From positions 789,501 through 853,500 of the forward strand of contig NZ_CP072642.1 of assembly GCF_018304765.1 (NCBI RefSeq): 64,000 nt of DNA, written 5' to 3'. Position 1 is the first letter of the stretch. Every line of letters starts with the position of its first letter. Shown here in pieces: positions 1 through 64,000 of this stretch. Both the position numbers and the translations under genes were made by a program. Origin of the DNA: Chloracidobacterium sp. N (GTDB lineage Bacteria; Acidobacteriota; Blastocatellia; Chloracidobacteriales; Chloracidobacteriaceae). A model generated the notes under the pieces. That model made no database searches and was not told the DNA's origin. It saw only the letters and a list, made by a program, of their open reading frames with translations.

Positions 1-779
1 CCGATGAGGGTCCTGGATGAATCGGCCGAGAGCGTGGTTTTGCCGGTGCCGGAAAGTCCAAAGAAGATGGCAGTATCGTCTTTGCTCTTGCCGTAGTTGG
101 CCGAGCAGTGCATCGAAAGCACACCCCGCTGCGGCAGGACATAGTTCATCAGGGTGAAGATGGACTTTTTGATTTCTCCGGCGTAGTGCGTCCCGCCGAT
201 AAGCACCAGCTTGCGGGCAAAATCCAGAACGACAAACGTTGGAGATTTTGTCCCGTCAATCTCAGGGATGGCGAGAAAGCTGGGGACGTGAATGACCGTA
301 AATTCCGGGACATGCTGCGCCAGCTTCTGCGCGTCATATTCACGCAGAAACAGTGTCCGCGCAAAAAGGGCGTGCCAGGCCGTTTCGGTCACAACCCGGA
401 TCGGCACGCGGTAACGCGGATCAGCACCGGCATAACAATCCTGCACAAACACATCCCGGTTTTGCAGGTAGGCCGATACCCGCAGGTAGAGTGCGTCAAA
501 CACGGACTGCGGAATCGCCGCGTTGTTTTCCCACCAGACACGTGATTCCGATTCCTCATTGCGGACAATGTACTTGTCCTTGGCTGAGCGTCCCGTGTGC
601 CGTCCGGTGCGCACGACGAGCGCCCCATCGTGGGCGAGCAGCCCTTCGCCGCGCTTGATGGCTTCTTCGTAAAGCACCTCCGTCGCCGAATTCCAGTAGA
701 TGGCCTTCTGGTTGGTCAGCCCGTGATGCTCCAACCCATAGTGACTCTTACCACGCCCAATGATTTCGACCGTATTCAT
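1..779 (-). CDS. pckA: Phosphoenolpyruvate carboxykinase (ATP), N-terminal part; runs off the window
   Basis: The gene starts at an ATG whose first base is 779 and leaves the window at base 1, so about 259 N-terminal residues are visible. The start has a GGAG ribosome binding site about 7 nt upstream. The translation carries ATP-type PEPCK landmarks: the substrate-binding RTGRHTGRSAKDK segment, GGTHYAGEIKKSIF, and the P-loop GLSGTGKTTLS close to the window edge. The enzyme converts oxaloacetate and ATP to PEP and CO2 in gluconeogenesis. The C-terminal half is outside the window. It is divergent from the DUF808 gene. Confidence 0.95.
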   Translation of the reverse strand, partial: MNTVEIIGRGKSHYGLEHHGLTNQKAIYWNSATEVLYEEAIKRGEGLLAHDGALVVRTGRHTGRSAKDKYIVRNEESESRVWWENNAAIPQSVFDALYLRVSAYLQNRDVFVQDCYAGADPRYRVPIRVVTETAWHALFARTLFLREYDAQKLAQHVPEFTVIHVPSFLAIPEIDGTKSPTFVVLDFARKLVLIGGTHYAGEIKKSIFTLMNYVLPQRGVLSMHCSANYGKSKDDTAIFFGLSGTGKTTLSADSSRTLI

Positions 780-1046
780 ACTTGACTCCAGGGCCAGGGC
801 AAAACCGGCCAGGAAAAGAAAAAACCAGCCCGGGGACACTGCTGGATGCTTGCGTGCTAACGCTAACACACTCACTTTTTGAGGTGAAAGTCCCTCATCT
901 GGCGTGAGTCAGGGGGAAGTCACCCGCTTTACTGCACGGGCTTTCGCATGGTTTTTCCCCAGCGTGCTATCGTTACGGAAAACCGTCCGAAACTGCCGCC
1001 GCGGTCGGCTGCCTTCGTCTGCGAGCGATTCGAGGTTCTGGGAACC

Positions 1047-1988
1047 ATGCCTGGTGGAAGTCTGCTGCTTTTGCTCGATGATATTGCATCCACTCTTGAC
1101 GACATTTCGGTGATGACCAAGGTCGCAGCCAAGAAAACGGCAGGCGTCGTGGGTGACGACCTGGCGCTCAATGCCCAGCAACTGACGGGGGTGCGTACCG
1201 ACCGTGAGTTGTCCGTGGTGTGGGCGGTGGCCAAAGGCTCTGCCATCAACAAGGTGATCCTTGTTCCCAGCGCCCTCGCCATCAGCGCCTTCCTGCCGTG
1301 GCTGGTCATTCCGCTGCTGATGATTGGCGGCGCTTTCCTGTGTTTTGAAGGCGTCGAAAAACTGGTCCACAAATTGCTGCACCCGGAAGAAAACCATGAC
1401 GCAGCCGAAACCACGGCGCACGATGGTGCATCTGCTAATGCCACATCAGGCAACGAACGGGAAAAGATCAGGGGTGCGGTCCGAACGGATTTCATCCTGT
1501 CCGCCGAGATCATCGTGATTGCGCTGGGGGCGGTGGCGGCAAAGCCGTTTCCCACCCAGCTTGGTGTGCTGACGGCCGTGGCCGTGCTCATGACGATTGG
1601 CGTCTATGGCCTGGTGGCCGGGATTGTCAAGCTGGACGATGTGGGGCTTTATCTCAGCCGGCGTCCGGCTGCGCCGCTACGGTTGGTGGGGCGCGGACTC
1701 GTGGGCTTGGCCCCCTATCTGATGAAGTTTCTTTCGATTGCCGGGACGGCCGCGATGTTTCTGGTCGGTGGTGGCATTCTGGTTCACGGTGTGCCGGTGG
1801 TTCACCACTGGGTCGAGGAACTGGAACACCTGGTGGCAGACATCCCGACGGTTGGGCAGACCCTGACCTGGTTTGTCGGCCCGGTGGGGGATGGCATATT
1901 TGGCGTCCTCGTCGGCGCCGCTGTTCTGCTGCTGGTTTTGGTGTTCAAACAACTCGCCGGCCGGTTCCGTATGCGTCCCGCTTCCTGA
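1047..1988 (+). CDS. DUF808 (YedI-type) inner-membrane protein
   Basis: This 313-residue polytopic membrane protein matches the DUF808/YedI family. The N-terminus SLLLLLDDIASTLDDIS followed by AAKKTAGVVGDDLALNAQQ is the family signature. An in-frame ATG exists at 948, but 1047 is preferred because family members begin a few residues before the LLDDIA motif. Several hydrophobic segments are visible around residues 80-110, 170-220 and 230-310. The family has no established biochemical function. It lies 29 bp upstream of the YdcZ-type gene on the same strand. Confidence 0.85.
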   Translation: MPGGSLLLLLDDIASTLDDISVMTKVAAKKTAGVVGDDLALNAQQLTGVRTDRELSVVWAVAKGSAINKVILVPSALAISAFLPWLVIPLLMIGGAFLCFEGVEKLVHKLLHPEENHDAAETTAHDGASANATSGNEREKIRGAVRTDFILSAEIIVIALGAVAAKPFPTQLGVLTAVAVLMTIGVYGLVAGIVKLDDVGLYLSRRPAAPLRLVGRGLVGLAPYLMKFLSIAGTAAMFLVGGGILVHGVPVVHHWVEELEHLVADIPTVGQTLTWFVGPVGDGIFGVLVGAAVLLLVLVFKQLAGRFRMRPAS

Positions 1989-2017
1989 AGGCTTCCCTGA
2001 AAAGAGGAAACACCAGC

Positions 2018-2464
2018 ATGAAACTTGGATGGGTGACGGTTGTGCTGCTGACCGGCATGATGTTGCCGGTGCAGGCGGCCGTAAATGCCAAGCTCCGTAC
2101 TTTCGTCGTCAATCCCATTTACAGCGCGCTCATCAGCTTTGGGGTCGGAACGAGCCTGCTCATCGTGCTGGCTTCCGTCATGGCCTGGGCAGGCTGGGCC
2201 GGGCATCTGCGGGGTGCGGTCTCCGCTCCGTGGTGGACCTGGGTGGGAGGGGCGCTGGGCGCGGTCTTCGTCACCATGGCCATTCTGGCTGTGCCGCGTA
2301 TCGGCGCGGCCGGCTACTCGGTAGCCATTATCACAGGGCAATTCATCGGGGCGCTGATCCTTGACCACTACGGCTGGTTGGGACTGCCAGAGCACCCGCT
2401 GACGTGGTCCCGCCTGCTTGGTGCCGTCTTGTTGCTGGTGGCTGTGTGGCTCATCCAGCGTTAG
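2018..2464 (+). CDS. DMT superfamily (YdcZ/DUF606 type) small membrane transporter
   Basis: This 148-residue protein has about five hydrophobic helices. It shows the DUF606/YdcZ pattern: a small residue-rich N-terminal helix ending in QAAVNAKLR, a central VGGALGAVFVT segment, and a GYSVAIITGQFIGALILDHYGWLG motif spread over the fourth helix. Members are single-repeat relatives of drug/metabolite transporters and probably work as oligomers. The substrate cannot be read from the sequence. An AGAGGAA ribosome binding site precedes the ATG. It is convergent with the PBP gene, 13 bp away. Confidence 0.8.
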   Translation: MKLGWVTVVLLTGMMLPVQAAVNAKLRTFVVNPIYSALISFGVGTSLLIVLASVMAWAGWAGHLRGAVSAPWWTWVGGALGAVFVTMAILAVPRIGAAGYSVAIITGQFIGALILDHYGWLGLPEHPLTWSRLLGAVLLLVAVWLIQR

Positions 2465-2477
2465 CCGGCGCGCAAGG

Positions 2478-4919
2478 CTAGTCACGGGGTGGCACATCCG
2501 GCGGACGCCGGTCGCGGGGACGGGTAGCGTCGGGCAGCGGCGGCGGCCCGGTCACTGGCGGCAGTTCCGGTGGGGGAAGCTGGATGTCAGGTTCGACCAC
2601 CACGCCCGGAGTGCCCATCGCGGCGGCGTCAGTCTGCGTGCAATCCTTCTTTGGGGCTGTCCCGGCCAGAAACCATTCCTCGATGGTTTCACCCTGGCAG
2701 GCTGGAGAAGGAAGCAGCCCGGTTTGCAAATCCACGGTCACTTTTTCCACGCCTTCGGCATCAGGGAAGGCATCACCGGTCAGGTCAGGGCGGAACTTGA
2801 GGACGGCGCGCATGAAGTTGACGAAAATCGGCAGCGCCGAATTCCCTCCGGTGATACCGAGTTGGCGGTTGTCGTCATACCCGACATAAACCACGCAGAC
2901 CATGTGTGGTGTAAAGCCGGCAAACCAGCCATCGCGGCTCGTACCGGTTTTGCCGGCCAGGGCCTTGGTCAAACCGTTGGCTTTGGTGGCCGTGCCGCGT
3001 TCGATGGGGCCGCGCAGCAGGTGCGTCATGACGGCGGCGACCGCCGGGGAGATGACCGGCGTTGTCTGCGGCTCCACCTTTTCCACGAGGTTGCCTTTGC
3101 CATCGGCGATGAAGGTCAGGGCGCGGGGTTCGACCCGTGCGCCACGGTTGGGGAAAGCGGTGTAGGCGCGGGCCACTTCAAGCGGTGTTGCCTCTTTTGT
3201 GCCCAGCGCCAGACTCGGATACGCCTCCGGGCGCGGCAGCCCGAACCGTTCGGCCGTGCGTGCCACCCGGTCGTAACCCACGGCCTCGGCCACACTGACG
3301 GTGACGACGTTGAGCGATTTGGACAGCGCCGTGCGCACGGTGACGTATTGGTTGCTGTAGGCCTGCCCGAAATTGTCAGGGCTGTAGGTCTGCCCGTTGC
3401 CGTAGGTGAAGGTGCGCTTCTCATCCTTGAACAGGGATGATGGAGTGACGACTTCTTCTGCAATGGCCGTCGTATAGACGAAGGGTTTGAACACCGATCC
3501 CGGCTGACGGCGGGCGTCCGTGACGCGGTTGAGCTGGGATTGCGAATAGTCCCGGCCGCCCACCATGGCCAGAATGTCTCCGGTGTGGGCGTCGAGGGCG
3601 ATGAGTGCGGCGTCCAGCCCTGGCGCCGGCTTTTTGACGAGATTTGCCAGCCCCTTCTGGACGGCCTCGACCGCGGCCTGCTGCAGGTTGATGTCGAGCG
3701 TGGTGTAGATGCGGGCCGCCGGATCGGACAGCACCCGGTCAAGTTTTCGCTCGGCAAGCACGGTTTGCAGGTAATCCAGATAGTAGGGGGCATCGGCGTT
3801 GCTGCTGGTGCGCCGGGGCGCAACGCCAAGCGGGGCGGCCCTGGCCTTTTCATATTCGGCCGGGGTGATGAAACCGACTTCGAGCATATCGCCCAGCACT
3901 TTGTTGCGGCGTTCGAGGGCGCGTTCCGGGTGCCTGAAAGGCGAGTAATAGCCGGGGCCGCGAATGATGCCAGCCAGAAAAGCGGCCTCCGGCAGGCTGA
4001 GCTGGATGATGTCTTTGCCGAAGTAAAACCGGGCCGCTTCACCAAAGCCGTTGATGGAATAGCTACCGTCCTGGCCCAGGTAAATCTCGTTGCAGTACAT
4101 CTGGAAAATCTGGGGCTTGGTCAGGCGTGTTTCGAGAATGATGGCGATGTAGGCTTCCTTGAGTTTGCGGCTCAGGGTGCGCTCCGGCGTCAGGAAAAAG
4201 TTTTTGACAAGCTGCTGGGTGATGGTCGAACCGCCCTGCAAGCTGCCGTCCCGGTCGGTGAAGTTGCGGTAGATGGCGCGGGCCAGTCCGCGCAGGTCAA
4301 TGCCCCGGTGGTCAAAAAAACGCCGGTCCTCGACGGCGACCACGGCCTGGACGAGTACCTTGGGCAGGTCATTGAACTCGACGATCTTGCGCTTTTCCCG
4401 TTCCTTGTTGAGCGCCGTCAGCAGCGGCGGTTCCAGCAGGCATTCCGTAAGCGGTTGCTGGTTGGAGAGTTCGACGATGTTGACCGGCGTGTTACCGTTG
4501 AACCGGATGCGGACAGAAGGGAATTTCTGTCCGGCCAGAGGCGCATCGGCGCTGGGGAGAATGTCGAGCCGGTTGCCATCGAGCAGGTAGCGTCCGCGCG
4601 TGGTGTCGCCTGCCTGGGACTGGGCAACGTAGCCGGTCCGGGTGAGATACTCCAGAAGTTGCGCTTTGCCAAACGATCCGCCCCTAATGACGCGCGCTGG
4701 GGCGGCATAGATGCCACTTGACCGGACGAAAGACTCCCCCTGCAGCTTTTGGTCAATCATCGTCGAGAACACGACGTAGTAATAGGTCAGGATGATGACG
4801 ACCGGGAGCAGGGCCAGCGCCAGAAAAAAAACACGCCGTGGCGTGATGAGCCGTTGCCACCAGTGTTTGGTGCGAAAAACCCGCGGGTCGTTCTTGAAAG
4901 CTGGGTGATTTCCAGTCAT
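2478..4919 (-). CDS. Class A penicillin-binding protein (PBP1-type, bifunctional)
   Basis: This 813-residue protein has a short cytoplasmic N-terminus, one transmembrane anchor (about residues 29-50) and a UB2H-like segment (about 75-165). A GT51 glycosyltransferase domain follows, with EDRRFFDHRGIDLRGLARA and GGSTITQQLVKNFFL. The transpeptidase domain has the SxxK motif in PGSVFKP, the SxN motif SLN and the KTGTS motif. The C-terminal tail is Pro-rich. It polymerises and cross-links peptidoglycan in the periplasm. The UB2H-like segment suggests PBP1B rather than PBP1A. The gene contains an 8-T run (coding strand) that stays in frame. Confidence 0.93.
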   Translation of the reverse strand: MTGNHPAFKNDPRVFRTKHWWQRLITPRRVFFLALALLPVVIILTYYYVVFSTMIDQKLQGESFVRSSGIYAAPARVIRGGSFGKAQLLEYLTRTGYVAQSQAGDTTRGRYLLDGNRLDILPSADAPLAGQKFPSVRIRFNGNTPVNIVELSNQQPLTECLLEPPLLTALNKEREKRKIVEFNDLPKVLVQAVVAVEDRRFFDHRGIDLRGLARAIYRNFTDRDGSLQGGSTITQQLVKNFFLTPERTLSRKLKEAYIAIILETRLTKPQIFQMYCNEIYLGQDGSYSINGFGEAARFYFGKDIIQLSLPEAAFLAGIIRGPGYYSPFRHPERALERRNKVLGDMLEVGFITPAEYEKARAAPLGVAPRRTSSNADAPYYLDYLQTVLAERKLDRVLSDPAARIYTTLDINLQQAAVEAVQKGLANLVKKPAPGLDAALIALDAHTGDILAMVGGRDYSQSQLNRVTDARRQPGSVFKPFVYTTAIAEEVVTPSSLFKDEKRTFTYGNGQTYSPDNFGQAYSNQYVTVRTALSKSLNVVTVSVAEAVGYDRVARTAERFGLPRPEAYPSLALGTKEATPLEVARAYTAFPNRGARVEPRALTFIADGKGNLVEKVEPQTTPVISPAVAAVMTHLLRGPIERGTATKANGLTKALAGKTGTSRDGWFAGFTPHMVCVVYVGYDDNRQLGITGGNSALPIFVNFMRAVLKFRPDLTGDAFPDAEGVEKVTVDLQTGLLPSPACQGETIEEWFLAGTAPKKDCTQTDAAAMGTPGVVVEPDIQLPPPELPPVTGPPPLPDATRPRDRRPPDVPPRD

Positions 4920-4997
4920 GAGGACATCGTACGACGTTTCCTAAACTCGCCAATACCCCCTTGCCAGGACTTTACGCTTGTTGTCAGGAGTTTTTTC

Positions 4998-5714
4998 ATG
5001 GATTTCACTGGGAAAGTCATCCTCATCACGGGTGGCGGCCGCGGCATCGGACGGGCTGCGGCCCTGAAGTTTGCCCGGCACGGCGCCGATGTGGCGCTGG
5101 CCGCGCGGACGGCGGCTGATCTTGAAGCCGTGGCCGGAGAGATTCGCGCCCTGGGGCGGCGCGTTGTCGCCGTGCCAACCGATACCACCAACCGCGAGCA
5201 GGTGACCGCTTTTGTGGCAGCCACCATAAGCCAGCTTGGCCGCATTGATGTGGTTGTCAATGCCGCCGGGATTGGGATTCTCAAGCCGTTTCTGGAGTTG
5301 ACCGAAGCCGATCTGGACCGGATGCTGGCTGTCAACGTCCGGGGCGTTTTCAACGTAACACAGGTGGCGGCACTGGAGATGACGAAAACCGGTGGCGGGA
5401 TCGTCATCAACATTCCAGGGATCCTGGGGCGGGCAGCGATGATGCAGGCTGCCGGATACTGCGCCTCAAAGTTTGCCGTCACCGGTATGACCCGCGCCAT
5501 GGCGCTCGACTTGAAGCGCAACGGCATCCGCTTTACGCTACTACACTTCGGCGGTGTGGATTCACCTTTCTGGGATACCATTGCCATGCGCGTCCAGCGG
5601 GACAAAATGCTGTCGGTCGAAGACGCCGCCAACGCCATTGTCTTTGCCGCCTCACACACCGGCAATGGCGTACTGAACGAGCTGGTGCTGCAACCGGAAA
5701 GCCATCAGATGTGA
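4998..5714 (+). CDS. Short-chain dehydrogenase/reductase with Gly at the catalytic Ser position
   Basis: This 238-residue classical SDR has the TGGGRGIG cofactor-binding motif (residues 11-18), NAAG at 88-91 and the YCASK active site (Tyr154, Lys158). The start at 4998 follows a CAGGAG ribosome binding site by 7 nt; the open frame extends upstream to 4749 without support. The position 13 residues before Tyr, normally the catalytic Ser, is Gly141 within INIPGILG. Activity may therefore be reduced or altered. The substrate is unknown. It lies 59 bp upstream of panC. Confidence 0.9.
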   Translation: MDFTGKVILITGGGRGIGRAAALKFARHGADVALAARTAADLEAVAGEIRALGRRVVAVPTDTTNREQVTAFVAATISQLGRIDVVVNAAGIGILKPFLELTEADLDRMLAVNVRGVFNVTQVAALEMTKTGGGIVINIPGILGRAAMMQAAGYCASKFAVTGMTRAMALDLKRNGIRFTLLHFGGVDSPFWDTIAMRVQRDKMLSVEDAANAIVFAASHTGNGVLNELVLQPESHQM

Positions 5715-5773
5715 GTTGCCATCAACCCCCGGCAGGGAAGCCATGGCTTCTCTGCCGTCTTTGGGTGTAGGGT

Positions 5774-6637
5774 ATGGAAATCGTCACGCGCATTGCCCGA
5801 ATGCGCCATTTGGCGCCGCGCCTCAAGCAGGACCGGAAAAAACTGGCGCTGGTGCCAACGATGAGCGCCCTCCACGAAGGCCATCTCAGTCTTATCCGCC
5901 GGGCGCAGATTCTGGCTGATGCGGTGGTCGTTTCGATTTTTTTCAATCCGATTCACTTTCAGGCCGGAGAGGAGTTTGATGTTCCGGCCCGTGACCTGGC
6001 GCGTGATGCCGAGCTGATGGCCAAGCGCGGAGTAGATGTTTTGTTTGCGCCGAGTGTGGACGAAATTTACCCGGAGGACATGCTGACCTATGTCACGACA
6101 GACACCCTGGACTGTCGGCTGTGTGGAGCCCAGCAGCCCAACTACTTTCGCGGTGTGACGACCATCGTCAACAAGCTCATCAATATCGTGCGCCCGGACT
6201 ACACGTTGGTGGGGCAGAAGGATGCCCAGCAGTCCATCATCATCCGCCGGATGGTGCGCGACCTGTCCATGGATACCGAAGTGTTCATCTGCCCGACACA
6301 TCGTGAGCCGGATGGACTGGTGACCTCTTCCCGCAATGCACTGCTCAGTGCGGAAGAACGTCAGGCTGCCACGGCGCTCTACCGGGGGTTGCAGCAGGCG
6401 CAGAAATTGGTTGAGCGAAACGGGGTCCGGGATGCGGAAACCCTGATTGGAGCCGTCCGGCAGGTGCTTGACCTGGAACCACTGGTGCGCCCGGAATATA
6501 TCGCCCTCGTGGATATGGAGAACCTTGCTCCGCTGACGGCCATCGCGGAAGGTGGGGAAGGTCTGCTCGCCGTGGCGGCGTATGTTGGTCAGGTACGCCT
6601 CACCGACAACATCATTCTGGTGGGGAGTACGGGATAA
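5774..6637 (+). CDS. panC: Pantoate--beta-alanine ligase (pantothenate synthetase)
   Basis: This 287-residue protein matches PanC along its full length: PTMSALHEGHLSLI (the family usually has PTMGALHEGH), SIFFNPIHF, YFRGVTTIVNKL, the nucleotide-binding VGQKDAQQ and REPDGLVTSSRN. It condenses pantoate with beta-alanine using ATP, the last step of pantothenate synthesis in the cytosol. The next gene starts after 176 bp. A panE gene is found at 11390-12439, not in the same operon. Confidence 0.96.
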   Translation: MEIVTRIARMRHLAPRLKQDRKKLALVPTMSALHEGHLSLIRRAQILADAVVVSIFFNPIHFQAGEEFDVPARDLARDAELMAKRGVDVLFAPSVDEIYPEDMLTYVTTDTLDCRLCGAQQPNYFRGVTTIVNKLINIVRPDYTLVGQKDAQQSIIIRRMVRDLSMDTEVFICPTHREPDGLVTSSRNALLSAEERQAATALYRGLQQAQKLVERNGVRDAETLIGAVRQVLDLEPLVRPEYIALVDMENLAPLTAIAEGGEGLLAVAAYVGQVRLTDNIILVGSTG

Positions 6638-6656
6638 CCCCGGCGTACCGGCTTTC

Positions 6657-6686
6657 TTGCCGTGAACTTTTTGAGAATGTTACTAT
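6657..6686 (+). promoter_or_regulatory. Possible sigma-70-type promoter for the FGE-domain gene
   Basis: TTGCCG at 6657-6662 and TACTAT at 6681-6686 are separated by 18 nt. They lie in the 176-bp gap between panC and the zinc-ribbon/FGE gene. The match is reasonable but unproven, and the 5' leader would be about 120 nt. Confidence 0.3.
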
Positions 6687-6813
6687 GCTGCCGGTTGGCT
6701 GGCTTCGTGGCAGACTGGCAGCTATGGGCAGCTTGCCCTGAACGGCGACTTGGAGGCACAAAACACCCGGAGCATGCCAGGCGTATGGTTTGGGGTGGTA
6801 TGGGTAACTCGTC

Positions 6814-8535
6814 ATGTTCTGCCCAAAGTGCGGTACTGAAAACCGTCCAAATGCGCGTTTCTGTAAAAGCTGCGGGCACGCTTTCGCCGGGGGCGGAGCC
6901 GGTGGGTCAGCGCCCCTGACCGGCCCCTCGTCCATCGAGCATACCTTTGTCATGCGTTCGGTCGGCCCCGATGATCCGGGGCGGACGAATGTTTCCCTGC
7001 CGTCCCTGGAAATGCAGCCGGAGTCCGCGCCGCCACCCGGTCCGGCGCCGGACAATAGCCACCACGGGGATGGTTTCATTCTGGGAGACATCTCCTCGCC
7101 CAACCTGCGGCTGGATGCCCCGCCGCCGGGAGCGACCGCCGGACCGGAATCCCTCCCGGACCTGTTTGCGACCAACATCTCCACCCCACAGTTTCCACCG
7201 ACGCTCATCTCTCCACCCCCGCCGCCATCAGCTTCACCCCCACTGTCGCCACCGGCAGGTGGCTTTTCAGTGCCTGATCCATTGGCGACCAAAACCGGCA
7301 CACCGGCGGCTTCGCTACCAACACCACAAACACTCGTCCCCCCGCCGCCGGCAGGCAGTTTTCCCGCGTCTGGTCCGTTGACAAACCGAACCGGGACACC
7401 GGCCGGTGGGACGCCGGCGGTGACGCCGCCAACCCCGCCGTTGAACCCGACGCCACCCGGAGGCGTGCCGCTCCCACCGGATGTGGCGGCAACCCCCTTC
7501 CGTCCGGTGGAACCGCTTGTCGGCGCACCACGGCCGATGGGACGGCAGATCACCGAGATGCCGGTGCTGCCGCCCAAGCCCCCGGCTGACCTCTTTGCCC
7601 AAACCGCTCCGGCTGCGGCACCTCCCCGCCGTACTGGCTTCCCGCTCTGGCTGGTCGTTGGGCTGTCAGTCGGAGCGATTGTGGCTTTGATTGGGATCGT
7701 GGCGGCCATTGCCTACTTTCAGTGGGCTGCGCCCTCCGCTCCGGTGGCTTCGGACACGCCGGCAGATACCCCGGCAACCAGAGGCGAGCCACCCACCCAA
7801 ACCGAATCACCGGTGACACCGCCCAAGCCGGTTATCCCCGAAAACATGATTGCCATTCCAGGCGGGGAGTATCTCATTGGACGCAACAGCGGCGACTTTC
7901 TCGATCCCTATGAAAAACCCCAGCATACGGTGACACTGCGCCCGTTTTACATTGACCGGACCGAAGTCACGAACGCCGACTACCAGAAATTCATCGAGGC
8001 AACCGGGCATCCAGCCCCGGCTTCCTGGGTCGGTGCGCGGTTTGAAGCCGGCAAGGAACTGTTCCCGGTCACAGGTGTCACCCTGTCCGATGCCGAAGCC
8101 TATGCCCGCTGGGCCGGTAAGCGCCTGCCCACTGAAGAGGAATGGGAGGCGGCCGCCCATGGACGTACGCCAACGATTTTCCCTTGGGGCAATGCTTTCG
8201 ATCCCAGCCGTGCCAATGTCAAAGCCAGTGGTCTTGGTGTGCCGGTACGGGTTGGGACGTATCCGGCCGGCGCCAGTCCCTTTGGGGTGCTCGACATGAC
8301 GGGCAATGTCTGGGAGTGGACAGCTTCAGAAGCCCGACTCTACCCCGGAAGCACCGAGAAACCACCGAGTTGGGACAAGCCGCTCAATCCCGGCACACGG
8401 TTGCAAATCATTCGGGGCGGAGCGTTTACGGAAGACACCAGGCGCTGCACCGTGACTTACCGCAACTGGGTCCCGTCGGACTTCAAGGCCCGTGAACTTG
8501 GCTTCCGCTGCGCCCAGGATCAGCCGCCACAGTGA
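6814..8535 (+). CDS. Zinc-ribbon, Pro-rich, single-TM protein with C-terminal FGE-sulfatase (SUMF1-like) domain
   Basis: This 573-residue protein begins with a zinc ribbon (CPKCGTENRPNARFCKSCG, residues 3-21). About 250 residues of Pro/Thr-rich linker follow, then one transmembrane helix near residues 280-305. The C-terminal domain from about residue 345 has the formylglycine-generating-enzyme fold: IPGGEYLIG, DRTEVTNADY, GKRLPTEEEWE, DMTGNVWEWT, IRGGAF and GFRCA. Of the two cysteines used by true FGE for copper and catalysis, only the second position is Cys (RRC), so sulfatase activation is doubtful. The topology implies a cytoplasmic zinc ribbon and a periplasmic FGE domain. The TPR gene follows 67 bp downstream. 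Confidence 0.85.
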   Translation: MFCPKCGTENRPNARFCKSCGHAFAGGGAGGSAPLTGPSSIEHTFVMRSVGPDDPGRTNVSLPSLEMQPESAPPPGPAPDNSHHGDGFILGDISSPNLRLDAPPPGATAGPESLPDLFATNISTPQFPPTLISPPPPPSASPPLSPPAGGFSVPDPLATKTGTPAASLPTPQTLVPPPPAGSFPASGPLTNRTGTPAGGTPAVTPPTPPLNPTPPGGVPLPPDVAATPFRPVEPLVGAPRPMGRQITEMPVLPPKPPADLFAQTAPAAAPPRRTGFPLWLVVGLSVGAIVALIGIVAAIAYFQWAAPSAPVASDTPADTPATRGEPPTQTESPVTPPKPVIPENMIAIPGGEYLIGRNSGDFLDPYEKPQHTVTLRPFYIDRTEVTNADYQKFIEATGHPAPASWVGARFEAGKELFPVTGVTLSDAEAYARWAGKRLPTEEEWEAAAHGRTPTIFPWGNAFDPSRANVKASGLGVPVRVGTYPAGASPFGVLDMTGNVWEWTASEARLYPGSTEKPPSWDKPLNPGTRLQIIRGGAFTEDTRRCTVTYRNWVPSDFKARELGFRCAQDQPPQ

Positions 8536-8602
8536 CCTGCCAGCCGTGAAATGCTGTAAGTACGTTCGATTTTCATCCCGCACCACGCTTTGACTTGCCA
8601 CT

Positions 8603-10282
8603 ATGTTCACTGCCAAGTGCCGTGTTCCCGGTTCTTTCGCCAGGTGGTTTGCGTGTTCACAGGCGTCTCTGCCAGCGGCCGGTCTGGTCTGGACGTTTGT
8701 TCTGCTGGGGGGCATTGTTTTCCTGGGCAGCCGCAGCGTAGCCCAGATCGGGCGCGCGGATGATGTGCCGCCCGCCTCGGCCAACCCGTCCGCACCTGGA
8801 ACGCCACCGGGCAAGCGCCCCTCTCCGCCACGTCGCCCGGCCATCGTCAAAACCCCCACGGGCGTTGCCATGCCGCTCGGTCGTCCGGCGGAGTTTTACT
8901 TCGAGGAAGGCAACGAGCTGTTTGACAAGGGAGACTTCGTCTCGGCCCGGATGTTTTTTGAGCAGGGTGGGAAAGCGGCGCGTCCCAAAAGTGACCTGGC
9001 GGAAGTCCTGCAGCGCCGCCGGGAAGTGTCCGCCCACATGGCGGTCGGTATGCAGTTCGAGCGGGAGTCACAACTTGTCGAGGCCCTGGCCGAGTACGAC
9101 AAAGCCCTGGCCCTTGAGCCGGTCAATCCGGTTGCCAAAAGACACGCCGGACAGGTTCTGCAGATGCTTGGCAAGGCGGCCATGCTCACCAAAGACTGGC
9201 AGGCGGCGATTGGTTATCTCCGCCGCGCCCAGGAGCTTGCGCCCGAGGCTTCCACGCAGGCCGCACTGGTCACATCTCTGCTGCGGTTGGCTATGGAGCA
9301 GTCCGATCCGACCGAAGCCCAGCGCACCTACCGGCAGGTGCTGGAGATCGCACCCGGTAATGAAGATGCCCGTCTGGGACTGCGCCGCACGGAGGCACAG
9401 CTCCGCACCCGGCAGGCCGAAGCCGCCTTCCAGTCCGGACGCTATAACGAAGCCCGGAGTGAATACGAAGCCGCGCTTGAACTCGACCCTGAACATGCAC
9501 CGGCGTCCGCGGGCAAAACCAAGGTGGAAGGCTACTTGGCCCGCCAGTCGGCAGATGAAGCCTATCGCCGCCGGGACTTCCGCGCGGCGTATGCCGACTA
9601 CCAGAAATTTCAAACCGTTGTCCCAGATGACCCGCAGGTGACGGAGCGGTTACAGGAACTCTCCCTGCGGCTGGAGCCGCCCCTGCCGCTGCGCGGCTCG
9701 CTGATTTACAAGCTGAACACCGCCAGCCCCTTTCGGATTCGCCTGCATCGCGATCAGGTGGAAAACGCCCTGCTTGACAGCGAGAACCCCATCAAGCCGG
9801 ACATCAAGCTCGAAGGCCGCCTCCCGGCGCGGGAGGCTGTGTTCCGCTTGGGCAAGTCTTCCGCCAATGTCACGGTCCGTATCGCCGTGATGCCGGTTGC
9901 CGGCAATGATTACACCGCCGAGCTGATTGCCACGCCCAAAAATCCGCGTTCGGAAGATGTCATCGTCGTGGCCGAATGGCAGCTTCCCCTGAAAGGTGGG
10001 GTTCAGTGGAAAAGGCAGCTCGAACCCGGCGCCTACCGGGTCTATTGGCAGGGACCATTCTTTGAGGTTTTTGACCCAACCGGCGTCTGTATTGAATCCA
10101 GCCGGCAGTCACCCCTGCCGCGCCAGCCTGTCACAGTCAAGGTCAAGCCAATCAAGGGGGTCACGGTGCAGGTTGTCGAGCAACCCAATCCCGGAAACGA
10201 CTTTACCTTCGCCCTCAACCTGGCTGTCACCAGCCCGACCCTGCTGCTGCTTGACCTGAGCTGGGATGCAGGCAAAAAGTAG
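8603..10282 (+). CDS. Membrane-anchored or secreted TPR protein
   Basis: This 559-residue protein has an N-terminal hydrophobic segment (about residues 24-48) that could be a signal peptide or anchor, followed by a Pro-rich stretch. TPR-like helical repeats span about residues 90-340; examples are ALAEYDKALALEPVNPVAKR, AIGYLRRAQELAPEAS and ARSEYEAALELDPEHAPA. The C-terminal 200 residues look beta-rich and are not recognised. It is co-oriented with the FGE-fold gene and may be its periplasmic partner, which is inference from adjacency. A long-loop inverted repeat follows the gene. Confidence 0.75.
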   Translation: MFTAKCRVPGSFARWFACSQASLPAAGLVWTFVLLGGIVFLGSRSVAQIGRADDVPPASANPSAPGTPPGKRPSPPRRPAIVKTPTGVAMPLGRPAEFYFEEGNELFDKGDFVSARMFFEQGGKAARPKSDLAEVLQRRREVSAHMAVGMQFERESQLVEALAEYDKALALEPVNPVAKRHAGQVLQMLGKAAMLTKDWQAAIGYLRRAQELAPEASTQAALVTSLLRLAMEQSDPTEAQRTYRQVLEIAPGNEDARLGLRRTEAQLRTRQAEAAFQSGRYNEARSEYEAALELDPEHAPASAGKTKVEGYLARQSADEAYRRRDFRAAYADYQKFQTVVPDDPQVTERLQELSLRLEPPLPLRGSLIYKLNTASPFRIRLHRDQVENALLDSENPIKPDIKLEGRLPAREAVFRLGKSSANVTVRIAVMPVAGNDYTAELIATPKNPRSEDVIVVAEWQLPLKGGVQWKRQLEPGAYRVYWQGPFFEVFDPTGVCIESSRQSPLPRQPVTVKVKPIKGVTVQVVEQPNPGNDFTFALNLAVTSPTLLLLDLSWDAGKK

Positions 10283-10310
10283 AAAACGCGCTCTTGTGGT
10301 TGAAAAAATG

Positions 10311-10376
10311 ACAGCCATACCCGAAGTTGAAGGCAGACCCCGCACGGACACTCCCTAGAAGCTTGGGTATGGCTGT
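10311..10376 (+). terminator. Perfect 12-bp inverted repeat, possible transcription terminator
   Basis: ACAGCCATACCC at 10311-10322 and GGGTATGGCTGT at 10365-10376 are perfect inverse complements around a 42-nt loop. They are followed by TTTTC. The site lies 28 bp after the TPR gene. The loop is long for a classical intrinsic terminator, so a regulatory structure is also possible. Confidence 0.45.
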
Positions 10377-10525
10377 TTTCCTGACAAAGAAGCAGAGCAA
10401 CCTTCGTGCCAGAACTGCAATGTCTCCAACGGACGGCGTTGCCCTTGGTTTCTGGTGCTGAGTTGACAATTCTTTTCATTCACCGGTTGTCAATTTTTGT
10501 CATCCTGTCTTTGTTTTGACAGGAA

Positions 10526-11422
10526 ATGGTAACAATTTTCGTGTCTGACACCCTGCTGCTGCTGGTCTCACTCTTTGGTTCGACGCTCCGCCTCTCGACG
10601 CCACTCATCCTGGCCGCCTTGGGTGGGCTGTATGCCGAACGGGGCGGAGTCATCAACATGGCGCTGGAAGGCATCATGCTGGCCGGCGCGTTTACTGCCG
10701 CCACCGTGACGGCGCTGACCGGCAGCCCATGGCTGGGGTTGTTGGCCGGTCTGGCGGCCGGGCTGTTCGTGGCAGCACTCCATGCCTTCTGCTGCATTAC
10801 CTGCCGCGCTGATCAGGTTGTCACCGGCACGGCCATCAACATTCTCATGCTGGGCGTCCCGCCGTTGATTTCGGGGGCCTTGTTCGAGTCCACAGGTTCG
10901 ACACCCAACCTGGCTCAGACCCAGACGCTTCCCACCCTGCCGATTGTGGCTGCCCTGGTCGCCGTGCCGGTGACGATGTTTGTCCTGTTCAAGACACCCT
11001 TCGGTTTACGGTTGCGCGCCGTTGGCGAAGTGCCCGAAGCCGCCGCCACGGCTGGCATCAGCGTCACCTGGCTGCGCTGGCAGGGCGTCCTGCTTTCAGG
11101 GCTGCTGGCCGGGTTGGGCGGAGTCTATCTCTCGATTGGGCAGAACTCGCTCTACACGCGCAACATGACCGCCGGGCGTGGCTACATTGCGCTGGCGGCG
11201 TTGATTTTCGGCAACTGGCTGCCATGGCGTGTCCTGCTGGCCTGCCTGCTGTTTGGCTTCATGGACGCCGTGCAGATTCGCCTGCAGGGAACATCGTCCG
11301 TTCCCACGCAGTTCATTCAGATCATCCCGTACATTTTCACCATGGTGGTGCTGGCCGGCTTCATCGGCAAAGCGACGCCACCCCAGGCATTAGGCACGCC
11401 CTACATCAAGGGACGCCGGTGA
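10526..11422 (+). CDS. Nucleoside/simple-sugar type ABC transporter permease (YufQ/NupQ-like)
   Basis: This 298-residue membrane protein has the permease signature of BMP-type nucleoside importers: TPLILAALGGLYAERGGVINMALEGIMLAGAF split over the first two helices. About eight hydrophobic segments follow. The ATPase, second permease and lipoprotein normally encoded beside it are absent from both flanks. The ATG at 10526 follows AGGA very closely. A hairpin with arms CCTGTC (10504-10509) and GACAGG (10518-10523) would pair over this ribosome binding site. The 3' end overlaps panE convergently by 33 bp. Confidence 0.85.
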   Translation: MVTIFVSDTLLLLVSLFGSTLRLSTPLILAALGGLYAERGGVINMALEGIMLAGAFTAATVTALTGSPWLGLLAGLAAGLFVAALHAFCCITCRADQVVTGTAINILMLGVPPLISGALFESTGSTPNLAQTQTLPTLPIVAALVAVPVTMFVLFKTPFGLRLRAVGEVPEAAATAGISVTWLRWQGVLLSGLLAGLGGVYLSIGQNSLYTRNMTAGRGYIALAALIFGNWLPWRVLLACLLFGFMDAVQIRLQGTSSVPTQFIQIIPYIFTMVVLAGFIGKATPPQALGTPYIKGRR

Positions 11423-12439
11423 ACCGGCCAGGTGGGCGATACGCTCCCGGAGCCGTTCGAGTGGGAATTGCCCAACACCCTTGCCCGTCTCGATGGATTC
11501 CCGGACCGCGGCCAGCAGGGCGCGGTTGATGGGCGTCGGAACGCCATACCGTTCCCCAAGCCGCACAATCTCGCCATTGAGGTATTCGGCTTCGGTTTCG
11601 GGACGGCGAAAGTGCAAATCCTGCCACATGGATGGATAGCCGCGCTGTTCCGGCGGTACGTCGGTAAACTCGGCCTGACGCGCGGCAAAGGCTTCGACCT
11701 GCGCGCGAATATCGAAACGACCGGTCACATCAGCCGGGGAAATGCCGGCCGCAGCCAGCACGCGCAGCCCTTCTTCCATGACGGCGCGCATCATGGACAG
11801 CATCTCCGGCGTCGCAAAGGCTTTCTGCCAGTAGCAGTCCGTAACGGCCAGCAGCGCATTGTTGAGGTTTCCGATGAGCTTGCCCCACTTGACGGCCATG
11901 GCATCGGGATGCTCGCGGGTGGGCAGCCCGGCGGCCGTAAAGTCTGCCGCCACCTGGGCCGTCAGGGCATCCGTCCCTTTTGGAAAACACCCGACGGCGA
12001 GAAAGTCCATGATGGTCAGGACGACGCGGCCGGGTTCCGGCAGGACGGCGTTGAACAGCACCAGGACGGGATACACCTGCGTGACGTATTCGGCGACAAT
12101 GGCTTCATTGGCAATGCCGTTTTGCAGGCACAACACCGGTGTCGTGGGCGGAACCTGCCGGGCGACATCGGCCATGGCAGTGGCGGTCTGGGTTGCCTTG
12201 ACACCCAGGAGCAGGACATCGCCTTCTCCCGGCGCAGCTTCCGCGAGATGGGAAACGGCCGGGATGTCAAGCGTCAGGGTTTCCGTCGGCGTTTCCAGGC
12301 GCAGTCCCCGCGCCCGGATGGCTTCCACGTGGGCCGGACGGCCGACCAGACAGGCGGCATATCCAGCGCGGTGGAGCAGCCCGCCGACAACGCTGCCAAC
12401 GGCTCCGGCCCCATAGACAATGTACCGTCGAATCATCAT
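11390..12439 (-). CDS. panE: 2-dehydropantoate 2-reductase (ketopantoate reductase)
   Basis: This 349-residue protein has an N-terminal GAGAVGSVVGG NADPH-binding motif, the LLGVKATQT strand, the LCLQNGIANE motif and the family signature KWGKLIGNLNNAL with the active-site Lys. It reduces ketopantoate to pantoate for CoA synthesis. ATG codons at 12439 and 12436 are both possible starts. The start overlaps the crtYd stop by 4 bp, so it is the last gene of a tightly packed minus-strand operon. It overlaps the permease gene on the other strand by 33 bp. Confidence 0.93.
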   Translation of the reverse strand: MMIRRYIVYGAGAVGSVVGGLLHRAGYAACLVGRPAHVEAIRARGLRLETPTETLTLDIPAVSHLAEAAPGEGDVLLLGVKATQTATAMADVARQVPPTTPVLCLQNGIANEAIVAEYVTQVYPVLVLFNAVLPEPGRVVLTIMDFLAVGCFPKGTDALTAQVAADFTAAGLPTREHPDAMAVKWGKLIGNLNNALLAVTDCYWQKAFATPEMLSMMRAVMEEGLRVLAAAGISPADVTGRFDIRAQVEAFAARQAEFTDVPPEQRGYPSMWQDLHFRRPETEAEYLNGEIVRLGERYGVPTPINRALLAAVRESIETGKGVGQFPLERLRERIAHLAGSPASLDVGRA

Positions 12440-12747
12440 GCGCGTAGTTCTTTGGGCAGAAACAGCACGAGGCTCTGTGACACGAGCAGGCTGGTCAGAA
12501 AAAAGAAAATGACTTCTTCCAGTGGCACGACGCCCACGTGGATGCCGAGAATCTGATTGGCGTCAAACAGCCAGATACCTTCGGCAATGGCCAGCGCATC
12601 GGCTATGACGAAGTACAGCCCGATGACCACCACCGGCAAAAACACCGCCCGTGCATTGCGCGCCAGGATGCGCCAGCCAATGGCCCACTGGATTATGACA
12701 ACCGGCAGCATCCAGCCGAGCAGATGGAACAGGTAGTTGGTTTTCAT
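12436..12747 (-). CDS. crtYd: Lycopene beta-cyclase subunit, CrtYd-type
   Basis: This 103-residue protein has three hydrophobic helices and the lycopene cyclase-domain signature IWLFDANQILGIHVGVVPLEE followed by a FFFLTS helix. Heterodimeric CrtYc/CrtYd enzymes close the beta-ionone rings of lycopene in the membrane. The start at 12747 overlaps the crtYc stop by 4 bp, and the stop overlaps the panE start by 4 bp, which suggests translational coupling. Its size matches a single half of the split enzyme. Confidence 0.88.
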   Translation of the reverse strand: MKTNYLFHLLGWMLPVVIIQWAIGWRILARNARAVFLPVVVIGLYFVIADALAIAEGIWLFDANQILGIHVGVVPLEEVIFFFLTSLLVSQSLVLFLPKELRA

Positions 12748-13070
12748 GTGGCTTTCTCCGTGGCGGTTGAGCTGGAGCGCGGGCGCAGCAGCGCCACCGT
12801 CAACAGCCCAACGCTGATGGTTTGCAGCAGGAAAAAGCCGTATTCCTCGATGGGCAGCCGCCAGATGCGAAACAGAATCTTGTCTTCCGGGAAGTCCCAT
12901 ATCCCCAGTTTGACGGCATGGTTGTCCCACGGGGTGGTGAAGACAAAGACAATGACACAGACGAGACCCAGCCAGCGGGCATGGACACGGGAAAACCTGC
13001 CCCGCGCCAGCCAGGCCGTCACCAGCAGCAGGGGAAGGCTGAAGTAAAGGTGAAACTGCAAGTACGTCAT
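12744..13070 (-). CDS. crtYc: Lycopene beta-cyclase subunit, CrtYc-type
   Basis: This 108-residue protein has three hydrophobic helices. It contains the domain signature TTPWDNHAVKLGIWDF with a nearby DKIL, and RLPIEEYGFFLLQT. Together with CrtYd it should form the split lycopene cyclase; the two subunits resemble each other, as expected for an ancient duplication. Split CrtYc/CrtYd is best known from actinobacteria, and related fused forms from archaea, fungi and Bacteroidota. Lateral transfer into this lineage is possible but was not tested. Confidence 0.9.
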   Translation of the reverse strand: MTYLQFHLYFSLPLLLVTAWLARGRFSRVHARWLGLVCVIVFVFTTPWDNHAVKLGIWDFPEDKILFRIWRLPIEEYGFFLLQTISVGLLTVALLRPRSSSTATEKAT

Positions 13071-13150
13071 GAAAACCAGCGTTGTGTTGTAAATCGGGGG
13101 CGATGACAGCTTATCGAAGTGACAGACCGGGCAAAAGTCTATGTGTTTGT

Positions 13151-13840
13151 TTACGTCGGGCGTGAAGACATCCCCGGCTGGGGTGAGGGCCGGCGGGTGA
13201 GCGTCCAGTGGCGGTCGCTGGTCTGGGCAAGGGTGATGTCGGTCAGTCCGGCCGCCTCGGCCGCCGCTGCAATTTCTTCGAGTGTGAGCGCTGCCCCCAG
13301 CGAATCACGGAAAAGCTTTTGCTGCCGGGGCGATTCGTCCCCGGCGTACTGCGCCACCAGAGCATCGGCTGCTTCCGGGGTGGCCGGCCGCAGGAGGTCC
13401 CGGATGAACAGCGCAGCCCCCGGTTTGGCCACCCGCGCTATTTCACGCAGGACCGTGACCGGCTCCGGGATGTGGTGCACGATGCTGTTGGAAATCACGG
13501 CATCGAAGGTTGCCGCCGGAAAGGGAAGGCTTTTGGCGTCAGCCAGATGCAGGCTGATGCGGTCTTCGAGCCGGGCCGCCCGGAGATGGGCCGCCGCCAG
13601 TTTGAGCATTTCCGCCGACAGGTCCGCGGCGGCAATCTGCACGTCCGGCAGGCGTTCGGCAATGAGAACGGGAATGCGCGCCGTACCCGTGCCCACATCC
13701 AGCACATAGCCAGCCCGAATGCCAAGCGCCACGACGGCATCCGCAAACGCCGTGTTGACTTCGGTGAAGTCCATGGCGTCGTAGTCCTGGGCTTCCTCCG
13801 CCGTGTCCATGACTTCGGGTTCGAGAATCCGCTCCATCAT
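13151..13840 (-). CDS. Class I SAM-dependent methyltransferase
   Basis: This protein of about 229 residues has the Rossmann methyltransferase motif I VLDVGTGTARIP, a motif II AAADLSAEML acidic residue, and ISNSIVHHIPEP followed by LREIARVAKPGG-like sequence. This is the UbiE/Methyltransf_11 arrangement. GTG at 13843 and ATGs at 13840 and 13837 are alternative starts; ATG 13840 is chosen. It lies 80 bp upstream of crtYc on the same strand. A role in quinone, carotenoid or chlorophyll methylation is possible from context only. Confidence 0.82.
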   Translation of the reverse strand: MMERILEPEVMDTAEEAQDYDAMDFTEVNTAFADAVVALGIRAGYVLDVGTGTARIPVLIAERLPDVQIAAADLSAEMLKLAAAHLRAARLEDRISLHLADAKSLPFPAATFDAVISNSIVHHIPEPVTVLREIARVAKPGAALFIRDLLRPATPEAADALVAQYAGDESPRQQKLFRDSLGAALTLEEIAAAAEAAGLTDITLAQTSDRHWTLTRRPSPQPGMSSRPT

Positions 13841-13897
13841 CACCTGTTTCGTGGTTGGTTCGCCGCTGCAAGGTTGGTCAATGGCGATGTTGTTTCG

Positions 13898-15973
13898 TCA
13901 GGCCAACTGCGCGCGCAGGGCATCGGGCGTTGTAACCGGGGCCTGGCAGGTAAAGCTCTGGCAGACGTAAGCCGTGGGTTGGCCGTTGTGCATCGTTCGC
14001 TGCGCCACCAGCGGAACATACTGCGCGTGGTCGCCATCTTCCGGGTTCAGCAGGGCCACGACGCGGTGCGGACGGAAGGCTTCCTCGACAACCCGGCGAA
14101 GCTCGCGCGTCTCCGCTGCGTCCGGCGGCCCGACGATGACGATTTCCCGGACACTGGCCAGATAGAAGTCGAGCGCCCCCAGCAGTTGCCCGAATCCAGA
14201 GGGCATCTTGGCCATGGAACTGGACAGTGTTTGCAGGATGTGTTCGGCCCGCTCGCGGTAGCGTTGCTCGCCGGTCAACAGCGCCAGGCGCAGCAGAACC
14301 TCCACCGCCACCGAATTGCCCGACGGCGTAGCGTTGTCGAAGACATCCTTGACGCGCGTGATGAGCTGCTCGTGCCGGTCGCCGGTAAAGAAAAAGCCCC
14401 CGCCCTGCGGATCGTCGAATTGTGCCAGCATGGCCTCAGTCAGTTCGCGCGCCGCACAGAAGTATTTGACGTTTCCGGTGGCTTCATACAGCGCCAGAAG
14501 CCCCTCGGCATAGCAGGCGTAGTCTTCCTGGTAGCCCGGAAACTTGTTTTGTCCGTCCTTGTGTGACCGGTACAGGATGCCGTCCACATACATCGTGCCC
14601 AGAACAAACGCGGCATTGCGTTCTGCTACGGCACGGTAATCATCCCGTTCCAGGACGGCTGCCGCCCGCGCAAAGCTGTAGAGCATCAGTCCATTCCACG
14701 CGGCCAGACATTTTTCATCGCGCGCCGGTTTGACCCGCTGTTCACGGGCTTCAAACAGGATGCGCTTCGCGCGCGCCAGCACATGTTCCAAGTGTTCCGG
14801 TGTCACTTCCTTGAGACGGGCAACGGTTTCGAGCGGCAGGGGCGTGCTGAGCACGGTTTTGCCGGTTTCCTCGAAATTGCCTTCTTCGGTGACATCAAAG
14901 TACCGGCGCACCAGGTCAGCATCGGCTTCATCGAGCAGGGCATTGATTTCCTCCGGCGTCCAGACGAAAAACCGGCCTTCTTCACCTTCGCTGTCGGCAT
15001 CCTGAGTGGCGTAAAAGCCGCCCGTCGGTGCGGTCATTTCACGCACCACGTAGTCGAGCGTTTCTTCGACGATCTGGCGGTAGCGCGGTTTGCCGGTCGC
15101 CTGCCAGGCTTCGAGGTACGTCCGCGTCAGCAGGGCGTTGTCGTACAGCATTTTCTCAAAGTGCGGGACAAGCCACTGGTCGTCCGTCGAGTAGCGATGA
15201 AAGCCGCCGCCCAGGTGGTCATACATCCCGCCGCTGGCCATCTTGTCGAGGGAGAGTTCGACCATTTCGAGCGCGTGGAGTTCGCCCGTCAGTCGCCAGT
15301 AACGGAGCAGGAAGGAGAGCAGCATCGAGTTGGGAAACTTGGGCGCGCCACCGAAGCCGCCGTGAACATGGTCGAAGCGTGTGGACAGGCGGCGGTAAGC
15401 ATCTGTGAGGATTTCCGGTGACAGCGTTCGCGCGCCGTCCAGCGGCGTGTGCATCCGTTGGAGTTCGGCCGTGATTTCAGCGATGCTCTGCCGGACCTCA
15501 TGGCGGCGCTGACGGTAGGCGTCAGCCACTGAGCGGAGAATACGCGGAAAGCCCGGCATCCGCCCGCGGTCTTCGGGCGGGAAGTAGGTTCCGCCGTAGA
15601 ACGGTTCGCCGTCCGGCGTCAGAAATACCGTCAGCGGCCAGCCGCCCCGCCCGGTCATAAGCTGGACGGCGTTCATATAGACCGTATCCAGGTCCGGGCG
15701 TTCTTCGCGGTCCACTTTGATATTGATGAACAGCTCGTTCATCAGGGCCGCAATGGACGGATTTTCAAAACACTCGTGCTCCATGACGTGGCACCAGTGG
15801 CAGGCCGAATAGCCGATGCTCAACAAGATGGGCTTGTCTTCAGCTTTGGCCCGGGCCAGGGCTTCCGGCCCCCACGGATACCAGTCCACCGGGTTGTGGG
15901 CATGCTGCAAAAGATACGGACTCGTTTCGCTGATGAGCCGATTGACAAACTGCGGACTGGGTTGTGCCGACAT
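13898..15973 (-). CDS. Thioredoxin-domain DUF255 protein (YyaL/SSP411 family)
   Basis: This 691-residue protein starts with the conserved [24 protein letters not shown] block. The thioredoxin-like [17 protein letters not shown] follows, with CxxC-type cysteines, then DREERPD and [16 protein letters not shown]. The remaining C-terminal part resembles an alpha/alpha-barrel carbohydrate-enzyme fold, with [15 protein letters not shown] and AAWNGLM. The start at 15973 fits the family; open frame continues to 16285 without similarity. The family is widespread but its reaction is unknown. It heads the group that continues with the methyltransferase 57 bp downstream. Confidence 0.92.
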
Positions 15974-16175
15974 GATGACGGGATGATTCCTTTGCTGATA
16001 ATCGTGGCCAATACACCAAGCTAAGCTTTCTTCTGTCGGGCGTCCAATGGCTGTACCAGAACGGACGCTTGGGGCAACCGTGCCGGGTTGACGGCAACCG
16101 GCCGGAGTTCGTCCATCCAGAAGACCAACTGACCGGCGAAGGCGGTGCCGACCGGCCGTGGCGCTGAGAGGGGGA

Positions 16176-17795
<1,620 letters not shown>

Positions 17796-17949
17796 CAGTC
17801 GTCGGCACTCATCAGGGCAAGCCGGTTCATCTGGGCAGCGGGGACGGCTGCCACAAGCATCCGTGCGACCCCGGTGGCTTGACTGTGGCGAGTGCCGGCA
17901 AAGGCGTCAAGTTTTCCCCACACCGGGCGGGGGCATGGCGCAGCAAAGG

Positions 17950-18576
17950 TCAGTCAGGTTGAACGACACGCAGCAAATCCGCCCGCATCTGCTCCGCCAG
18001 GGTTGTGGTGAGGTCCAGCCCCTCGCGTTTGACGGCCACCGTGCCGTCTTTGCGGAGCAGGACAAAGCTGGGGATCACGGAGAGGTTGAGGCGCTGGAAC
18101 AGCAGGTTCCCGCGTGGGTCCCGCGCGACAGGGTAGGTCAGGTGCAACTGGTCGCGCCAGGTTTTCAGGTCGGCGTCGCTGATGAAATCCCGGTCGCGAG
18201 GCTGGGTGCTGTTGGTAAGGACGAGGCAGAGCGTCACTTGGGGATGGTTGTCGGCAATGGTGTTCATCTGGCGCAGGAGCAGTCGCATCAGGGGCGACCC
18301 ATGGGCAGTGAAGCACAGAAGAACAGCCTTGCCCCGCAACTGTTCCGCGTCGAGGGGCGAACCATTGGGAGTCGGCAGGAGAAACTCAACCGGATCGCCC
18401 TGTTTCTGAACCTTCTGCACCACCGTCGGATTCTTTTCCTGCGGAAGGGCCCCCGGGTCCGTGCCAGAGTGGCCGGCGAGGTTATGAGCCGGAACCGGCT
18501 GAACCACGGGACCGGCCCACAGGAGCAGCGTCAAGACCCACGACCGGCCGGCAGGGAAGGATTTGGTAGGCAACAT
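17950..18576 (-). CDS. Secreted TlpA/thioredoxin-fold protein lacking the CxxC
   Basis: This 208-residue protein has an N-terminal signal peptide (positive residues, then a WVLTLLLWAG core). A thioredoxin-fold pattern follows: the LRGKAVLLCFTAHGSPLMRLLLRQMN strand-helix, split here over about 25 residues, TYPVARDPRG, and the cis-Pro region LSVIPSFVLLRKDGTV. The usual CxxC at the helix start is replaced by residues without cysteine (HGSP). A simple thiol-disulfide exchange role is therefore unlikely. The start at 18576 is preferred over an upstream in-frame codon at 18606. It is 154 bp upstream of the UbiB-like gene. Confidence 0.75.
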   Translation of the reverse strand: MLPTKSFPAGRSWVLTLLLWAGPVVQPVPAHNLAGHSGTDPGALPQEKNPTVVQKVQKQGDPVEFLLPTPNGSPLDAEQLRGKAVLLCFTAHGSPLMRLLLRQMNTIADNHPQVTLCLVLTNSTQPRDRDFISDADLKTWRDQLHLTYPVARDPRGNLLFQRLNLSVIPSFVLLRKDGTVAVKREGLDLTTTLAEQMRADLLRVVQPD

Positions 18577-18655
18577 GATCTTTCTGCGGCTTCGATAAGG
18601 ATACACCCGAATACCACCGATGAAGGCCCATCCGGGAAGGTTGCGTCAGGCACTC

Positions 18656-18706
18656 GGCCGGGGATTCACGGCCGGGGATTCACGGCCGGGGGTTCACGGC
18701 CGGGGG
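18656..18706. repeat. Tandem 14-bp direct repeat, 3.5 copies
   Basis: GGCCGGGGATTCAC occurs at 18656-18669 and 18670-18683. GGCCGGGGGTTCAC is at 18684-18697, and a partial GGCCGGGGG follows at 18698. The array lies in the 280-bp divergent gap between the TlpA-like gene and rseP. Confidence 0.85.
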
Positions 18707-18856
18707 CTGGTGACTGGCACACCGCCTGTTTGGAGAGCACCGGCATGGGGTTGACCGGCGCTGCCCCCGGCGGCGGAAGGCGTTTGGGTACGTACCGAAC
18801 GGCTATGTTACATTCCAAACGGCCCGGTAAGCGATAGGGAGGTTCACAAACGTTTT

Positions 18857-20335
18857 ATGGTCACGGTGCTCGCGGCGCTTTGGTTTGGCGCCAGCCTGCT
18901 GGCGGGTGAAACCCTCGTCATGCTGGCGGCATTTCTGGTCGTGCTGGGGACGACGGTTGTCATTCACGAGTTTGGCCACTTTGCTGCCGCCAAGTGGCTC
19001 GGCATGAAGGTCGAGATTTTTTCCGTCGGCTTTGGGAAACGCCTGTTCGGTTTTCAGTGGAAAGAAACCGACTACCGGCTTTCCCTGTTGCCACTCGGTG
19101 GTTACGTCAAGATTACCGGCATGGACCCGGAAGAAGAGGCCGCCCGGCAGCGGCATCCTGACGCCTACCTGATGCGCCCGAAATGGCATCAGTTTTTGGT
19201 TCTGGTGGCCGGGCCGGCCATGAATATCGTTCTGGCGCTGGCGATTCCCTTTGTCATCGGGCTGTTTTTCTTCAAGGCGCCGGCCTATCTCAGCCAGCCG
19301 GCGGTGGTGGGCGCGGTGCCGATTGGCTCTTCGGCGGAAGAAGCCGGCATTCAGCCCGGTGATCGCATTGTCAGGTTTGCCGGTATCGAGTCTCCGACCT
19401 GGAGCAAGGTGCGCGATTACACGGCCATCAATGATGGCAAATCCGTCCCCGTGACCATCGAGCGTGGCGGACAACGGCTGGAGTTGACCATCATCCCGAA
19501 AGCCCGGCAGCAGGCCGGAAACACCGTCGGCGACGCCGGGCTGCTGCCCCAGGACATCCCCGCGGCGCTGCCGGTTGTGGCTGCCGTTCAGCCCGGTTCG
19601 CCGGCGGCGCAGGCCGGGCTGCAACCGCAGGACAGGTTGCTGGCGCTGGACGGGCGTCCCATCCCGAACTTTGACTGGTTCAAGCAGTCGCTCCAGGCGT
19701 ATGAAAATCGCCAGGTGGTGCTGACGGTCGAACGCCAGGGCGAGACCCTCACCCTGGCGCTGACCCCCAAGCGCATTGACGGGGAAATCCGCATCGGATT
19801 CGTCCCTGTCCCGCCGCCGCCGCTGCCACTGACGCGCGAGCGCAAATCCCTTCTGGGGGCGGCCCAGCATGCCGTCAACGAAAACATCCGTTTCATTGTG
19901 CTGACCGGTGAAGCCTTCCGGCAGATTTTCCGTGGGGAACGAAAAGTCTCCGACACACTTTCGGGTCCCATTGGGATTGCCAAGGCTTCCGGCGACGCCG
20001 TGAAGTTCGGCGGCCTGGAAGGTCTTTTCTTCATCATGGGACTGCTCAGCCTCAACCTGGGGATTTTCAATCTGCTGCCTATTCCTGTCCTGGATGGGGG
20101 CCACATTTTCCTGCTGGCGCTCGATGCCATGGCGGGCTGGGTTGGCTGGCGGCTGACCGATGATCTCAAGCAGCGTTTCAATCAGGCCGGCTTTGCGGTG
20201 CTGATGTTGTTGATGGTGTTCGTGATGTTCAATGATGTCACCCGTTTCTGGTGGAAGCCCGGCGCGGCCGAGCCGCCGCCACCGCCGCCACCGGCCGTCG
20301 AAAAGCCATCCACTGAGAAAGCGCCACCGCGCTGA
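18857..20335 (+). CDS. rseP: RIP metalloprotease RseP (site-2 protease)
   Basis: This 492-residue protein has the zinc-binding HEFGH motif in its first membrane region, then GGYVKITGM. Two PDZ domains span about residues 145-215 and 225-300. The third metal ligand motif is NLLPIPVLDGGHI in the C-terminal membrane part. It cleaves membrane-spanning anti-sigma factors or signal peptides within the bilayer. A Pro-rich tail ends the protein. The dxr/uppS/cdsA genes often beside rseP are absent; the next gene is rpmH, 160 bp downstream. Confidence 0.93.
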   Translation: MVTVLAALWFGASLLAGETLVMLAAFLVVLGTTVVIHEFGHFAAAKWLGMKVEIFSVGFGKRLFGFQWKETDYRLSLLPLGGYVKITGMDPEEEAARQRHPDAYLMRPKWHQFLVLVAGPAMNIVLALAIPFVIGLFFFKAPAYLSQPAVVGAVPIGSSAEEAGIQPGDRIVRFAGIESPTWSKVRDYTAINDGKSVPVTIERGGQRLELTIIPKARQQAGNTVGDAGLLPQDIPAALPVVAAVQPGSPAAQAGLQPQDRLLALDGRPIPNFDWFKQSLQAYENRQVVLTVERQGETLTLALTPKRIDGEIRIGFVPVPPPPLPLTRERKSLLGAAQHAVNENIRFIVLTGEAFRQIFRGERKVSDTLSGPIGIAKASGDAVKFGGLEGLFFIMGLLSLNLGIFNLLPIPVLDGGHIFLLALDAMAGWVGWRLTDDLKQRFNQAGFAVLMLLMVFVMFNDVTRFWWKPGAAEPPPPPPPAVEKPSTEKAPPR

Positions 20336-20495
20336 GTCTGGGGCGTCCGTCATCTGAGCCGGGTGCGAAGGGAGGCGGTCTGCAAAGGCCGCCGCTTGAC
20401 GCCTGGCGGCCAAAGCCATTACGCTTGCCGACTTTCATTGTGGTTCGGGTGGCAACCGCTGACGGCCGTATTTTCAAAGAAAGGAAGTGATTGGG

Positions 20496-20645
20496 ATGAA
20501 GCGCACATATCAGCCGAATAACCGGAAACGGGCCAAAACGCATGGCTTTCGGGAGCGCATGAAGACCAAGGGTGGGCGCAACGTCCTCAAGCGGCGTCGG
20601 GCAAAAGGGCGCAAGCGTTTGACGGTGAAACACTACGGCTTCTGA
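20496..20645 (+). CDS. rpmH: 50S ribosomal protein L34
   Basis: This 49-codon gene encodes the very basic L34 protein, with [19 protein letters not shown] at its start and the KGRKRLTV core near the end. An AAAGGAAG ribosome binding site precedes the ATG. It opens the rpmH-rnpA-yidD-yidC-khpB cluster, an order widely conserved in bacteria near the replication origin. No dnaA gene or clear DnaA-box cluster is visible upstream; rseP is there instead. Confidence 0.97.
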
Positions 20646-20664
20646 CGCAGCGGCGGCCCCTGAT

Positions 20665-21072
20665 GTGACCGATGTCGAACGGCCCGTCGCCCACGTTTCC
20701 TGTCGGTTTACAAAACAGGCGCGCTTACGGACGCCCGGCGAGTTCCAGCGGGTGTATCGCCAGGGCAGACAGTTGCACTCGTCACTGTTTACCATTTTCG
20801 TGGCTCCCAACCGGCTCGGCCGAACGCGCCTGGGCATCACGGCCAGTCGGAAGGTGTCGAAGTCGGCCGTAGTGCGCAATCGGTGCCGGCGCCGGCTGCG
20901 GGAAGTGTTCCGCCGCCAGCAGGCGACGTTGCCGGTCGGCTGGGATATTGTGGTCAACGCCAAGTTCCAACTGACGACGGCAAGCTATGCGCTCATTGAA
21001 CAGGAGTTTACCCGCCTGATGGAAAAGCTTTCCAAACTGGCGGCCGGTGGCGCGGCGGAGCCGGCTGGGTGA
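20665..21072 (+). CDS. rnpA: Ribonuclease P protein component
   Basis: This 135-residue basic protein starts at a GTG 19 bp after rpmH. It carries the RnpA core [29 protein letters not shown] in pieces: the [10 protein letters not shown] strand and the RNR motif helix. It binds the catalytic RNase P RNA and helps it process tRNA 5' leaders. No ATG lies in frame before the conserved F-T-K-Q-A-R-L start, so the GTG start is favoured. Confidence 0.94.
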
Positions 21073-21095
21073 TGTGGATGACCGGCCCCCTGACC

Positions 21096-21124
21096 CCCGC
21101 CAGCTTCCGTCCCGCCAGCTTCCG
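21096..21124. repeat. Two-copy 14-bp direct repeat between rnpA and yidD
   Basis: CCCGCCAGCTTCCG is present at 21096-21109 and again at 21111-21124, separated by one T. It lies in the 92-bp gap upstream of the chosen yidD start and looks like a recent slippage duplication. Confidence 0.7.
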
Positions 21125-21164
21125 GGGAGCAGGTGACTGTCGCCGGCAGCAGGTTGAAACGTCC

Positions 21165-21434
21165 ATGTTGAAGCAAGCGGCCCTGGCGCTGATTCGCCTG
21201 TATCAGCTTTTGATAGCTCCTCTCCTGCCCCCGGTGTGTCGGTTTCAGCCCACCTGTTCGCACTACACCGCCGAGGCCATTGCGCGGTATGGCCTCTTTC
21301 GTGGGGGCTGGCTGGGCGTTTGTCGGCTGGCGCGGTGTCAGCCTTTCTGTCGTGGTGGCTACGATCCGGTCCCCGATTTGACCCCGCGGTCCAGCGCGCC
21401 GGTGGCGTCGCGCACGAAAGGTAGTTCAGGCTGA
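21165..21434 (+). CDS. yidD: Membrane protein insertion efficiency factor YidD
   Basis: This 89-residue protein has the YidD pattern: an N-terminal amphipathic helix ([18 protein letters not shown]), then [32 protein letters not shown] and GGYDPVPD. The start at 21165 fits family length; the open frame reaches back to 21069 through the repeat. The stop overlaps the yidC start as TGATG, indicating translational coupling. The protein assists YidC in membrane insertion. Confidence 0.93.
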
Positions 21435-23308
21435 TGGAAAAGTCTCGCATTGCACTCGCCTTTGCGCTGTCACTGGCAGTGATGCTGGTCTGGCAGTATT
21501 TCTTTGCGCCGCCCCCGCCGCCCCCCGGCGATGCGGCGGCTCCGGTGGCAGCCGGGCGGTCGGCGGCGTCTGAATCGCCAGTGACCACCGGCGAAGCGTC
21601 TCCGGCCGCGCCTTCTGAACTGACCCCCACCGATGCCCCGGCGCGTGACATCACCGTTGAGACGCCCCTGTGGCGCGCCACCTTTTCCAACCGGGGCGGG
21701 GTCCTGACCCGGTTCGTGCTCAAGGCGTTGCCCAACGGGCGCGCGCTCCGCGCAAGCGATGGCAAGTCGGAACTGGAAGTGCTGACCACGACTTCCCGCC
21801 GGGGTGATCCCGGTGCGCCGACGACCGAACTCGGCGCGGCCTTTGAGCTGATTGCCACCGGGCAGGACGAGTTGACCGCGTTCTTCAACCAGAGTCGCTA
21901 CCAGGTCGAAGGTGCTGTCACGGAAGCCCTGTCCGTGGGCGACGGCGAGACGGCCACCCTGACCTTCGGGCTTAGCACGGCCCAGGGCTACCAGATCGTC
22001 AAGCAGTATGTCATTCGGGGCGGGCGTTATGACTTCGACTTTCTGGCCGATGTGCAAAAGGATGGCGCGCCGGTGCCGGTCATGTTTCGTCTGGGGCCGA
22101 ATTTTGGCGACCAGGTGTTTGCCGAGTATGACGGCTACACGCACACGCCACCCCACGCCGTGACGGTCATCGGCGGAAATGCCACCTTCACGCCGTTCAC
22201 TTCGGTGGATGCGACACCGCCCGGCGCGGGCAAACCCGCCTACCTGACCAAGCCCAATACGGCCTGGTGCGCACTGACCGATCACTACTTTGCCTTCACG
22301 GCCATTCCGCCGCAGCCCGGCACGGTGCAGCTCAGCCGACGGGATGCCGTGACGCGCTTTCAGGGACGCGATGTCAAGCGGGAATACGTCTTTCTGGATG
22401 TGCCGACGGTCAATGCCGCAGCCAATATCATTTACATCGGCCCGAAGGATCGGACGTACCTGGCTTCCGTAAGCCGGCTTCTCAAAACGGAGCGCAACCT
22501 CGATGTGGACCTGCGCGAACTCAACGACTACGGCTGGCTGGCCTTTTTTGTGCGGCCGCTCATCCCGGCGCTGGACTGGCTGCTCCGGTTTTTCTATGCG
22601 CAAACCCAGAACTACGGCTGGGCCATTGTGCTGCTGACCTTTGTCGTCAACATGCTGTTGTTTCCGCTGCGCTGGAAAACGGCCGTGTCGTTTCGCAAGG
22701 CGGCCGTCCATGCCCCGCGTCACAAGGAGTTGGCCGAACGGCTCAAGCAGTTGCAGGCGCAGAAAGTCAAAATGGACGACCCGCGCATGGTGGAGTTACA
22801 GCGCGAGCAGATTCAGCTTATGAAGGAAAGCCTGCCTATCATGGGCTGCCTGCCGATTCTGTTGCAGTTGCCGATTTTCGTCGCCATTTACGTCTATCTT
22901 CAGCTTTCGGTTGACCTGCGCCAGGCCGCGTTCATCGGCTGGCTCACGGATTTGTCCATGCCTGACCCGTGGCATGTCCTGCCGGTCGTGCTGTGTGTGA
23001 CCCAGATTGGGCAGAGTTACCTGATGCCACAGCCGCCGGGGCCTGAAGACCCGGCGCTGGCGATGCAGCGCAAGATCATTGTGTGGGTGATGCCGATTCT
23101 GTTTGCGGCGCTGTTTTTCTGGAGTGCGCCCAGCGGGCTGGTGGTGTACTGGATGGCCGGAAATATCATCGGCATCACGCAACAACTCATCATCAACCGC
23201 ATGCTGCCGCCCATTCCTGCTGCCAGCCCGTCCCCAGGGGGCGCGGCCGATGCGTCAGCCGCCGATGGAAAGGATAAAAAGAAGAAATTCAACCCACGTC
23301 CAGCCTAG
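21434..23308 (+). CDS. yidC: Membrane protein insertase YidC (long Gram-negative form)
   Basis: This 624-residue protein has an N-terminal anchor (about residues 5-25) and a Pro/Ala-rich linker. A large periplasmic beta-sandwich domain spans about residues 65-350, and the C-terminal five-helix insertase core follows. The core contains YAQTQNYGWAIVLLTFVVN, the cytoplasmic hairpin with ERLKQLQAQKVKMDDPRM, LPIMGCLPILLQLPIF and APSGLVVYW. It inserts and folds inner-membrane proteins, alone or with SecYEG. The C-terminus is Lys-rich (KDKKKKFNPR), as in ribosome-interacting homologues. Confidence 0.96.
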   Translation: MEKSRIALAFALSLAVMLVWQYFFAPPPPPPGDAAAPVAAGRSAASESPVTTGEASPAAPSELTPTDAPARDITVETPLWRATFSNRGGVLTRFVLKALPNGRALRASDGKSELEVLTTTSRRGDPGAPTTELGAAFELIATGQDELTAFFNQSRYQVEGAVTEALSVGDGETATLTFGLSTAQGYQIVKQYVIRGGRYDFDFLADVQKDGAPVPVMFRLGPNFGDQVFAEYDGYTHTPPHAVTVIGGNATFTPFTSVDATPPGAGKPAYLTKPNTAWCALTDHYFAFTAIPPQPGTVQLSRRDAVTRFQGRDVKREYVFLDVPTVNAAANIIYIGPKDRTYLASVSRLLKTERNLDVDLRELNDYGWLAFFVRPLIPALDWLLRFFYAQTQNYGWAIVLLTFVVNMLLFPLRWKTAVSFRKAAVHAPRHKELAERLKQLQAQKVKMDDPRMVELQREQIQLMKESLPIMGCLPILLQLPIFVAIYVYLQLSVDLRQAAFIGWLTDLSMPDPWHVLPVVLCVTQIGQSYLMPQPPGPEDPALAMQRKIIVWVMPILFAALFFWSAPSGLVVYWMAGNIIGITQQLIINRMLPPIPAASPSPGGAADASAADGKDKKKKFNPRPA

Positions 23309-23373
23309 TCGGTTCCGGTAGCTGCACCTTGCCTGGCAGTGTTACCGGGTGGGCGTGAGGTTGGGTAGATGCC

Positions 23374-23871
23374 ATGCCGATGTCCGATGCACTTTTGTCT
23401 GAACTGACCCCCGTTCGGGATGACGACAGTCTGACCCCGCTCCTGCACGATTTCCTCACCAGGGTCATCCGCCACAGCGCATGGCGGATGACGTTCACGA
23501 TCAGCGAGCAGACCGGTGTCTGGCAGGTGAACTTTGTCGGTGAAGATGCCGGTCTGTTGCTGGCCCGTGGGGGGGAAGTCCTTCATGCGCTGGAGCACCT
23601 GCTGGAGCGCGTCGTGAATCATCACGCGCCGGGGCGGTGGGCGGTACGTCTCGATGCCAATGGCTACCGCGCCAACCGTGAACGGGAACTGGTGCTGATG
23701 GCGCGGACAGCGGCCGAGCAGGTCAAAAAGTATCGTCAGCCATTCACCTTCAGCGCCCTGAATGCCGCCGAGCGCCGGATCATTCACCTGACGCTGGCCA
23801 CGGAGCCGGGCGTGCGAACGGAAAGCATCGGTCATGGAGACGACCGCAAAGTGGTTGTCCATCCGGTATAA
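23374..23871 (+). CDS. KhpB/Jag-like KH-R3H RNA-binding protein, short form
   Basis: This 165-residue protein lies directly after yidC, the usual place of jag/khpB. It has a KH-like segment (VNFVGEDAGLLLARGGEVLHALEHLLERV) read in two halves, then an R3H segment (FSALNAAERRIIHLTLA). The Jag-N domain is missing. The KH GxxG loop reads ARGG, so its first Gly is Ala. Alternative starts are ATG 23374 and ATG 23380. The family binds RNA and affects cell elongation and division. Confidence 0.78.
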   Translation: MPMSDALLSELTPVRDDDSLTPLLHDFLTRVIRHSAWRMTFTISEQTGVWQVNFVGEDAGLLLARGGEVLHALEHLLERVVNHHAPGRWAVRLDANGYRANRERELVLMARTAAEQVKKYRQPFTFSALNAAERRIIHLTLATEPGVRTESIGHGDDRKVVVHPV

Positions 23872-23898
23872 CCACGGCCGACCCGAGGACAACCTTTC

Positions 23899-24870
23899 GT
23901 GAAAACGGGAGCCGTGCGTTGGAAAATTCTCATCCTGCTATGGTTGGGCGCGCTGCTGACCGGCGGCTGCCTGACCTCGCGCGTGGCTCTGCCACGGCTG
24001 CTGCCGCTCAATCCACCGGTGACTGCCGAAGACCTGGTCGGGCGCATTGCCTACCTTCAACAGGTGCAGGCGGTGCGGACGGCCGTCCAGTTGCAGTTTG
24101 TGGACTATCGGGATTCGACACGCGGCGTCGGCAAAGCCTATCCTTCAGCCAGCGGGGCGCTGGTGCTGCGGCGTCCACAGAGCATTCGCTTACAGGTGCA
24201 GGCGTCGTTGCTGGGTTCGCTGGCGGATATGACCTCGGATGGGCAGCAGTTTACGGTCGCCGTGTTTTATCCCACCGACCGGCAGGCTTTCATTCGCGGT
24301 TCCAATACCAGGACCTACGAGGTGAAGGTTTCGGATGGAAAACAGGCGCGTGATGTGAGTGCCTTTGCCAGCCTGCGTCCGCAGCACCTCTCCATGCCGC
24401 TGCTGCCGCCACCCATCCCGCCGGCTTCGCCGGACATCAGTTGGTCGGTGTTTGAGACGCGCCGGGATGAGAGCGTCATGACGGATGCGCGGCCGGAGTG
24501 GGTGACACGCACCTACTATCTCCTCTATGTTGCGCAGCGCGAGCCGGCGGGCGAGCCGGCGGGGACGTGGCGTCCGCGCTTTGCCTATTGGTTTGACCGG
24601 ACCCAGCCGGGAACGCCATTGACACGGCTCGAAGTTTTTGAAGAAAACGGGGACCTCGGCACCATTTCGGATTTTGGCGGATATACTACGAATGGTGGAA
24701 CGCCCCGGCTGCTCCCGGAGTGGGTTCGGATTATGCGCCCGGCGGAAGGCTATGCCCTGCGGGTGGTGTTTCAGTCCCCGGAAATCAACCCGACCTCGCT
24801 GCCGGAGGATGTTTTCACCCTGACCAATGACCGCAACCTGAAAGTCGTGGACCTCGATGCCCAGCCCTGA
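23899..24870 (+). CDS. Outer-membrane lipoprotein with LolB/LolA-like fold (DUF4292-like)
   Basis: This 323-residue protein starts at GTG and has a classic lipoprotein signal: [16 protein letters not shown], with the lipobox Cys at about residue 24. The body has the beta-rich spacing of LolA/LolB-type proteins, including [35 protein letters not shown] and a final VFTLTND. Asn/Leu residues after the Cys do not match an inner-membrane Asp+2 signal. It overlaps the ABC ATPase start by 14 bp. A lipoprotein acceptor or lipid-binding role is inferred. Confidence 0.7.
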
Positions 24871-25606
24871 CCCCCTGCCCAGTATGACCACTGCTCTGAC
24901 CGACACGGCGACGGCTCCGGTTCTCGTCGCGGCGCAGTCCCTCACCATGGTCTATAAGGTGGGACGGGTTGCCGTGCGGGCGCTGGACGAGGTGAGTTTC
25001 ACTGTCCGGCCCGGCGAGTTTGTGTCCATCATCGGGCAATCGGGGTCAGGGAAGTCCACCCTGCTGCATATTCTGGGCGGTTTGCTCAAGCCGACGGGTG
25101 GTGCGGTCATCCTGGACGGGCAGGACCTGGCGGCCGTCAGCGATCAGGAACGAACGGCCATCCGCCGGCAGAAGATTGGCATCGTGTTCCAGCGTTTCAA
25201 CCTGTTTCCAACCCTTTCCGCCGAAGGCAACCTGCGTCTGGCCGAGCAGATTCGCGGGGTCAACGGGCAGGACCCGGCCCATCGCCGCGAGTTGCTCCGG
25301 TTGCTCAACCTCGAACAGCGCCTGCACCACAAACCGCTGGAGCTGTCCGGGGGCGAACAGCAGCGGGTGGCCGTGGCGCGGGCCCTCATCAATCGTCCCA
25401 AGTTGCTGTTGGCGGATGAGCCGACCGGCAACCTCGACAGCGAAAACTCCCGCATCGTGCTCGACATGCTGCGGCAGCTCAACCAGGAACTGCACCAGAC
25501 GGTCATCATGATTACCCACAACCCGGAAGCGGCGGCCATCGGCACGCGCATCATTTCGATGCGGGATGGGAAAATCATCGCCGACCAGCCCAATAACCCC
25601 CGATGA
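24857..25606 (+). CDS. LolD/MacB-type ABC transporter ATP-binding protein
   Basis: This 249-residue ATPase has all motifs: Walker [10 protein letters not shown], the Q-loop [12 protein letters not shown], the signature [15 protein letters not shown], Walker [14 protein letters not shown] and the H-loop MITHNPE. The NLDSE and LFPTL details place it in the LolD/MacB/FtsE group. Its start overlaps the lipoprotein gene by 14 bp; ATG 24884 is an alternative start without that overlap. No permease gene is adjacent, only a small membrane protein. Confidence 0.92.
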
Positions 25607-25962
25607 ACCGGCTCTTTCGCGGCATCAAAGCGGCTGTCCTGTGGAACTATGAGCGTGGCTCGTGGCAGTACGACGTGCTGTGCTGCCTCATTCTGGCCTT
25701 CATTTTCCTGATTCCATCGAGCTGGTTCGATGAGCGTCCCGTGACGCGCCGCCAGGCGGCCGCCCGGCTGGGCAACATTGGAAACCCGGAGTTCATCAGC
25801 ATGGCGGAACTCGGTCAGTTCCCGCCCACGACGACGTTGCAGGTCGCGCTTGAACAGGCTGGTGCGGCACGCTTGAAGCGTCCCGTACGGGTACAACACT
25901 TCGAGCATGTCAACGATGTGTCCGGGCGCCAGATTGCCGGGTATCACGTCTGGTTCGAGTGA
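25603..25962 (+). CDS. Small single-TM protein of unknown function
   Basis: This 119-residue protein overlaps the ATPase stop by 4 bp (ATGA). It has a basic, aromatic N-terminus ([15 protein letters not shown]), one strong hydrophobic helix ([14 protein letters not shown], about residues 28-43) and a soluble C-terminus of about 75 residues. I recognise no family. Coupling to the ABC ATPase suggests that it works with the exporter or the lipoprotein-sorting genes around it. Confidence 0.7.
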
Positions 25963-26082
25963 GCGCCGGACACCGCTGCATCAATTTCGGCGACATCTTC
26001 CGGTTTAAGCGTGAGTCCGGCGGCGGATATGCGATAGCATGGGCGTTTGTCATCCTTCAGCCACAATGGAGCAGGGCATTAC

Positions 26083-26775
26083 ATGAGAGAACGACGGCGA
26101 CGATGGATTATGGGCGGGCTGCTGTCCCTGATGGGACTTCTGTGCACGGGGCTTCCGGGCAGCGCGCGACCCGGTGGTGTGGACCTTCAGACGGTCATTC
26201 GGAATCTGCAGGCGGCGAGTCAGCGGCTCAGTGGCCTGCGCGCCACGGTGGTGCACCAGCGGGTCAACTCACAACTTGGCGTCCGCGAGCCACAGCAGGT
26301 GGGCACGCTGCGTTTCAGCACGGGGGGCAATGTCCGGCGGCTGCGGATTGATTACACCGAGCCGCAGTCGAAGACCGTCGTCGTCAACGGCAATGAGGCC
26401 ATTCTGATTGAACCGGCGCTCAATCAGGCTTTCGTCAGCACGACCAACGAGATTGCCAAGAAAACGGCCTCGACCAGTCTGCTGACCGTCCTGACGGATG
26501 CACGGCAGCTTTCCGAAAACTTTGACGTGGCGCTCGAAGGTGAGGAAACCCTCGACGGGCAGCCCACGACGAAACTGCTGCTGCGTCCAAAGAGCAAAAG
26601 CCAGTACACGCGCCTCGAAGTCTGGGTGTCGCACCAGAACTGGCTGCCCGTCAAACAGGTGCTGCATACCCGGAGTGACTACACCACGATCCTGCTGAGC
26701 AACATCCGCTTGCAGTCCATCCCGGAATCCAGCTTCAAGGTGGACTACAGCAAATACAAGGTCATCCGGGGCTAG
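26083..26775 (+). CDS. Periplasmic LolA-like lipoprotein carrier protein
   Basis: This 230-residue protein has a signal peptide (RERRRRWIMGGLLSLMGLLCTGLPGSA). The LolA-type core begins with a DLQTVIRNLQAASQRLSGLRA helix and continues with beta strands such as GTLRFSTGGNVRRLRIDYTEPQ and TVVVNGNEAILIEPAL. The ATG at 26083 follows a GGAGCAGG ribosome binding site by about 7 nt and is preferred over a TTG at 26047. LolA carries lipoproteins from the LolCDE exporter to the outer membrane. This fits the neighbouring LolD-like ATPase and LolB-like lipoprotein. Confidence 0.82.
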   Translation: MRERRRRWIMGGLLSLMGLLCTGLPGSARPGGVDLQTVIRNLQAASQRLSGLRATVVHQRVNSQLGVREPQQVGTLRFSTGGNVRRLRIDYTEPQSKTVVVNGNEAILIEPALNQAFVSTTNEIAKKTASTSLLTVLTDARQLSENFDVALEGEETLDGQPTTKLLLRPKSKSQYTRLEVWVSHQNWLPVKQVLHTRSDYTTILLSNIRLQSIPESSFKVDYSKYKVIRG

Positions 26776-26810
26776 GGTGGGCGGTGACGGGGGCACCTGG
26801 CCGTGAGCGG

Positions 26811-28169
26811 TCAGAGCCGTCCGCGCGTTTTGACCTCGAGGTAGCGGTTGACCAGGGCAACCGAGAGCTGTCCGGTCGGCACGTCCAGCGCCAGTCCGCC
26901 GAGTTCGACAATGCGGTTCAGGGCCTGTTCGCGTTGGGTGAGGAGTTCTTCGGCCACCGACTGGGCATAGACCTCATCGAGTGATGTCGGCGGCGGTTTG
27001 ACGAAGGCGCGCAGGTCACGGTCGCCGATGGTGACAATGAGCGGCAGGTGACGTGGAATGAGCGCCGCCGTATGCGCCAGCAGGTCGGCCGAGGCATCCG
27101 CATCCACGACATCGGTCAGCAGGACAACCAGCGACCGCTTCCGGCAGTGGCGTCCCAGATGGGCAAAGGCCCGCGCATAGGACGGTTCAATCATCTGCGG
27201 CTGTACGTCGTGCAGGTGCTCCAAGATAACCCCCAGTTGACTGGCGCCGGGCCGCGGCGGCAGGAAGTCATCCACCCGGCGGGTGAAGGTCAGCAGCCCG
27301 ACCTGGTCGCCGCCGGCCACGGCGACGTAAGCCAGCGCCAGCGCCGCATTGACGGCATAATCGAGTTTGGTCAGGTCGCCAAGGCGGGCGGTCATCAGGC
27401 GGCCGCAGTCCAGCATCAGCAGGATGCTCTGGCTGCGCTCGATCTGGTACTGCCGCGTGACCAGCTTGCCCCGCCGGGCCGAAGCGGCCCACGCCACATG
27501 GCGCAGTTCGTCGCCGATGACAAACTCCCGCAACGACTCGAACTCACGACCCTGCCCACGCAGTCGCTGCCGACGCTCGCCCTGGCGGCCCATGCGATAG
27601 GCTTCGATGACCTGCCGCTGTGCGGCGCGAAAGTCGGGGTACACTTTGACCGATTCCACAGCCGGAACGGATGTCTGCCGCCAGACGAGGCCCCACGGAC
27701 TGTGCAGCCGCACCGCGATGTTGCCAAACTCAAAGCGCCCGCGCGCCGGCGCCAGCAGCTCATAGTGCAGCGTCGCCGTTCCCCGTGGGGGAACCGTAAA
27801 CTGTCCCTCCCGTTTCGGCGTCTGCATCTGGGGGGGCGGTTCATCCTTGACCCACAGCGTCAGCGGAGCCGGGCGGTGGTTCTGGACTTCAATGGTGACG
27901 CCATTGCCACTGCCAATGGCAAAGCGTTCCGCACACCGGCGGCGAAGGGTGAAGCTTCCCCGAAGAGGCGTCCGGGCCGCGTCGAGCAGGGCCAGGCCGA
28001 GCAGGGCCACATCGAACGCGCCCCCGACCCACAGGAAAGACGGATGGCTCCACCCCAGTGAGAAGAGAACCAACCCCCCGGCAAAGGCCATGAGAAACCG
28101 GGCGGTGAAGACAATGTTCAGGGTGCTGTACGACACCAGAGCAGGTGTTTTTTCCACGTGCGGAACCAT
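26811..28169 (-). CDS. DUF58 domain protein with vWA-like fold
   Basis: This 452-residue protein has two N-terminal transmembrane helices (about residues 22-60), a beta-rich region, and the DUF58 signature GREFESLREFVIGDELRHVAWAASARRGKLVTRQY in segments. A von Willebrand A-like region follows (ILLMLDCGRLM, LVVLLTDVVDADAS). DUF58 proteins usually accompany MoxR AAA+ ATPases and transglutaminase proteins, but no moxR gene is nearby. Its start region abuts the divergent O-antigen-ligase-like gene. Confidence 0.88.
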   Translation of the reverse strand: MVPHVEKTPALVSYSTLNIVFTARFLMAFAGGLVLFSLGWSHPSFLWVGGAFDVALLGLALLDAARTPLRGSFTLRRRCAERFAIGSGNGVTIEVQNHRPAPLTLWVKDEPPPQMQTPKREGQFTVPPRGTATLHYELLAPARGRFEFGNIAVRLHSPWGLVWRQTSVPAVESVKVYPDFRAAQRQVIEAYRMGRQGERRQRLRGQGREFESLREFVIGDELRHVAWAASARRGKLVTRQYQIERSQSILLMLDCGRLMTARLGDLTKLDYAVNAALALAYVAVAGGDQVGLLTFTRRVDDFLPPRPGASQLGVILEHLHDVQPQMIEPSYARAFAHLGRHCRKRSLVVLLTDVVDADASADLLAHTAALIPRHLPLIVTIGDRDLRAFVKPPPTSLDEVYAQSVAEELLTQREQALNRIVELGGLALDVPTGQLSVALVNRYLEVKTRGRL

Positions 28170-28262
28170 AGTATCCCGCCGCTACGGACACAACCGCCGT
28201 GTGGTCGGTCAAGCGCTGCCTCGGCCGGTGGTGACTTTGAGGACAGGTGTGAAAAAGCTGGC

Positions 28263-29801
28263 GTGGCCCGGTCATCCATAGCGTACCAATCTCTCCGGCG
28301 GAGGCTCCTGCTGCTTTCCAGGTGGTTTTTGCTGTTGTATGCCGTGCTGGCACCCCACTCGATTGCCGGCGCGCAGGGGAGTGCCCTGGTGCTGGCCCTG
28401 CTGTGGGGGCTGGAACGGTGGTTGGCGGCTGGTGACACCACGCTTCCGGCATCGGCGTCCCGGTGGCGGGAGGCGGCGCAGCGATGGTGGCCGCTGGCAT
28501 TTTTTTTTGTCCTGTGTGCCGTGTCGGCGCTGATGTCCTACGAGCCACGGTGGAGCCTGGATGGGCTGCGTAGCGTGGCCTTTATGGCGACCTGTGGCAT
28601 TGTGGCGTTCTGGGTGCAATCCCGCGCCCAGGCGTGGTGTCTGGCCTGGACGCTGCTGCTTTCAGCCCAGGTCGGGTTGCTCTACACCGGGTATCAACTG
28701 CTGGTGGGAAGTGGTGTGCGTCTGGTCGAACTCAGCCCTGACTCACCTCTGCATCCGTACTTTCAGCCTGGCGATGTCGTGTTGCGCGTGGATGGTGAAG
28801 TCGTCCGTACCCCGGAGGACATCACCCGCCTCGTTCTGCAGAAACCATTGCCTTCCAGCCAGCCCGTGAGCGTGACCGGACGGCGCATCGAGCTGCCGCT
28901 CACGGCCCCGCTCGACCGGGCGGCACTCCAGTCCCGTCTGGCGTTGCTGGGCCCGGCCGGGTTGGGCATCCGCGCCAGTGCGCCGGCGCGGGACTTTCGC
29001 GCCAGCGGGTTTTTTTCGCACTACGTCACCTATGCCGAGGTGCTGCAAATTCTCATTTCCATGGCGCTCGGCATGGCCTGGCGTACCGTCGGACGCCGGC
29101 GCTGGTGGCTCTGGGGGCTGGCGCTGCTGCTTTTGCTGGCGCTGGGGCTGACGCTGTCCCGCGGCCCGACGGGCGGGCTCATCGTCAGCGTCGGCGTGAT
29201 GCTGTACCTGCTGTGGCGGGAGGGCGCAGTCGGTACACCACGGGTGGTGATGGGGCTGGCAATTGCCGGCATCCTGCTGTCCAGTGCGCTGGCCTATGCC
29301 TACGCCATGCGCCACATGTCCGTAGTGGATGTCCGTGAAGGCAGTCTGTTCTGGCGGCTGGTGGTCTGGCAGGAAGGCATCGGGCTGGTGGCGAAACATC
29401 CCTGGTTTGGCATCGGGCGCCACAGCGACCGGCTGCACGCGGCAGAATGGGGACTGTACGCCCATGGCGATTTGCCGCCCGGCCACTTTCACAACACCTA
29501 TCTGCAGGTGGCGGTGTGGTACGGGCTGCCGGCTCTGGCGGCCTACCTCTGGTTGCTGCTGACTTATGTCGGACAACTGCTGCGGCGGCTGCGCGACGGC
29601 ATTGCCCTGGGCGCGCTGGGCGCACTCACCGGCTTTGCCGCGAGCGGCATCGCCCATTTCAACCTGGGAGACGGTGAAGTGTCCATGGTGCTGTGGTTTG
29701 TGGTGGGGATAGCGTTGGGGATGCCGGTCACGGCGGAGATGCCAGCCGATCATCCGCCGTCCGGGCACAGGGGAGTTTCATCCAGGGAGCATTTTTCGTA
29801 G
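28263..29801 (+). CDS. O-antigen ligase-like polytopic membrane protein with embedded PDZ-like segment
   Basis: The protein has about 512 residues from the GTG at 28263. Open frame continues to a GTG at 28158, but that would overlap the divergent DUF58 gene. It has ten or more hydrophobic helices and the Wzy_C/WaaL-type large loop: EGIGLVAKHPWFGIGRHS, then GDLPPGHFHNTYLQVAVWYG. Between helices, at about 28700-28920, a soluble stretch reads like a PDZ domain: LVELSPDSPLHPYFQPGDVVLRVDGEVVRTPEDI in two halves. The ligase fold usually joins O-polysaccharide to lipid A core or oligosaccharide to protein. A T9 run near 28500 stays in frame. Confidence 0.78.
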   Translation: MARSSIAYQSLRRRLLLLSRWFLLLYAVLAPHSIAGAQGSALVLALLWGLERWLAAGDTTLPASASRWREAAQRWWPLAFFFVLCAVSALMSYEPRWSLDGLRSVAFMATCGIVAFWVQSRAQAWCLAWTLLLSAQVGLLYTGYQLLVGSGVRLVELSPDSPLHPYFQPGDVVLRVDGEVVRTPEDITRLVLQKPLPSSQPVSVTGRRIELPLTAPLDRAALQSRLALLGPAGLGIRASAPARDFRASGFFSHYVTYAEVLQILISMALGMAWRTVGRRRWWLWGLALLLLLALGLTLSRGPTGGLIVSVGVMLYLLWREGAVGTPRVVMGLAIAGILLSSALAYAYAMRHMSVVDVREGSLFWRLVVWQEGIGLVAKHPWFGIGRHSDRLHAAEWGLYAHGDLPPGHFHNTYLQVAVWYGLPALAAYLWLLLTYVGQLLRRLRDGIALGALGALTGFAASGIAHFNLGDGEVSMVLWFVVGIALGMPVTAEMPADHPPSGHRGVSSREHFS

Positions 29802-29868
29802 CATGCCGTGCCTATGGCCCCAGGGGCCGCATAACACAAAAACGCTTTTTGAACGGTAGGAGCCAGAC

Positions 29869-30966
29869 GTGAAAGTTTATTCGTGGTGGTTGATGACCGG
29901 CTGTAGTCTGTGGGTTGGCGTGGCGTTGCTTCCTCTGCCGGGAATGGTTGCCGGCTGGCGGACTGCGGCCCAGGAAGCGGTGGTGATTGATGAAACCCTG
30001 GTCAGCGTCAACAAGGAACTCATTACCCGCTCGATGCTGCGCCGGGCCGAGAATGCCCTGCGGCGCGATCTTCAGGAACAGTTCCCCAACGACTCAGCCA
30101 GGCAGGAAGAAATCTTTGCCCGTTTGCAGCCACGGCTGCTCGTCAGCCTGATTGATGAGCGCCTGATTGCGCAGCGCGCCGAGGAAATGGGCGTGTTGCC
30201 CGAAATCGAGGCCCAGGTCAACGCGACGATCCTTGAACTGTGCAAACAGAACAACCTCGAAAACCTGGATGCCTGCCGCGCGGCCATGGAACGGCAGGGC
30301 CTGACGATGGAGGACATTCGGACGAGCTATCGCGGACAGTTCCTGCGCCAGGCCGTCTATGGGCAGGATGTCTATAGCGTCCTCATCGAGCAGGTGACGA
30401 ACCGCGAAGCCGAGGAATACTACCGCGCCCATCCGGCTGATTTCACCGAGCCGGGAGAAATCGAGATCAGTGAAATCTACATCGGCTTCACGCCGGAGAC
30501 CCAACCCGCCGCTGAGGCGCGGGCGCGGCAGGCCCAGGCTGAACTCAAAGCCGGCCAGCCCTTTGCTGAAGTCGCACGAAAGTTTTCCGACGAAAAACGG
30601 GCATCACGCGCCAATGGCGGCAAGCTGCCGCCCTACAAGGATGACCAGTTGGCCGAGGCCTTCCGGGCCGAACTCGACAAACTCAAGCCCGGTGAGGTGA
30701 CGCCCATTCTGAAGCTGGAAAAGGCCTACCAGATTCTCCGGCTCGATGCCCGCCGTCCGCCTTCGGTCAAGCCCTTTGCCGAAGTGCGCGATCTGGTCAA
30801 ACGTCTGATTGCGCAGCAGCGCGCCGACGCCAAAATCAGGGAATATCTGCGCGGCTTGCGGGCCAAGGCACTCATTCGCCTGGCCGAGCCGTACCGGAAC
30901 GTTCTCATCGAAGCCGAAAAGGCCGAAGAAGCCGAGGCGGACGAGGGCGGGAAGAAAAACGGCTAG
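29869..30966 (+). CDS. SurA/PrsA-type periplasmic peptidyl-prolyl isomerase (parvulin)
   Basis: This 365-residue protein starts at GTG with a TAGGAG ribosome binding site. It has a signal peptide, a SurA_N-like helical domain (about residues 38-200) and one parvulin domain. The parvulin domain contains EIEISEIYIGF, the AELKAGQPFAEVARKFSDEKRA segment, GGKLPPYKDDQLAEAF and LKPGEVTPIL. It probably chaperones outer-membrane proteins. The C-terminal tail is Glu/Lys-rich. It lies 67 bp after the O-antigen-ligase-like gene on the same strand. Confidence 0.87.
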   Translation: MKVYSWWLMTGCSLWVGVALLPLPGMVAGWRTAAQEAVVIDETLVSVNKELITRSMLRRAENALRRDLQEQFPNDSARQEEIFARLQPRLLVSLIDERLIAQRAEEMGVLPEIEAQVNATILELCKQNNLENLDACRAAMERQGLTMEDIRTSYRGQFLRQAVYGQDVYSVLIEQVTNREAEEYYRAHPADFTEPGEIEISEIYIGFTPETQPAAEARARQAQAELKAGQPFAEVARKFSDEKRASRANGGKLPPYKDDQLAEAFRAELDKLKPGEVTPILKLEKAYQILRLDARRPPSVKPFAEVRDLVKRLIAQQRADAKIREYLRGLRAKALIRLAEPYRNVLIEAEKAEEAEADEGGKKNG

Positions 30967-31058
30967 CTTGTCTTTCCGCCAAAACAGACATCTCCCGTCT
31001 ACTCCGTTGAGGGGAGTGGGAAAAGCTTCCCCTTCGCACGTAAGCATCGGCTGTCAAA

Positions 31059-31084
31059 GTACGTTTGAGTACATTGTTGAGTAC
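31059..31084. promoter_or_regulatory. GTAC-containing direct repeats upstream of the pseudokinase-FGE gene
   Basis: GTAC occurs at 31059-31062, 31069-31072 and 31081-31084, and TTGAGTAC is exactly repeated at 31065-31072 and 31077-31084. The roughly helical spacing and the position 64 bp before the start suggest a protein-binding site. This is unproven. Confidence 0.3.
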
Positions 31085-31147
31085 CTGTGGCAGGCGGCGT
31101 AGATTGGAAGCACGTCCTCCCAATCCCTGCTATCAAGAGAGCCGCCC

Positions 31148-32878
31148 ATGCCGACCGCGCTCGATCCTCCATCGCCCACGCTGGATAACGCTGCCATGAA
31201 CAAAAGACTTGGGGATTACCTCAAAGCCTACGGCGCGCCCTTGCCGGCCCAGGAAGCCCTCGATCTCTTTCTGGGGATGGCGCGCATTGTCCATGGCATG
31301 CACGAACAATTTGCCTTTTATGGTCAGGAGCTACGGTTTGACAACATTATCCTGAGCCCGGACCAGCCGCCGCGTGTCCTCGATTGCGGCATTCCCCAGT
31401 CCCGCCTGGCGGCCAAGTCACCCGCACCGGAGGACGTAGCCCAGGGTATCCGCCGGGATATTCACCAGTTGGGGGTGATGCTGTACCAGATGGCGACGGG
31501 CCAGCCGGTGCCGGAGCGGCGCTCGACCTATAACTTTCGGACGGATTTTGACGAGACCTCCGATCTGTTGCCGGTGCCGGACCCGCGTACGGTCAACCCG
31601 GCGGTCTCCATGGAAATTGTCTGCCTGGTCGCCAAAGCCACGGCCCGCGACGCGCAAAGCCAGGCAAAAAGTATCGGGGAGTTGTTGTCCCTGCTGGAGC
31701 CGTCGCCGGATGCGGCGGAGGGAGCAGCAAAGGCGGAGTTGTCCGCGCCGGCAGCGCCTGCACCGGCAGCATCTGCGCCGGCTGAGAGCGCCCAGGCGTC
31801 GCAGGCGAATCCGCCGGTGCGCCGGGATGCCAAAGTGACTCTCGCCAAGCGGTCGCTGCCGGTGGTTTCCGAACGCACGGGTTTTGTGCTCAACGAAGCC
31901 GCCGTCAAGCGGGATGCTCCGCCGGCGCCGGCGCCACCACCGGCCAGCCTGGTGGACGGACTGGCGCAGGCCTTTGCGGATTTGAGTGGAACGGGAGAGC
32001 GTCCGACCGGCAAGGGGTTCAAGTTCTTCCTGGCGGGTGTGAGCTGCCTGCTGCTGCTGGTGGTGAGTCTGATCACCTACCGGATTGTCGAAAAGTTCTT
32101 TCTGGGGGGCGGGGCCAGCGTGGCGACGCGCCCCACGGTGGAAGCCCTGCGGAGCCGGAGCGAAACGTCCAACCGTCAGACCTTCGTTCCGACGACCGCG
32201 CCGGACGATACCCGCGCCCTGCTGCCGGCACTCGTGGCCGTCAAAGGTGGGACCTTTGAGATGGGCAGCCTTGATGGGCAGCCGGATGAGCAGCCGGTGC
32301 ACCGGGTGACACTCTCCGACTTTGAGATTGGCAAGTATGAAGTCACAAACGCCCAGTACAAGGCGTTCTGTGACGCCACTGGCCGTCCCTATCCCGAAGA
32401 ACCAAACTTTGCCCGGCTGCGCAACTACTTTCTGGACTATCCCCATCACCCGGTGGTGCGGGTGAGTTGGGATGATGCCAACGCCTACTGCGTCTGGCTG
32501 AGTGAACGGACGGGGGACCTCTACCGCTTACCGACGGAAGCCGAATGGGAATATGTTGCCCGCAACAGCCCGATTGGCTGGGACAGCTACCATAGTGGCG
32601 GCGCACCGCATGAGGTCGGAACCAGCCCCCCCAACGCACTGGGGATTTATGACCTGATGGGCAATGTGTGGGAATGGTGCGCCGACTGGTACGGCTCCTA
32701 TCCAGCCGAACCGCAGACGAATCCGAAAGGTTCACCGCGTGGCACGCATAAGGTGCTGCGGGGGTGTTCGTGGTATTTTAGCACCGTGCCGTGCCGTCCG
32801 ACTTCGCGGTTTCGGTTCGACCCCACGTTGAACTACTGGTTCAACGGAGGCTTTCGTGTCGTCCGGGCCAAACACTGA
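31148..32878 (+). CDS. Degenerate protein-kinase C-lobe, TM helix and FGE-fold domain fusion
   Basis: In this 576-residue protein, residues 20-185 resemble only the C-lobe of a Ser/Thr kinase. The HRD/catalytic loop is replaced by FYGQELRFDNIIL, the DFG position reads LDCGI, and RRDIHQLGVMLYQMATGQPVP matches the helix-F region. No G-loop or catalytic Asp is present, so it should be inactive. An Ala/Pro-rich linker and one TM helix (about residues 297-320) lead to an FGE domain. That domain carries VKGGTFEMGS, KYEVTNAQYKAF, YRLPTEEAEWE-like sequence, DLMGNVWEW and RGCSW. Only the second FGE cysteine position is kept (PCR). Start 31148 or ATG 31196. Confidence 0.82.
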   Translation: MPTALDPPSPTLDNAAMNKRLGDYLKAYGAPLPAQEALDLFLGMARIVHGMHEQFAFYGQELRFDNIILSPDQPPRVLDCGIPQSRLAAKSPAPEDVAQGIRRDIHQLGVMLYQMATGQPVPERRSTYNFRTDFDETSDLLPVPDPRTVNPAVSMEIVCLVAKATARDAQSQAKSIGELLSLLEPSPDAAEGAAKAELSAPAAPAPAASAPAESAQASQANPPVRRDAKVTLAKRSLPVVSERTGFVLNEAAVKRDAPPAPAPPPASLVDGLAQAFADLSGTGERPTGKGFKFFLAGVSCLLLLVVSLITYRIVEKFFLGGGASVATRPTVEALRSRSETSNRQTFVPTTAPDDTRALLPALVAVKGGTFEMGSLDGQPDEQPVHRVTLSDFEIGKYEVTNAQYKAFCDATGRPYPEEPNFARLRNYFLDYPHHPVVRVSWDDANAYCVWLSERTGDLYRLPTEAEWEYVARNSPIGWDSYHSGGAPHEVGTSPPNALGIYDLMGNVWEWCADWYGSYPAEPQTNPKGSPRGTHKVLRGCSWYFSTVPCRPTSRFRFDPTLNYWFNGGFRVVRAKH

Positions 32879-32964
32879 GCATCCGGGCATCGCCAGGAAA
32901 GCACTCGAAGCGGCTGCGAACGTCGGGCTGGGTCGGCACCACTCAATCTTTGTGAGCGGGTTTT

Positions 32965-34479
32965 ATGGGACTCTTTGACCACGTCCGAAGTGCGCGCGAG
33001 CAGGTGTCGAATATCCAGGATACCTCGGCGCTGGTGGCTTCGATTGAGCAGTGCGAACGCATCCTGCAGTCCGATCCGAAGCACCTTCCGACCTTGCTGG
33101 AGCTGGGACGGCTCTACCAGGAACACGGCCAGACCCAAAAGGCCTGCGATGTGTTTTGTCGGGCCGGTGAAATTGCTGTTGAGCGCAACGATACGGAGCA
33201 GGCGCTGGTCAGCTACCGCAAGGCCGAACGGCTGGCAGCAGGCGATCTGCGGGTTGAGCTGTGGCACAAACTGTTTTACCTCAGCTACAAGCTGCGTCGC
33301 ATGGAAGAGGCCTTCGAGCGGGCCAAGCAGATCGTCGAAACCCTTGTGGAACGTGGCAACACGAAGCGGGCTGCCAACTTTGTCTCCGCCATGCCGGACT
33401 TGGGAGCCAAGGATGCCGAATACCGGCAAATCCTCGAAGCCATGGCCGGGGTTGTGCCGCGCCAGACGGGTGCAACTGGAACGGCTGTTGGCACCTGGCG
33501 GCGGGCAACCTCCGGCCAACGGAGCGCTGATGAGTACTTTCCGGGACAGACCATCCTGATTGTGGATGACGAGCCGGAGTTGCTGGAAATCCTCGAATCA
33601 TCCCTGCGGACGCTTGGCGCACGCATCATCACGGCCGCAAACGGTCACATGGCCTGCGAAAAGGTCAAGAAGTACGCGCCTTCGCTCATCATCAGTGACC
33701 TCGCCATGCCGGGCATGGATGGCAGCCAGTTCTTTGAGTGGGTGAAGTCACAACCCGAACACGCGCGGGTGCCCTTTATCTGCCTGTCTTCGATTGGCTC
33801 AGAGGCAGAACGTGTCGCCGCCTTTGAGATGGGCGTCGAGGACTACTGGACCAAACCCTTTCATCCGACGGAAATCCGCTACCGCGTCAAGCATCTGCTG
33901 CGGCGTCTGCGGCGGCCCGTGGATTTTCAGGGCAAGCTGTCCCAGGTCAACCTCGCTGAAATCATCCAGATTCTGGAGTCCGGCCGCCGTACGGGATTGC
34001 TGACCATCGAATCCGGTGCAGAGCAGGCGTACCTGTACTTCCGGGATGGCTTCATCCTCAATGCCGAGTGTGGAACCTTGTCCGGGGAGCGGGCGGTGTT
34101 TCATCTGGTGGGCTGGACCAGCGGTGATTTTGCCTTCTGCACCATGCCGATGGCGCGTGAAAAGGTCATTCAACTGACTCCGCAGCAGTTGCTGATGGAA
34201 GCCTTCCGGCGCTTCGATGAAGTCGAGCGCGTGTTGTCGTCCCTGCCAAATCAGCATGAGGTGTTCGTCTGTCGGCCGGGATTTGAAAAAGCTCCGGAAG
34301 TGGCCGAGCAGTTGGCGCAGGGCGGTGAATTCGTGGCCAATCTGGAGACGATTCGCCAGCTTTTCGACGGCACCCGCACGTTGGAAACCTGCTGCCAGTC
34401 CTTGCGCGATGACCTCGAAACGCTGCTTCTCGTACGTGAACTCGTTGACCGCGGGTTGCTCGTGCCGCGATCAGCGTGA
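32965..34479 (+). CDS. TPR - response regulator receiver - DUF4388 protein, copy 1
   Basis: This 504-residue protein has TPR-like helices at residues 20-160 and a receiver domain at about 196-312, with acidic pair Asp201/202, phosphoacceptor Asp245 in ISDLAMP, and Lys in YWTKPF. A DUF4388 (PatA-N-like) domain begins near 318 with GKLSQVNLAEIIQILESGRRTGLL, followed by a helical C-terminus. No DNA-binding or enzymatic output domain is seen, so signalling is likely by protein contacts. A close paralogue follows 150 bp downstream. A sensor kinase is not adjacent. Confidence 0.9.
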   Translation: MGLFDHVRSAREQVSNIQDTSALVASIEQCERILQSDPKHLPTLLELGRLYQEHGQTQKACDVFCRAGEIAVERNDTEQALVSYRKAERLAAGDLRVELWHKLFYLSYKLRRMEEAFERAKQIVETLVERGNTKRAANFVSAMPDLGAKDAEYRQILEAMAGVVPRQTGATGTAVGTWRRATSGQRSADEYFPGQTILIVDDEPELLEILESSLRTLGARIITAANGHMACEKVKKYAPSLIISDLAMPGMDGSQFFEWVKSQPEHARVPFICLSSIGSEAERVAAFEMGVEDYWTKPFHPTEIRYRVKHLLRRLRRPVDFQGKLSQVNLAEIIQILESGRRTGLLTIESGAEQAYLYFRDGFILNAECGTLSGERAVFHLVGWTSGDFAFCTMPMAREKVIQLTPQQLLMEAFRRFDEVERVLSSLPNQHEVFVCRPGFEKAPEVAEQLAQGGEFVANLETIRQLFDGTRTLETCCQSLRDDLETLLLVRELVDRGLLVPRSA

Positions 34480-34629
34480 GGGTAGCCCGTGGCGGCCAGA
34501 TTATGGCACGATTGGGCCCGATTGTTCCAAAGCCATATCTTTGCGCATCGTCTATTCTGTTTTTCAGTCTGTTGATGACCGTGGCGACGCTTTCCCCGGC
34601 GTTGTACCAAGGTGACATTCGAGGTTGCC

Positions 34630-36153
34630 ATGGGACTGTTTGATCGGATTCTGAATGCCCGCGCACAAGTGACCAACCTGCTTGACAATGCCAAGCTCAA
34701 CAGCGCCATTGAGCGTCATGAACGCGAACTTGAACAGGACCCACGCAACCTGGGCGCTCTGCAGGAACTGGGTTTGCTGTATCAGGAGCGCGGTGAGCCA
34801 CAAAAAGCCTGTGAGGTGATGCTGCGAGCGGCGACAATTTATTTCGACCGTCTGGACTTTGAGCAGGGAATGCTTCTGTGCCGCAAGGCAGAGCGGCTGG
34901 CTTCCGGGGAAACCCGGCTTGATGTCTGGCGCAAGCTGTTTGAGATCAACCACCGCCTGCGCCGCTATGACGACGCCTTCGGACGTGCCAAACAGATTGT
35001 CGAGCACCTGATGGAACTGGGTGATACGGTGCGGGCGGCGGACTTTGTCAACCTGATGCCGGACCTGGGGCCGAAAGACATTCTCTACCGCCGGGAACTC
35101 AAGCTGCTGGTCGGTCTCGAAGCGGACAACGTCGCCACGGTTGGACAGGTGTCGAGCACGTGGCAGCGCAAGCAGGCGACGGTACGCGACCCGGATGAAT
35201 ACTTCCCCGAACTGTCGGTGCTCATCGTGGATGACGAGCCGGGGATTTTGAACGTCCTGGAAACCAGTCTGCGCTCCCTCGGCCCGCAAATCCTCATGGC
35301 ATCAAACGGGCGGGTGGCCTGTGAGATGGTCAAGGCCCACCAGCCAGCGCTCATCATCAGCGACCTCAACATGCCGGAAATGGACGGCAGCCAGTTTTTT
35401 GAGTGGCTTCGCTCGCAGCCGGACTGCGCGCATATTCCTTTCGTCTGCCTGTCTTCAGCCGACAGCGAAGCCGAGCGCATGGCCGCCTTTGACATGGGGG
35501 TGGAGGATTACTGGTCCAAACCCTTCCGCCCCATGGAAATTCGCCACCGCGTCAAACGTCTGCTCAAGCGGGTGCGGCCGCCCGTGGATTTGCAGGGCAA
35601 GCTGGCGCAGGTCAGTCTGGCCGAAGTCATCCAGATGCTCGAAACCGGCCGCCGCACGGGACTCCTGCTGCTGACGCGCCAGCAGGAAGAAGCCAGGGTT
35701 TATTTTCGGGATGGGTTCATTCTGGACATCGAATATGGCGCAGTCCGCGCCGAACGGGCCTTTTTCCGGCTCGTGGGCTGGACGACCGGAAGCTTCACCT
35801 TCCGCTCGCTGTCCATCGGCCGCGAGCCGGTCATCAAGCTCAATCCCCAGCAGTTGCTGATGGAAGCCTTCCGGCGCTTTGATGAAGTCGAGCACCTCAT
35901 TGCCGAGCTTCCCAACCGCGACCAGACCTTCATCTGTGGTGATGGTTTTGAGCGCGCGCCGGAAGTCGCCGAGCAGATTGCCCAGGAAGGTGAATTTGCC
36001 GCCAACATCGAGCGCGTGCGGCAGTTGTTCGACGGTTCACGGACCCTTGACCAGTGCTGCGACGAACTGCGGGATGACCTCGAAACGCTGCTTCTCGTTC
36101 AGGAACTCATCAACCAGAAGCTGCTCGTTCCGGGGCAGGTCATCGAGCTGTAG
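34630..36153 (+). CDS. TPR - response regulator receiver - DUF4388 protein, copy 2
   Basis: This 507-residue paralogue of the preceding gene has the same order of domains, start (MGLFDRIL versus MGLFDHVR) and phosphoacceptor position (Asp245 in ISDLNMP). Shared blocks include AEVIQMLETGRRTGLL and PQQLLMEAFRRFDEVE. The start at 34630 is preferred to GTG 34612 because it matches the paralogue. The pair is a tandem duplication with clear divergence, which suggests different partners or signals. Confidence 0.9.
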   Translation: MGLFDRILNARAQVTNLLDNAKLNSAIERHERELEQDPRNLGALQELGLLYQERGEPQKACEVMLRAATIYFDRLDFEQGMLLCRKAERLASGETRLDVWRKLFEINHRLRRYDDAFGRAKQIVEHLMELGDTVRAADFVNLMPDLGPKDILYRRELKLLVGLEADNVATVGQVSSTWQRKQATVRDPDEYFPELSVLIVDDEPGILNVLETSLRSLGPQILMASNGRVACEMVKAHQPALIISDLNMPEMDGSQFFEWLRSQPDCAHIPFVCLSSADSEAERMAAFDMGVEDYWSKPFRPMEIRHRVKRLLKRVRPPVDLQGKLAQVSLAEVIQMLETGRRTGLLLLTRQQEEARVYFRDGFILDIEYGAVRAERAFFRLVGWTTGSFTFRSLSIGREPVIKLNPQQLLMEAFRRFDEVEHLIAELPNRDQTFICGDGFERAPEVAEQIAQEGEFAANIERVRQLFDGSRTLDQCCDELRDDLETLLLVQELINQKLLVPGQVIEL

Positions 36154-36200
36154 CGCGCCTGAAAACACGGCATGCCGGACGACGCACCGGGCAGGTCAGC

Positions 36201-36881
36201 CTAGAGCTTCCTGAGCAATGCCCGCGCTTCGCGTTTGTAGCCTTCATCCTCGCGCTCGTGGTGGCGGGAAAGCGGTGCATCCAGAATCCACTGCAAGTGG
36301 TGTCTGGCCTTCGCCTTGTTGCCGAGTGACAGGTAGCATTCGGCAATGTAGAGGTGATTGAGATAGAACTTGGGGCCAAATTCGAGCGCGGCTTCAAAAC
36401 ACTCGATGGCTTTACGTTTGTCGCCAATGGAGACGGGCCAGCCCGGCACCTTGTCGTAGATGCGCCCCAGCACCCGCCACGGGCCACCGTAAAAGTAGGA
36501 TTCGTCAATTTCGATGACCCGTTCGGCGCACCGCTGAATGGGCTTGATGAGCGAAAGGCTCTTCAGAATCCCTTTCTCGTTGCCATACATGCCATAGTTG
36601 ACGGCCAGCCAGAAGTTGCCCTCCAGAGAGTTTTCGTTGACTCGGACGGCTTCCTCGCCGTATTCCACGCCTTGTTCAAACAGGGCCAGCTTGTCCTTGG
36701 GGGCCGCCATTTCGCCGCGCCAGTACTGGATTTCAGCCAGCAGCCCATAAGCCCAGTCACACTGCCGGTCTTTTTCGAGAAGCGACACCAGCGCGTCTTC
36801 CGCCTGATCGAGGTTGTCAGCGGCCAGTTCCCGCTCATTGATGAGTTTGCGAACTTTCGTGAAGACGGCTTTGTGCTTCAT
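36201..36881 (-). CDS. TPR protein resembling the TRAP-transporter TatT component
   Basis: This 226-residue helical protein has TPR-like repeats and the stretch EGNFWLAVNYGMYGNEKG, then YFYGGPWRVLGRIYDKVPGWP and KAIECFEAALEFGPKFY, which resembles TatT-family proteins. The start at 36881 (MKHKAVF) gives a protein without a signal peptide, unlike lipoprotein TatT members. No TRAP transporter genes are nearby. It is convergent with copy 2 of the TPR-REC gene and divergent from the molybdopterin oxidoreductase. Confidence 0.68.
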   Translation of the reverse strand: MKHKAVFTKVRKLINERELAADNLDQAEDALVSLLEKDRQCDWAYGLLAEIQYWRGEMAAPKDKLALFEQGVEYGEEAVRVNENSLEGNFWLAVNYGMYGNEKGILKSLSLIKPIQRCAERVIEIDESYFYGGPWRVLGRIYDKVPGWPVSIGDKRKAIECFEAALEFGPKFYLNHLYIAECYLSLGNKAKARHHLQWILDAPLSRHHEREDEGYKREARALLRKL

Positions 36882-37005
36882 GGGCGACTCCGCACTGGAC
36901 GCGAGGCAGGTTTTCAAAAAGTATAGGCTAACTATAGCGAAGTTGTGTCGTTTCGGACATGCCTTCGTCACAACCAATTGCTGCCAACCGGGAAAAGACG
37001 AACGT

Positions 37006-39126
37006 ATGGTTGCCCTGAATGTCGTTCATGCTGCGTGTCCACATGATTGCCCGGACACCTGCGCTATTGCCGTCACCACAGAAGGCACGGGTGCGGCGCG
37101 CCGCGCCATCAAGGTCGAAGGCGATGCCCGCCACGCCGATACGGCCGGTTTTCTGTGCGCCAAGGTGTCAAAGTACCTGGAGCGCGTCTATGACCCGCGA
37201 CGGGTGCTGCACCCGTTTCGCCGCTGTGGGAAAAAGGGCGAGGGCCGGTTTACCCGCATCACTTGGGACGAGGCCATTGCCGAAATCACCGGACGGTGGA
37301 AAGACCTGATCGCAACCTGTGGGCCGCAGTGCATTCTGCCTTACAGCTACGCCGGAACGATGGGACTGGTACAGGGACAGGGCATGGACCGGCGCTTTTT
37401 CCACCGCATGGGGGCCTCCCTGCTGGCGCGTACCATCTGCGCCACGGCCGGCGCGGCCGGCTACAAGGCGACGATTGGCGCGAGCATCGGGATGGAAGCC
37501 CGGCACTTCGCCGAGTCGAAGTTCATTCTCATCTGGGGAAGCAATCCGGTCACCTCGAACGTCCATCTGTGGCGCTATGTGCTCGAAGCCAAAAAGCGCG
37601 GAGCGCGGGTCGTCACCATTGATCCCTACCGGACACGCACGGCGGCGGCTTCCGATGAACATCTGGCCATCATCCCTGGTACGGATGCGGCACTGGCGCT
37701 GGCAATGATGCGCGTCATCGTGGATGAGCAGTTGTATGACGCCGACTACGTAGCCCGCTACACGCTGGGCTTCGAGGCGCTGTGCGAGCGGTTGCAGTCC
37801 TACACGCCGGCTGCCGTCGCACCGATGGTTGGTCTCGATGAAGCCACCATCGTCGGACTGGCGCGGGCTTATGCCCGGACGCAGCCCAGCGCCATTCGGA
37901 TCAACTATGGCTTGCAGCGGCATGCCGGCGGGGGCATGGCCGTCCGCACCATTGCCTGTCTTCCGGCGCTGGTCGGGGCGTGGCGACATCCGGCCGGTGG
38001 CATTCTGCTTTCAACTTCGGGGACGTTTCCGCTCAACTACGCGGCGCTGGAGCGCCCGGACTGGATTCCGCCCGGAACGCGCACCATCAACATGACGCGC
38101 CTTGGCGAAGCCCTGATGAATCGGGATGAAGCCGGCCGCCCGGCCGGCTTTGACCCGCCGGTGCTGGCGCTTTACGTCTATAACTCGAACCCGGCGGCCA
38201 TTGCGCCCGATCAGAATCAGGTCCTCGCCGGACTGCGTCGGGAAGACCTGTTTACGGTCGTGCACGAACAGTTTTTCACCGATACGACCGATTATGCCGA
38301 CATCGTGCTGCCGGCGACGACCCAGCTCGAACACATGGATGTGGTCAAACCGTATGGGCATCTGTCGCTGATGTTCAACGAGCCGGCCATTCCGCCACTG
38401 GGTGAGGCGAAATCAAACTCCGATGTCTTTCGTCTGTTGGCGCAAGCCATGGGCTACACCGAGCCGGAGTTACAGGAAAGCGACGAGCAGCTCATCCGGG
38501 CCGTGCTGGATGTTCGTCACCCGTGGATGGAAGGCATCACCTTTGAGCGGCTGCGCGCGGAAGGCTACGTGCGGCTCAATCTGCCCAGCCCGTTTGCGCC
38601 CTTTGCCGAAGGTGGTTTTCCAACGCCTTCGGGAAAATGCGAGTTCTACTCTGAAAGCCTCGCACGCCAGGGGATGGACCCGCTGCCGGCCTATGTGCCA
38701 CCACGGGAAAACGTACACAGCAATCCACCGCTGGCGGCGCGCTATCCGCTGGCGCTCATTTCACCGCCGGCGCATAACTTTCTCAATTCGACCTTCGTCA
38801 ATCAGGATTCGCTCCGCCGCGTCGAAAAGGAACCCATCGTCGAGCTGCATCCGTCCGACGCTGAGCCACGGGGCATCCGCGACGGGCAGATGGTCCGGGT
38901 GTTCAACGACCGGGGGGCCTTTTGCGTCCGTGCGCGGGTTTCCGGGCGAATCCGGCCGGGTGTGGCCTATGCGCCCGGCATCTGGTGGGCCAAGTTCAGC
39001 CCCGATGGCCGCAACGTGAATGCCACCACGGGGCAGGCGCTGACCGACCTTGGCGGCGGTGCTACCTTTTATGATGTCCTGGTGGAAGTGGAACCGCTTG
39101 ACGCTCAGGCGCGAGCGTTGCTCTGA
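37006..39126 (+). CDS. Molybdopterin-dependent oxidoreductase with N-terminal 4Fe-4S site
   Basis: This 706-residue protein starts with the iron-sulfur motif ACPHDCPDTCA (Cys11, Cys15, Cys19) and a fourth Cys in FLCAK. The molybdopterin domain follows (LPYSYAGTMGLVQGQGMDRRFF, IWGSNPVTSNVHLW, IDPYRTRTA, PGTDAALALAMM). The C-terminal cofactor-binding barrel contains DGQMVRVFNDRG and NATT. There is no Tat signal, so it is probably cytosolic. The family is common in bacteria and usually annotated only generically; the substrate is unknown. The open frame extends upstream to 36814, but the Fe-S motif sets the start at 37006. Confidence 0.9.
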   Translation: MVALNVVHAACPHDCPDTCAIAVTTEGTGAARRAIKVEGDARHADTAGFLCAKVSKYLERVYDPRRVLHPFRRCGKKGEGRFTRITWDEAIAEITGRWKDLIATCGPQCILPYSYAGTMGLVQGQGMDRRFFHRMGASLLARTICATAGAAGYKATIGASIGMEARHFAESKFILIWGSNPVTSNVHLWRYVLEAKKRGARVVTIDPYRTRTAAASDEHLAIIPGTDAALALAMMRVIVDEQLYDADYVARYTLGFEALCERLQSYTPAAVAPMVGLDEATIVGLARAYARTQPSAIRINYGLQRHAGGGMAVRTIACLPALVGAWRHPAGGILLSTSGTFPLNYAALERPDWIPPGTRTINMTRLGEALMNRDEAGRPAGFDPPVLALYVYNSNPAAIAPDQNQVLAGLRREDLFTVVHEQFFTDTTDYADIVLPATTQLEHMDVVKPYGHLSLMFNEPAIPPLGEAKSNSDVFRLLAQAMGYTEPELQESDEQLIRAVLDVRHPWMEGITFERLRAEGYVRLNLPSPFAPFAEGGFPTPSGKCEFYSESLARQGMDPLPAYVPPRENVHSNPPLAARYPLALISPPAHNFLNSTFVNQDSLRRVEKEPIVELHPSDAEPRGIRDGQMVRVFNDRGAFCVRARVSGRIRPGVAYAPGIWWAKFSPDGRNVNATTGQALTDLGGGATFYDVLVEVEPLDAQARALL

Positions 39127-39143
39127 ACGTTGCAGGGAGGAAG

Positions 39144-41051
39144 CTAGTCCGCTATCGGCGTAAGTTGCCAGAGGTGGATGAGGGCATCTGCTCCGCCGGA
39201 GGCCAGATGCCGGCCGTCCGGCGCAAACGCCAGGGATTGCGCTGCGCCATCGTGGGCCTCGACGGTGACAAGGTTGGTGAAATCCTGCGTGGACCAGAGC
39301 TTGATGACACCATTCCAGTCACTGGAGGCGAGCCACCGGCCATCGGGCGAAAGCGTCAGCGCCCGGATGGCTTCGAGATGGGCTTCGACCGTCTGGAGCG
39401 GGCTGGTTTCAGTGGCGTGCCAGAGGCACAACTGTCCGTCCCGGCCGCCGGAAACCAGGCGGCCGTCGGGCAGATAGACCAGTGACGTTGGCGCATGGCC
39501 GGACCGCCGCAGCATGGTCTGTTCCGTTTTGGAAATCAGGTCCCAGAAGTGAATGGCATCATCGGCGCCGCCGGAAGCCAGCGTATGCCCGTCCGGGGAG
39601 AGCGCCAGCGCGTCAATGGTTTTGATGTGGCCGAGAAAGGAAGCAATCTGGCGTTGCCGCAGGGCGTCCCAGATTTTCACTTCCGTGTCAAACGCCGTGA
39701 TGAGCCAGCGGCCGTCAGAAGCAAACAGCAGGGCGCGCACGGCCGTCCGGTGCCCGAAGGAAGCAATTTCAGTGGCATCGCGCAGCGTCCAGAGTCGGGC
39801 CGTGCCGTCGGCCCCGCCGCTGGCCAAGCGGAGTCCATCCGGGGCAATGGCCACGGCATTGACCGAGTATTCGTGGCCGCTGAACAGTCCGATTTCACGG
39901 TGTGTCCGCAGGTCCCAGAGGCGAACGCTCCCATCGCCGCTGGCCGAGGCCAGCCAGTCACCACTGCCGTGGTAGGACAGGCTCTTGACGACGTGTTCAT
40001 GCCCGGTCAGGGTGGCGACCAGTTTCAACTCGACCGGTTTTATCTGCGACAGATCGAGGGTGGGGAACGTGGCCGAAATCTTGGCGATGTTGAGTGCGGC
40101 GGCTGTTTCCTCGGCTTCCCGCAGGGCGTGCTCAAATTCCTGGCAGAGCAGAAGGGCCGTTGGCTGCCGCCGTTCACGCGCTTTCGACAGCGCCTTGAGC
40201 ACGACGCGCTCGATTTCTTCGGGAATGTCCGGGCGCAGCCGCCGCATCAGCGGCGGCGGGTCAACCGCATGCTGGATGATGACGGCCGATGGCGTCGGCG
40301 CATCGAAGGGGACGTGGCCGACCAGCAGTTCGTACAGCGTGACGCCGAGTGAGTAAATGTCCGATGTCCGGTCGAGTTCTTCGCCCCGGCACTGTTCCGG
40401 CGACATGTAGTGTGGCGTACCCATCACCAGTCCCGGCTCGGTGAGGTTGGAAACCGTAGTCCCGGGCCGTTCCTTGAGCTTGGCAATGCCGAAGTCCACG
40501 ACCTTGACGATTTCTTCGCCGGTTTCGGGCTTGCTGAGCAGGATGATGTTGTCCGGCTTGATGTCCCGGTGGACGACGCCGGCTTCGTGCGCCGCATGGA
40601 TAGCCTGGCAGACGGGCCGCAGAATGGACACAATCCGCTGCGGCGACAGCCGTTCGTGGCGTTCCAGTTCTTCGCGCAGGGAATGCCCGGTCAGCAGTTC
40701 CATAGCGAGGTACGCCTGGCCGGTCGGCAGGATGCCAAAGTCATATACACTGATGACATTGGGATGGTTGAGCCGCGCCGCCGCCCGTGCTTCCTGGCGG
40801 AAGCGCTCCAGGGTTTCCTGGTTGGAGACAAAATCAGGCAGCACGATCTTCAGGGCAATCGTGCGGTCGAGTTCCAGATGCGTCGCCCGATAGACCGAGC
40901 CCATGCCGCCCTGGCCGATGAGGGCGTCGAGACGATACTTGCCGCTGATGATGCGTGTTCCGGGAAAGGCCTCGGCCAGAAATATCCCGTCTTTTGTGCA
41001 GCGCAAATCGGTGTCGTCGTAACACTGCTTGCAGACCGGGCAATATCGCAT
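39144..41051 (-). CDS. Zinc-ribbon Ser/Thr protein kinase with C-terminal WD40 repeats
   Basis: This 635-residue protein begins with a zinc-ribbon-like MRYCPVCKQCYDD segment and a further Cys. A complete Hanks-type kinase domain (about residues 35-300) has IGQGGMGSVYRA, the ALKI lysine, HRDIKPDN, DFG and GTPHYMSPEQ. A linker leads to six or seven WD40 repeats (about residues 365-635), such as LTGHEHVVKSLSYHGSGDWL and LASGGADGTARLWTL. No TM helix is obvious, so it is likely cytosolic. Upstream open frame to 41147 is unsupported. Confidence 0.93.
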   Translation of the reverse strand: MRYCPVCKQCYDDTDLRCTKDGIFLAEAFPGTRIISGKYRLDALIGQGGMGSVYRATHLELDRTIALKIVLPDFVSNQETLERFRQEARAAARLNHPNVISVYDFGILPTGQAYLAMELLTGHSLREELERHERLSPQRIVSILRPVCQAIHAAHEAGVVHRDIKPDNIILLSKPETGEEIVKVVDFGIAKLKERPGTTVSNLTEPGLVMGTPHYMSPEQCRGEELDRTSDIYSLGVTLYELLVGHVPFDAPTPSAVIIQHAVDPPPLMRRLRPDIPEEIERVVLKALSKARERRQPTALLLCQEFEHALREAEETAAALNIAKISATFPTLDLSQIKPVELKLVATLTGHEHVVKSLSYHGSGDWLASASGDGSVRLWDLRTHREIGLFSGHEYSVNAVAIAPDGLRLASGGADGTARLWTLRDATEIASFGHRTAVRALLFASDGRWLITAFDTEVKIWDALRQRQIASFLGHIKTIDALALSPDGHTLASGGADDAIHFWDLISKTEQTMLRRSGHAPTSLVYLPDGRLVSGGRDGQLCLWHATETSPLQTVEAHLEAIRALTLSPDGRWLASSDWNGVIKLWSTQDFTNLVTVEAHDGAAQSLAFAPDGRHLASGGADALIHLWQLTPIAD

Positions 41052-41198
41052 GGTGCTATCCGAGGAAGGGATCAGACGGTGAACGCAGCATAGGCAGGCC
41101 ACTGGGCCGGTGTCCAGCATTGTCTTCGGGCAATGATATTGGTGCACGTCTGCGCCGGATTCAACACCGGCCGTCCTGGCGCCGGGCGGCGTGGCTTT

Positions 41199-41441
41199 TC
41201 AGTCCGGGGGCAGGGTGTCGTCCTCGGCGGTGATGTCGGTTTCCATCTCCGCTGGGTTTTCTGCCAGCTCAAGCTGAATGAAGCGCAGCTTGACGGCGGC
41301 CACGTTGAGCGCATCACAGGCGGCATCAAACAGTTCAAAGCCGGCCCGTCCGGTGAGGATGTCCTGCACAAGCTGCGTGGCTTCCTGCAACTGCGCATAG
41401 GCTTCGACCATGAGTTGTCGGTGTGCGGGGCTAAGGGACAT
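41199..41441 (-). CDS. Small helical protein of unknown function
   Basis: This 80-residue acidic protein has predicted helical sequence (HRQLMVEAYAQLQEATQLVQ, then DAACDALNVAAVKLRFIQL). Its start overlaps the end of the rqcP-like gene by 11 bp, so the two are probably co-translated. I recognise no family; it is too unlike XseB to call it that. Confidence 0.6.
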   Translation of the reverse strand: MSLSPAHRQLMVEAYAQLQEATQLVQDILTGRAGFELFDAACDALNVAAVKLRFIQLELAENPAEMETDITAEDDTLPPD

Positions 41442-41736
41442 CTTCCACCGGCGTCAGGGGTGCTTCAGCCAAAAACTCTTCGGCCAAAAGCTCTTCGGAG
41501 AGCCGTTCGTAGAGCGCCGCCGGCGCTTTGACGCTTTTCGTTTCCGGGACGGCCAGCACGCGCACGACAAGCCGCCGGCGGCGCAGGTGCAGCGTCAACG
41601 TGTCGCCGGGCCGGACCGGCCGTGAGCTTTTTGCCGGAAGCCCGTTGACGAGCACGGCCCCTGCTTCACACAAATGCTGCGCCACGGTACGCCGTGGCAC
41701 GAGCCGGCTGACTTTGAGGAACGAGTCAAGGCGCAT
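41431..41736 (-). CDS. S4-domain RNA-binding protein, RqcP/Hsp15-like
   Basis: This 101-residue protein begins with the S4 fold MRLDSFLKVSRLVPRRTVAQ, then AVLVNGLPAKSSRPVRPGDTL. The N-terminus closely follows RqcP (YabO), which binds stalled 50S-nascent-chain complexes in ribosome quality control. Hsp15 is the alternative in proteobacteria. A short Glu/Leu-rich tail follows the domain. It sits in a minus-strand run downstream of the crotonase, 16 bp away. Confidence 0.82.
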   Translation of the reverse strand: MRLDSFLKVSRLVPRRTVAQHLCEAGAVLVNGLPAKSSRPVRPGDTLTLHLRRRRLVVRVLAVPETKSVKAPAALYERLSEELLAEEFLAEAPLTPVEDVP

Positions 41737-41752
41737 GGGCGGTGGCTTCCGG

Positions 41753-42535
41753 TCAGTGGTGTTTCCAGTTGGGTTTCCGTTTTTCCCGGAACGCCAGCAG
41801 CCCTTCCTGCACGTCGCTATAGCTCATCAACTGGTTGAGATACTGGTCTTCGACGGCCTGCATGGCCGCTTCGATGTCGTGAAAATACGCCGTATGCAGC
41901 GCACGCCGGGCGGATTCCAGCACCGGCGCACTCCAGCCGCGCAGAACGGCCAGCAGTTCTTCGGTTTTGACAGCGAGTTGCTCCGGCGGGACGACGTAAT
42001 CCACCAGTCCCACGCGCTGGGCCTCGGCGGCGTCAAGCACTTCCGACAGCAAGACCATCCGCAGGGTGCGGTGCCAGCCGATGATGCGCGGCAGGAGCAC
42101 GCTGGACGTGGCGGGATATAGCCCAAACCGGATTTCCGGTTGCCCAAAGGTTGCCGTCGCCACGGCGATAACCAGGTCACAGTACGCCACAAGTTCACAG
42201 CCCATGCCGAAAGCCTGCCCCCGTACGACGCCGACCACCGGCTTGGACAGCGTCCGCAGGTTGCGGTAGATGGTGTGAAATTCCTGAAGCGTCTGGTAAG
42301 CCGTGGAAGGCTTGTGGTCTTCGACCGAAATGCCGGTTGAAAAGGCCGTGCACTCCGGTTCGGTGGTGATGACGATGGCATGAAAGCTGTTGGCCGGCTT
42401 CCGCCCCAGCGCGTCGAGAAGCTGGTTGATTTCGCGCATCATCGCCAAACTCAGGACGTTGAGCGGTGGGGAAGCCAGTGTCAGGAAGGCAATGTGGTTT
42501 TCGATAGCAAGGCGTGCAAGAGGCATGGCAGTCAC
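41753..42535 (-). CDS. Enoyl-CoA hydratase/isomerase (crotonase) family protein
   Basis: This 260-residue protein has the crotonase fold: NVLSLAMMREINQLLDAL, an oxyanion-hole region AFSTGISVEDH and GQAFGMGCELVAYCDL, then FGQPEIRFGLYPA. The catalytic Glu of hydratases at the PEI/L position is present as Glu in QPEIRFG. The substrate cannot be assigned. Its start overlaps the upstream thioesterase-like gene by 4 bp, which suggests joint acyl-CoA metabolism. Confidence 0.88.
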   Translation of the reverse strand: MTAMPLARLAIENHIAFLTLASPPLNVLSLAMMREINQLLDALGRKPANSFHAIVITTEPECTAFSTGISVEDHKPSTAYQTLQEFHTIYRNLRTLSKPVVGVVRGQAFGMGCELVAYCDLVIAVATATFGQPEIRFGLYPATSSVLLPRIIGWHRTLRMVLLSEVLDAAEAQRVGLVDYVVPPEQLAVKTEELLAVLRGWSAPVLESARRALHTAYFHDIEAAMQAVEDQYLNQLMSYSDVQEGLLAFREKRKPNWKHH

Positions 42536-42957
42536 CGTGACATCAAGCGTTTTTGTGCGCCGGCCAGCAGGCGTTCGACCGTGACGATGGCGCGGGTGTG
42601 TTCGCCTTCGCCGATTTTACCGGCCGGGTCAAAGGCTTCGACGCGAAACCGATGAAATTTTCCGTCGTTTCCAAGATAGGTTGCCGTGGCCGTGACCGTC
42701 GCGCCAACTGGTGTCGGAGCCAGATGGCGTACGTTGACTTCCACGCCGACGGAAAGTTCACCCGCCGCCTGGATACGCTCCAGCATCCGCCCACAGACAA
42801 GTTCCATCAGGGCAATCATCCGAATGGTGGCAAACACATCAATGTAGGCATCCTGGTAGCTTCCGTCCCTCCACTCGGCCGACAGGCCGTGCGCGGTATC
42901 GTGTTTGGTGACGACGTAGGTGACGGTTTCGGTCTGTCCGACGGCAAGCATTGGCAA
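42532..42957 (-). CDS. Hot-dog fold thioesterase, FlK-like
   Basis: This 141-residue protein resembles fluoroacetyl-CoA-thioesterase-like hot-dog proteins: MLAVGQTETVTYVV, a helix IALMELVCGRMLERI, and SVGVEVNVRHLAPTPVGATV. It probably hydrolyses a short acyl-CoA or removes an unwanted thioester. It is translationally coupled (4-bp overlap) to the crotonase downstream. Confidence 0.8.
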   Translation of the reverse strand: MPMLAVGQTETVTYVVTKHDTAHGLSAEWRDGSYQDAYIDVFATIRMIALMELVCGRMLERIQAAGELSVGVEVNVRHLAPTPVGATVTATATYLGNDGKFHRFRVEAFDPAGKIGEGEHTRAIVTVERLLAGAQKRLMSR

Positions 42958-42983
42958 ACTCCATGCAACTGGCAGCTTGCGGG

Positions 42984-44543
42984 CTACTTCCAGTAACTCC
43001 GGTCAAGACTGCGGTACTGAATGGCTTCGGCCACGTGGTGCGCCGCGATGTTGGTTGCGCCTTCAAGGTCGGCAATGGTCCGGCTGACCTTCAGGATGCG
43101 GTCATACGCCCGCGCCGAAAGCCCCAAGCGTGCCATAGCCGTCTCCAGCATCTGCCGGCCGGCACTGTCAAGCCGACAGTAGCGCCGGATAGCCTGCGGC
43201 GTCATGTGCGCATTGCAAAACATGGCTGGCTTTGTCTTGTCGCGTGTTCTGAAGCGTTCGAGCTGGCGTTCGCGCGCCCGCATCACCCGCGCCCGGATGG
43301 TGGCGGAGTCTTCACCGGGCGCATCGGTGGCCAGTTCCCGGAAATGAACGGCCGGAACGTCCACGTGAATGTCAATCCGGTCCAGCAGCGGGCCGGAGAT
43401 TTTGGCGACATACCGTTGAATCTGGGCCGGCGTGCACTGGCATTCGCGGGTGGGGTCGTTGAAAAAACCACATGGGCAGGGATTCATCGCCGCCGCCAGC
43501 ATGAAGCGCGCCGGAAAGGTCAGCGACATTGCCGCCCGTGAAATCGTCACCTTGCCGTCTTCAAGCGGCTGGCGCAGCACTTCGAGCGCATTGCGGTCAA
43601 ATTCGGGGAGTTCATCCAGAAACAGGACGCCGTGGTGCGCCAGACTGACTTCTCCTGGACGCGGAGCCGCCCCGCCGCCAATGAGACCGGCATCCGAAAC
43701 GGTGACGTGGGGGTTGCGAAAAGGACGCTCGCACACCAGACCCTGCCGCTGCGTCAACCCGGCGACGCTATGGATGCGCGTCACGTCAAGGGCTTCCTCG
43801 AAGGTCAACGGCGGCAGGATGGTCGGAATCCGACGGGCGAGCATCGTCTTGCCTGAACCCGGCGGCCCGATCATCAGGATGTTGTGCCCGCCGGCGCAGG
43901 CCACCTCGATGGCACGGCGCACGTGCAGTTGCCCGCGAATGTCCCGGAAGTCCGCGTGGCCGTCGGTGGTTGCCGCCAGCATGGCCGAGACATCCACGGT
44001 GAACGGCGGCGGCAGCGGATCGCTTTCCAGCAGGTTCAGCACATCCGCCAGGGAATCCACCGGATAGGTGGCCAGACCGCTGACCACGGCCGTTTCGGGG
44101 GCGTTGTCGCGGGGCACAACCATGTACCGCAGGCCGTTTTCCCGTGCCTTGAGCGCCATGGAGAGCGCACCTTTGACAGGGCGCACCTGGCCGTCCAGGG
44201 ACAGTTCGCCGACAAACAGCGTCTCCGCCACATACCGGCCGCGCCAATCGCCGGCTGCCCCAAGCACGCCAACCGCAATCGGCAGGTCAAACCCGGAGCC
44301 TTCCTTGCGCAGGTCGGCCGGGGCGAGATTGACGGTCATCCGCTGGTTTGGAAACAGATACCCGCAGTTGGCAATGGCGGCGCGAATCCGCTCACGGCTT
44401 TCCCGGACAGCCGCATCCGGCAGACCAACCATGGTCACAGTGGGCTGGCTGTCGCCCATGTGCGGCGTAAGGTGGACTTCGACTTGTACCAGGTGGGCGT
44501 CAATGCCAAAGACGGCCGCACCGAACGTTTTGAACAGCGCCAT
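42984..44543 (-). CDS. comM: ComM/YifB-type Mg-chelatase-like AAA+ ATPase
   Basis: This 519-residue protein starts at 44543 ([17 protein letters not shown]). It has the N-terminal Lon-protease-like domain ([38 protein letters not shown]), then Walker [14 protein letters not shown], Walker [10 protein letters not shown] and a C-terminal Mg_chelatase_C region with a CNAHM segment. ComM is a helicase that aids branch migration during natural transformation. It is not chlorophyll-specific. Upstream open frame to 44978 lacks similarity. Confidence 0.94.
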
Positions 44544-44730
44544 GGGTGCAACGGATATGACCAGACTGCGAGACCTTGAAACTAGGTTTTCCACGGCCGA
44601 CGCGCAAGCCAAAAACTGCTGCGGCCGGCCGGTTGCACTTGGCAGCCCGACTTGATTGAATCGGGGCCGTCTGGCGTTCCCACCCGTCGCGTTGCTCACC
44701 CTGCACCGTGTGTCCGTCAAGTGTTTCCTG

Positions 44731-45594
44731 ATGCTGCCTGCACTTCTTTCTGACAGCCTGCGCCGGGCAACGTCCGGGGCAAAGTGGGCCTTGCTGCTGA
44801 CGCTGGTCAACCTGGGGCTATCCGTACTGGCGCTGCTCCCGGTCATTCTCTGGCTCAGTGCGGTCAACAGCGCCTCGTTGTTTGCCGAACGTCTGCTGAA
44901 GGACACCCTCGACATCGAATGGCTGTTCGTGGCGCTCCGCATCGGGAAAAGCGCCTTTCCCATCCGTCTGGCCATCACCTCTGGACTCGCCCTGCTGATC
45001 GGCTACCTCATCATCACATTCCTGTCCGGCGGCATCATTGCCACTTTTGCGCCACGCGAAGCGCCGCGCGCGTTCTGGGCGGACTGCCGCCGGTATGCGC
45101 TGCCGCTGTTGGCGGCCGGGCTGCTCACGGGGCTGCTGCTCGCCATAGCCGGCGGTGTGCTGGTGCTGTCCTGGGGGCCGCTGTACAGCCTCGTGACCGA
45201 AAACCAGACGACGCCGTGGCGCGCTGACCTCATGCAGTGGCTTGGCCTTGGCACCGGGCTGGCGATGTTCTGGAGCATTCATCTGGTGATGGACTACCTC
45301 AAGCTGGCGCTGGTGGTGCATGCGCCGCAGCGGTCGTGGAAGGGCCGCCTACGGGCATGGTGGGGGCTGTTTGTCCACCGTCCGGGCACGACCATCGGGT
45401 TGTATCTTGCGACGACGCTGTTGTGGCTGCTCGTCATCGGCAGCCTGCTGTGGCTGATGGGACAGGTGACGCCGGTGACCTGGTTTTCCGCGGCCCTGCT
45501 GGTGCTGCTCAGCCAGATGCTGGTGTTTGCCCGGCACTGGGTGCGGCTGGTGTTCATCGCGGGCGGGTGCCGTTTGCTGGAAACCGTGCCGTAA
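44731..45594 (+). CDS. Polytopic membrane protein of unknown function
   Basis: This 287-residue protein (from ATG 44731) has about six hydrophobic helices, such as [24 protein letters not shown] and [21 protein letters not shown] read in parts. No enzyme motif is seen. The layout resembles generic DUF-type membrane proteins with a cytosolic linker after helix 4. It ends 8 bp before the SGNH-hydrolase gene and is probably co-transcribed with it. Confidence 0.65.
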
Positions 45595-45602
45595 GGTGTG
45601 GA

Positions 45603-46322
45603 ATGAAACGGGCCGGACGCCGGTGGGTGGGGTGGTGGAGTTCGGTGTGCCTGACTGTTGCCGTTGGCTGCTTTTCCAGACCACTGCCCGCACCGCAGCC
45701 GGCGTCAGACGTGGGAAAGGGTGTCGTCATGAAGCGTTACCTGGCTCTGGGGGATTCCTACACGATTGGGGAGGGGGTGGCTGAACCGGAACGTTTTCCC
45801 GAACAGCTTTGCGCCGCCCTGCGCCAGCGCGGGCAGAACTGGGACGCGCCACACATCATTGCGCGTACCGGCTGGACGACCGATGAACTGGCAGAAGCCA
45901 TTGCTGCCCATCCGCCGGCAGGACGCTTCGATCTGGTGACGCTGCTCATCGGCGTCAATGACCAGTACCGGCGGCAGACACCGGAAGCGTACCGTCCCCG
46001 GTTCCGCGCGCTGCTTCAGCAGGCCATCGCCTTTGCCGGCGGACAGCCCCGGCAGGTCATCGTCCTTTCCATTCCTGACTGGTGTGTGACGCCATTTGCC
46101 GCCGAACAACACCGGCAGAATGAAGGCCCCGTCATTGACCGGTTCAACGCCGTCAACCGTGAGGAAACGCTGGCGGCTGGAGCGCACTACGTGGATGTCA
46201 CGGCCATTTCGCGCCGGGCGGCGCAGGAAACCTCCCTGCTGGCGGCCGACGGACTGCATCCTTCGGGCAACATGTACGCGCTGTGGGTGGCGGCCGCTCT
46301 GTTGTCCGTTCCGCTGGAGTAG
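45603..46322 (+). CDS. SGNH/GDSL-family hydrolase, probably secreted or lipid-anchored
   Basis: This 239-residue protein has an N-terminal hydrophobic segment ending in VAVGCFS, a possible lipobox although the -3 residue is Ala. The SGNH blocks follow: block I ALGDSYTIGEG with the nucleophile Ser, block III IGVNDQ with the Asn, and block V DGLHPSGN with Asp and His. The Gly of block II lies near RTGWTTDE. It likely hydrolyses an ester or lipid in the envelope. A downstream ATG at 45729 (MKRYLALG) could give a leaderless form. Confidence 0.85.
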   Translation: MKRAGRRWVGWWSSVCLTVAVGCFSRPLPAPQPASDVGKGVVMKRYLALGDSYTIGEGVAEPERFPEQLCAALRQRGQNWDAPHIIARTGWTTDELAEAIAAHPPAGRFDLVTLLIGVNDQYRRQTPEAYRPRFRALLQQAIAFAGGQPRQVIVLSIPDWCVTPFAAEQHRQNEGPVIDRFNAVNREETLAAGAHYVDVTAISRRAAQETSLLAADGLHPSGNMYALWVAAALLSVPLE

Positions 46323-46392
46323 CTTCGGCGGTGTGATTCCCGATACACTTTCCGCACCACAACGACTTTGATCTTCTTCCCGGAGCCAGCCC

Positions 46393-47566
46393 ATGCGTAC
46401 CATTCGAGACCTTGACCTGCACCAGCGGCGTGTCTTCATTCGCGTAGATTTCAACGTTCCCGTCAAAGACGGTCAGGTAACGGACGACACGCGCATCCGC
46501 GCGTCCGTGCCCACAATCCAACTGGCGCGTGAAAAAGGCGCCAAAGTCATTCTGGCTTCGCATCTGGGACGCCCCAAAGGCGCGCCGGAAGCGAAATACA
46601 GCCTTCAGCCGGTCGTCCCAGTGCTGAGCGAACACCTGGGTGCGCCGGTACGCTTTGCCCCGGATTGCGTCGGCCCGGAAGTCGAAAAGCTGGTGGCCGA
46701 ACTTCAGCCGGGAGAGGTGCTGCTGCTTGAAAATCTCCGTTTTCACGCCGGCGAAGAAAAAAAACGACGAAGCCTTTGCCCGTCAGTTGGCGGCGCTCGC
46801 CGAAGTCTATGTCAACGACGCCTTCGGTACGGCACACCGGGCACACGCCTCAACGGCCGGCATGGCGGCTTTCATCCCGGAGCGGGGCGTCGGGCTGCTG
46901 ATGGAGCGGGAACTGGAATACCTTGGCAAGGCGCTGCATGCGCCGGAGCATCCCTACGTGGCCATTCTCGGCGGCGCGAAGGTATCGGACAAAATCGAGG
47001 TCATTGACAAAATGCTGGATGTGGCCGATGCCGTGCTGATTGGCGGCGCGATGGCCTACACGTTTTTGAAAGCCCGTGGCATCGAAATCGGCCGCTCGCT
47101 CGTTGAGGAAGACAAACTCGATGTGGCGCGCGCGCTGGAGTCCAAAGCCCAGGCGCGCAACGTCCGGCTGCACCTGCCGACCGACCACGTGGTGGGCGAT
47201 CTGGCGCGTCCTGAGCTGGAACCCCAGACGGTTTCGGTGACGGCGACGCCGCCCGACCTGGCCGGGTATGACATCGGGCCGGAAACGATTGCCGCCTACC
47301 AGTCCGAAATTGCCACGGCGCGCATGATTGTCTGGAACGGCCCGATGGGCATTTTTGAGCAGCCGCGCTATGCCGCCGGAACGAACGCCATTGCAGCCGC
47401 CGTGGCGGCCGCTGAGGCCATCAGCATTGTCGGCGGCGGTGACAGTGTGGCCGCCATCAACGCCGCCGGTCTGGGCGACCGGATTACCCACGTCTCCACG
47501 GGCGGCGGCGCCAGTCTGGAGTTTCTCTCCGGCATCGAACTGCCCGGCGTGGCCGCGCTCCGGTAA
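46393..47566 (+). CDS. pgk: Phosphoglycerate kinase, interrupted by a +1 frameshift in an A8 run
   Basis: The N-terminal frame (from 46393) has [20 protein letters not shown] and [12 protein letters not shown]. The frame breaks in the A8 run at 46757-46764. After deletion of one A it reads [14 protein letters not shown] and continues with [18 protein letters not shown] and [13 protein letters not shown] to 47566. The repaired product is 390 residues, normal for bacterial PGK. PGK is a core glycolytic enzyme, so a true null is unlikely. A sequencing error or slippage decoding is more plausible. It lies 30 bp before recF. Confidence 0.9.
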
Positions 47567-47596
47567 GCCGTTGTCGGGTTGCGTACAGGGAAGGGC

Positions 47597-48790
47597 ATGG
47601 AGATCACATCCGTCACGGTAGATGGCTTCCGCAATCTGGCCGGAACGTTGTCGGCTGCGCCGGGGCTGAACGTCCTGTGGGGTGGCAACGGGCAGGGCAA
47701 AACCAACTGGCTGGAAGCCATCTATCTGCTGGCGACGACAAAATCCTTTCGGACGCACCAGCCGCAGGAACTCATGGCCTTTGGCGCGGCGGCGGCCCAT
47801 CTGCGCCTGGAATTGCAACGGCGCACGGGCAGTTCCGTCACGCTGGATATGCATCTCGAAGCCGGGCGCAAGGTCATGTTGGTCAACGGCAAGCGGGCAG
47901 CTTTGCGCGATTACCTGGGACAACTCGTGGTGTTTGCCTACGGGCGCGAGGCGCTGGATGTCGTCTGCGGCGAGCCGGAGCAGCGCCGGCGGTTTCTCGA
48001 CCGGGGCATCCTGAGCCTGAAACCGGCTTATGTGCAGACGCTGCTGGATTACGCCCGGGTGCTCAAACAGAAAAATGCCCTGCTGCGCGTTGTTGCCGAG
48101 CGGCCTGAGCACCGCGACTGGCTGGATTCCCTGGACGCATGGAATGCGCAACTCGTCGAACTGGGGACGGAACTGCACGTGGAGCGGGCGCGCTACGCCG
48201 AACAGCTCGATGCCCATCTGGAACGGCAGCTTTTCGGGGCTGAACGGGTGGCCATCCGCTATGTGTCGTCGCTGGAGCCGGACCTGCCGCCGACGGCGGA
48301 AGCCTTCCGGGCCGCCATGACCGAACGGCTGGCGCGCCGCCGCGCGGCTGAACTGGCCGTCGGGCATGCGCTCGTCGGCCCGCACCGGGACGATCTGGCC
48401 ATTCTGATGGATGGACGGGAAGTGGCGCGCTTTGGCAGCGCCGGTCAGCAACGCAGTACGCTGCTCGTCCTCACGCTGGGGCAACTGGCGCTGTACCGGG
48501 CGCACTGCGCCGAGCCGCCGGTGTTTCTGCTCGATGACCTCGATGCCGAACTTGACCCGCGACGGATCACAACCCTGCTGGCATATCTGGAGGACAAAGC
48601 CCAGACCTTGGTCACCACAACCAAACCGGGGCTGGTACGCGGTGCGGCCCGCTGGCTGGAGCTGCGCGCCGGGCGGCTTGTCTCCGCCCACGATGGGGAC
48701 TACCAGCCGCCGGCAGACGTTTTCCCGGAAGCCTGTCTCGAAACACAAACTTCCGCCGCAGGACTGATACCGGCCGATGGTTTTGGCTAG
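47597..48790 (+). CDS. recF: DNA replication and repair protein RecF
   Basis: This 397-residue SMC-like ATPase has Walker [18 protein letters not shown], the TKSFR motif, the signature-like [12 protein letters not shown] and Walker [13 protein letters not shown]. It loads RecA at gapped DNA. The ATG at 47597 has a GGGAAGGG ribosome binding site. In many bacteria recF lies with dnaA-dnaN-gyrB; here it follows pgk, so the origin operon is split. Confidence 0.93.
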
Positions 48791-48802
48791 GGTCAAACCG
48801 GT

Positions 48803-49531
48803 ATGGATGTGGGTACATTGGCCTGGGTTACGGGCGGGGTTCTGGTTGTGGCAATGCTGTATGCCGCCGTCGGGCATGCCGGAGCTTCGGGTTACATCGC
48901 CGTCATGACGCTGGCCGGGTGGGCGCCGAACGTCGTCAAGCCAACGGCCCTGATGCTCAACCTGCTGGTGGCAGCGCTGGCCACCTGGCAGTTTGCGCCG
49001 TACTTCGAGTGGCGGCGCTTCTGGCCGTTTGCACTGCTGGCGCTGCCGCTGGCGTTTATCGGCGGCTACCTCACCGTACCGCCGGAGGTCTTCCGGCGGT
49101 TGGTGGGTGGGGTGCTCTGGGCGTCGGCGGTCAGGATATGGCTGCCGCGACCGGCTGCGGCTCCCGTGACACTACCGCCGTTGCGGCTGGCGCTTCCGGG
49201 CGGCGCGGGCATCGGTTTGCTGTCGGGACTGACCGGCACAGGTGGGGGCATCTTTCTGACGCCGCTGTTGCTGTTGGCCCGGTGGGCCGAGACGAAAACG
49301 GCTTCGGCCGTTTCGGCGGCGTTCATTCTGGGGAATTCGCTGTCCGGGCTGCTGGGGTACGTTGCCAGTGCTGCGCCTCTGCCGCCTTTTGTCTGGCCGC
49401 TGTTTGTGGCGGCGCTGGCTGGCGGCTGGCTGGGGGCGCACGTCGGGAGCCGGTATCTGTCGGCGCGCGGTGTCGAGTACGCGCTGTCGGTGGTACTGCT
49501 CATCGCCGGTGGAAAACTGCTGTTTGGATGA
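48803..49531 (+). CDS. TauE/SafE-family sulfite/anion exporter
   Basis: This 242-residue protein has about seven hydrophobic helices in two repeats. The family motif recurs: YAAVGHAGASGYIAVM in the first half, and GLLSGLTGTGGGIFLTPLLLL with SAAFILGNSLSGLLGY in the second. The family exports sulfite, sulfoacetate and similar anions. The substrate here is unknown. It starts 12 bp after recF. Confidence 0.88.
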   Translation: MDVGTLAWVTGGVLVVAMLYAAVGHAGASGYIAVMTLAGWAPNVVKPTALMLNLLVAALATWQFAPYFEWRRFWPFALLALPLAFIGGYLTVPPEVFRRLVGGVLWASAVRIWLPRPAAAPVTLPPLRLALPGGAGIGLLSGLTGTGGGIFLTPLLLLARWAETKTASAVSAAFILGNSLSGLLGYVASAAPLPPFVWPLFVAALAGGWLGAHVGSRYLSARGVEYALSVVLLIAGGKLLFG

Positions 49532-49617
49532 GATTTCGTGTTCCTTCGCGCACGGGTTTGTGCTAGACAGGGCGCGCAATGTGGCAGTCGTTGACCGGTT
49601 GCCGATACTGACGTTGC

Positions 49618-49630
49618 AAGGAGGTGATCC
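49618..49630 (+). promoter_or_regulatory. Perfect extended Shine-Dalgarno sequence
   Basis: AAGGAGGTGATCC is complementary to the last 13 bases of the universal 16S rRNA 3' end. An ATG follows immediately at 49631, with the AGGAGG core 6 nt away. A second ATG at 49635, in another frame, is 10 nt from the core. Confidence 0.75.
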
Positions 49631-49687
49631 ATGAATGCAGGAACACTTCCGGGGCCAGCGTCAGCCGACACCTCACGTGTGCGCTGA
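49631..49687 (+). CDS. Candidate 18-residue leader peptide or small ORF
   Basis: The ATG at 49631 directly follows the perfect ribosome binding site and opens an 18-codon frame (MNAGTLPGPASADTSRVR). The competing ATG at 49635 opens a 157-codon frame to 50108 that runs antisense through the next gene and has poor codon bias. Neither product resembles a known protein. The strong initiation signal is the only support. Confidence 0.3.
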   Translation: MNAGTLPGPASADTSRVR

Positions 49688-49856
49688 CATCTTCCGCTCC
49701 GGTTTTCAGAAACCTTGTGCTTCTGAAACGCCAACCGCCGCCACGACACTGGCTTTATATGCCACATGCCGGGCGGCGGTTCGTGTTTTCCAGCGCGGAA
49801 GGCTGAATCTACAGACCGTTACGCATTCACCCACGTCACCTACGCCGGGCCGGGGG

Positions 49857-50486
49857 TCAGTGATGAAGCGACTCGTGCGGTTCCCGGCTGTAGTGGTCCG
49901 CCAGATCGGCCGGGGCCGGTTCGCCCAGAAAGATTTCCCGCAGCTTGTGCCAGAGCGCCAGGCGGTTCCAGTCCGGCGTTTTGCGGACCTTCATCTCATC
50001 CGTCAGGTAGGGGTTGGGCAGAAAGACCGTCGTCATCTGCCCGCCCGCGCCGTTCCACAGGCGCAGGCCCCAGCTCCGCCCGCCGCCGCAACGCTGCCCA
50101 CGCTGTAAAAAGAAGGCTACTTTGGAAACCTGCCGCTGCCGGGCCACTTCGGGCGTCGGCGCCTGCCGGTGAATGCCGGTGCACAGGTGAAAGTGCCAGT
50201 AACCCAAATCCACCGTGAGGTAGCCGTCGAGAAATGTCACTTTGGGCGCTTTCTCAAAGCGGATTTCAAAAACCGCGCCCTCGATGCACGGCCCGACCAC
50301 GATGTCCCGCCAGTGTTCTTTGAAAAGCACATCCGTCAGGCGCTGCATCGTTGCCGGGCCGGCATCGAAGTAGTCGTATTCAAGGGTTCCACCGCCGGGC
50401 AGGGCGATGACTTCCCGTGCCAGACAGCGGGGTGATGGGGCGGCGGCAGTGTCGGACGCAATATCGGGCAGGGTGGCAGCGGTCAT
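49857..50486 (-). CDS. Conserved-looking protein with WHFHLC motif, unknown function
   Basis: This 209-residue soluble protein has motif-like blocks: HWRDIVVGPCIEGAVFEIRF, then GYWHFHLCTG, RCGGGRSWGLRLWNGAGGQM and TTVFLPNPYLTD. The clustered His, Cys and Trp residues suggest a metal- or cofactor-binding site, which is inference. I recall similar uncharacterised proteins but cannot name the family. It is divergent from holB with 181 bp between. Confidence 0.7.
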   Translation of the reverse strand: MTAATLPDIASDTAAAPSPRCLAREVIALPGGGTLEYDYFDAGPATMQRLTDVLFKEHWRDIVVGPCIEGAVFEIRFEKAPKVTFLDGYLTVDLGYWHFHLCTGIHRQAPTPEVARQRQVSKVAFFLQRGQRCGGGRSWGLRLWNGAGGQMTTVFLPNPYLTDEMKVRKTPDWNRLALWHKLREIFLGEPAPADLADHYSREPHESLHH

Positions 50487-50667
50487 GGGGTCTTTTCTCC
50501 GTGGGGTGTTTCTTCGTGGACAGGTCGTGCCACGGCATGGCCGTCGTCAGCCGGGCCGGGCTGAGGTAGTGTAGGCGGCCGGTAGGCTGTCACCAAAGGG
50601 CTTTTCGTGCACAAGCAGGAATTTTGCGAACACTGTGGCTTTCGGCCACAGTGGCACTCCCGTCAGC

Positions 50668-51678
50668 ATGGCTTTCCATGAACTCATCGGACAATCGGCT
50701 GCAAGAGCCTTTCTCCAGCGCGCGCTTGTCACCGGACGCCTGCCGGCCAGCCTGTTGTTTACGGGGCCCTCCGGGGTGGGCAAGCGCCAGTTTGCCCTGT
50801 CCCTGGCACAGGCGCTGAACTGCCCGGAAGCACCGGACACCGGCTGCGGCATCTGCGCAACCTGCCGGCGCATCGCGCAGGGGGAGCATCCCGATGTGAA
50901 GCTGATCGTCCCGGATGGCGCACACATCAGGATCGGGCAGGTACGCGAAGCCATCCCCTTCGCTACCGACCTGCCTTACGAAGGCCGGCGGCGCGTTGTC
51001 ATCTTCGAGCGTGCCGATGCCTTCAACACGGCGGCAGCCAACGCCTTTCTCAAAACGCTTGAAGAACCGCCCGCCCATGCACAGCTCATCCTCATCAGCG
51101 CCCGCCCGGATGCCCTGCCGGCCACCATCCGTTCGCGCTGCCCGGTCGTGCGGTTTGCGCTGCTGTCACCCGAAGAGGTTGAGCGTTGTCTGGAGCGATA
51201 TGCCCGGCGTCCACCGGCCGATCAGCGGCTGCTGGCGCGGCTGGCACAGGGACGCCCCGGTACGGTTACGGGGTTGGACCTGGAAGTGTACCGCCAGCAG
51301 CGCCGCGCCCTGCTCGAACTGCTGACGTTGCTGGGGCAGGGCAATGCCATCCCACGCCTGCTGAAAGCCGCCCAGTACTTCGGAAAACTCGAACGCCCGG
51401 ATTTTGAATTCGCACTGGACATCCTGGCCAGCCTGGTGCACGACCTGGTATGCCTGAAGGTTGCACCGGCGGCCGCGGAAACGTCCCGTTCGCTGGAAGA
51501 CCGGCTCGTTCACAGCGATGTTCAGCCCAAACTGGCGGAACTGGCCGACCTGTTCCCGCTGGAGCGTTTGCACCAGACGCTCAACCGGTTCGAGGCCATC
51601 CGGCGCGATCTTGACCGCAACATCAACCGCGTCCTGGCGCTGGAGGCGGCGCTGCTGGAACTGAGCGCCAGACCGTAA
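50668..51678 (+). CDS. holB: DNA polymerase III delta-prime subunit
   Basis: This 336-residue AAA+ clamp-loader subunit has the Walker-A-like GPSGVGKRQFALSL and a four-Cys zinc module (CPEAP, CGICATCRR). The ADAFNTAAANAFLKTLEEPP segment and the sensor-1/SRC-like RSRCPVVRF motif follow. The start at 50668 (MAFHELIGQ) fits the family; open frame to 50635 is unsupported. It helps load the beta clamp in replication. A tmk gene, often upstream, is absent. Confidence 0.93.
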   Translation: MAFHELIGQSAARAFLQRALVTGRLPASLLFTGPSGVGKRQFALSLAQALNCPEAPDTGCGICATCRRIAQGEHPDVKLIVPDGAHIRIGQVREAIPFATDLPYEGRRRVVIFERADAFNTAAANAFLKTLEEPPAHAQLILISARPDALPATIRSRCPVVRFALLSPEEVERCLERYARRPPADQRLLARLAQGRPGTVTGLDLEVYRQQRRALLELLTLLGQGNAIPRLLKAAQYFGKLERPDFEFALDILASLVHDLVCLKVAPAAAETSRSLEDRLVHSDVQPKLAELADLFPLERLHQTLNRFEAIRRDLDRNINRVLALEAALLELSARP

Positions 51679-51779
51679 AGCCGTTGGCGCGGGGGCTGGC
51701 GCGGCAGCATCGGTTACCTGGAGGATGGCGACGTGGAGGTTGAGGGTGTCTGCCCGTTGCTGCGTACACATCAGCCGAC

Positions 51780-51814
51780 CCACCCGCCACCCGCCACTCG
51801 CTACTCGCCATTCC
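51780..51814. repeat. Degenerate heptamer tandem repeat, five units
   Basis: The units are CCACCCG, CCACCCG, CCACTCG, CTACTCG and CCATTCC in a row. They lie in the 238-bp gap between holB and the E1-beta gene, about 100 bp before the E1-beta start. Confidence 0.8.
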
Positions 51815-51916
51815 TAACCCCGGACAGCCATGAATCCTTCGACGACGGGACACAACTTCGGTTATCGTGGGGCGCACCAGCCACACAGGAATCATCCCAC
51901 AACGAGCTGAACAGTC

Positions 51917-52894
51917 ATGGCCCTGACAACCTACCTTGAAGCCATCCGGCAAGCCCTGTTCGAGGAAATGCGCCGCGACCCCAACGTGTTTTGCCTTGGG
52001 GAAGACATCGGAGTGTATGGCGGCGCGTTCAAGGTCACGGCCGGTTTGCTGGAGGAATTCGGGCCGGAGCGCGTCATTGACACGCCCATTTCAGAGGCGG
52101 CCATTGTCGGCGCCGCCTGCGGTGCGGCGCATCTGGGGCTGCGTCCGGTGGCCGAAATGCAGTTCATTGATTTCATCTCCTGCGCTTTTGACATGCTGAC
52201 GAACTATGCGGCGACGAGCCGCTACCGGCAGGGACTGGCCGTGCCCATTGTCGTCCGCGGCCCATCCGGTGCCGGCGTGCGCGGCGGCCCCTTTCATTCG
52301 CTCAACCCGGAAGCCTTCTTCATGAACACGCCGGGGCTGAAGATGGTCGAGCCGGCAACGGCGTACGACGCCAAGGGACTGCTCAAAGCGGCCATCCGCG
52401 ATGACGATCCGGTACTCTACTTCGAGCACAAGTACCTCTACCGCCGCATCAAGGAAGACCTGCCGGAAACGGACTACATGGTGCCGATTGGCAAAGCCGC
52501 TGTACGCCGGGCCGGGACGGATGCTTCCATCATCACCTTCGGGGCCATGGTTCACGTCGCCCTGGAAGCCGCCGAAACCCTTGCGCGCGAAGATGACATC
52601 CAGGTGGAAGTGCTCGATATGCGGTCGCTGCTGCCTTACGACAAGGAAGCCATGGCGCAAACGGTACGGAAAACCAACAAGGTCATCATTCTGCACGAGG
52701 CGACGTTGACCGGCGGAATTGGCGGCGAGTTTGCCGCGTTCATTGCCGAAGAATTGTTCGAGCACCTGGATGGCCCCATCGTGCGCGTGGCTTCCATTGA
52801 CACGCCGACGCCCTACAGTCCGCCGCTCGAAGATTTTTTCCTTCCCAACGCCGGGAAAGTCATGGCAGCCGTGCGGCGGCTGGTAGAGTATTGA
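51917..52894 (+). CDS. 2-oxoacid dehydrogenase E1 component, beta subunit
   Basis: This 325-residue protein has the transketolase-like E1-beta pattern: FCLGEDIGVYGGAFKVT, TPISEAAIVGAACGAAHLGL, MQFIDFISCAFDML and GPSGAGVRGGPFHS. It works with E1-alpha and ThDP to decarboxylate pyruvate or branched-chain 2-oxoacids. No E1-alpha gene is adjacent: holB is upstream and E2 is 68 bp downstream. Assignment between PDH and BCKDH cannot be made safely. Confidence 0.92.
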   Translation: MALTTYLEAIRQALFEEMRRDPNVFCLGEDIGVYGGAFKVTAGLLEEFGPERVIDTPISEAAIVGAACGAAHLGLRPVAEMQFIDFISCAFDMLTNYAATSRYRQGLAVPIVVRGPSGAGVRGGPFHSLNPEAFFMNTPGLKMVEPATAYDAKGLLKAAIRDDDPVLYFEHKYLYRRIKEDLPETDYMVPIGKAAVRRAGTDASIITFGAMVHVALEAAETLAREDDIQVEVLDMRSLLPYDKEAMAQTVRKTNKVIILHEATLTGGIGGEFAAFIAEELFEHLDGPIVRVASIDTPTPYSPPLEDFFLPNAGKVMAAVRRLVEY

Positions 52895-52962
52895 AACGAA
52901 CCAACCGGGCTATGCACTCTGCACGTGTGGCCCACAAGTCATCTTGGTAAAGGATTTCAGTT

Positions 52963-54373
52963 ATGCGTTACGAAGTTGTCATGCCTCAGATGGGCGAGTC
53001 CATCACGGAAGGCACCATCATCAAGTGGTTGAAACAGATTGGCGACCGCGTCGAGCGGGACGAGCCAATCTTCGAGATTTCAACCGACAAGGTGGATGCA
53101 GAAATACCGGCCCCCCAGGCCGGTATTTTGGTGGAAATTCTCGTTGGCGAGCACCAGACCGTGCCGGTCAATACGGTGGTGGCCTACATCAGCGATGAAG
53201 TCCCGGCTTCCGCGCCGGATACCCAACCGGCACCGGCCGAAGCTCCGGCGGCGGTCAGCGCCGCCGTTTCCGCGGCCACGCCTTCGGCAACCGCAGCCCC
53301 CTCCAACGGTGTGACGGCCGCCACCCGGATTGATGAAGCCGATGTCGAGGACGCTTCGGAAACCACCGACGCTTTTGGCGTGCGGTCTTCACCGCTCGTG
53401 CGCCGGATGGCGCGCGAACATGGCATTGATTTGCGCCAGATTCGCGGCACGGGCATCGGCGGACGCATCACCAAACACGATGTTCTGGCCTTTCTGGAGC
53501 GCCGCCAGACCGCGGCTTCGACGGTGGTGGCGCCGCCGGCCGCGCCAGTCGTGACGCCGGCCGCGCCACCGGCTCCGGCCCCGGCGCCGGCAACACCGCC
53601 TGTGATGCCGCCCGCTGCGCCGGCGCTGGCGGCGCCGGCCGTTGCCGCGCCGCCCCCGGCCGCCCTGCCGGGCGATGAGGTTGAAGTCGTCCCGATGACG
53701 GCGATGCGCAAAAAAAATTGCCGAGCGCATGGTGCTCAGCAAGCATACGTCGCCGCATGTCACTTCCGTCTTTGAAGTGGACATGACGCACATTCACCGG
53801 CTGCGGGAGCGGAACAAACGTGAGTTTGAAGCGCAGCATGGCGCCAAGCTGACGTTTTTGCCCTTCATCGTCAAAAGCGTCGTGGATACGCTCCGCGCCT
53901 GGCCGGCGCTCAATGCCTCCATCGAGGGCGACAACATCATTTACAAAAAGCACTACCACATCGGGATTGCCGTCGCGCTTGACTGGGGACTGATTGTGCC
54001 GGTCATTCGCCATGCCGAGGAGAAAAACCTCATCGGCCTGGCGCGCAGTATCAGCGATCTGGCGAATCGGGCGCGCGCCAAACAGCTCAAGCCCGATGAA
54101 GTCATGGGCGGAACCTTCACCATCACGAACTACGGGAGTTTCGGCAGCCTTATCGGAACGCCCATCATCAACCAGCCGCAGGTAGCCATTCTGGGCGTGG
54201 GCGCGGTGGTCAAACGGCCGGTCGTCACGGAAGACGATGCCATTGCCATCCGCCACATGTCCTACCTGTCGCTGACGTTTGACCATCGCCTGATTGACGG
54301 CGCGGTGGCGGACCAGTTCATGTCCCAGCTCAAGCGAACGTTGGAGACGTTCCAGGCGACGGAGCTGAGTTAG
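52963..54373 (+). CDS. 2-oxoacid dehydrogenase E2 (dihydrolipoamide acyltransferase), interrupted by a +1 frameshift in an A8 run
   Basis: The first frame encodes a lipoyl domain (EISTDKVDAEIPAPQ), an Ala/Pro-rich linker, the E1/E3-binding domain (SSPLVRRMAREHGIDLRQI, GTGIGGRITKHDVL) and a second long Ala/Pro linker. The frame breaks in the A8 run at 53710-53717. Removing one A gives MRKKIAERMVLSKHTSPHVT and then the catalytic domain with the active-site DHRLIDG at about 54288. The repaired protein is 469 residues. As in pgk, exactly one A is in excess. Confidence 0.9.
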
Positions 54374-54457
54374 ACGCCACCGTGAAAAGCCCCGGTTGTG
54401 CGGGCGTGGAGGAGGCTGGCTCGCTTCCACGCCCACCCAGCCGATGACGTGCGCCTG

Positions 54458-56809
54458 ATGACGGAAGGTTCGGCAAAAGCCGCTGTCAAAAGCGAGCCGC
54501 TGCATCTGTCAGCCAATGCCATTCCGGCCTGGACGGATGAAGCCCGGCGGGCGGACCGGCTGGCGGGGTTGCTGCTGGCCGGACTGGCGGCGCTGTTTGC
54601 CTTCTTCGTCACCCGGCGCATTGGCGCCATCCCGGCGCCGACGGCGGCCGAAGGTTTCCTGGCCTATGAGGCCCTGACGGGCGGGCTGATGCTCACCCGG
54701 CCGGCGCTGGACTGGACGCTGTGGGCGGCGCTTGTGGTCTTCGGGGATGGTGTGGCGCAGGTGCGGGTGTGTGGCGTCCTGCTGGCGCTGGCGGCACTGG
54801 TCGTCATCTATTCCATCGGGCGCAAACTCCACAGTCGCGCGGCCGGGCTGCTGGCGGTGGCGTGCCTGATTGGCGATCCCAACTTCTTCAACAGTCTGCG
54901 CACGTTCCGTCCTGAAACCGGCGCTGTCACCTTTGCCCTGCTTGGCTTTTATCTGTTTCTGCGCGCCCAGGCCACCGACCGCCTGGGACGCAAGTGGCTG
55001 TGGGGACTGCTGGGCGGTGCGGCCTCGCTGCTGGCCGGATGGTTTGATCCGATTGGATGGAGCGGTTTTCTGTGGGTGCTCGCCTGGGGACTCATCCAGC
55101 GTGGCGACCTGCTGGGGAGCACCTCGTGGCGCATTTTTCTTCTCGGCGCTGGAACGTTGCTGCTTCCCTACCTGCTCTGGATGGGGACGCACTGGGCCGA
55201 ATACCAACGGCAGGCCACCCAGGTCGCGGCGGTCCTGTATGGGCAGCCCGGTCTGTCCCTGTGGGAGAACCTGCTGGCCGAAGGACGGCGCTATGCCGGT
55301 TGGTCTAACGGTATCCTGCTGATTCCGACCCCGGACAGCCTTAGCGTGCGGCTTTTCCAGGGGATGACCTTGGGTGCGCTGGCCTATCTGGGCGTCCGCA
55401 CCGCCCGGGCGATTTCCCACATGGTGTCCCACTGGCAGTTTGTCCGCGAACTGCGCCGGCGGTTTGGCGGGATGCCCGCTCCAGCCGAGCTGAAAGAGCT
55501 GTATGAGAGTGGGGAAGTCCGGCTCCCCAAGGTCGGCACGCTGGAAAGCTGGATGTTTGAGCGTGGGGGGCTGCTGCGTCGGCTTTCGCTCATTGTGCAG
55601 GAAATTGAAAAAGACACGCGCCCCATCACCCACTGGCTTCAGGTGTTGGGCGCACCGTCGCACCCGGACTGGCGGATTCCCCGCACGGGGCTGCTGGTTG
55701 TCACCTTGACCGGCATCGTGAGTCTGGCGCTGTTTGACAGCTATAAACTCCCGGCCTCGTTGCCCATACTGACGGCCTGGTTTGCCTTGTGCGTCGGGGT
55801 GTTTGTGGTGGATGCGCTGCGCTGGGCTGTGGAGCAGCGGCGGCGTACCGTGCCGCGCGTCCTGCGTGGCTTGGCAGTGGGGGTGACGATGCTGGCGCTG
55901 ATCACGGCCACGCTGGGTTCGGGCGGGCGGGCTGTCTGGCGTTTCCACCGCTGGACGCGAACCTTCACCCCGGCGCCCTATGCCGATCTCGCCCTGGTGT
56001 TGCGGCAGGTCGTTCCGCCGGGCGCGACGGTTGTGGCCAGCAACACCCACCGCTTTGCTTTTCCACTGGGCACCCGCTACGTCGCCCCACTTGATGAGGA
56101 GCCGTTTCCAGCTCAGATTGCCGACGAGAATCAGCCGGTGGTGATGATCACTGATGAAACACCGGCGTCCGCGCCTCTGCGGAAGCTGGCCGCTCAGTAC
56201 CAATGGCCACTCGTTGCCGAGTTGTCGGGAACGCTCTACGGCACGGTGCGCGTGTACCGGCTGACCGGAACGGAAAGCACCCCGTCACTGCCCGCGCGGT
56301 ACTACTTCATGGGAAGCACCAACGGCTATGCCCGGCGTGGCTATTACACGGAGCAGCAGCGTCAGGAAGCCACGCTCGTCTGGCTGGCCGAGCCGACTGA
56401 TCTTGAACGCCTGACAAAAAACCTGCCGCATGCCGGGATGCGTCCGCCGGAAGTGCAGCGCGACGGCAGCCAGCTTGCCCTGCGGGTTGTGACCGATGTC
56501 TCCAACTACACCACCCGCCTGCGGCTGCCCTTGCCCCCGCTCAAGCCAAACGTGATGTATCGCCTTCAGACCGCCGCGCGCGTCACGCAGGGTGGGGCGG
56601 TGATTGGCGTCCGGGACCAAACCGGGTTGTGGCTCAACGAACCCGTGGCGCTGAGCGAGAGCCAGACCTACGTGCCCATTGACATTCTGTTCGTCACCAA
56701 CGAACGGGGCGATGCCGAGCTGGCCATTGGCAACCGGCGAAACCAGCCGGCCGCTTCCGCCCTGTATCTTGGGCGGGTGGAAGTCCGGGAGATTGGCGCC
56801 AATCCATAG
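54458..56809 (+). CDS. Polytopic membrane protein, GT39/ArnT-like with C-terminal beta domain
   Basis: This 783-residue protein (ATG 54458; a GTG at 54398 is possible) has about ten to twelve hydrophobic helices in two groups and a large soluble C-terminus. The first loop (APTAAEGFLAYEALTG) sits where dolichyl- or undecaprenyl-phosphate-using GT39 enzymes carry their acidic motif, but the usual Asp-Glu is not clear. The C-terminal part (about residues 530-783) is rich in beta strands. I treat it as a possible glycosyltransferase. Confidence 0.55.
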   Translation: MTEGSAKAAVKSEPLHLSANAIPAWTDEARRADRLAGLLLAGLAALFAFFVTRRIGAIPAPTAAEGFLAYEALTGGLMLTRPALDWTLWAALVVFGDGVAQVRVCGVLLALAALVVIYSIGRKLHSRAAGLLAVACLIGDPNFFNSLRTFRPETGAVTFALLGFYLFLRAQATDRLGRKWLWGLLGGAASLLAGWFDPIGWSGFLWVLAWGLIQRGDLLGSTSWRIFLLGAGTLLLPYLLWMGTHWAEYQRQATQVAAVLYGQPGLSLWENLLAEGRRYAGWSNGILLIPTPDSLSVRLFQGMTLGALAYLGVRTARAISHMVSHWQFVRELRRRFGGMPAPAELKELYESGEVRLPKVGTLESWMFERGGLLRRLSLIVQEIEKDTRPITHWLQVLGAPSHPDWRIPRTGLLVVTLTGIVSLALFDSYKLPASLPILTAWFALCVGVFVVDALRWAVEQRRRTVPRVLRGLAVGVTMLALITATLGSGGRAVWRFHRWTRTFTPAPYADLALVLRQVVPPGATVVASNTHRFAFPLGTRYVAPLDEEPFPAQIADENQPVVMITDETPASAPLRKLAAQYQWPLVAELSGTLYGTVRVYRLTGTESTPSLPARYYFMGSTNGYARRGYYTEQQRQEATLVWLAEPTDLERLTKNLPHAGMRPPEVQRDGSQLALRVVTDVSNYTTRLRLPLPPLKPNVMYRLQTAARVTQGGAVIGVRDQTGLWLNEPVALSESQTYVPIDILFVTNERGDAELAIGNRRNQPAASALYLGRVEVREIGANP

Positions 56810-56836
56810 GGGCCTGTCTGCTAAGCTCGACGCGCC

Positions 56837-56956
56837 ATGGCGTCCCGTCAGTCATCACCTGTCTGGATTCTGTTGATGATTGGGCTTTCGTTGTTGGGTC
56901 TGTTGGTATCGGTCGCCTGGGGCGTGGCTATGCGCTTGGGCTACCTGCCGCGCTGA
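56837..56956 (+). CDS. Small single-TM protein
   Basis: This 39-codon frame starts 27 bp after the GT39-like gene. It encodes MASRQSSPVWILLMIGLSLL and further hydrophobic residues, ending in RLGYLPR. It has one clear transmembrane helix with a positive C-terminus. Its end overlaps the convergent HD-GYP gene by 16 bp. Hydrophobic character and position support it; no homologue is known to me. Confidence 0.45.
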   Translation: MASRQSSPVWILLMIGLSLLGLLVSVAWGVAMRLGYLPR

Positions 56957-58578
56957 CGGAGAACGGCGCTGCTTTCGGGCTTCAAAACCGGCTTACAGAA
57001 AACGATGGATTGATTCAGCAGGGTGCCACACTCACCGGCCGCCTTGGTTGCCACCTCGGTGATGGGCCGAAAGGCGCTGATTTCTTCCAGCAGGTCGCGC
57101 GGCGGTTCGGCTTCATGGGCAAAGCCAATCAGCCACCGGGGGAAATGTGGAAGCCGCCGGAGCAGGGAACGAAGCGCGGCGCGGTATTCACGGCGCGAGG
57201 TGAGACAGCCGCCAAAGCGTCCGGCGTGGGCCCGCGTCAGCGACCCAAGTGCATCCGGGTGATGGCTGACCCAGACTTCGCGCCAGCCATCCCGGTGTCC
57301 GGTCACGTGGTCGTAAGGGGCAAGCGGCGGCAGGCGCAGATACACCACATCGGCGGCCGTCTGCACGGCAAACACGTGCGCCGGAAGGCAGGTGGCCTGG
57401 TTGGCCAGCCGGTTGTCCACGGCACGGTTGAGCCGTGGCAGGGCTTCGATGGCCGCTTCCTCCAGGCTTTGGCACAGGTGGCGGACGGACACATCAAAGC
57501 CCAGCCAGTAATCCCCAAGGTATAGCCCCAGACTCATCCCCAGCGCCTGCGTGATACGGTCCGGCGTCTGGAGGACGGCCTGCCGCAGTCCGGCCAGCCA
57601 CCGGGCCTGGGGCAGCGGCAGCCAGCGCGTCAGGGCGGGATTGATGGGCGTTGCGTCGTCCTGGGCGGCATCGCGCGCCGCCCCCAGCCAGGCATCCACC
57701 TGGCTGGCCGTAAGCACATAGCCGTTGTTTTCAACGGTGGCAATGGCCCGGCAGGTCTCCGCCTGACGCGGATCATTGGTCAACACCTGTTTGCCAAGCA
57801 GCTTGAGCCGCCAGCCCAGGCTGCCATCGCCGCCAAAGGGCAGGGCAATGGAATGGAATGGTTCTTTCTGAAGGGCCGCCACCTCAAAACCGAGCAAAGG
57901 CGCCTGGTGCAGGGGGCTTTGGGAGACTGTCCAGGGCATCAGCCCAGAGATACCCACAACACCACTGCCGGACGGGTTATGGTCCGTTGTTGGGTCGGCC
58001 AGCCAGCGGGCCGTCACCGTTGGGTCAAGCGCCGTCCCGGCCATAGCGCGCAGGTGCGCCAGAGCTTCCGTTTCCTGATAGGCACTGCGGAACGGGCGGT
58101 CCTGCGTTAGCGCGCACCACACGTCAGCCAGGCGTAACAGGCGCGCCGCCAGCGGAATCTGCTCGCCCCGGAGGCCGTCCGGGTAGCCCGACCCGTCCCA
58201 GTTTTCGTGGTGCCAGCGAACCAGCAGGCCAATGGCTTCAGGAAGGTTGCGGTCATACATCACCCGCTCGCCAACGACGGGATGCCGCCACAGCATCTGC
58301 CGTTCCCCAAAGGTCAGGGGCCGGGAAGCCGTCAGAAAAGGCAGGTCAAGCTGGCTTTCGCCGATGTCGTGCAACAGCGCCGCGATGCGCAGGTCACGGC
58401 GGCCACGCTCGGAAAACCCAAAGGCAACCGCGAGTTTGTCCGCAACGGCCGCCAGACGGAGGGCGTGGGGCGCCGTGTAGCCTTCGACAAGATCAAGTCG
58501 GGTACTTTCAGCTTCGTACTCGGCAAGACGGGCGGCCCAGGTGTCCGGCGCGGAAGCCTGTTTGGACATTGCGCTCAA
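56941..58578 (-). CDS. HD-GYP domain protein with large unknown C-terminal region
   Basis: In this 545-residue protein the first 200 residues form an HD-GYP-type phosphohydrolase: ALLHDIGESQLDLPF, RHPVVGERVMYDR, WHHENWDGSGYPDGLRGE and LLRLADVWCALT. The HD and GYP motifs are intact, so cyclic-di-GMP hydrolysis is possible. The last 340 residues show no domain I recognise. The downstream zinc-ribbon membrane gene ends 4 bp inside its start, which suggests a coupled pair with the zinc-ribbon gene first. Confidence 0.82.
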   Translation of the reverse strand: MSAMSKQASAPDTWAARLAEYEAESTRLDLVEGYTAPHALRLAAVADKLAVAFGFSERGRRDLRIAALLHDIGESQLDLPFLTASRPLTFGERQMLWRHPVVGERVMYDRNLPEAIGLLVRWHHENWDGSGYPDGLRGEQIPLAARLLRLADVWCALTQDRPFRSAYQETEALAHLRAMAGTALDPTVTARWLADPTTDHNPSGSGVVGISGLMPWTVSQSPLHQAPLLGFEVAALQKEPFHSIALPFGGDGSLGWRLKLLGKQVLTNDPRQAETCRAIATVENNGYVLTASQVDAWLGAARDAAQDDATPINPALTRWLPLPQARWLAGLRQAVLQTPDRITQALGMSLGLYLGDYWLGFDVSVRHLCQSLEEAAIEALPRLNRAVDNRLANQATCLPAHVFAVQTAADVVYLRLPPLAPYDHVTGHRDGWREVWVSHHPDALGSLTRAHAGRFGGCLTSRREYRAALRSLLRRLPHFPRWLIGFAHEAEPPRDLLEEISAFRPITEVATKAAGECGTLLNQSIVFCKPVLKPESSAVLRQRGR

Positions 58579-59189
58579 AACGGCGTAGGCCGCCGACGCA
58601 ATGGATGATCAACCGGGATGAGTACGCTGAGAACCGCGCCGATAAAGCCGCCGCCCAAGGCAAAGACCAGCCCCCCAAAGGTGCAGAACGCCAGAAACCG
58701 CAGAAAGTCCATCCCGTCGAGATCGGGCGCGGCAAAGCGGAGCAGATAGAGCAGACCTGTCAGGATACCTCCGAAAATGAAGCCCAGTGCGGCATTGTGG
58801 GCGGCAATCCGGGGCGTCTCGGCATGGCCGCCGTGGCGGAGCACGCCGGCAAAAGTCCCAATGAGAAACCCGATTTCGGCAAACATCGCCCCATTGCGGA
58901 TCGGATGGGCATCGGGAAAGCCAAGCTGTCGCCAGACCAGATACAGGGCAACCATCACCAGACTGCTTACCGCACCGACGCGGCTGCCGGCCAGCAGCAT
59001 CGTCCAGAAATGTTCGAGGGAATCAAACGTCGGCTGCCGGAGCGGCTTTGGCGGCGCAACCAGATGCAGCACGTCCTGACAGCGGCTACAGGTGTTTGTG
59101 ACCGGATCATAGCAATCGCTCTGGTGACAAATCTCGCACCGTACAGCAAGGGAAACCGACTTAACTCGCAACGGCTGGACTTCCGCCAT
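58575..59189 (-). CDS. Zinc-ribbon membrane protein of unknown function
   Basis: This 204-residue protein has an N-terminal four-Cys zinc-binding segment (CEICHQSDCYDPVTNTCSRC) and four hydrophobic helices in the C-terminal 130 residues, rich in Gly (GFIFGGILTGLLYLLRF). Start 59189 (MAEVQPLR) is preferred to 59288. Its stop overlaps the HD-GYP start by 4 bp, so the two are probably co-translated. A cytosolic zinc domain on a membrane bundle suggests a sensory or scaffolding role. Confidence 0.7.
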   Translation of the reverse strand: MAEVQPLRVKSVSLAVRCEICHQSDCYDPVTNTCSRCQDVLHLVAPPKPLRQPTFDSLEHFWTMLLAGSRVGAVSSLVMVALYLVWRQLGFPDAHPIRNGAMFAEIGFLIGTFAGVLRHGGHAETPRIAAHNAALGFIFGGILTGLLYLLRFAAPDLDGMDFLRFLAFCTFGGLVFALGGGFIGAVLSVLIPVDHPLRRRPTPF

Positions 59190-59549
59190 GACGTTCAACC
59201 TCAGCAGAACAAGTCTGGAATTTCGGGGACGCCGTGGTGTCGCGTCCCGCGCTGACCTCCACGGTCTCGGCTGTAATGGATGGGGCAAATGCCGTCAAAT
59301 GATTCCGCGATGATGATGGCAACGGGACGGTGCTGACTGTGCGCCCGGCAACGCTGGGTGCTGTTTTCCACCACGGATTAGCAAACGTCTGACCAAAAGA
59401 CGTTGGTAAATGGAAAAAAGTTGTGTTTCTTTATTGTCACCTTCAACGTCCAAGCGATAACCTGCCGGTATCATTTTTGAACTACCCTATACGGCGGTTT
59501 GGGCAACCCCCCCTCTTGCCCGGATAAGCCTGCCTGCAAGAGAAGGCCT
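59190..59549. other. 360-bp divergent intergenic region
   Basis: The region separates the divergent zinc-ribbon membrane gene and the response regulator. It is AT-richer than its surroundings from about 59380 on. It contains the hairpin listed separately. No coding frame or clear promoter could be defined. Confidence 0.5.
59384..59404. repeat. Perfect 7-bp stem, 7-nt loop inverted repeat
   Basis: AACGTCT at 59384-59390 and AGACGTT at 59398-59404 are perfect inverse complements around GACCAAA. There is no T-run on either side, so this is more likely an operator-type dyad than a terminator. It lies 145 bp upstream of the response regulator. Confidence 0.5.
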
Positions 59550-59951
59550 ATGAAAATGCCCGTTTTGCTGCTCGTGGATGATGATGAACTGGTTTTGGAG
59601 TTGCTCAATGACATCCTACAGGACGAGTTTACGGTTGTCACGGCGACGGATGGCCCCTCGGCCCTGGAGAAGCTGCGCTCGCTGAGCGCCCTGGATGGCG
59701 TCATCACAGACTTCGACATGCCCCACATGAGCGGTCTCGAACTGATGTGGCGGATTCGCCAACGTTACCCAACCCTGCCCATGGTTGGGCTTTCGGGGAC
59801 GCTCCGCTCCCACCATCAGATTGCGGGCCGCTGCCCGGAAGGCGCTGTCTTCCTTCAGAAACCCTTTGAGGTGTCAGAATTGCTGACTTTAGCCCGCCGG
59901 CTCTTCCAACCGCCCGGCAATCAGGACTATGCTGGGCGCACACAACTCTGA
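59550..59951 (+). CDS. Single-domain response regulator (receiver only)
   Basis: This 133-residue protein is a stand-alone receiver domain. It has the acidic triad Asp10-Asp11-Asp12 (LLVDDDE), phosphoacceptor Asp54 (ITDFDMP), a Ser/Thr in GLSGT and the conserved Lys in LQKPF. No output domain is present, so it resembles CheY/Spo0F-type relays. The start at 59550 fits. The upstream in-frame codon at 59499 would add a non-conserved stretch. No histidine kinase is nearby. Confidence 0.9.
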   Translation: MKMPVLLLVDDDELVLELLNDILQDEFTVVTATDGPSALEKLRSLSALDGVITDFDMPHMSGLELMWRIRQRYPTLPMVGLSGTLRSHHQIAGRCPEGAVFLQKPFEVSELLTLARRLFQPPGNQDYAGRTQL

Positions 59952-59978
59952 ACCTGATGACGGGTAAACACATCTCGC

Positions 59979-60851
59979 ATGTCACAGAAGGTACTCGATC
60001 TGTGCCGCCTTCTGCCCGGCCCGCTGGCCGGGCGGATGCTTGCGGACCTTGGCTTTGAAGTCGTACGTCTGCTGCCGCCGGCTGGCGACCTGACGCAGGC
60101 GCTGTCGCCACAGCTTTACAACTGGCTGGCAGCCGGAAAGCAGACAATCACCCTTGACCTGAAAACCCCCGATGGCGTCGGGCAACTCAAGGCACTCGTC
60201 GCCGAAGCGGCCATCCTGCTGGAAATGAACCGTCCGGGTGTCATGGAGCGTCTGGGCGTCGGGCCGGAAACACTGCGCGCCATCAACCCAAAGCTGACCT
60301 ACGTACGGATTGCCAGCTACCGCGAAGCGGCCCTGTACGAAGCGCCGGGCCATGATCTGACCTATCTCGCGGGCGGCGGTTTCATCCCCCGCTTTGGCGA
60401 CGGCTGGAAGTACCTGCAAATTGCGGACGGGGCCGGAGCCTACTGGGCGGTCATCGCCGCGCTGGACGGGCTGCGCAAGGGCGGCGGCTTCTATGAGGTG
60501 TATTTGTCCGAAGCGGCAGCCGGGCTGGCCTATCCGCCGCCCGTCAAGCTTGATGGAAGCATCGTCTGCTACGGTATCTATCCGACCCGCGAGGGGCAGT
60601 TGGCGCTGGGGCTGCTGGAGCCGCACTTCTGGCAACGCTTCTGCGCTGCCGTCGGACGCGAAGACTGGAAGGCTTCGGCGTTCTCGCCGGCTATTGAAAG
60701 CAATCCGGTGTACGTCGAAATCAGAACCCTGCTTGCCGAACGGACGGCGGACGAATGGGAAGCTCTGGCGCTGACCCACGGTTTTCCCGCCCGCAAGGTG
60801 CAACCCTACGTTCCGCCACCGAGCACCATTCCCTGGCGCGAAGTGCGCTGA
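59979..60851 (+). CDS. CaiB/BaiF-family CoA transferase, short form
   Basis: This 290-residue protein starts VLDLCRLLPGPLAGRMLADLG and has the class III features KQTITLDLKTPDG, EMNRPGVMERLGVG and the catalytic-Asp region GHDLTYLAGGG. It is roughly 90 residues shorter than typical family members, mostly in the middle and C-terminal part. Similar short forms resemble alpha-methylacyl-CoA racemase-like proteins. It lies 24 bp upstream of a molybdopterin oxidoreductase and is probably co-transcribed with it. Confidence 0.85.
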   Translation: MSQKVLDLCRLLPGPLAGRMLADLGFEVVRLLPPAGDLTQALSPQLYNWLAAGKQTITLDLKTPDGVGQLKALVAEAAILLEMNRPGVMERLGVGPETLRAINPKLTYVRIASYREAALYEAPGHDLTYLAGGGFIPRFGDGWKYLQIADGAGAYWAVIAALDGLRKGGGFYEVYLSEAAAGLAYPPPVKLDGSIVCYGIYPTREGQLALGLLEPHFWQRFCAAVGREDWKASAFSPAIESNPVYVEIRTLLAERTADEWEALALTHGFPARKVQPYVPPPSTIPWREVR

Positions 60852-60875
60852 CGCCCATACCCTGGAGCCGAACCC

Positions 60876-63056
60876 ATGGCGACTGACCGGCAGCATTACC
60901 GGACGTGCAACCTGTGCGAGGCCATGTGCGGTCTCGAAATCACCGTTCGCGGCAATGACATCGTACGCATCGAAGGCGACCGGCAGGACCCTTTCAGCCA
61001 GGGGTATATCTGCCCGAAAGGGGTTGCTCTACAAGACCTGCACACCGATCCCAACCGGCTGCGGCATCCGGTCCGTCGTACCCGTGGCGGCAACTGGGAG
61101 CGGATCACCTGGGAGGCGGCTTTCGATGAAGTGGCCGGGCGTCTGCGCGACATCCAGGAACGCCATGGCAACAACGCCGTGGCGACCTACCAGGGCAATC
61201 CGGCCGTGCACAACTTCGGCACGGTGCTTTCGTTCCCGTCCTTTGTGCGGACGCTGAAGACCAGAAACATCTACTCTGCCAGTTCGGTTGACCAGTTGCC
61301 GCACATGGTCGCGGCCCACGCCATGTTCGGCCACGGACTGCTTTTGCCCGTGCCGGACGTGGAGCGGACGCAGTTTTTTCTCATCATGGGGGCGAATCCG
61401 GTGGTCTCGAACGGCAGCCTCATGACGGCGCCCGGCATGTCGCGGCGGTTACAGGCGTTGCGCGCCCGTGGCGGCAGGGTCGTTGTCGTGGACCCGCGCC
61501 GGACGGAAACGGCCGAACTTGCCGACCAGCATCTTTTCATCCGGCCGGGAACGGATGCCTACCTGCTGCTCGCCATGCTGCACGTCCTGTTTGCCGAAGG
61601 GCGCGTTCGGCTGGGGCGGCTGGCGGCATTTACCGATGGCGTCGAAACGCTGGCGGCCATCGTGTGTGATTTCCCGCCGGCGCGCGTGGCGCCGCTCACC
61701 GGCATTGCTGCTGAAACCATTGAGACGCTGGCCCGCGAGTTTGCCACCGCGTCGGCGGCCGTGTGCTACGGCCGCGTCGGGCTTTCCATCCAGACCTTCG
61801 GGACAAGCGCCCAGTGGCTTGTCAACGCACTGAACATCGTCACCGGCAACCTTGACCGGGAAGGCGGAGCCATGTTTCCCAAAGCGGCGCTTGACCCGCT
61901 GGAGCGGTTCACGGCCGGGCATCTGGGGGCATGGAAAAGTCGCGTCCGCGGCCTGCCAGAGTTTGCCGGTGAACTGCCTGTGGCGGCGCTGGCCGAAGAA
62001 ATCCTGACGCCAGGCAAGGGGCAGGTTCGTGCGCTGGTGACGATTGCCGGGAATCCCGTCCTTTCGACGCCCAACGGCCGGCAGCTCGATGCGGCGCTGG
62101 CCACGCTGGAGTTCATGGCGGCGGTGGACATCTACATCAACGAGACGACCCGCCACGCGCACATCATCCTGCCGCCGACGGGTTCGCTGGAGCACGAAAA
62201 CTACGCGGCGATTTTTCACCATCTGGCCGTTCGCAATACGGTCAAATACTCGCCAGCCGTGTTTGCTCCGGCGGACGATACGCGCCACGACTGGCAGATT
62301 TTTCTCGAACTCGAAACGCGCCTCGCCAGCCGGACACCACTGGAAGCCATCCGGGCGCAACTGCGGCGGGGTGTCCGGTTGGGGCTGGGTCTCGATGGCA
62401 TGCTGGATTTGGCGTTTCGTTTCGGCCCCTATGGAACGGGACTGTTCGGCGACGGCCTGACATTGGCGAAAGTCAAGGCGGCTCCGCACGGCATTGATCT
62501 GGGGCCGCTCCAACCGGCGCTGCCCGGACGGCTCTGGACAAAAAACAGGCGCATCGCCCTGGCGCCGGAGATGTTGACGCAGGATGTGCCGCGTCTTCAT
62601 GCGCAACTTCAGTCCCAACCGATGCCGCCCGCTGCCAATGGCACCCTGCTGCTGATCGGCCGGCGTCAGCTTCGCAGCAACAACTCGTGGATGCACAACA
62701 GCGAACGGCTGGTACGCGGCAAAGCCCGCTGCACGCTGCTGGTGCATCCTGACGACGCCCGGCGGTATGGCATTACCTCCGGGCAGATGGTGAAGGTTAT
62801 GTCCCGTGCCGGGGAAATCACCGCCCCGGCAGAAGTTTCCGATGAGGTCATGCCCGGTGTGGTCAGCCTGCCGCACGGTTGGGGGCATGACCGTCCCGGT
62901 GTCCAGCTCGACGTTGCCCGGCGCTATCCCGGCGTCAGCATCAACGACATCACCGATGAGCAACTGGTGGATGAAGTCAGCGGAAACGCCGCCCTCAGCG
63001 GCGTGCCGGTACGCCTTGCCCCTGTCGCCGGAAAAGCTGTGTCGCGCCCGGCCTGA
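60876..63056 (+). CDS. Molybdopterin-dependent oxidoreductase, BisC/formate-dehydrogenase-like
   Basis: This 726-residue protein starts with a 4Fe-4S site CNLCEAMCG (Cys11, Cys14, Cys18) and a fourth Cys in YICPKG. The molybdopterin domain follows (ITWEAAFDEVAGRL, IMGANPVVSNGS, VDPRRTETAELADQHLFI). The C-terminal barrel has IGRRQLRSNNSWMHN, the DARRYGI segment and LPHGWGHD. It lacks a Tat signal. The cysteine spacing (CX2CX3C) differs from the oxidoreductase at 37006 (CX3CX3C). The substrate is unknown. Confidence 0.9.
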   Translation: MATDRQHYRTCNLCEAMCGLEITVRGNDIVRIEGDRQDPFSQGYICPKGVALQDLHTDPNRLRHPVRRTRGGNWERITWEAAFDEVAGRLRDIQERHGNNAVATYQGNPAVHNFGTVLSFPSFVRTLKTRNIYSASSVDQLPHMVAAHAMFGHGLLLPVPDVERTQFFLIMGANPVVSNGSLMTAPGMSRRLQALRARGGRVVVVDPRRTETAELADQHLFIRPGTDAYLLLAMLHVLFAEGRVRLGRLAAFTDGVETLAAIVCDFPPARVAPLTGIAAETIETLAREFATASAAVCYGRVGLSIQTFGTSAQWLVNALNIVTGNLDREGGAMFPKAALDPLERFTAGHLGAWKSRVRGLPEFAGELPVAALAEEILTPGKGQVRALVTIAGNPVLSTPNGRQLDAALATLEFMAAVDIYINETTRHAHIILPPTGSLEHENYAAIFHHLAVRNTVKYSPAVFAPADDTRHDWQIFLELETRLASRTPLEAIRAQLRRGVRLGLGLDGMLDLAFRFGPYGTGLFGDGLTLAKVKAAPHGIDLGPLQPALPGRLWTKNRRIALAPEMLTQDVPRLHAQLQSQPMPPAANGTLLLIGRRQLRSNNSWMHNSERLVRGKARCTLLVHPDDARRYGITSGQMVKVMSRAGEITAPAEVSDEVMPGVVSLPHGWGHDRPGVQLDVARRYPGVSINDITDEQLVDEVSGNAALSGVPVRLAPVAGKAVSRPA

Positions 63057-63087
63057 ACCACAGGCCTGAACCACAGGTTTGAACCAG
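63051..63087. repeat. 13-bp tandem repeat over the stop codon, 2.8 copies
   Basis: GCCTGAACCACAG occurs at 63051-63063 and 63064-63076, followed by the degraded copy GTTTGAACCAG at 63077-63087. The TGA in the first unit is the stop codon of the molybdopterin oxidoreductase. Confidence 0.8.
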
Positions 63088-63089
63088 TC

Positions 63090-63120
63090 CCTGCCTTCCG
63101 GTGGCCGGTCAGGCTGCTTT
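63090..63120 (+). terminator. Possible weak transcription terminator
   Basis: CCTG (63090-63093) and CAGG (63110-63113) flank an inner CCGG-TGG-CCGG hairpin, followed by CTGCTTTTCT. It is located just after the molybdopterin oxidoreductase and before the AT-rich leader of the next gene. The stem is imperfect. Confidence 0.3.
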
Positions 63121-63222
63121 TCTCCAAGCGGTCACGTGAGAACCCGTACGCACGGTTGACGCGAAAAAAAAAAGTCCTGTAGGCTTGCAGTATCCTGAGT
63201 GCTTTTCCAAGGCAAGGTTGTG

Positions 63223-64000
63223 ATGATGTCTTTTGCCTGCCGTCGCTGGTGGTGTCTGGGGTTGGTGTGGCTGCTAGTGGTTGCCACACCGGTCGGGGTG
63301 ATGCGTGTGCCGGCCCAGTCGCTGGTGGCTGGCGGGAGCACCGGGCAGAGAACCGGAGCTTCCACGAAGCCGGCAGCTTCCCCTGAGCCGTTGGAGGTGG
63401 TTGTTTTGCGGCGGGTTGACGAGGTTGACCGGCCGCCGACGGCAGAAGAGGTGGAAGACTTTCTGAAAGCAAAATCGCTGAAGTACAGCACGGTGCTGGC
63501 GTGGCGGGTGTTGACGCGGCAGGCGCTGGCGTTCCGGGCTGGGGCGGCTTTGCTGCGGCGGAGCGGCGTTGGTTTTGAACCATACATGCTGCTGGGTGGG
63601 GATTGGTATCCACGGCTGCGGGCGCAGTTGGAGCGGGAGGCGTCGTTCCGGGCGGTGCAGCGGCTGGGCGGGCAGGCGCAGGGGGTGTGGATGGGAGACA
63701 CGGTGGTGGTGCCGGAGCGGGTCGAGGCAACGGGGGATGTGGTGATTGTTGCGCGGCAGATGGTGGTTGAAGGACGGGAGGTGGTGTTCGAGGGGTCACA
63801 TCACATTTACCTGTTTCAGGCAGAGCCGCCCCGGTTCATGGGTGCGCAGGCAGGGCGTGTGATGATAGTTGTGAAGGGTTTTGGGCGGGATGAATGGCAG
63901 GAAATGGTGCGGAAAGGGAAGTGTCCGCCGAACTGTGATGAACTGCCGGGGGCCGATGGGGCGGATGGGAAGCACGGTGCGAATGGAGCGGATGGGGCAA
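63223..64000 (+). CDS. Secreted protein entering collagen-like repeats; truncated by the window edge
   Basis: From ATG 63223 (or 63226) about 259 residues are visible. They begin with a signal peptide (RRWWCLGLVWLLVVATPVG), then an unrecognised domain with VVVLRRVDEVDRPP, FEPYMLLGGDW and GRVMIVVKGFGRDEW. Two cysteines (CPPNC) precede Gly-X-Y repeats starting GADGADGKHGANGADGA, which run off the window. Codon use is unusually G-rich (many GTG, CGG and GGG). A TTGACG box at 63156 beside an A10 tract could be a promoter. It is probably a surface or extracellular collagen-like protein. Confidence 0.75.
   Translation, partial: MMSFACRRWWCLGLVWLLVVATPVGVMRVPAQSLVAGGSTGQRTGASTKPAASPEPLEVVVLRRVDEVDRPPTAEEVEDFLKAKSLKYSTVLAWRVLTRQALAFRAGAALLRRSGVGFEPYMLLGGDWYPRLRAQLEREASFRAVQRLGGQAQGVWMGDTVVVPERVEATGDVVIVARQMVVEGREVVFEGSHHIYLFQAEPPRFMGAQAGRVMIVVKGFGRDEWQEMVRKGKCPPNCDELPGADGADGKHGANGADGA

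Follow-up and report, generated by a model that had tools for sequence, protein, structure and literature searches.

The window, a stretch of 64,000 nucleotides from Chloracidobacterium sp. N (genome of 3.7 Mb, two contigs), contains on its plus strand an open reading frame at positions 31148-32878 that encodes a protein of 576 amino acids. In this protein, the C-terminal half of a kinase domain is joined through a transmembrane (TM) helix to a domain of the formylglycine-generating enzyme (FGE) type; it is referred to here as the half-kinase. An earlier note on this DNA, made from the letters alone, had described such an architecture. The observation is real, the coordinates hold, and one correction concerning the DFG motif is required. 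The features of the locus are as follows.

31148-32878, plus strand: half-kinase pseudokinase/TM/FGE-fold protein, 576 amino acids (open reading frame, Pfam, orthologues)
31199-31702, plus strand: C-lobe of a kinase domain spanning helices alphaD to alphaI (residues 18-185), N-lobe absent (Pfam, profiles, model)
31322-31345, plus strand: GQELRFDN, residues 59-66, relic of the HRDxKxxN catalytic loop (aligned to 10 kinase rows)
31382-31390, plus strand: DCG (DFG in kinases), residues 79-81 (8 of 8 orthologues)
31820-31915, plus strand: conserved motif in the linker, residues 225-256 (12 of its 32 positions identical in all 8 orthologues)
32018-32080, plus strand: single transmembrane helix, residues ~291-311 (hydropathy peak 2.46)
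32222-32872, plus strand: FGE-sulfatase-type domain, residues ~359-575, probably periplasmic judging from the predicted topology (Pfam E 5e-52)
32765-32767, plus strand: Cys540 (RGCS) where other FGE rows almost always have Gly (RGGS) (8 of 8 orthologues)
32777-32794, plus strand: Phe544 and Cys549 at the FGE catalytic cysteine positions (Phe544 by alignment, Cys549 by spacing)
31077-31105, plus strand: promoter-like box TTGAGT-17 nt-TAGATT 5' of the gene, putative in its role
32965-34479, plus strand: TPR-REC-DUF4388 protein 1, adjacent, candidate partner (Pfam, gene order)
34630-36153, plus strand: TPR-REC-DUF4388 protein 2, paralogue of protein 1, candidate partner (Pfam, gene order)

Some other genes of the window were also inspected. 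The second FGE-fold membrane protein announced at 6814 was recovered, with the FGE domain detected by Pfam and the hydrophobic stretch by eye; the protein (6814-8535) consists of an N-terminal zinc ribbon, a long Pro-rich linker, a TM-like stretch and the FGE domain, and gave no kinase match. The gene at 28158-29801 encodes an O-antigen ligase (Wzy_C) whose ligase domain is preceded by a weak PDZ match (residues 202-227, E 0.0011, under the Pfam cut-off). About 6 kb downstream of the half-kinase gene, an intact Ser/Thr kinase fused to WD40 repeats is encoded on the minus strand (39144-41147). The PADLOC matches were to generic kinase models (PD-T4-6, PglW) and do not point to a role in defence.

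The Pfam Pkinase model matched residues 21-168 of the half-kinase on model positions 85-247 of 263 with 12.8 bits (E 0.077), which is below the Pfam cut-off of 31.7 bits. A profile of three orthologues matched StkP in the C-lobe register (E 6.7e-7), and all rows of this search with E < 0.1 were kinases. Furthermore, an HMM of 300 positions was built from 21 kinases of the host genome (9 of its 30 kinase loci contributed no sequence after the motif filter). All 8 orthologues matched this HMM solely within positions 97-294 (E 6e-9 to 4e-13; window copy 3e-9), the copy of genome G005 at 191-294 only. The three registers agree with the claim that only C-lobe sequence of a kinase is present. Of the 13 kinase stretches listed with more than 60 bits, 10 were aligned with the half-kinase, and L063:9069-10172 (a near copy), L071 and L062 were omitted. 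In this alignment, GQELRFDN lines up with HRDIKPDN, DCG with DFG and Asp104 with the Asp of helix alphaF. The stretch from DFG to APE comprises 11 residues in the half-kinase versus 23-28 in the three kinase rows counted.

Structure prediction of this region against kinase folds, which the earlier note had proposed as a check, supported a kinase-like fold. AF2 with three orthologues only gave a poor model (pLDDT 42), and with 10 kinase rows among 13 it predicted the C-lobe helices in order (pLDDT 77.2, pTM 0.75). The kinase rows in the alignment favour such an outcome, and therefore the sequence profiles have to be regarded as the independent evidence. The model matched PknB in Foldseek (E 3.3e-6), and in VIA its residues 1-186 were superimposed on residues 83-278 of PknB (1o6y) with a Z of 16.2 and an rmsd of 6.7 over 165 residues. 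The best 50 Foldseek and the best 50 VIA matches listed were kinases throughout; the absence of YukC/EssB from the best 50 VIA matches carries no weight either way. Based on the profiles, the assignment of the N-terminal region to a kinase C-lobe is firm despite the Pfam score below the cut-off.

The C-lobe helices alphaD to alphaI are those of a Hanks-type Ser/Thr kinase, including the alphaF Asp (Asp104), which is present in 8 of 8 orthologues. In the catalytic loop, the Asp of HRDxKxxN is replaced by Glu61 and the Lys by Arg63, and Asn66 is retained; all three residues occur in 7 of 7 Chloracidobacterium sequences. In the copy of the sister genus, Asp, Thr and His are aligned at these positions beside a one-residue gap, so that the catalytic Asp is replaced by Glu in seven of the eight orthologues, the window copy included. 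The metal-binding Asp79 and Gly81 of DCG are kept in all eight. Thus, of the claim that the HRD and DFG motifs are replaced, the part on HRD stands, and the part on DFG has to be withdrawn. A bacterial pseudokinase is recognised by the loss of at least one key residue of VAIK, HRD and DFG; here, VAIK and the HRD Asp are missing. Such a drift of the catalytic site would fit a protein which no longer needs an active site, and the retained DCG is left unexplained by it. Canonical ATP binding and phosphorylation would not be possible for the half-kinase.

The search for the family covered ten genomes: the host, six of the same genus, one of a sister genus (G007) and two of other genera. The loci L016 and L017 lie on the contigs of G001 and G003 and were counted once. 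Full-length orthologues occur in eight of them; the two other genera gave matches to the FGE domain only. The N-lobe with its G-loop, the VAIK Lys and the alphaC Glu, as required of a Hanks-type kinase, is absent from all eight orthologues. The seven Chloracidobacterium copies share the start MPTAL, and the sister-genus copy has a longer upstream open frame. No remnant of an N-lobe was detected upstream of the gene in the window and at five other loci, where nothing exceeded 1.9 bits; an intact-kinase control reached 376 bits, and the stretches of G003 and G006 lay outside this search. For the window and these five loci, a frameshifted N-lobe upstream was rejected on the same result. The earlier note had named orthologues whose kinase domain is intact as a possible refutation; these were looked for, and none was encountered among the seven other orthologues found (six same-genus genomes, one sister genus). 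The seven lack the N-lobe as well, and local decay was rejected.

None of the eight copies contains an internal stop. Within the genus, the C-lobe showed pN/pS values of about 0.16-0.23 (0.165, 0.165, 0.228 and 0.206 in the four of six same-genus genomes compared). These values are close to those of the neighbouring PpiC gene (0.164-0.193), and they exceed those of the C-lobe in the intact kinase encoded at 39144-41147 (0.071-0.136) by a factor of 1.5-2.3. The FGE domain gave 0.058-0.080 in the same four comparisons. Towards the sister genus, the C-lobe pN/pS was 0.49 at a dS of 2.28, where synonymous sites are saturated (dN/dS 0.21), and the identity was 47% for the C-lobe and 82% for the FGE domain; the constraint on the C-lobe is less certain at this distance. 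In a scan of the class, in which at most 20 candidates per genome were scored, the C-lobe profile was positive at E 1e-12 in 8 of 162 genomes, belonging to 2 of 53 genera. The lack of an N-lobe in all eight orthologues, the kept selection and the distribution over two genera together indicate that the half-kinase is a lineage-restricted trait which, as judged from these comparisons, is older than the genus.

Between the C-lobe and the membrane, conservation is uneven among the eight orthologues. Residues 186-224 are highly variable (1 of 39 invariant) and are followed by the conserved linker motif of residues 225-256. The juxtamembrane residues 269-290 (11 of 22 invariant) show the highest conservation outside the FGE domain. 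A search of the genome for the linker motif found no further copy; its one other hit (37 residues, 49%, E 0.08) fell in the juxtamembrane part, outside the motif, and was discarded. The Kyte-Doolittle profile has a single clear peak (2.46 at residues 291-309; best value elsewhere 1.16), in line with the one TM helix that had been placed between the kinase part and the FGE fold.

The identification of the C-terminal domain as FGE-fold was likewise correct, as shown by the Pfam match and by PDB matches from E 8.1e-26. With 162 of 215 positions invariant in eight orthologues, this domain is the most constrained part of the protein. The catalytic pair of human FGE is C336/C341. Phe544 aligns with the first of these cysteines, and Cys549, kept in 8 of 8 orthologues, falls at the position of the second by spacing, so that the canonical pair is not present. 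Among 135 other FGE-fold rows, the pair occurs in one (about 25 are gapped there). All eight orthologues, and 0 of 110 other FGE rows, have Cys540 in place of the second Gly of RGGS; those rows carry Gly (107), Ala (2) or Asp (1) at this position, and 25 of the 135 non-orthologue rows were gapped in this HMM-based count. Judged by its residues, the domain is not a canonical FGE and has the family-specific Cys540. A function of the ectodomain as a periplasmic sensor is plausible.

The half-kinase gene lies just upstream of two TPR-REC genes (32965 and 34630), as had been described, and the order PpiC, half-kinase, TPR-REC1, TPR-REC2 was found in 6 of 6 other same-genus genomes. The gap between the half-kinase gene and TPR-REC1 measures 72-98 nt and is not conserved. 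In the upstream box TTGAG-18-TAGA-T-GAA, both TTGAG and TAGA-T-GAA are invariant in the 7 of 7 same-genus genomes aligned. The unconserved gap in combination with the invariant box suggests that the half-kinase and TPR-REC genes may form one transcript. A consensus promoter scan listed one site (1.0 in shuffles), and the TTGAGT-17-TAGATT box was not among the sites listed. Both TPR-REC proteins carry DUF4388 according to Pfam, which we take to be the PATAN domain. The two paralogues (32965-36153) are about 57-60% identical across genomes and stand in tandem in the window and in 6 of 6 other same-genus genomes. According to PMC5812497, PATAN response regulators are linked to cyanobacterial type IV pilus motility; for the TPR-REC-PATAN pair, such a connection is no more than a lead.

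The sister-genus contig stops roughly 380 nt past the half-kinase gene, and the best TPR-REC relative (52%) is located on a different contig beside a different neighbour. The TPR-REC relatives of two further genera stand beside other genes as well, as read by eye, and no sign of the adjacency was seen outside the genus in these three. The link to the TPR-REC proteins that the earlier note implied is thus backed by gene order within the genus and finds no support in the sister genus.

With some reserve, we lean towards the explanation that the protein is an adaptor with a single membrane pass, whose ancestor was a kinase-TM-FGE receptor and from which the entire N-lobe has been lost. Its retention in two related genera makes a role in docking more probable than an enzymatic one, and an inactive docking platform would be consistent with the absent N-lobe and the maintained selection. 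The FGE-fold ectodomain would bind a periplasmic ligand or protein, its occupancy or clustering would be passed through the TM helix to the C-lobe and the linker motif, and a cytoplasmic partner would dock onto these. This partner could be one of the intact kinases of the cell, much as HER3 activates a partner kinase through its C-lobe, or the TPR-REC pair encoded next to the gene; neither is favoured by the evidence. The adaptor is supported by the presence of the C-lobe only, the lack of a flanking N-lobe, Glu at the HRD Asp position in the genus and the conservation in two genera. Against it, the C-lobe pN/pS above that of the intact kinase and the 47% identity to the sister genus might reflect a partly relaxed constraint, the DCG Asp and the sister-genus Asp at the HRD position are not explained by pure scaffolding, and the TPR-REC adjacency was not seen in the sister genus. 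It is doubtful that the protein acts as a half-kinase co-receptor, in which selection maintains the lone C-lobe to dock or activate intact kinases or receivers and the FGE cysteine pair has been rebuilt as Cys540/Cys549.

Of the explanations that compete with the adaptor, an erosion of the C-lobe deserves most attention. The FGE ectodomain would then be the sole working part, and the C-lobe a slowly eroding cytoplasmic anchor from a kinase-FGE ancestor. The far higher conservation of the FGE domain towards the sister genus, the loss of the catalytic-loop Asn there and the C-lobe pN/pS of up to 0.49 at saturated synonymous sites would agree with this. However, the C-lobe pN/pS stays at 0.165-0.230 within the genus, eight copies are free of stops and the C-lobe helices follow in order in the predicted model, so that we consider erosion unlikely. 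Less probable still, the FGE domain could act as an altered oxidase or thiol enzyme, with Cys540 and Cys549 replacing the canonical pair and the half-kinase serving as a regulatory anchor. The restriction of Cys540 to the family (8 of 8 versus 0 of 110 rows), the retention of Cys549 and the replacement of the first catalytic Cys by Phe544 might be read in this way. But the two cysteines are spaced by nine residues, unlike the canonical pair with its five, a structural disulfide explains them equally well, and most FGE-fold rows also lack the canonical pair.

The remaining two alternatives concern the kinase part itself. A separate protein might supply the N-lobe to form an active pair, and for this the kept DCG Asp and the sister-genus Asp that aligns with the HRD Asp could be cited, as well as a split-lobe HipA kinase proposed in Legionella (PMC9758233). 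The genome encodes 40 kinases that score above the Pfam cut-off. None of 48 Pkinase matches in the genome (E up to 10) was confined to the N-lobe, though, and the searched flanks of the window and five loci contained none. Within the sensitivity of these Pkinase and flank searches, a composite kinase with its N-lobe on a separate gene was rejected, and a split kinase is very improbable. That residues 1-190 resemble a kinase by chance can hardly be true: the Pfam match under the cut-off and the three-orthologue model with its pLDDT of 42 would allow it, but the profile rows with E < 0.1 were all kinases in the C-lobe register (best 6.7e-7), the own-genome HMM matched eight orthologues (6e-9 to 4e-13) and the 50 Foldseek and 50 VIA matches listed were only kinases.

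Fusions between kinases and FGE domains have in themselves long been known. PMC1262709 describes chlamydial Ser/Thr kinases fused to an FGE/NirV (DUF323) domain. In these and in four proteins of the host genome, the kinase-derived domain likewise comes first and the FGE-sulfatase domain is C-terminal. The four host proteins possess both lobes with G-loop, HRDxKxxN and DFG, whereas the half-kinase has the C-lobe alone; compared with a kinase-TM-FGE receptor, it has the TM helix and the FGE-sulfatase domain and lacks a complete kinase domain. Among 14 distinct other kinase-FGE open reading frames in the loci examined (L025 is cut by a contig end), none was C-lobe-only. The reverse layout was seen in a MAG of Riflebacteria (L062:7332-8693), where an open frame of 454 amino acids encodes an N-lobe only, a TM-like stretch and FGE; this could be a real lobe loss or an assembly error. 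With formylglycine-generating enzyme, the protein shares the domain family and differs by Phe544 and the family-specific Cys540.

YukC/EssB are bacterial TM pseudokinases which scaffold without ATP binding, and for YukC no ATP binding in vitro is reported (PMC9600267, PMC12599244). They share with the half-kinase a cytoplasmic pseudokinase with degraded motifs and a reduced activation loop, one TM helix and an outer domain. YukC keeps a degraded glycine-rich loop and belongs to the T7SSb, whereas the half-kinase has no N-lobe and an FGE-fold ectodomain; its neighbours examined were PpiC, TPR-REC and others. In Table 1 of PMC12599244, 12 of 12 bacterial pseudokinases have a VAIK entry, i.e. the N-lobe strand. 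Bacterial pseudokinases are little studied.

HER3 (ErbB3) keeps its whole kinase domain and shares no architecture with the half-kinase; the likeness is a mechanistic analogy, namely a C-lobe surface that activates a partner kinase. According to PMC3014569, only the C-lobe activator residues of HER3 are conserved and its C-lobe activates the partner kinase, and this role suggests that a lone C-lobe could be useful. A C-lobe without an N-lobe would exclude canonical ATP binding and isolate the docking surface, and a conserved lone C-lobe offers a clean test of the C-lobe's own role in transmembrane signalling. No description of a C-lobe-only kinase-FGE protein or of the gene 31148-32878 was found in the open-licence literature searched.
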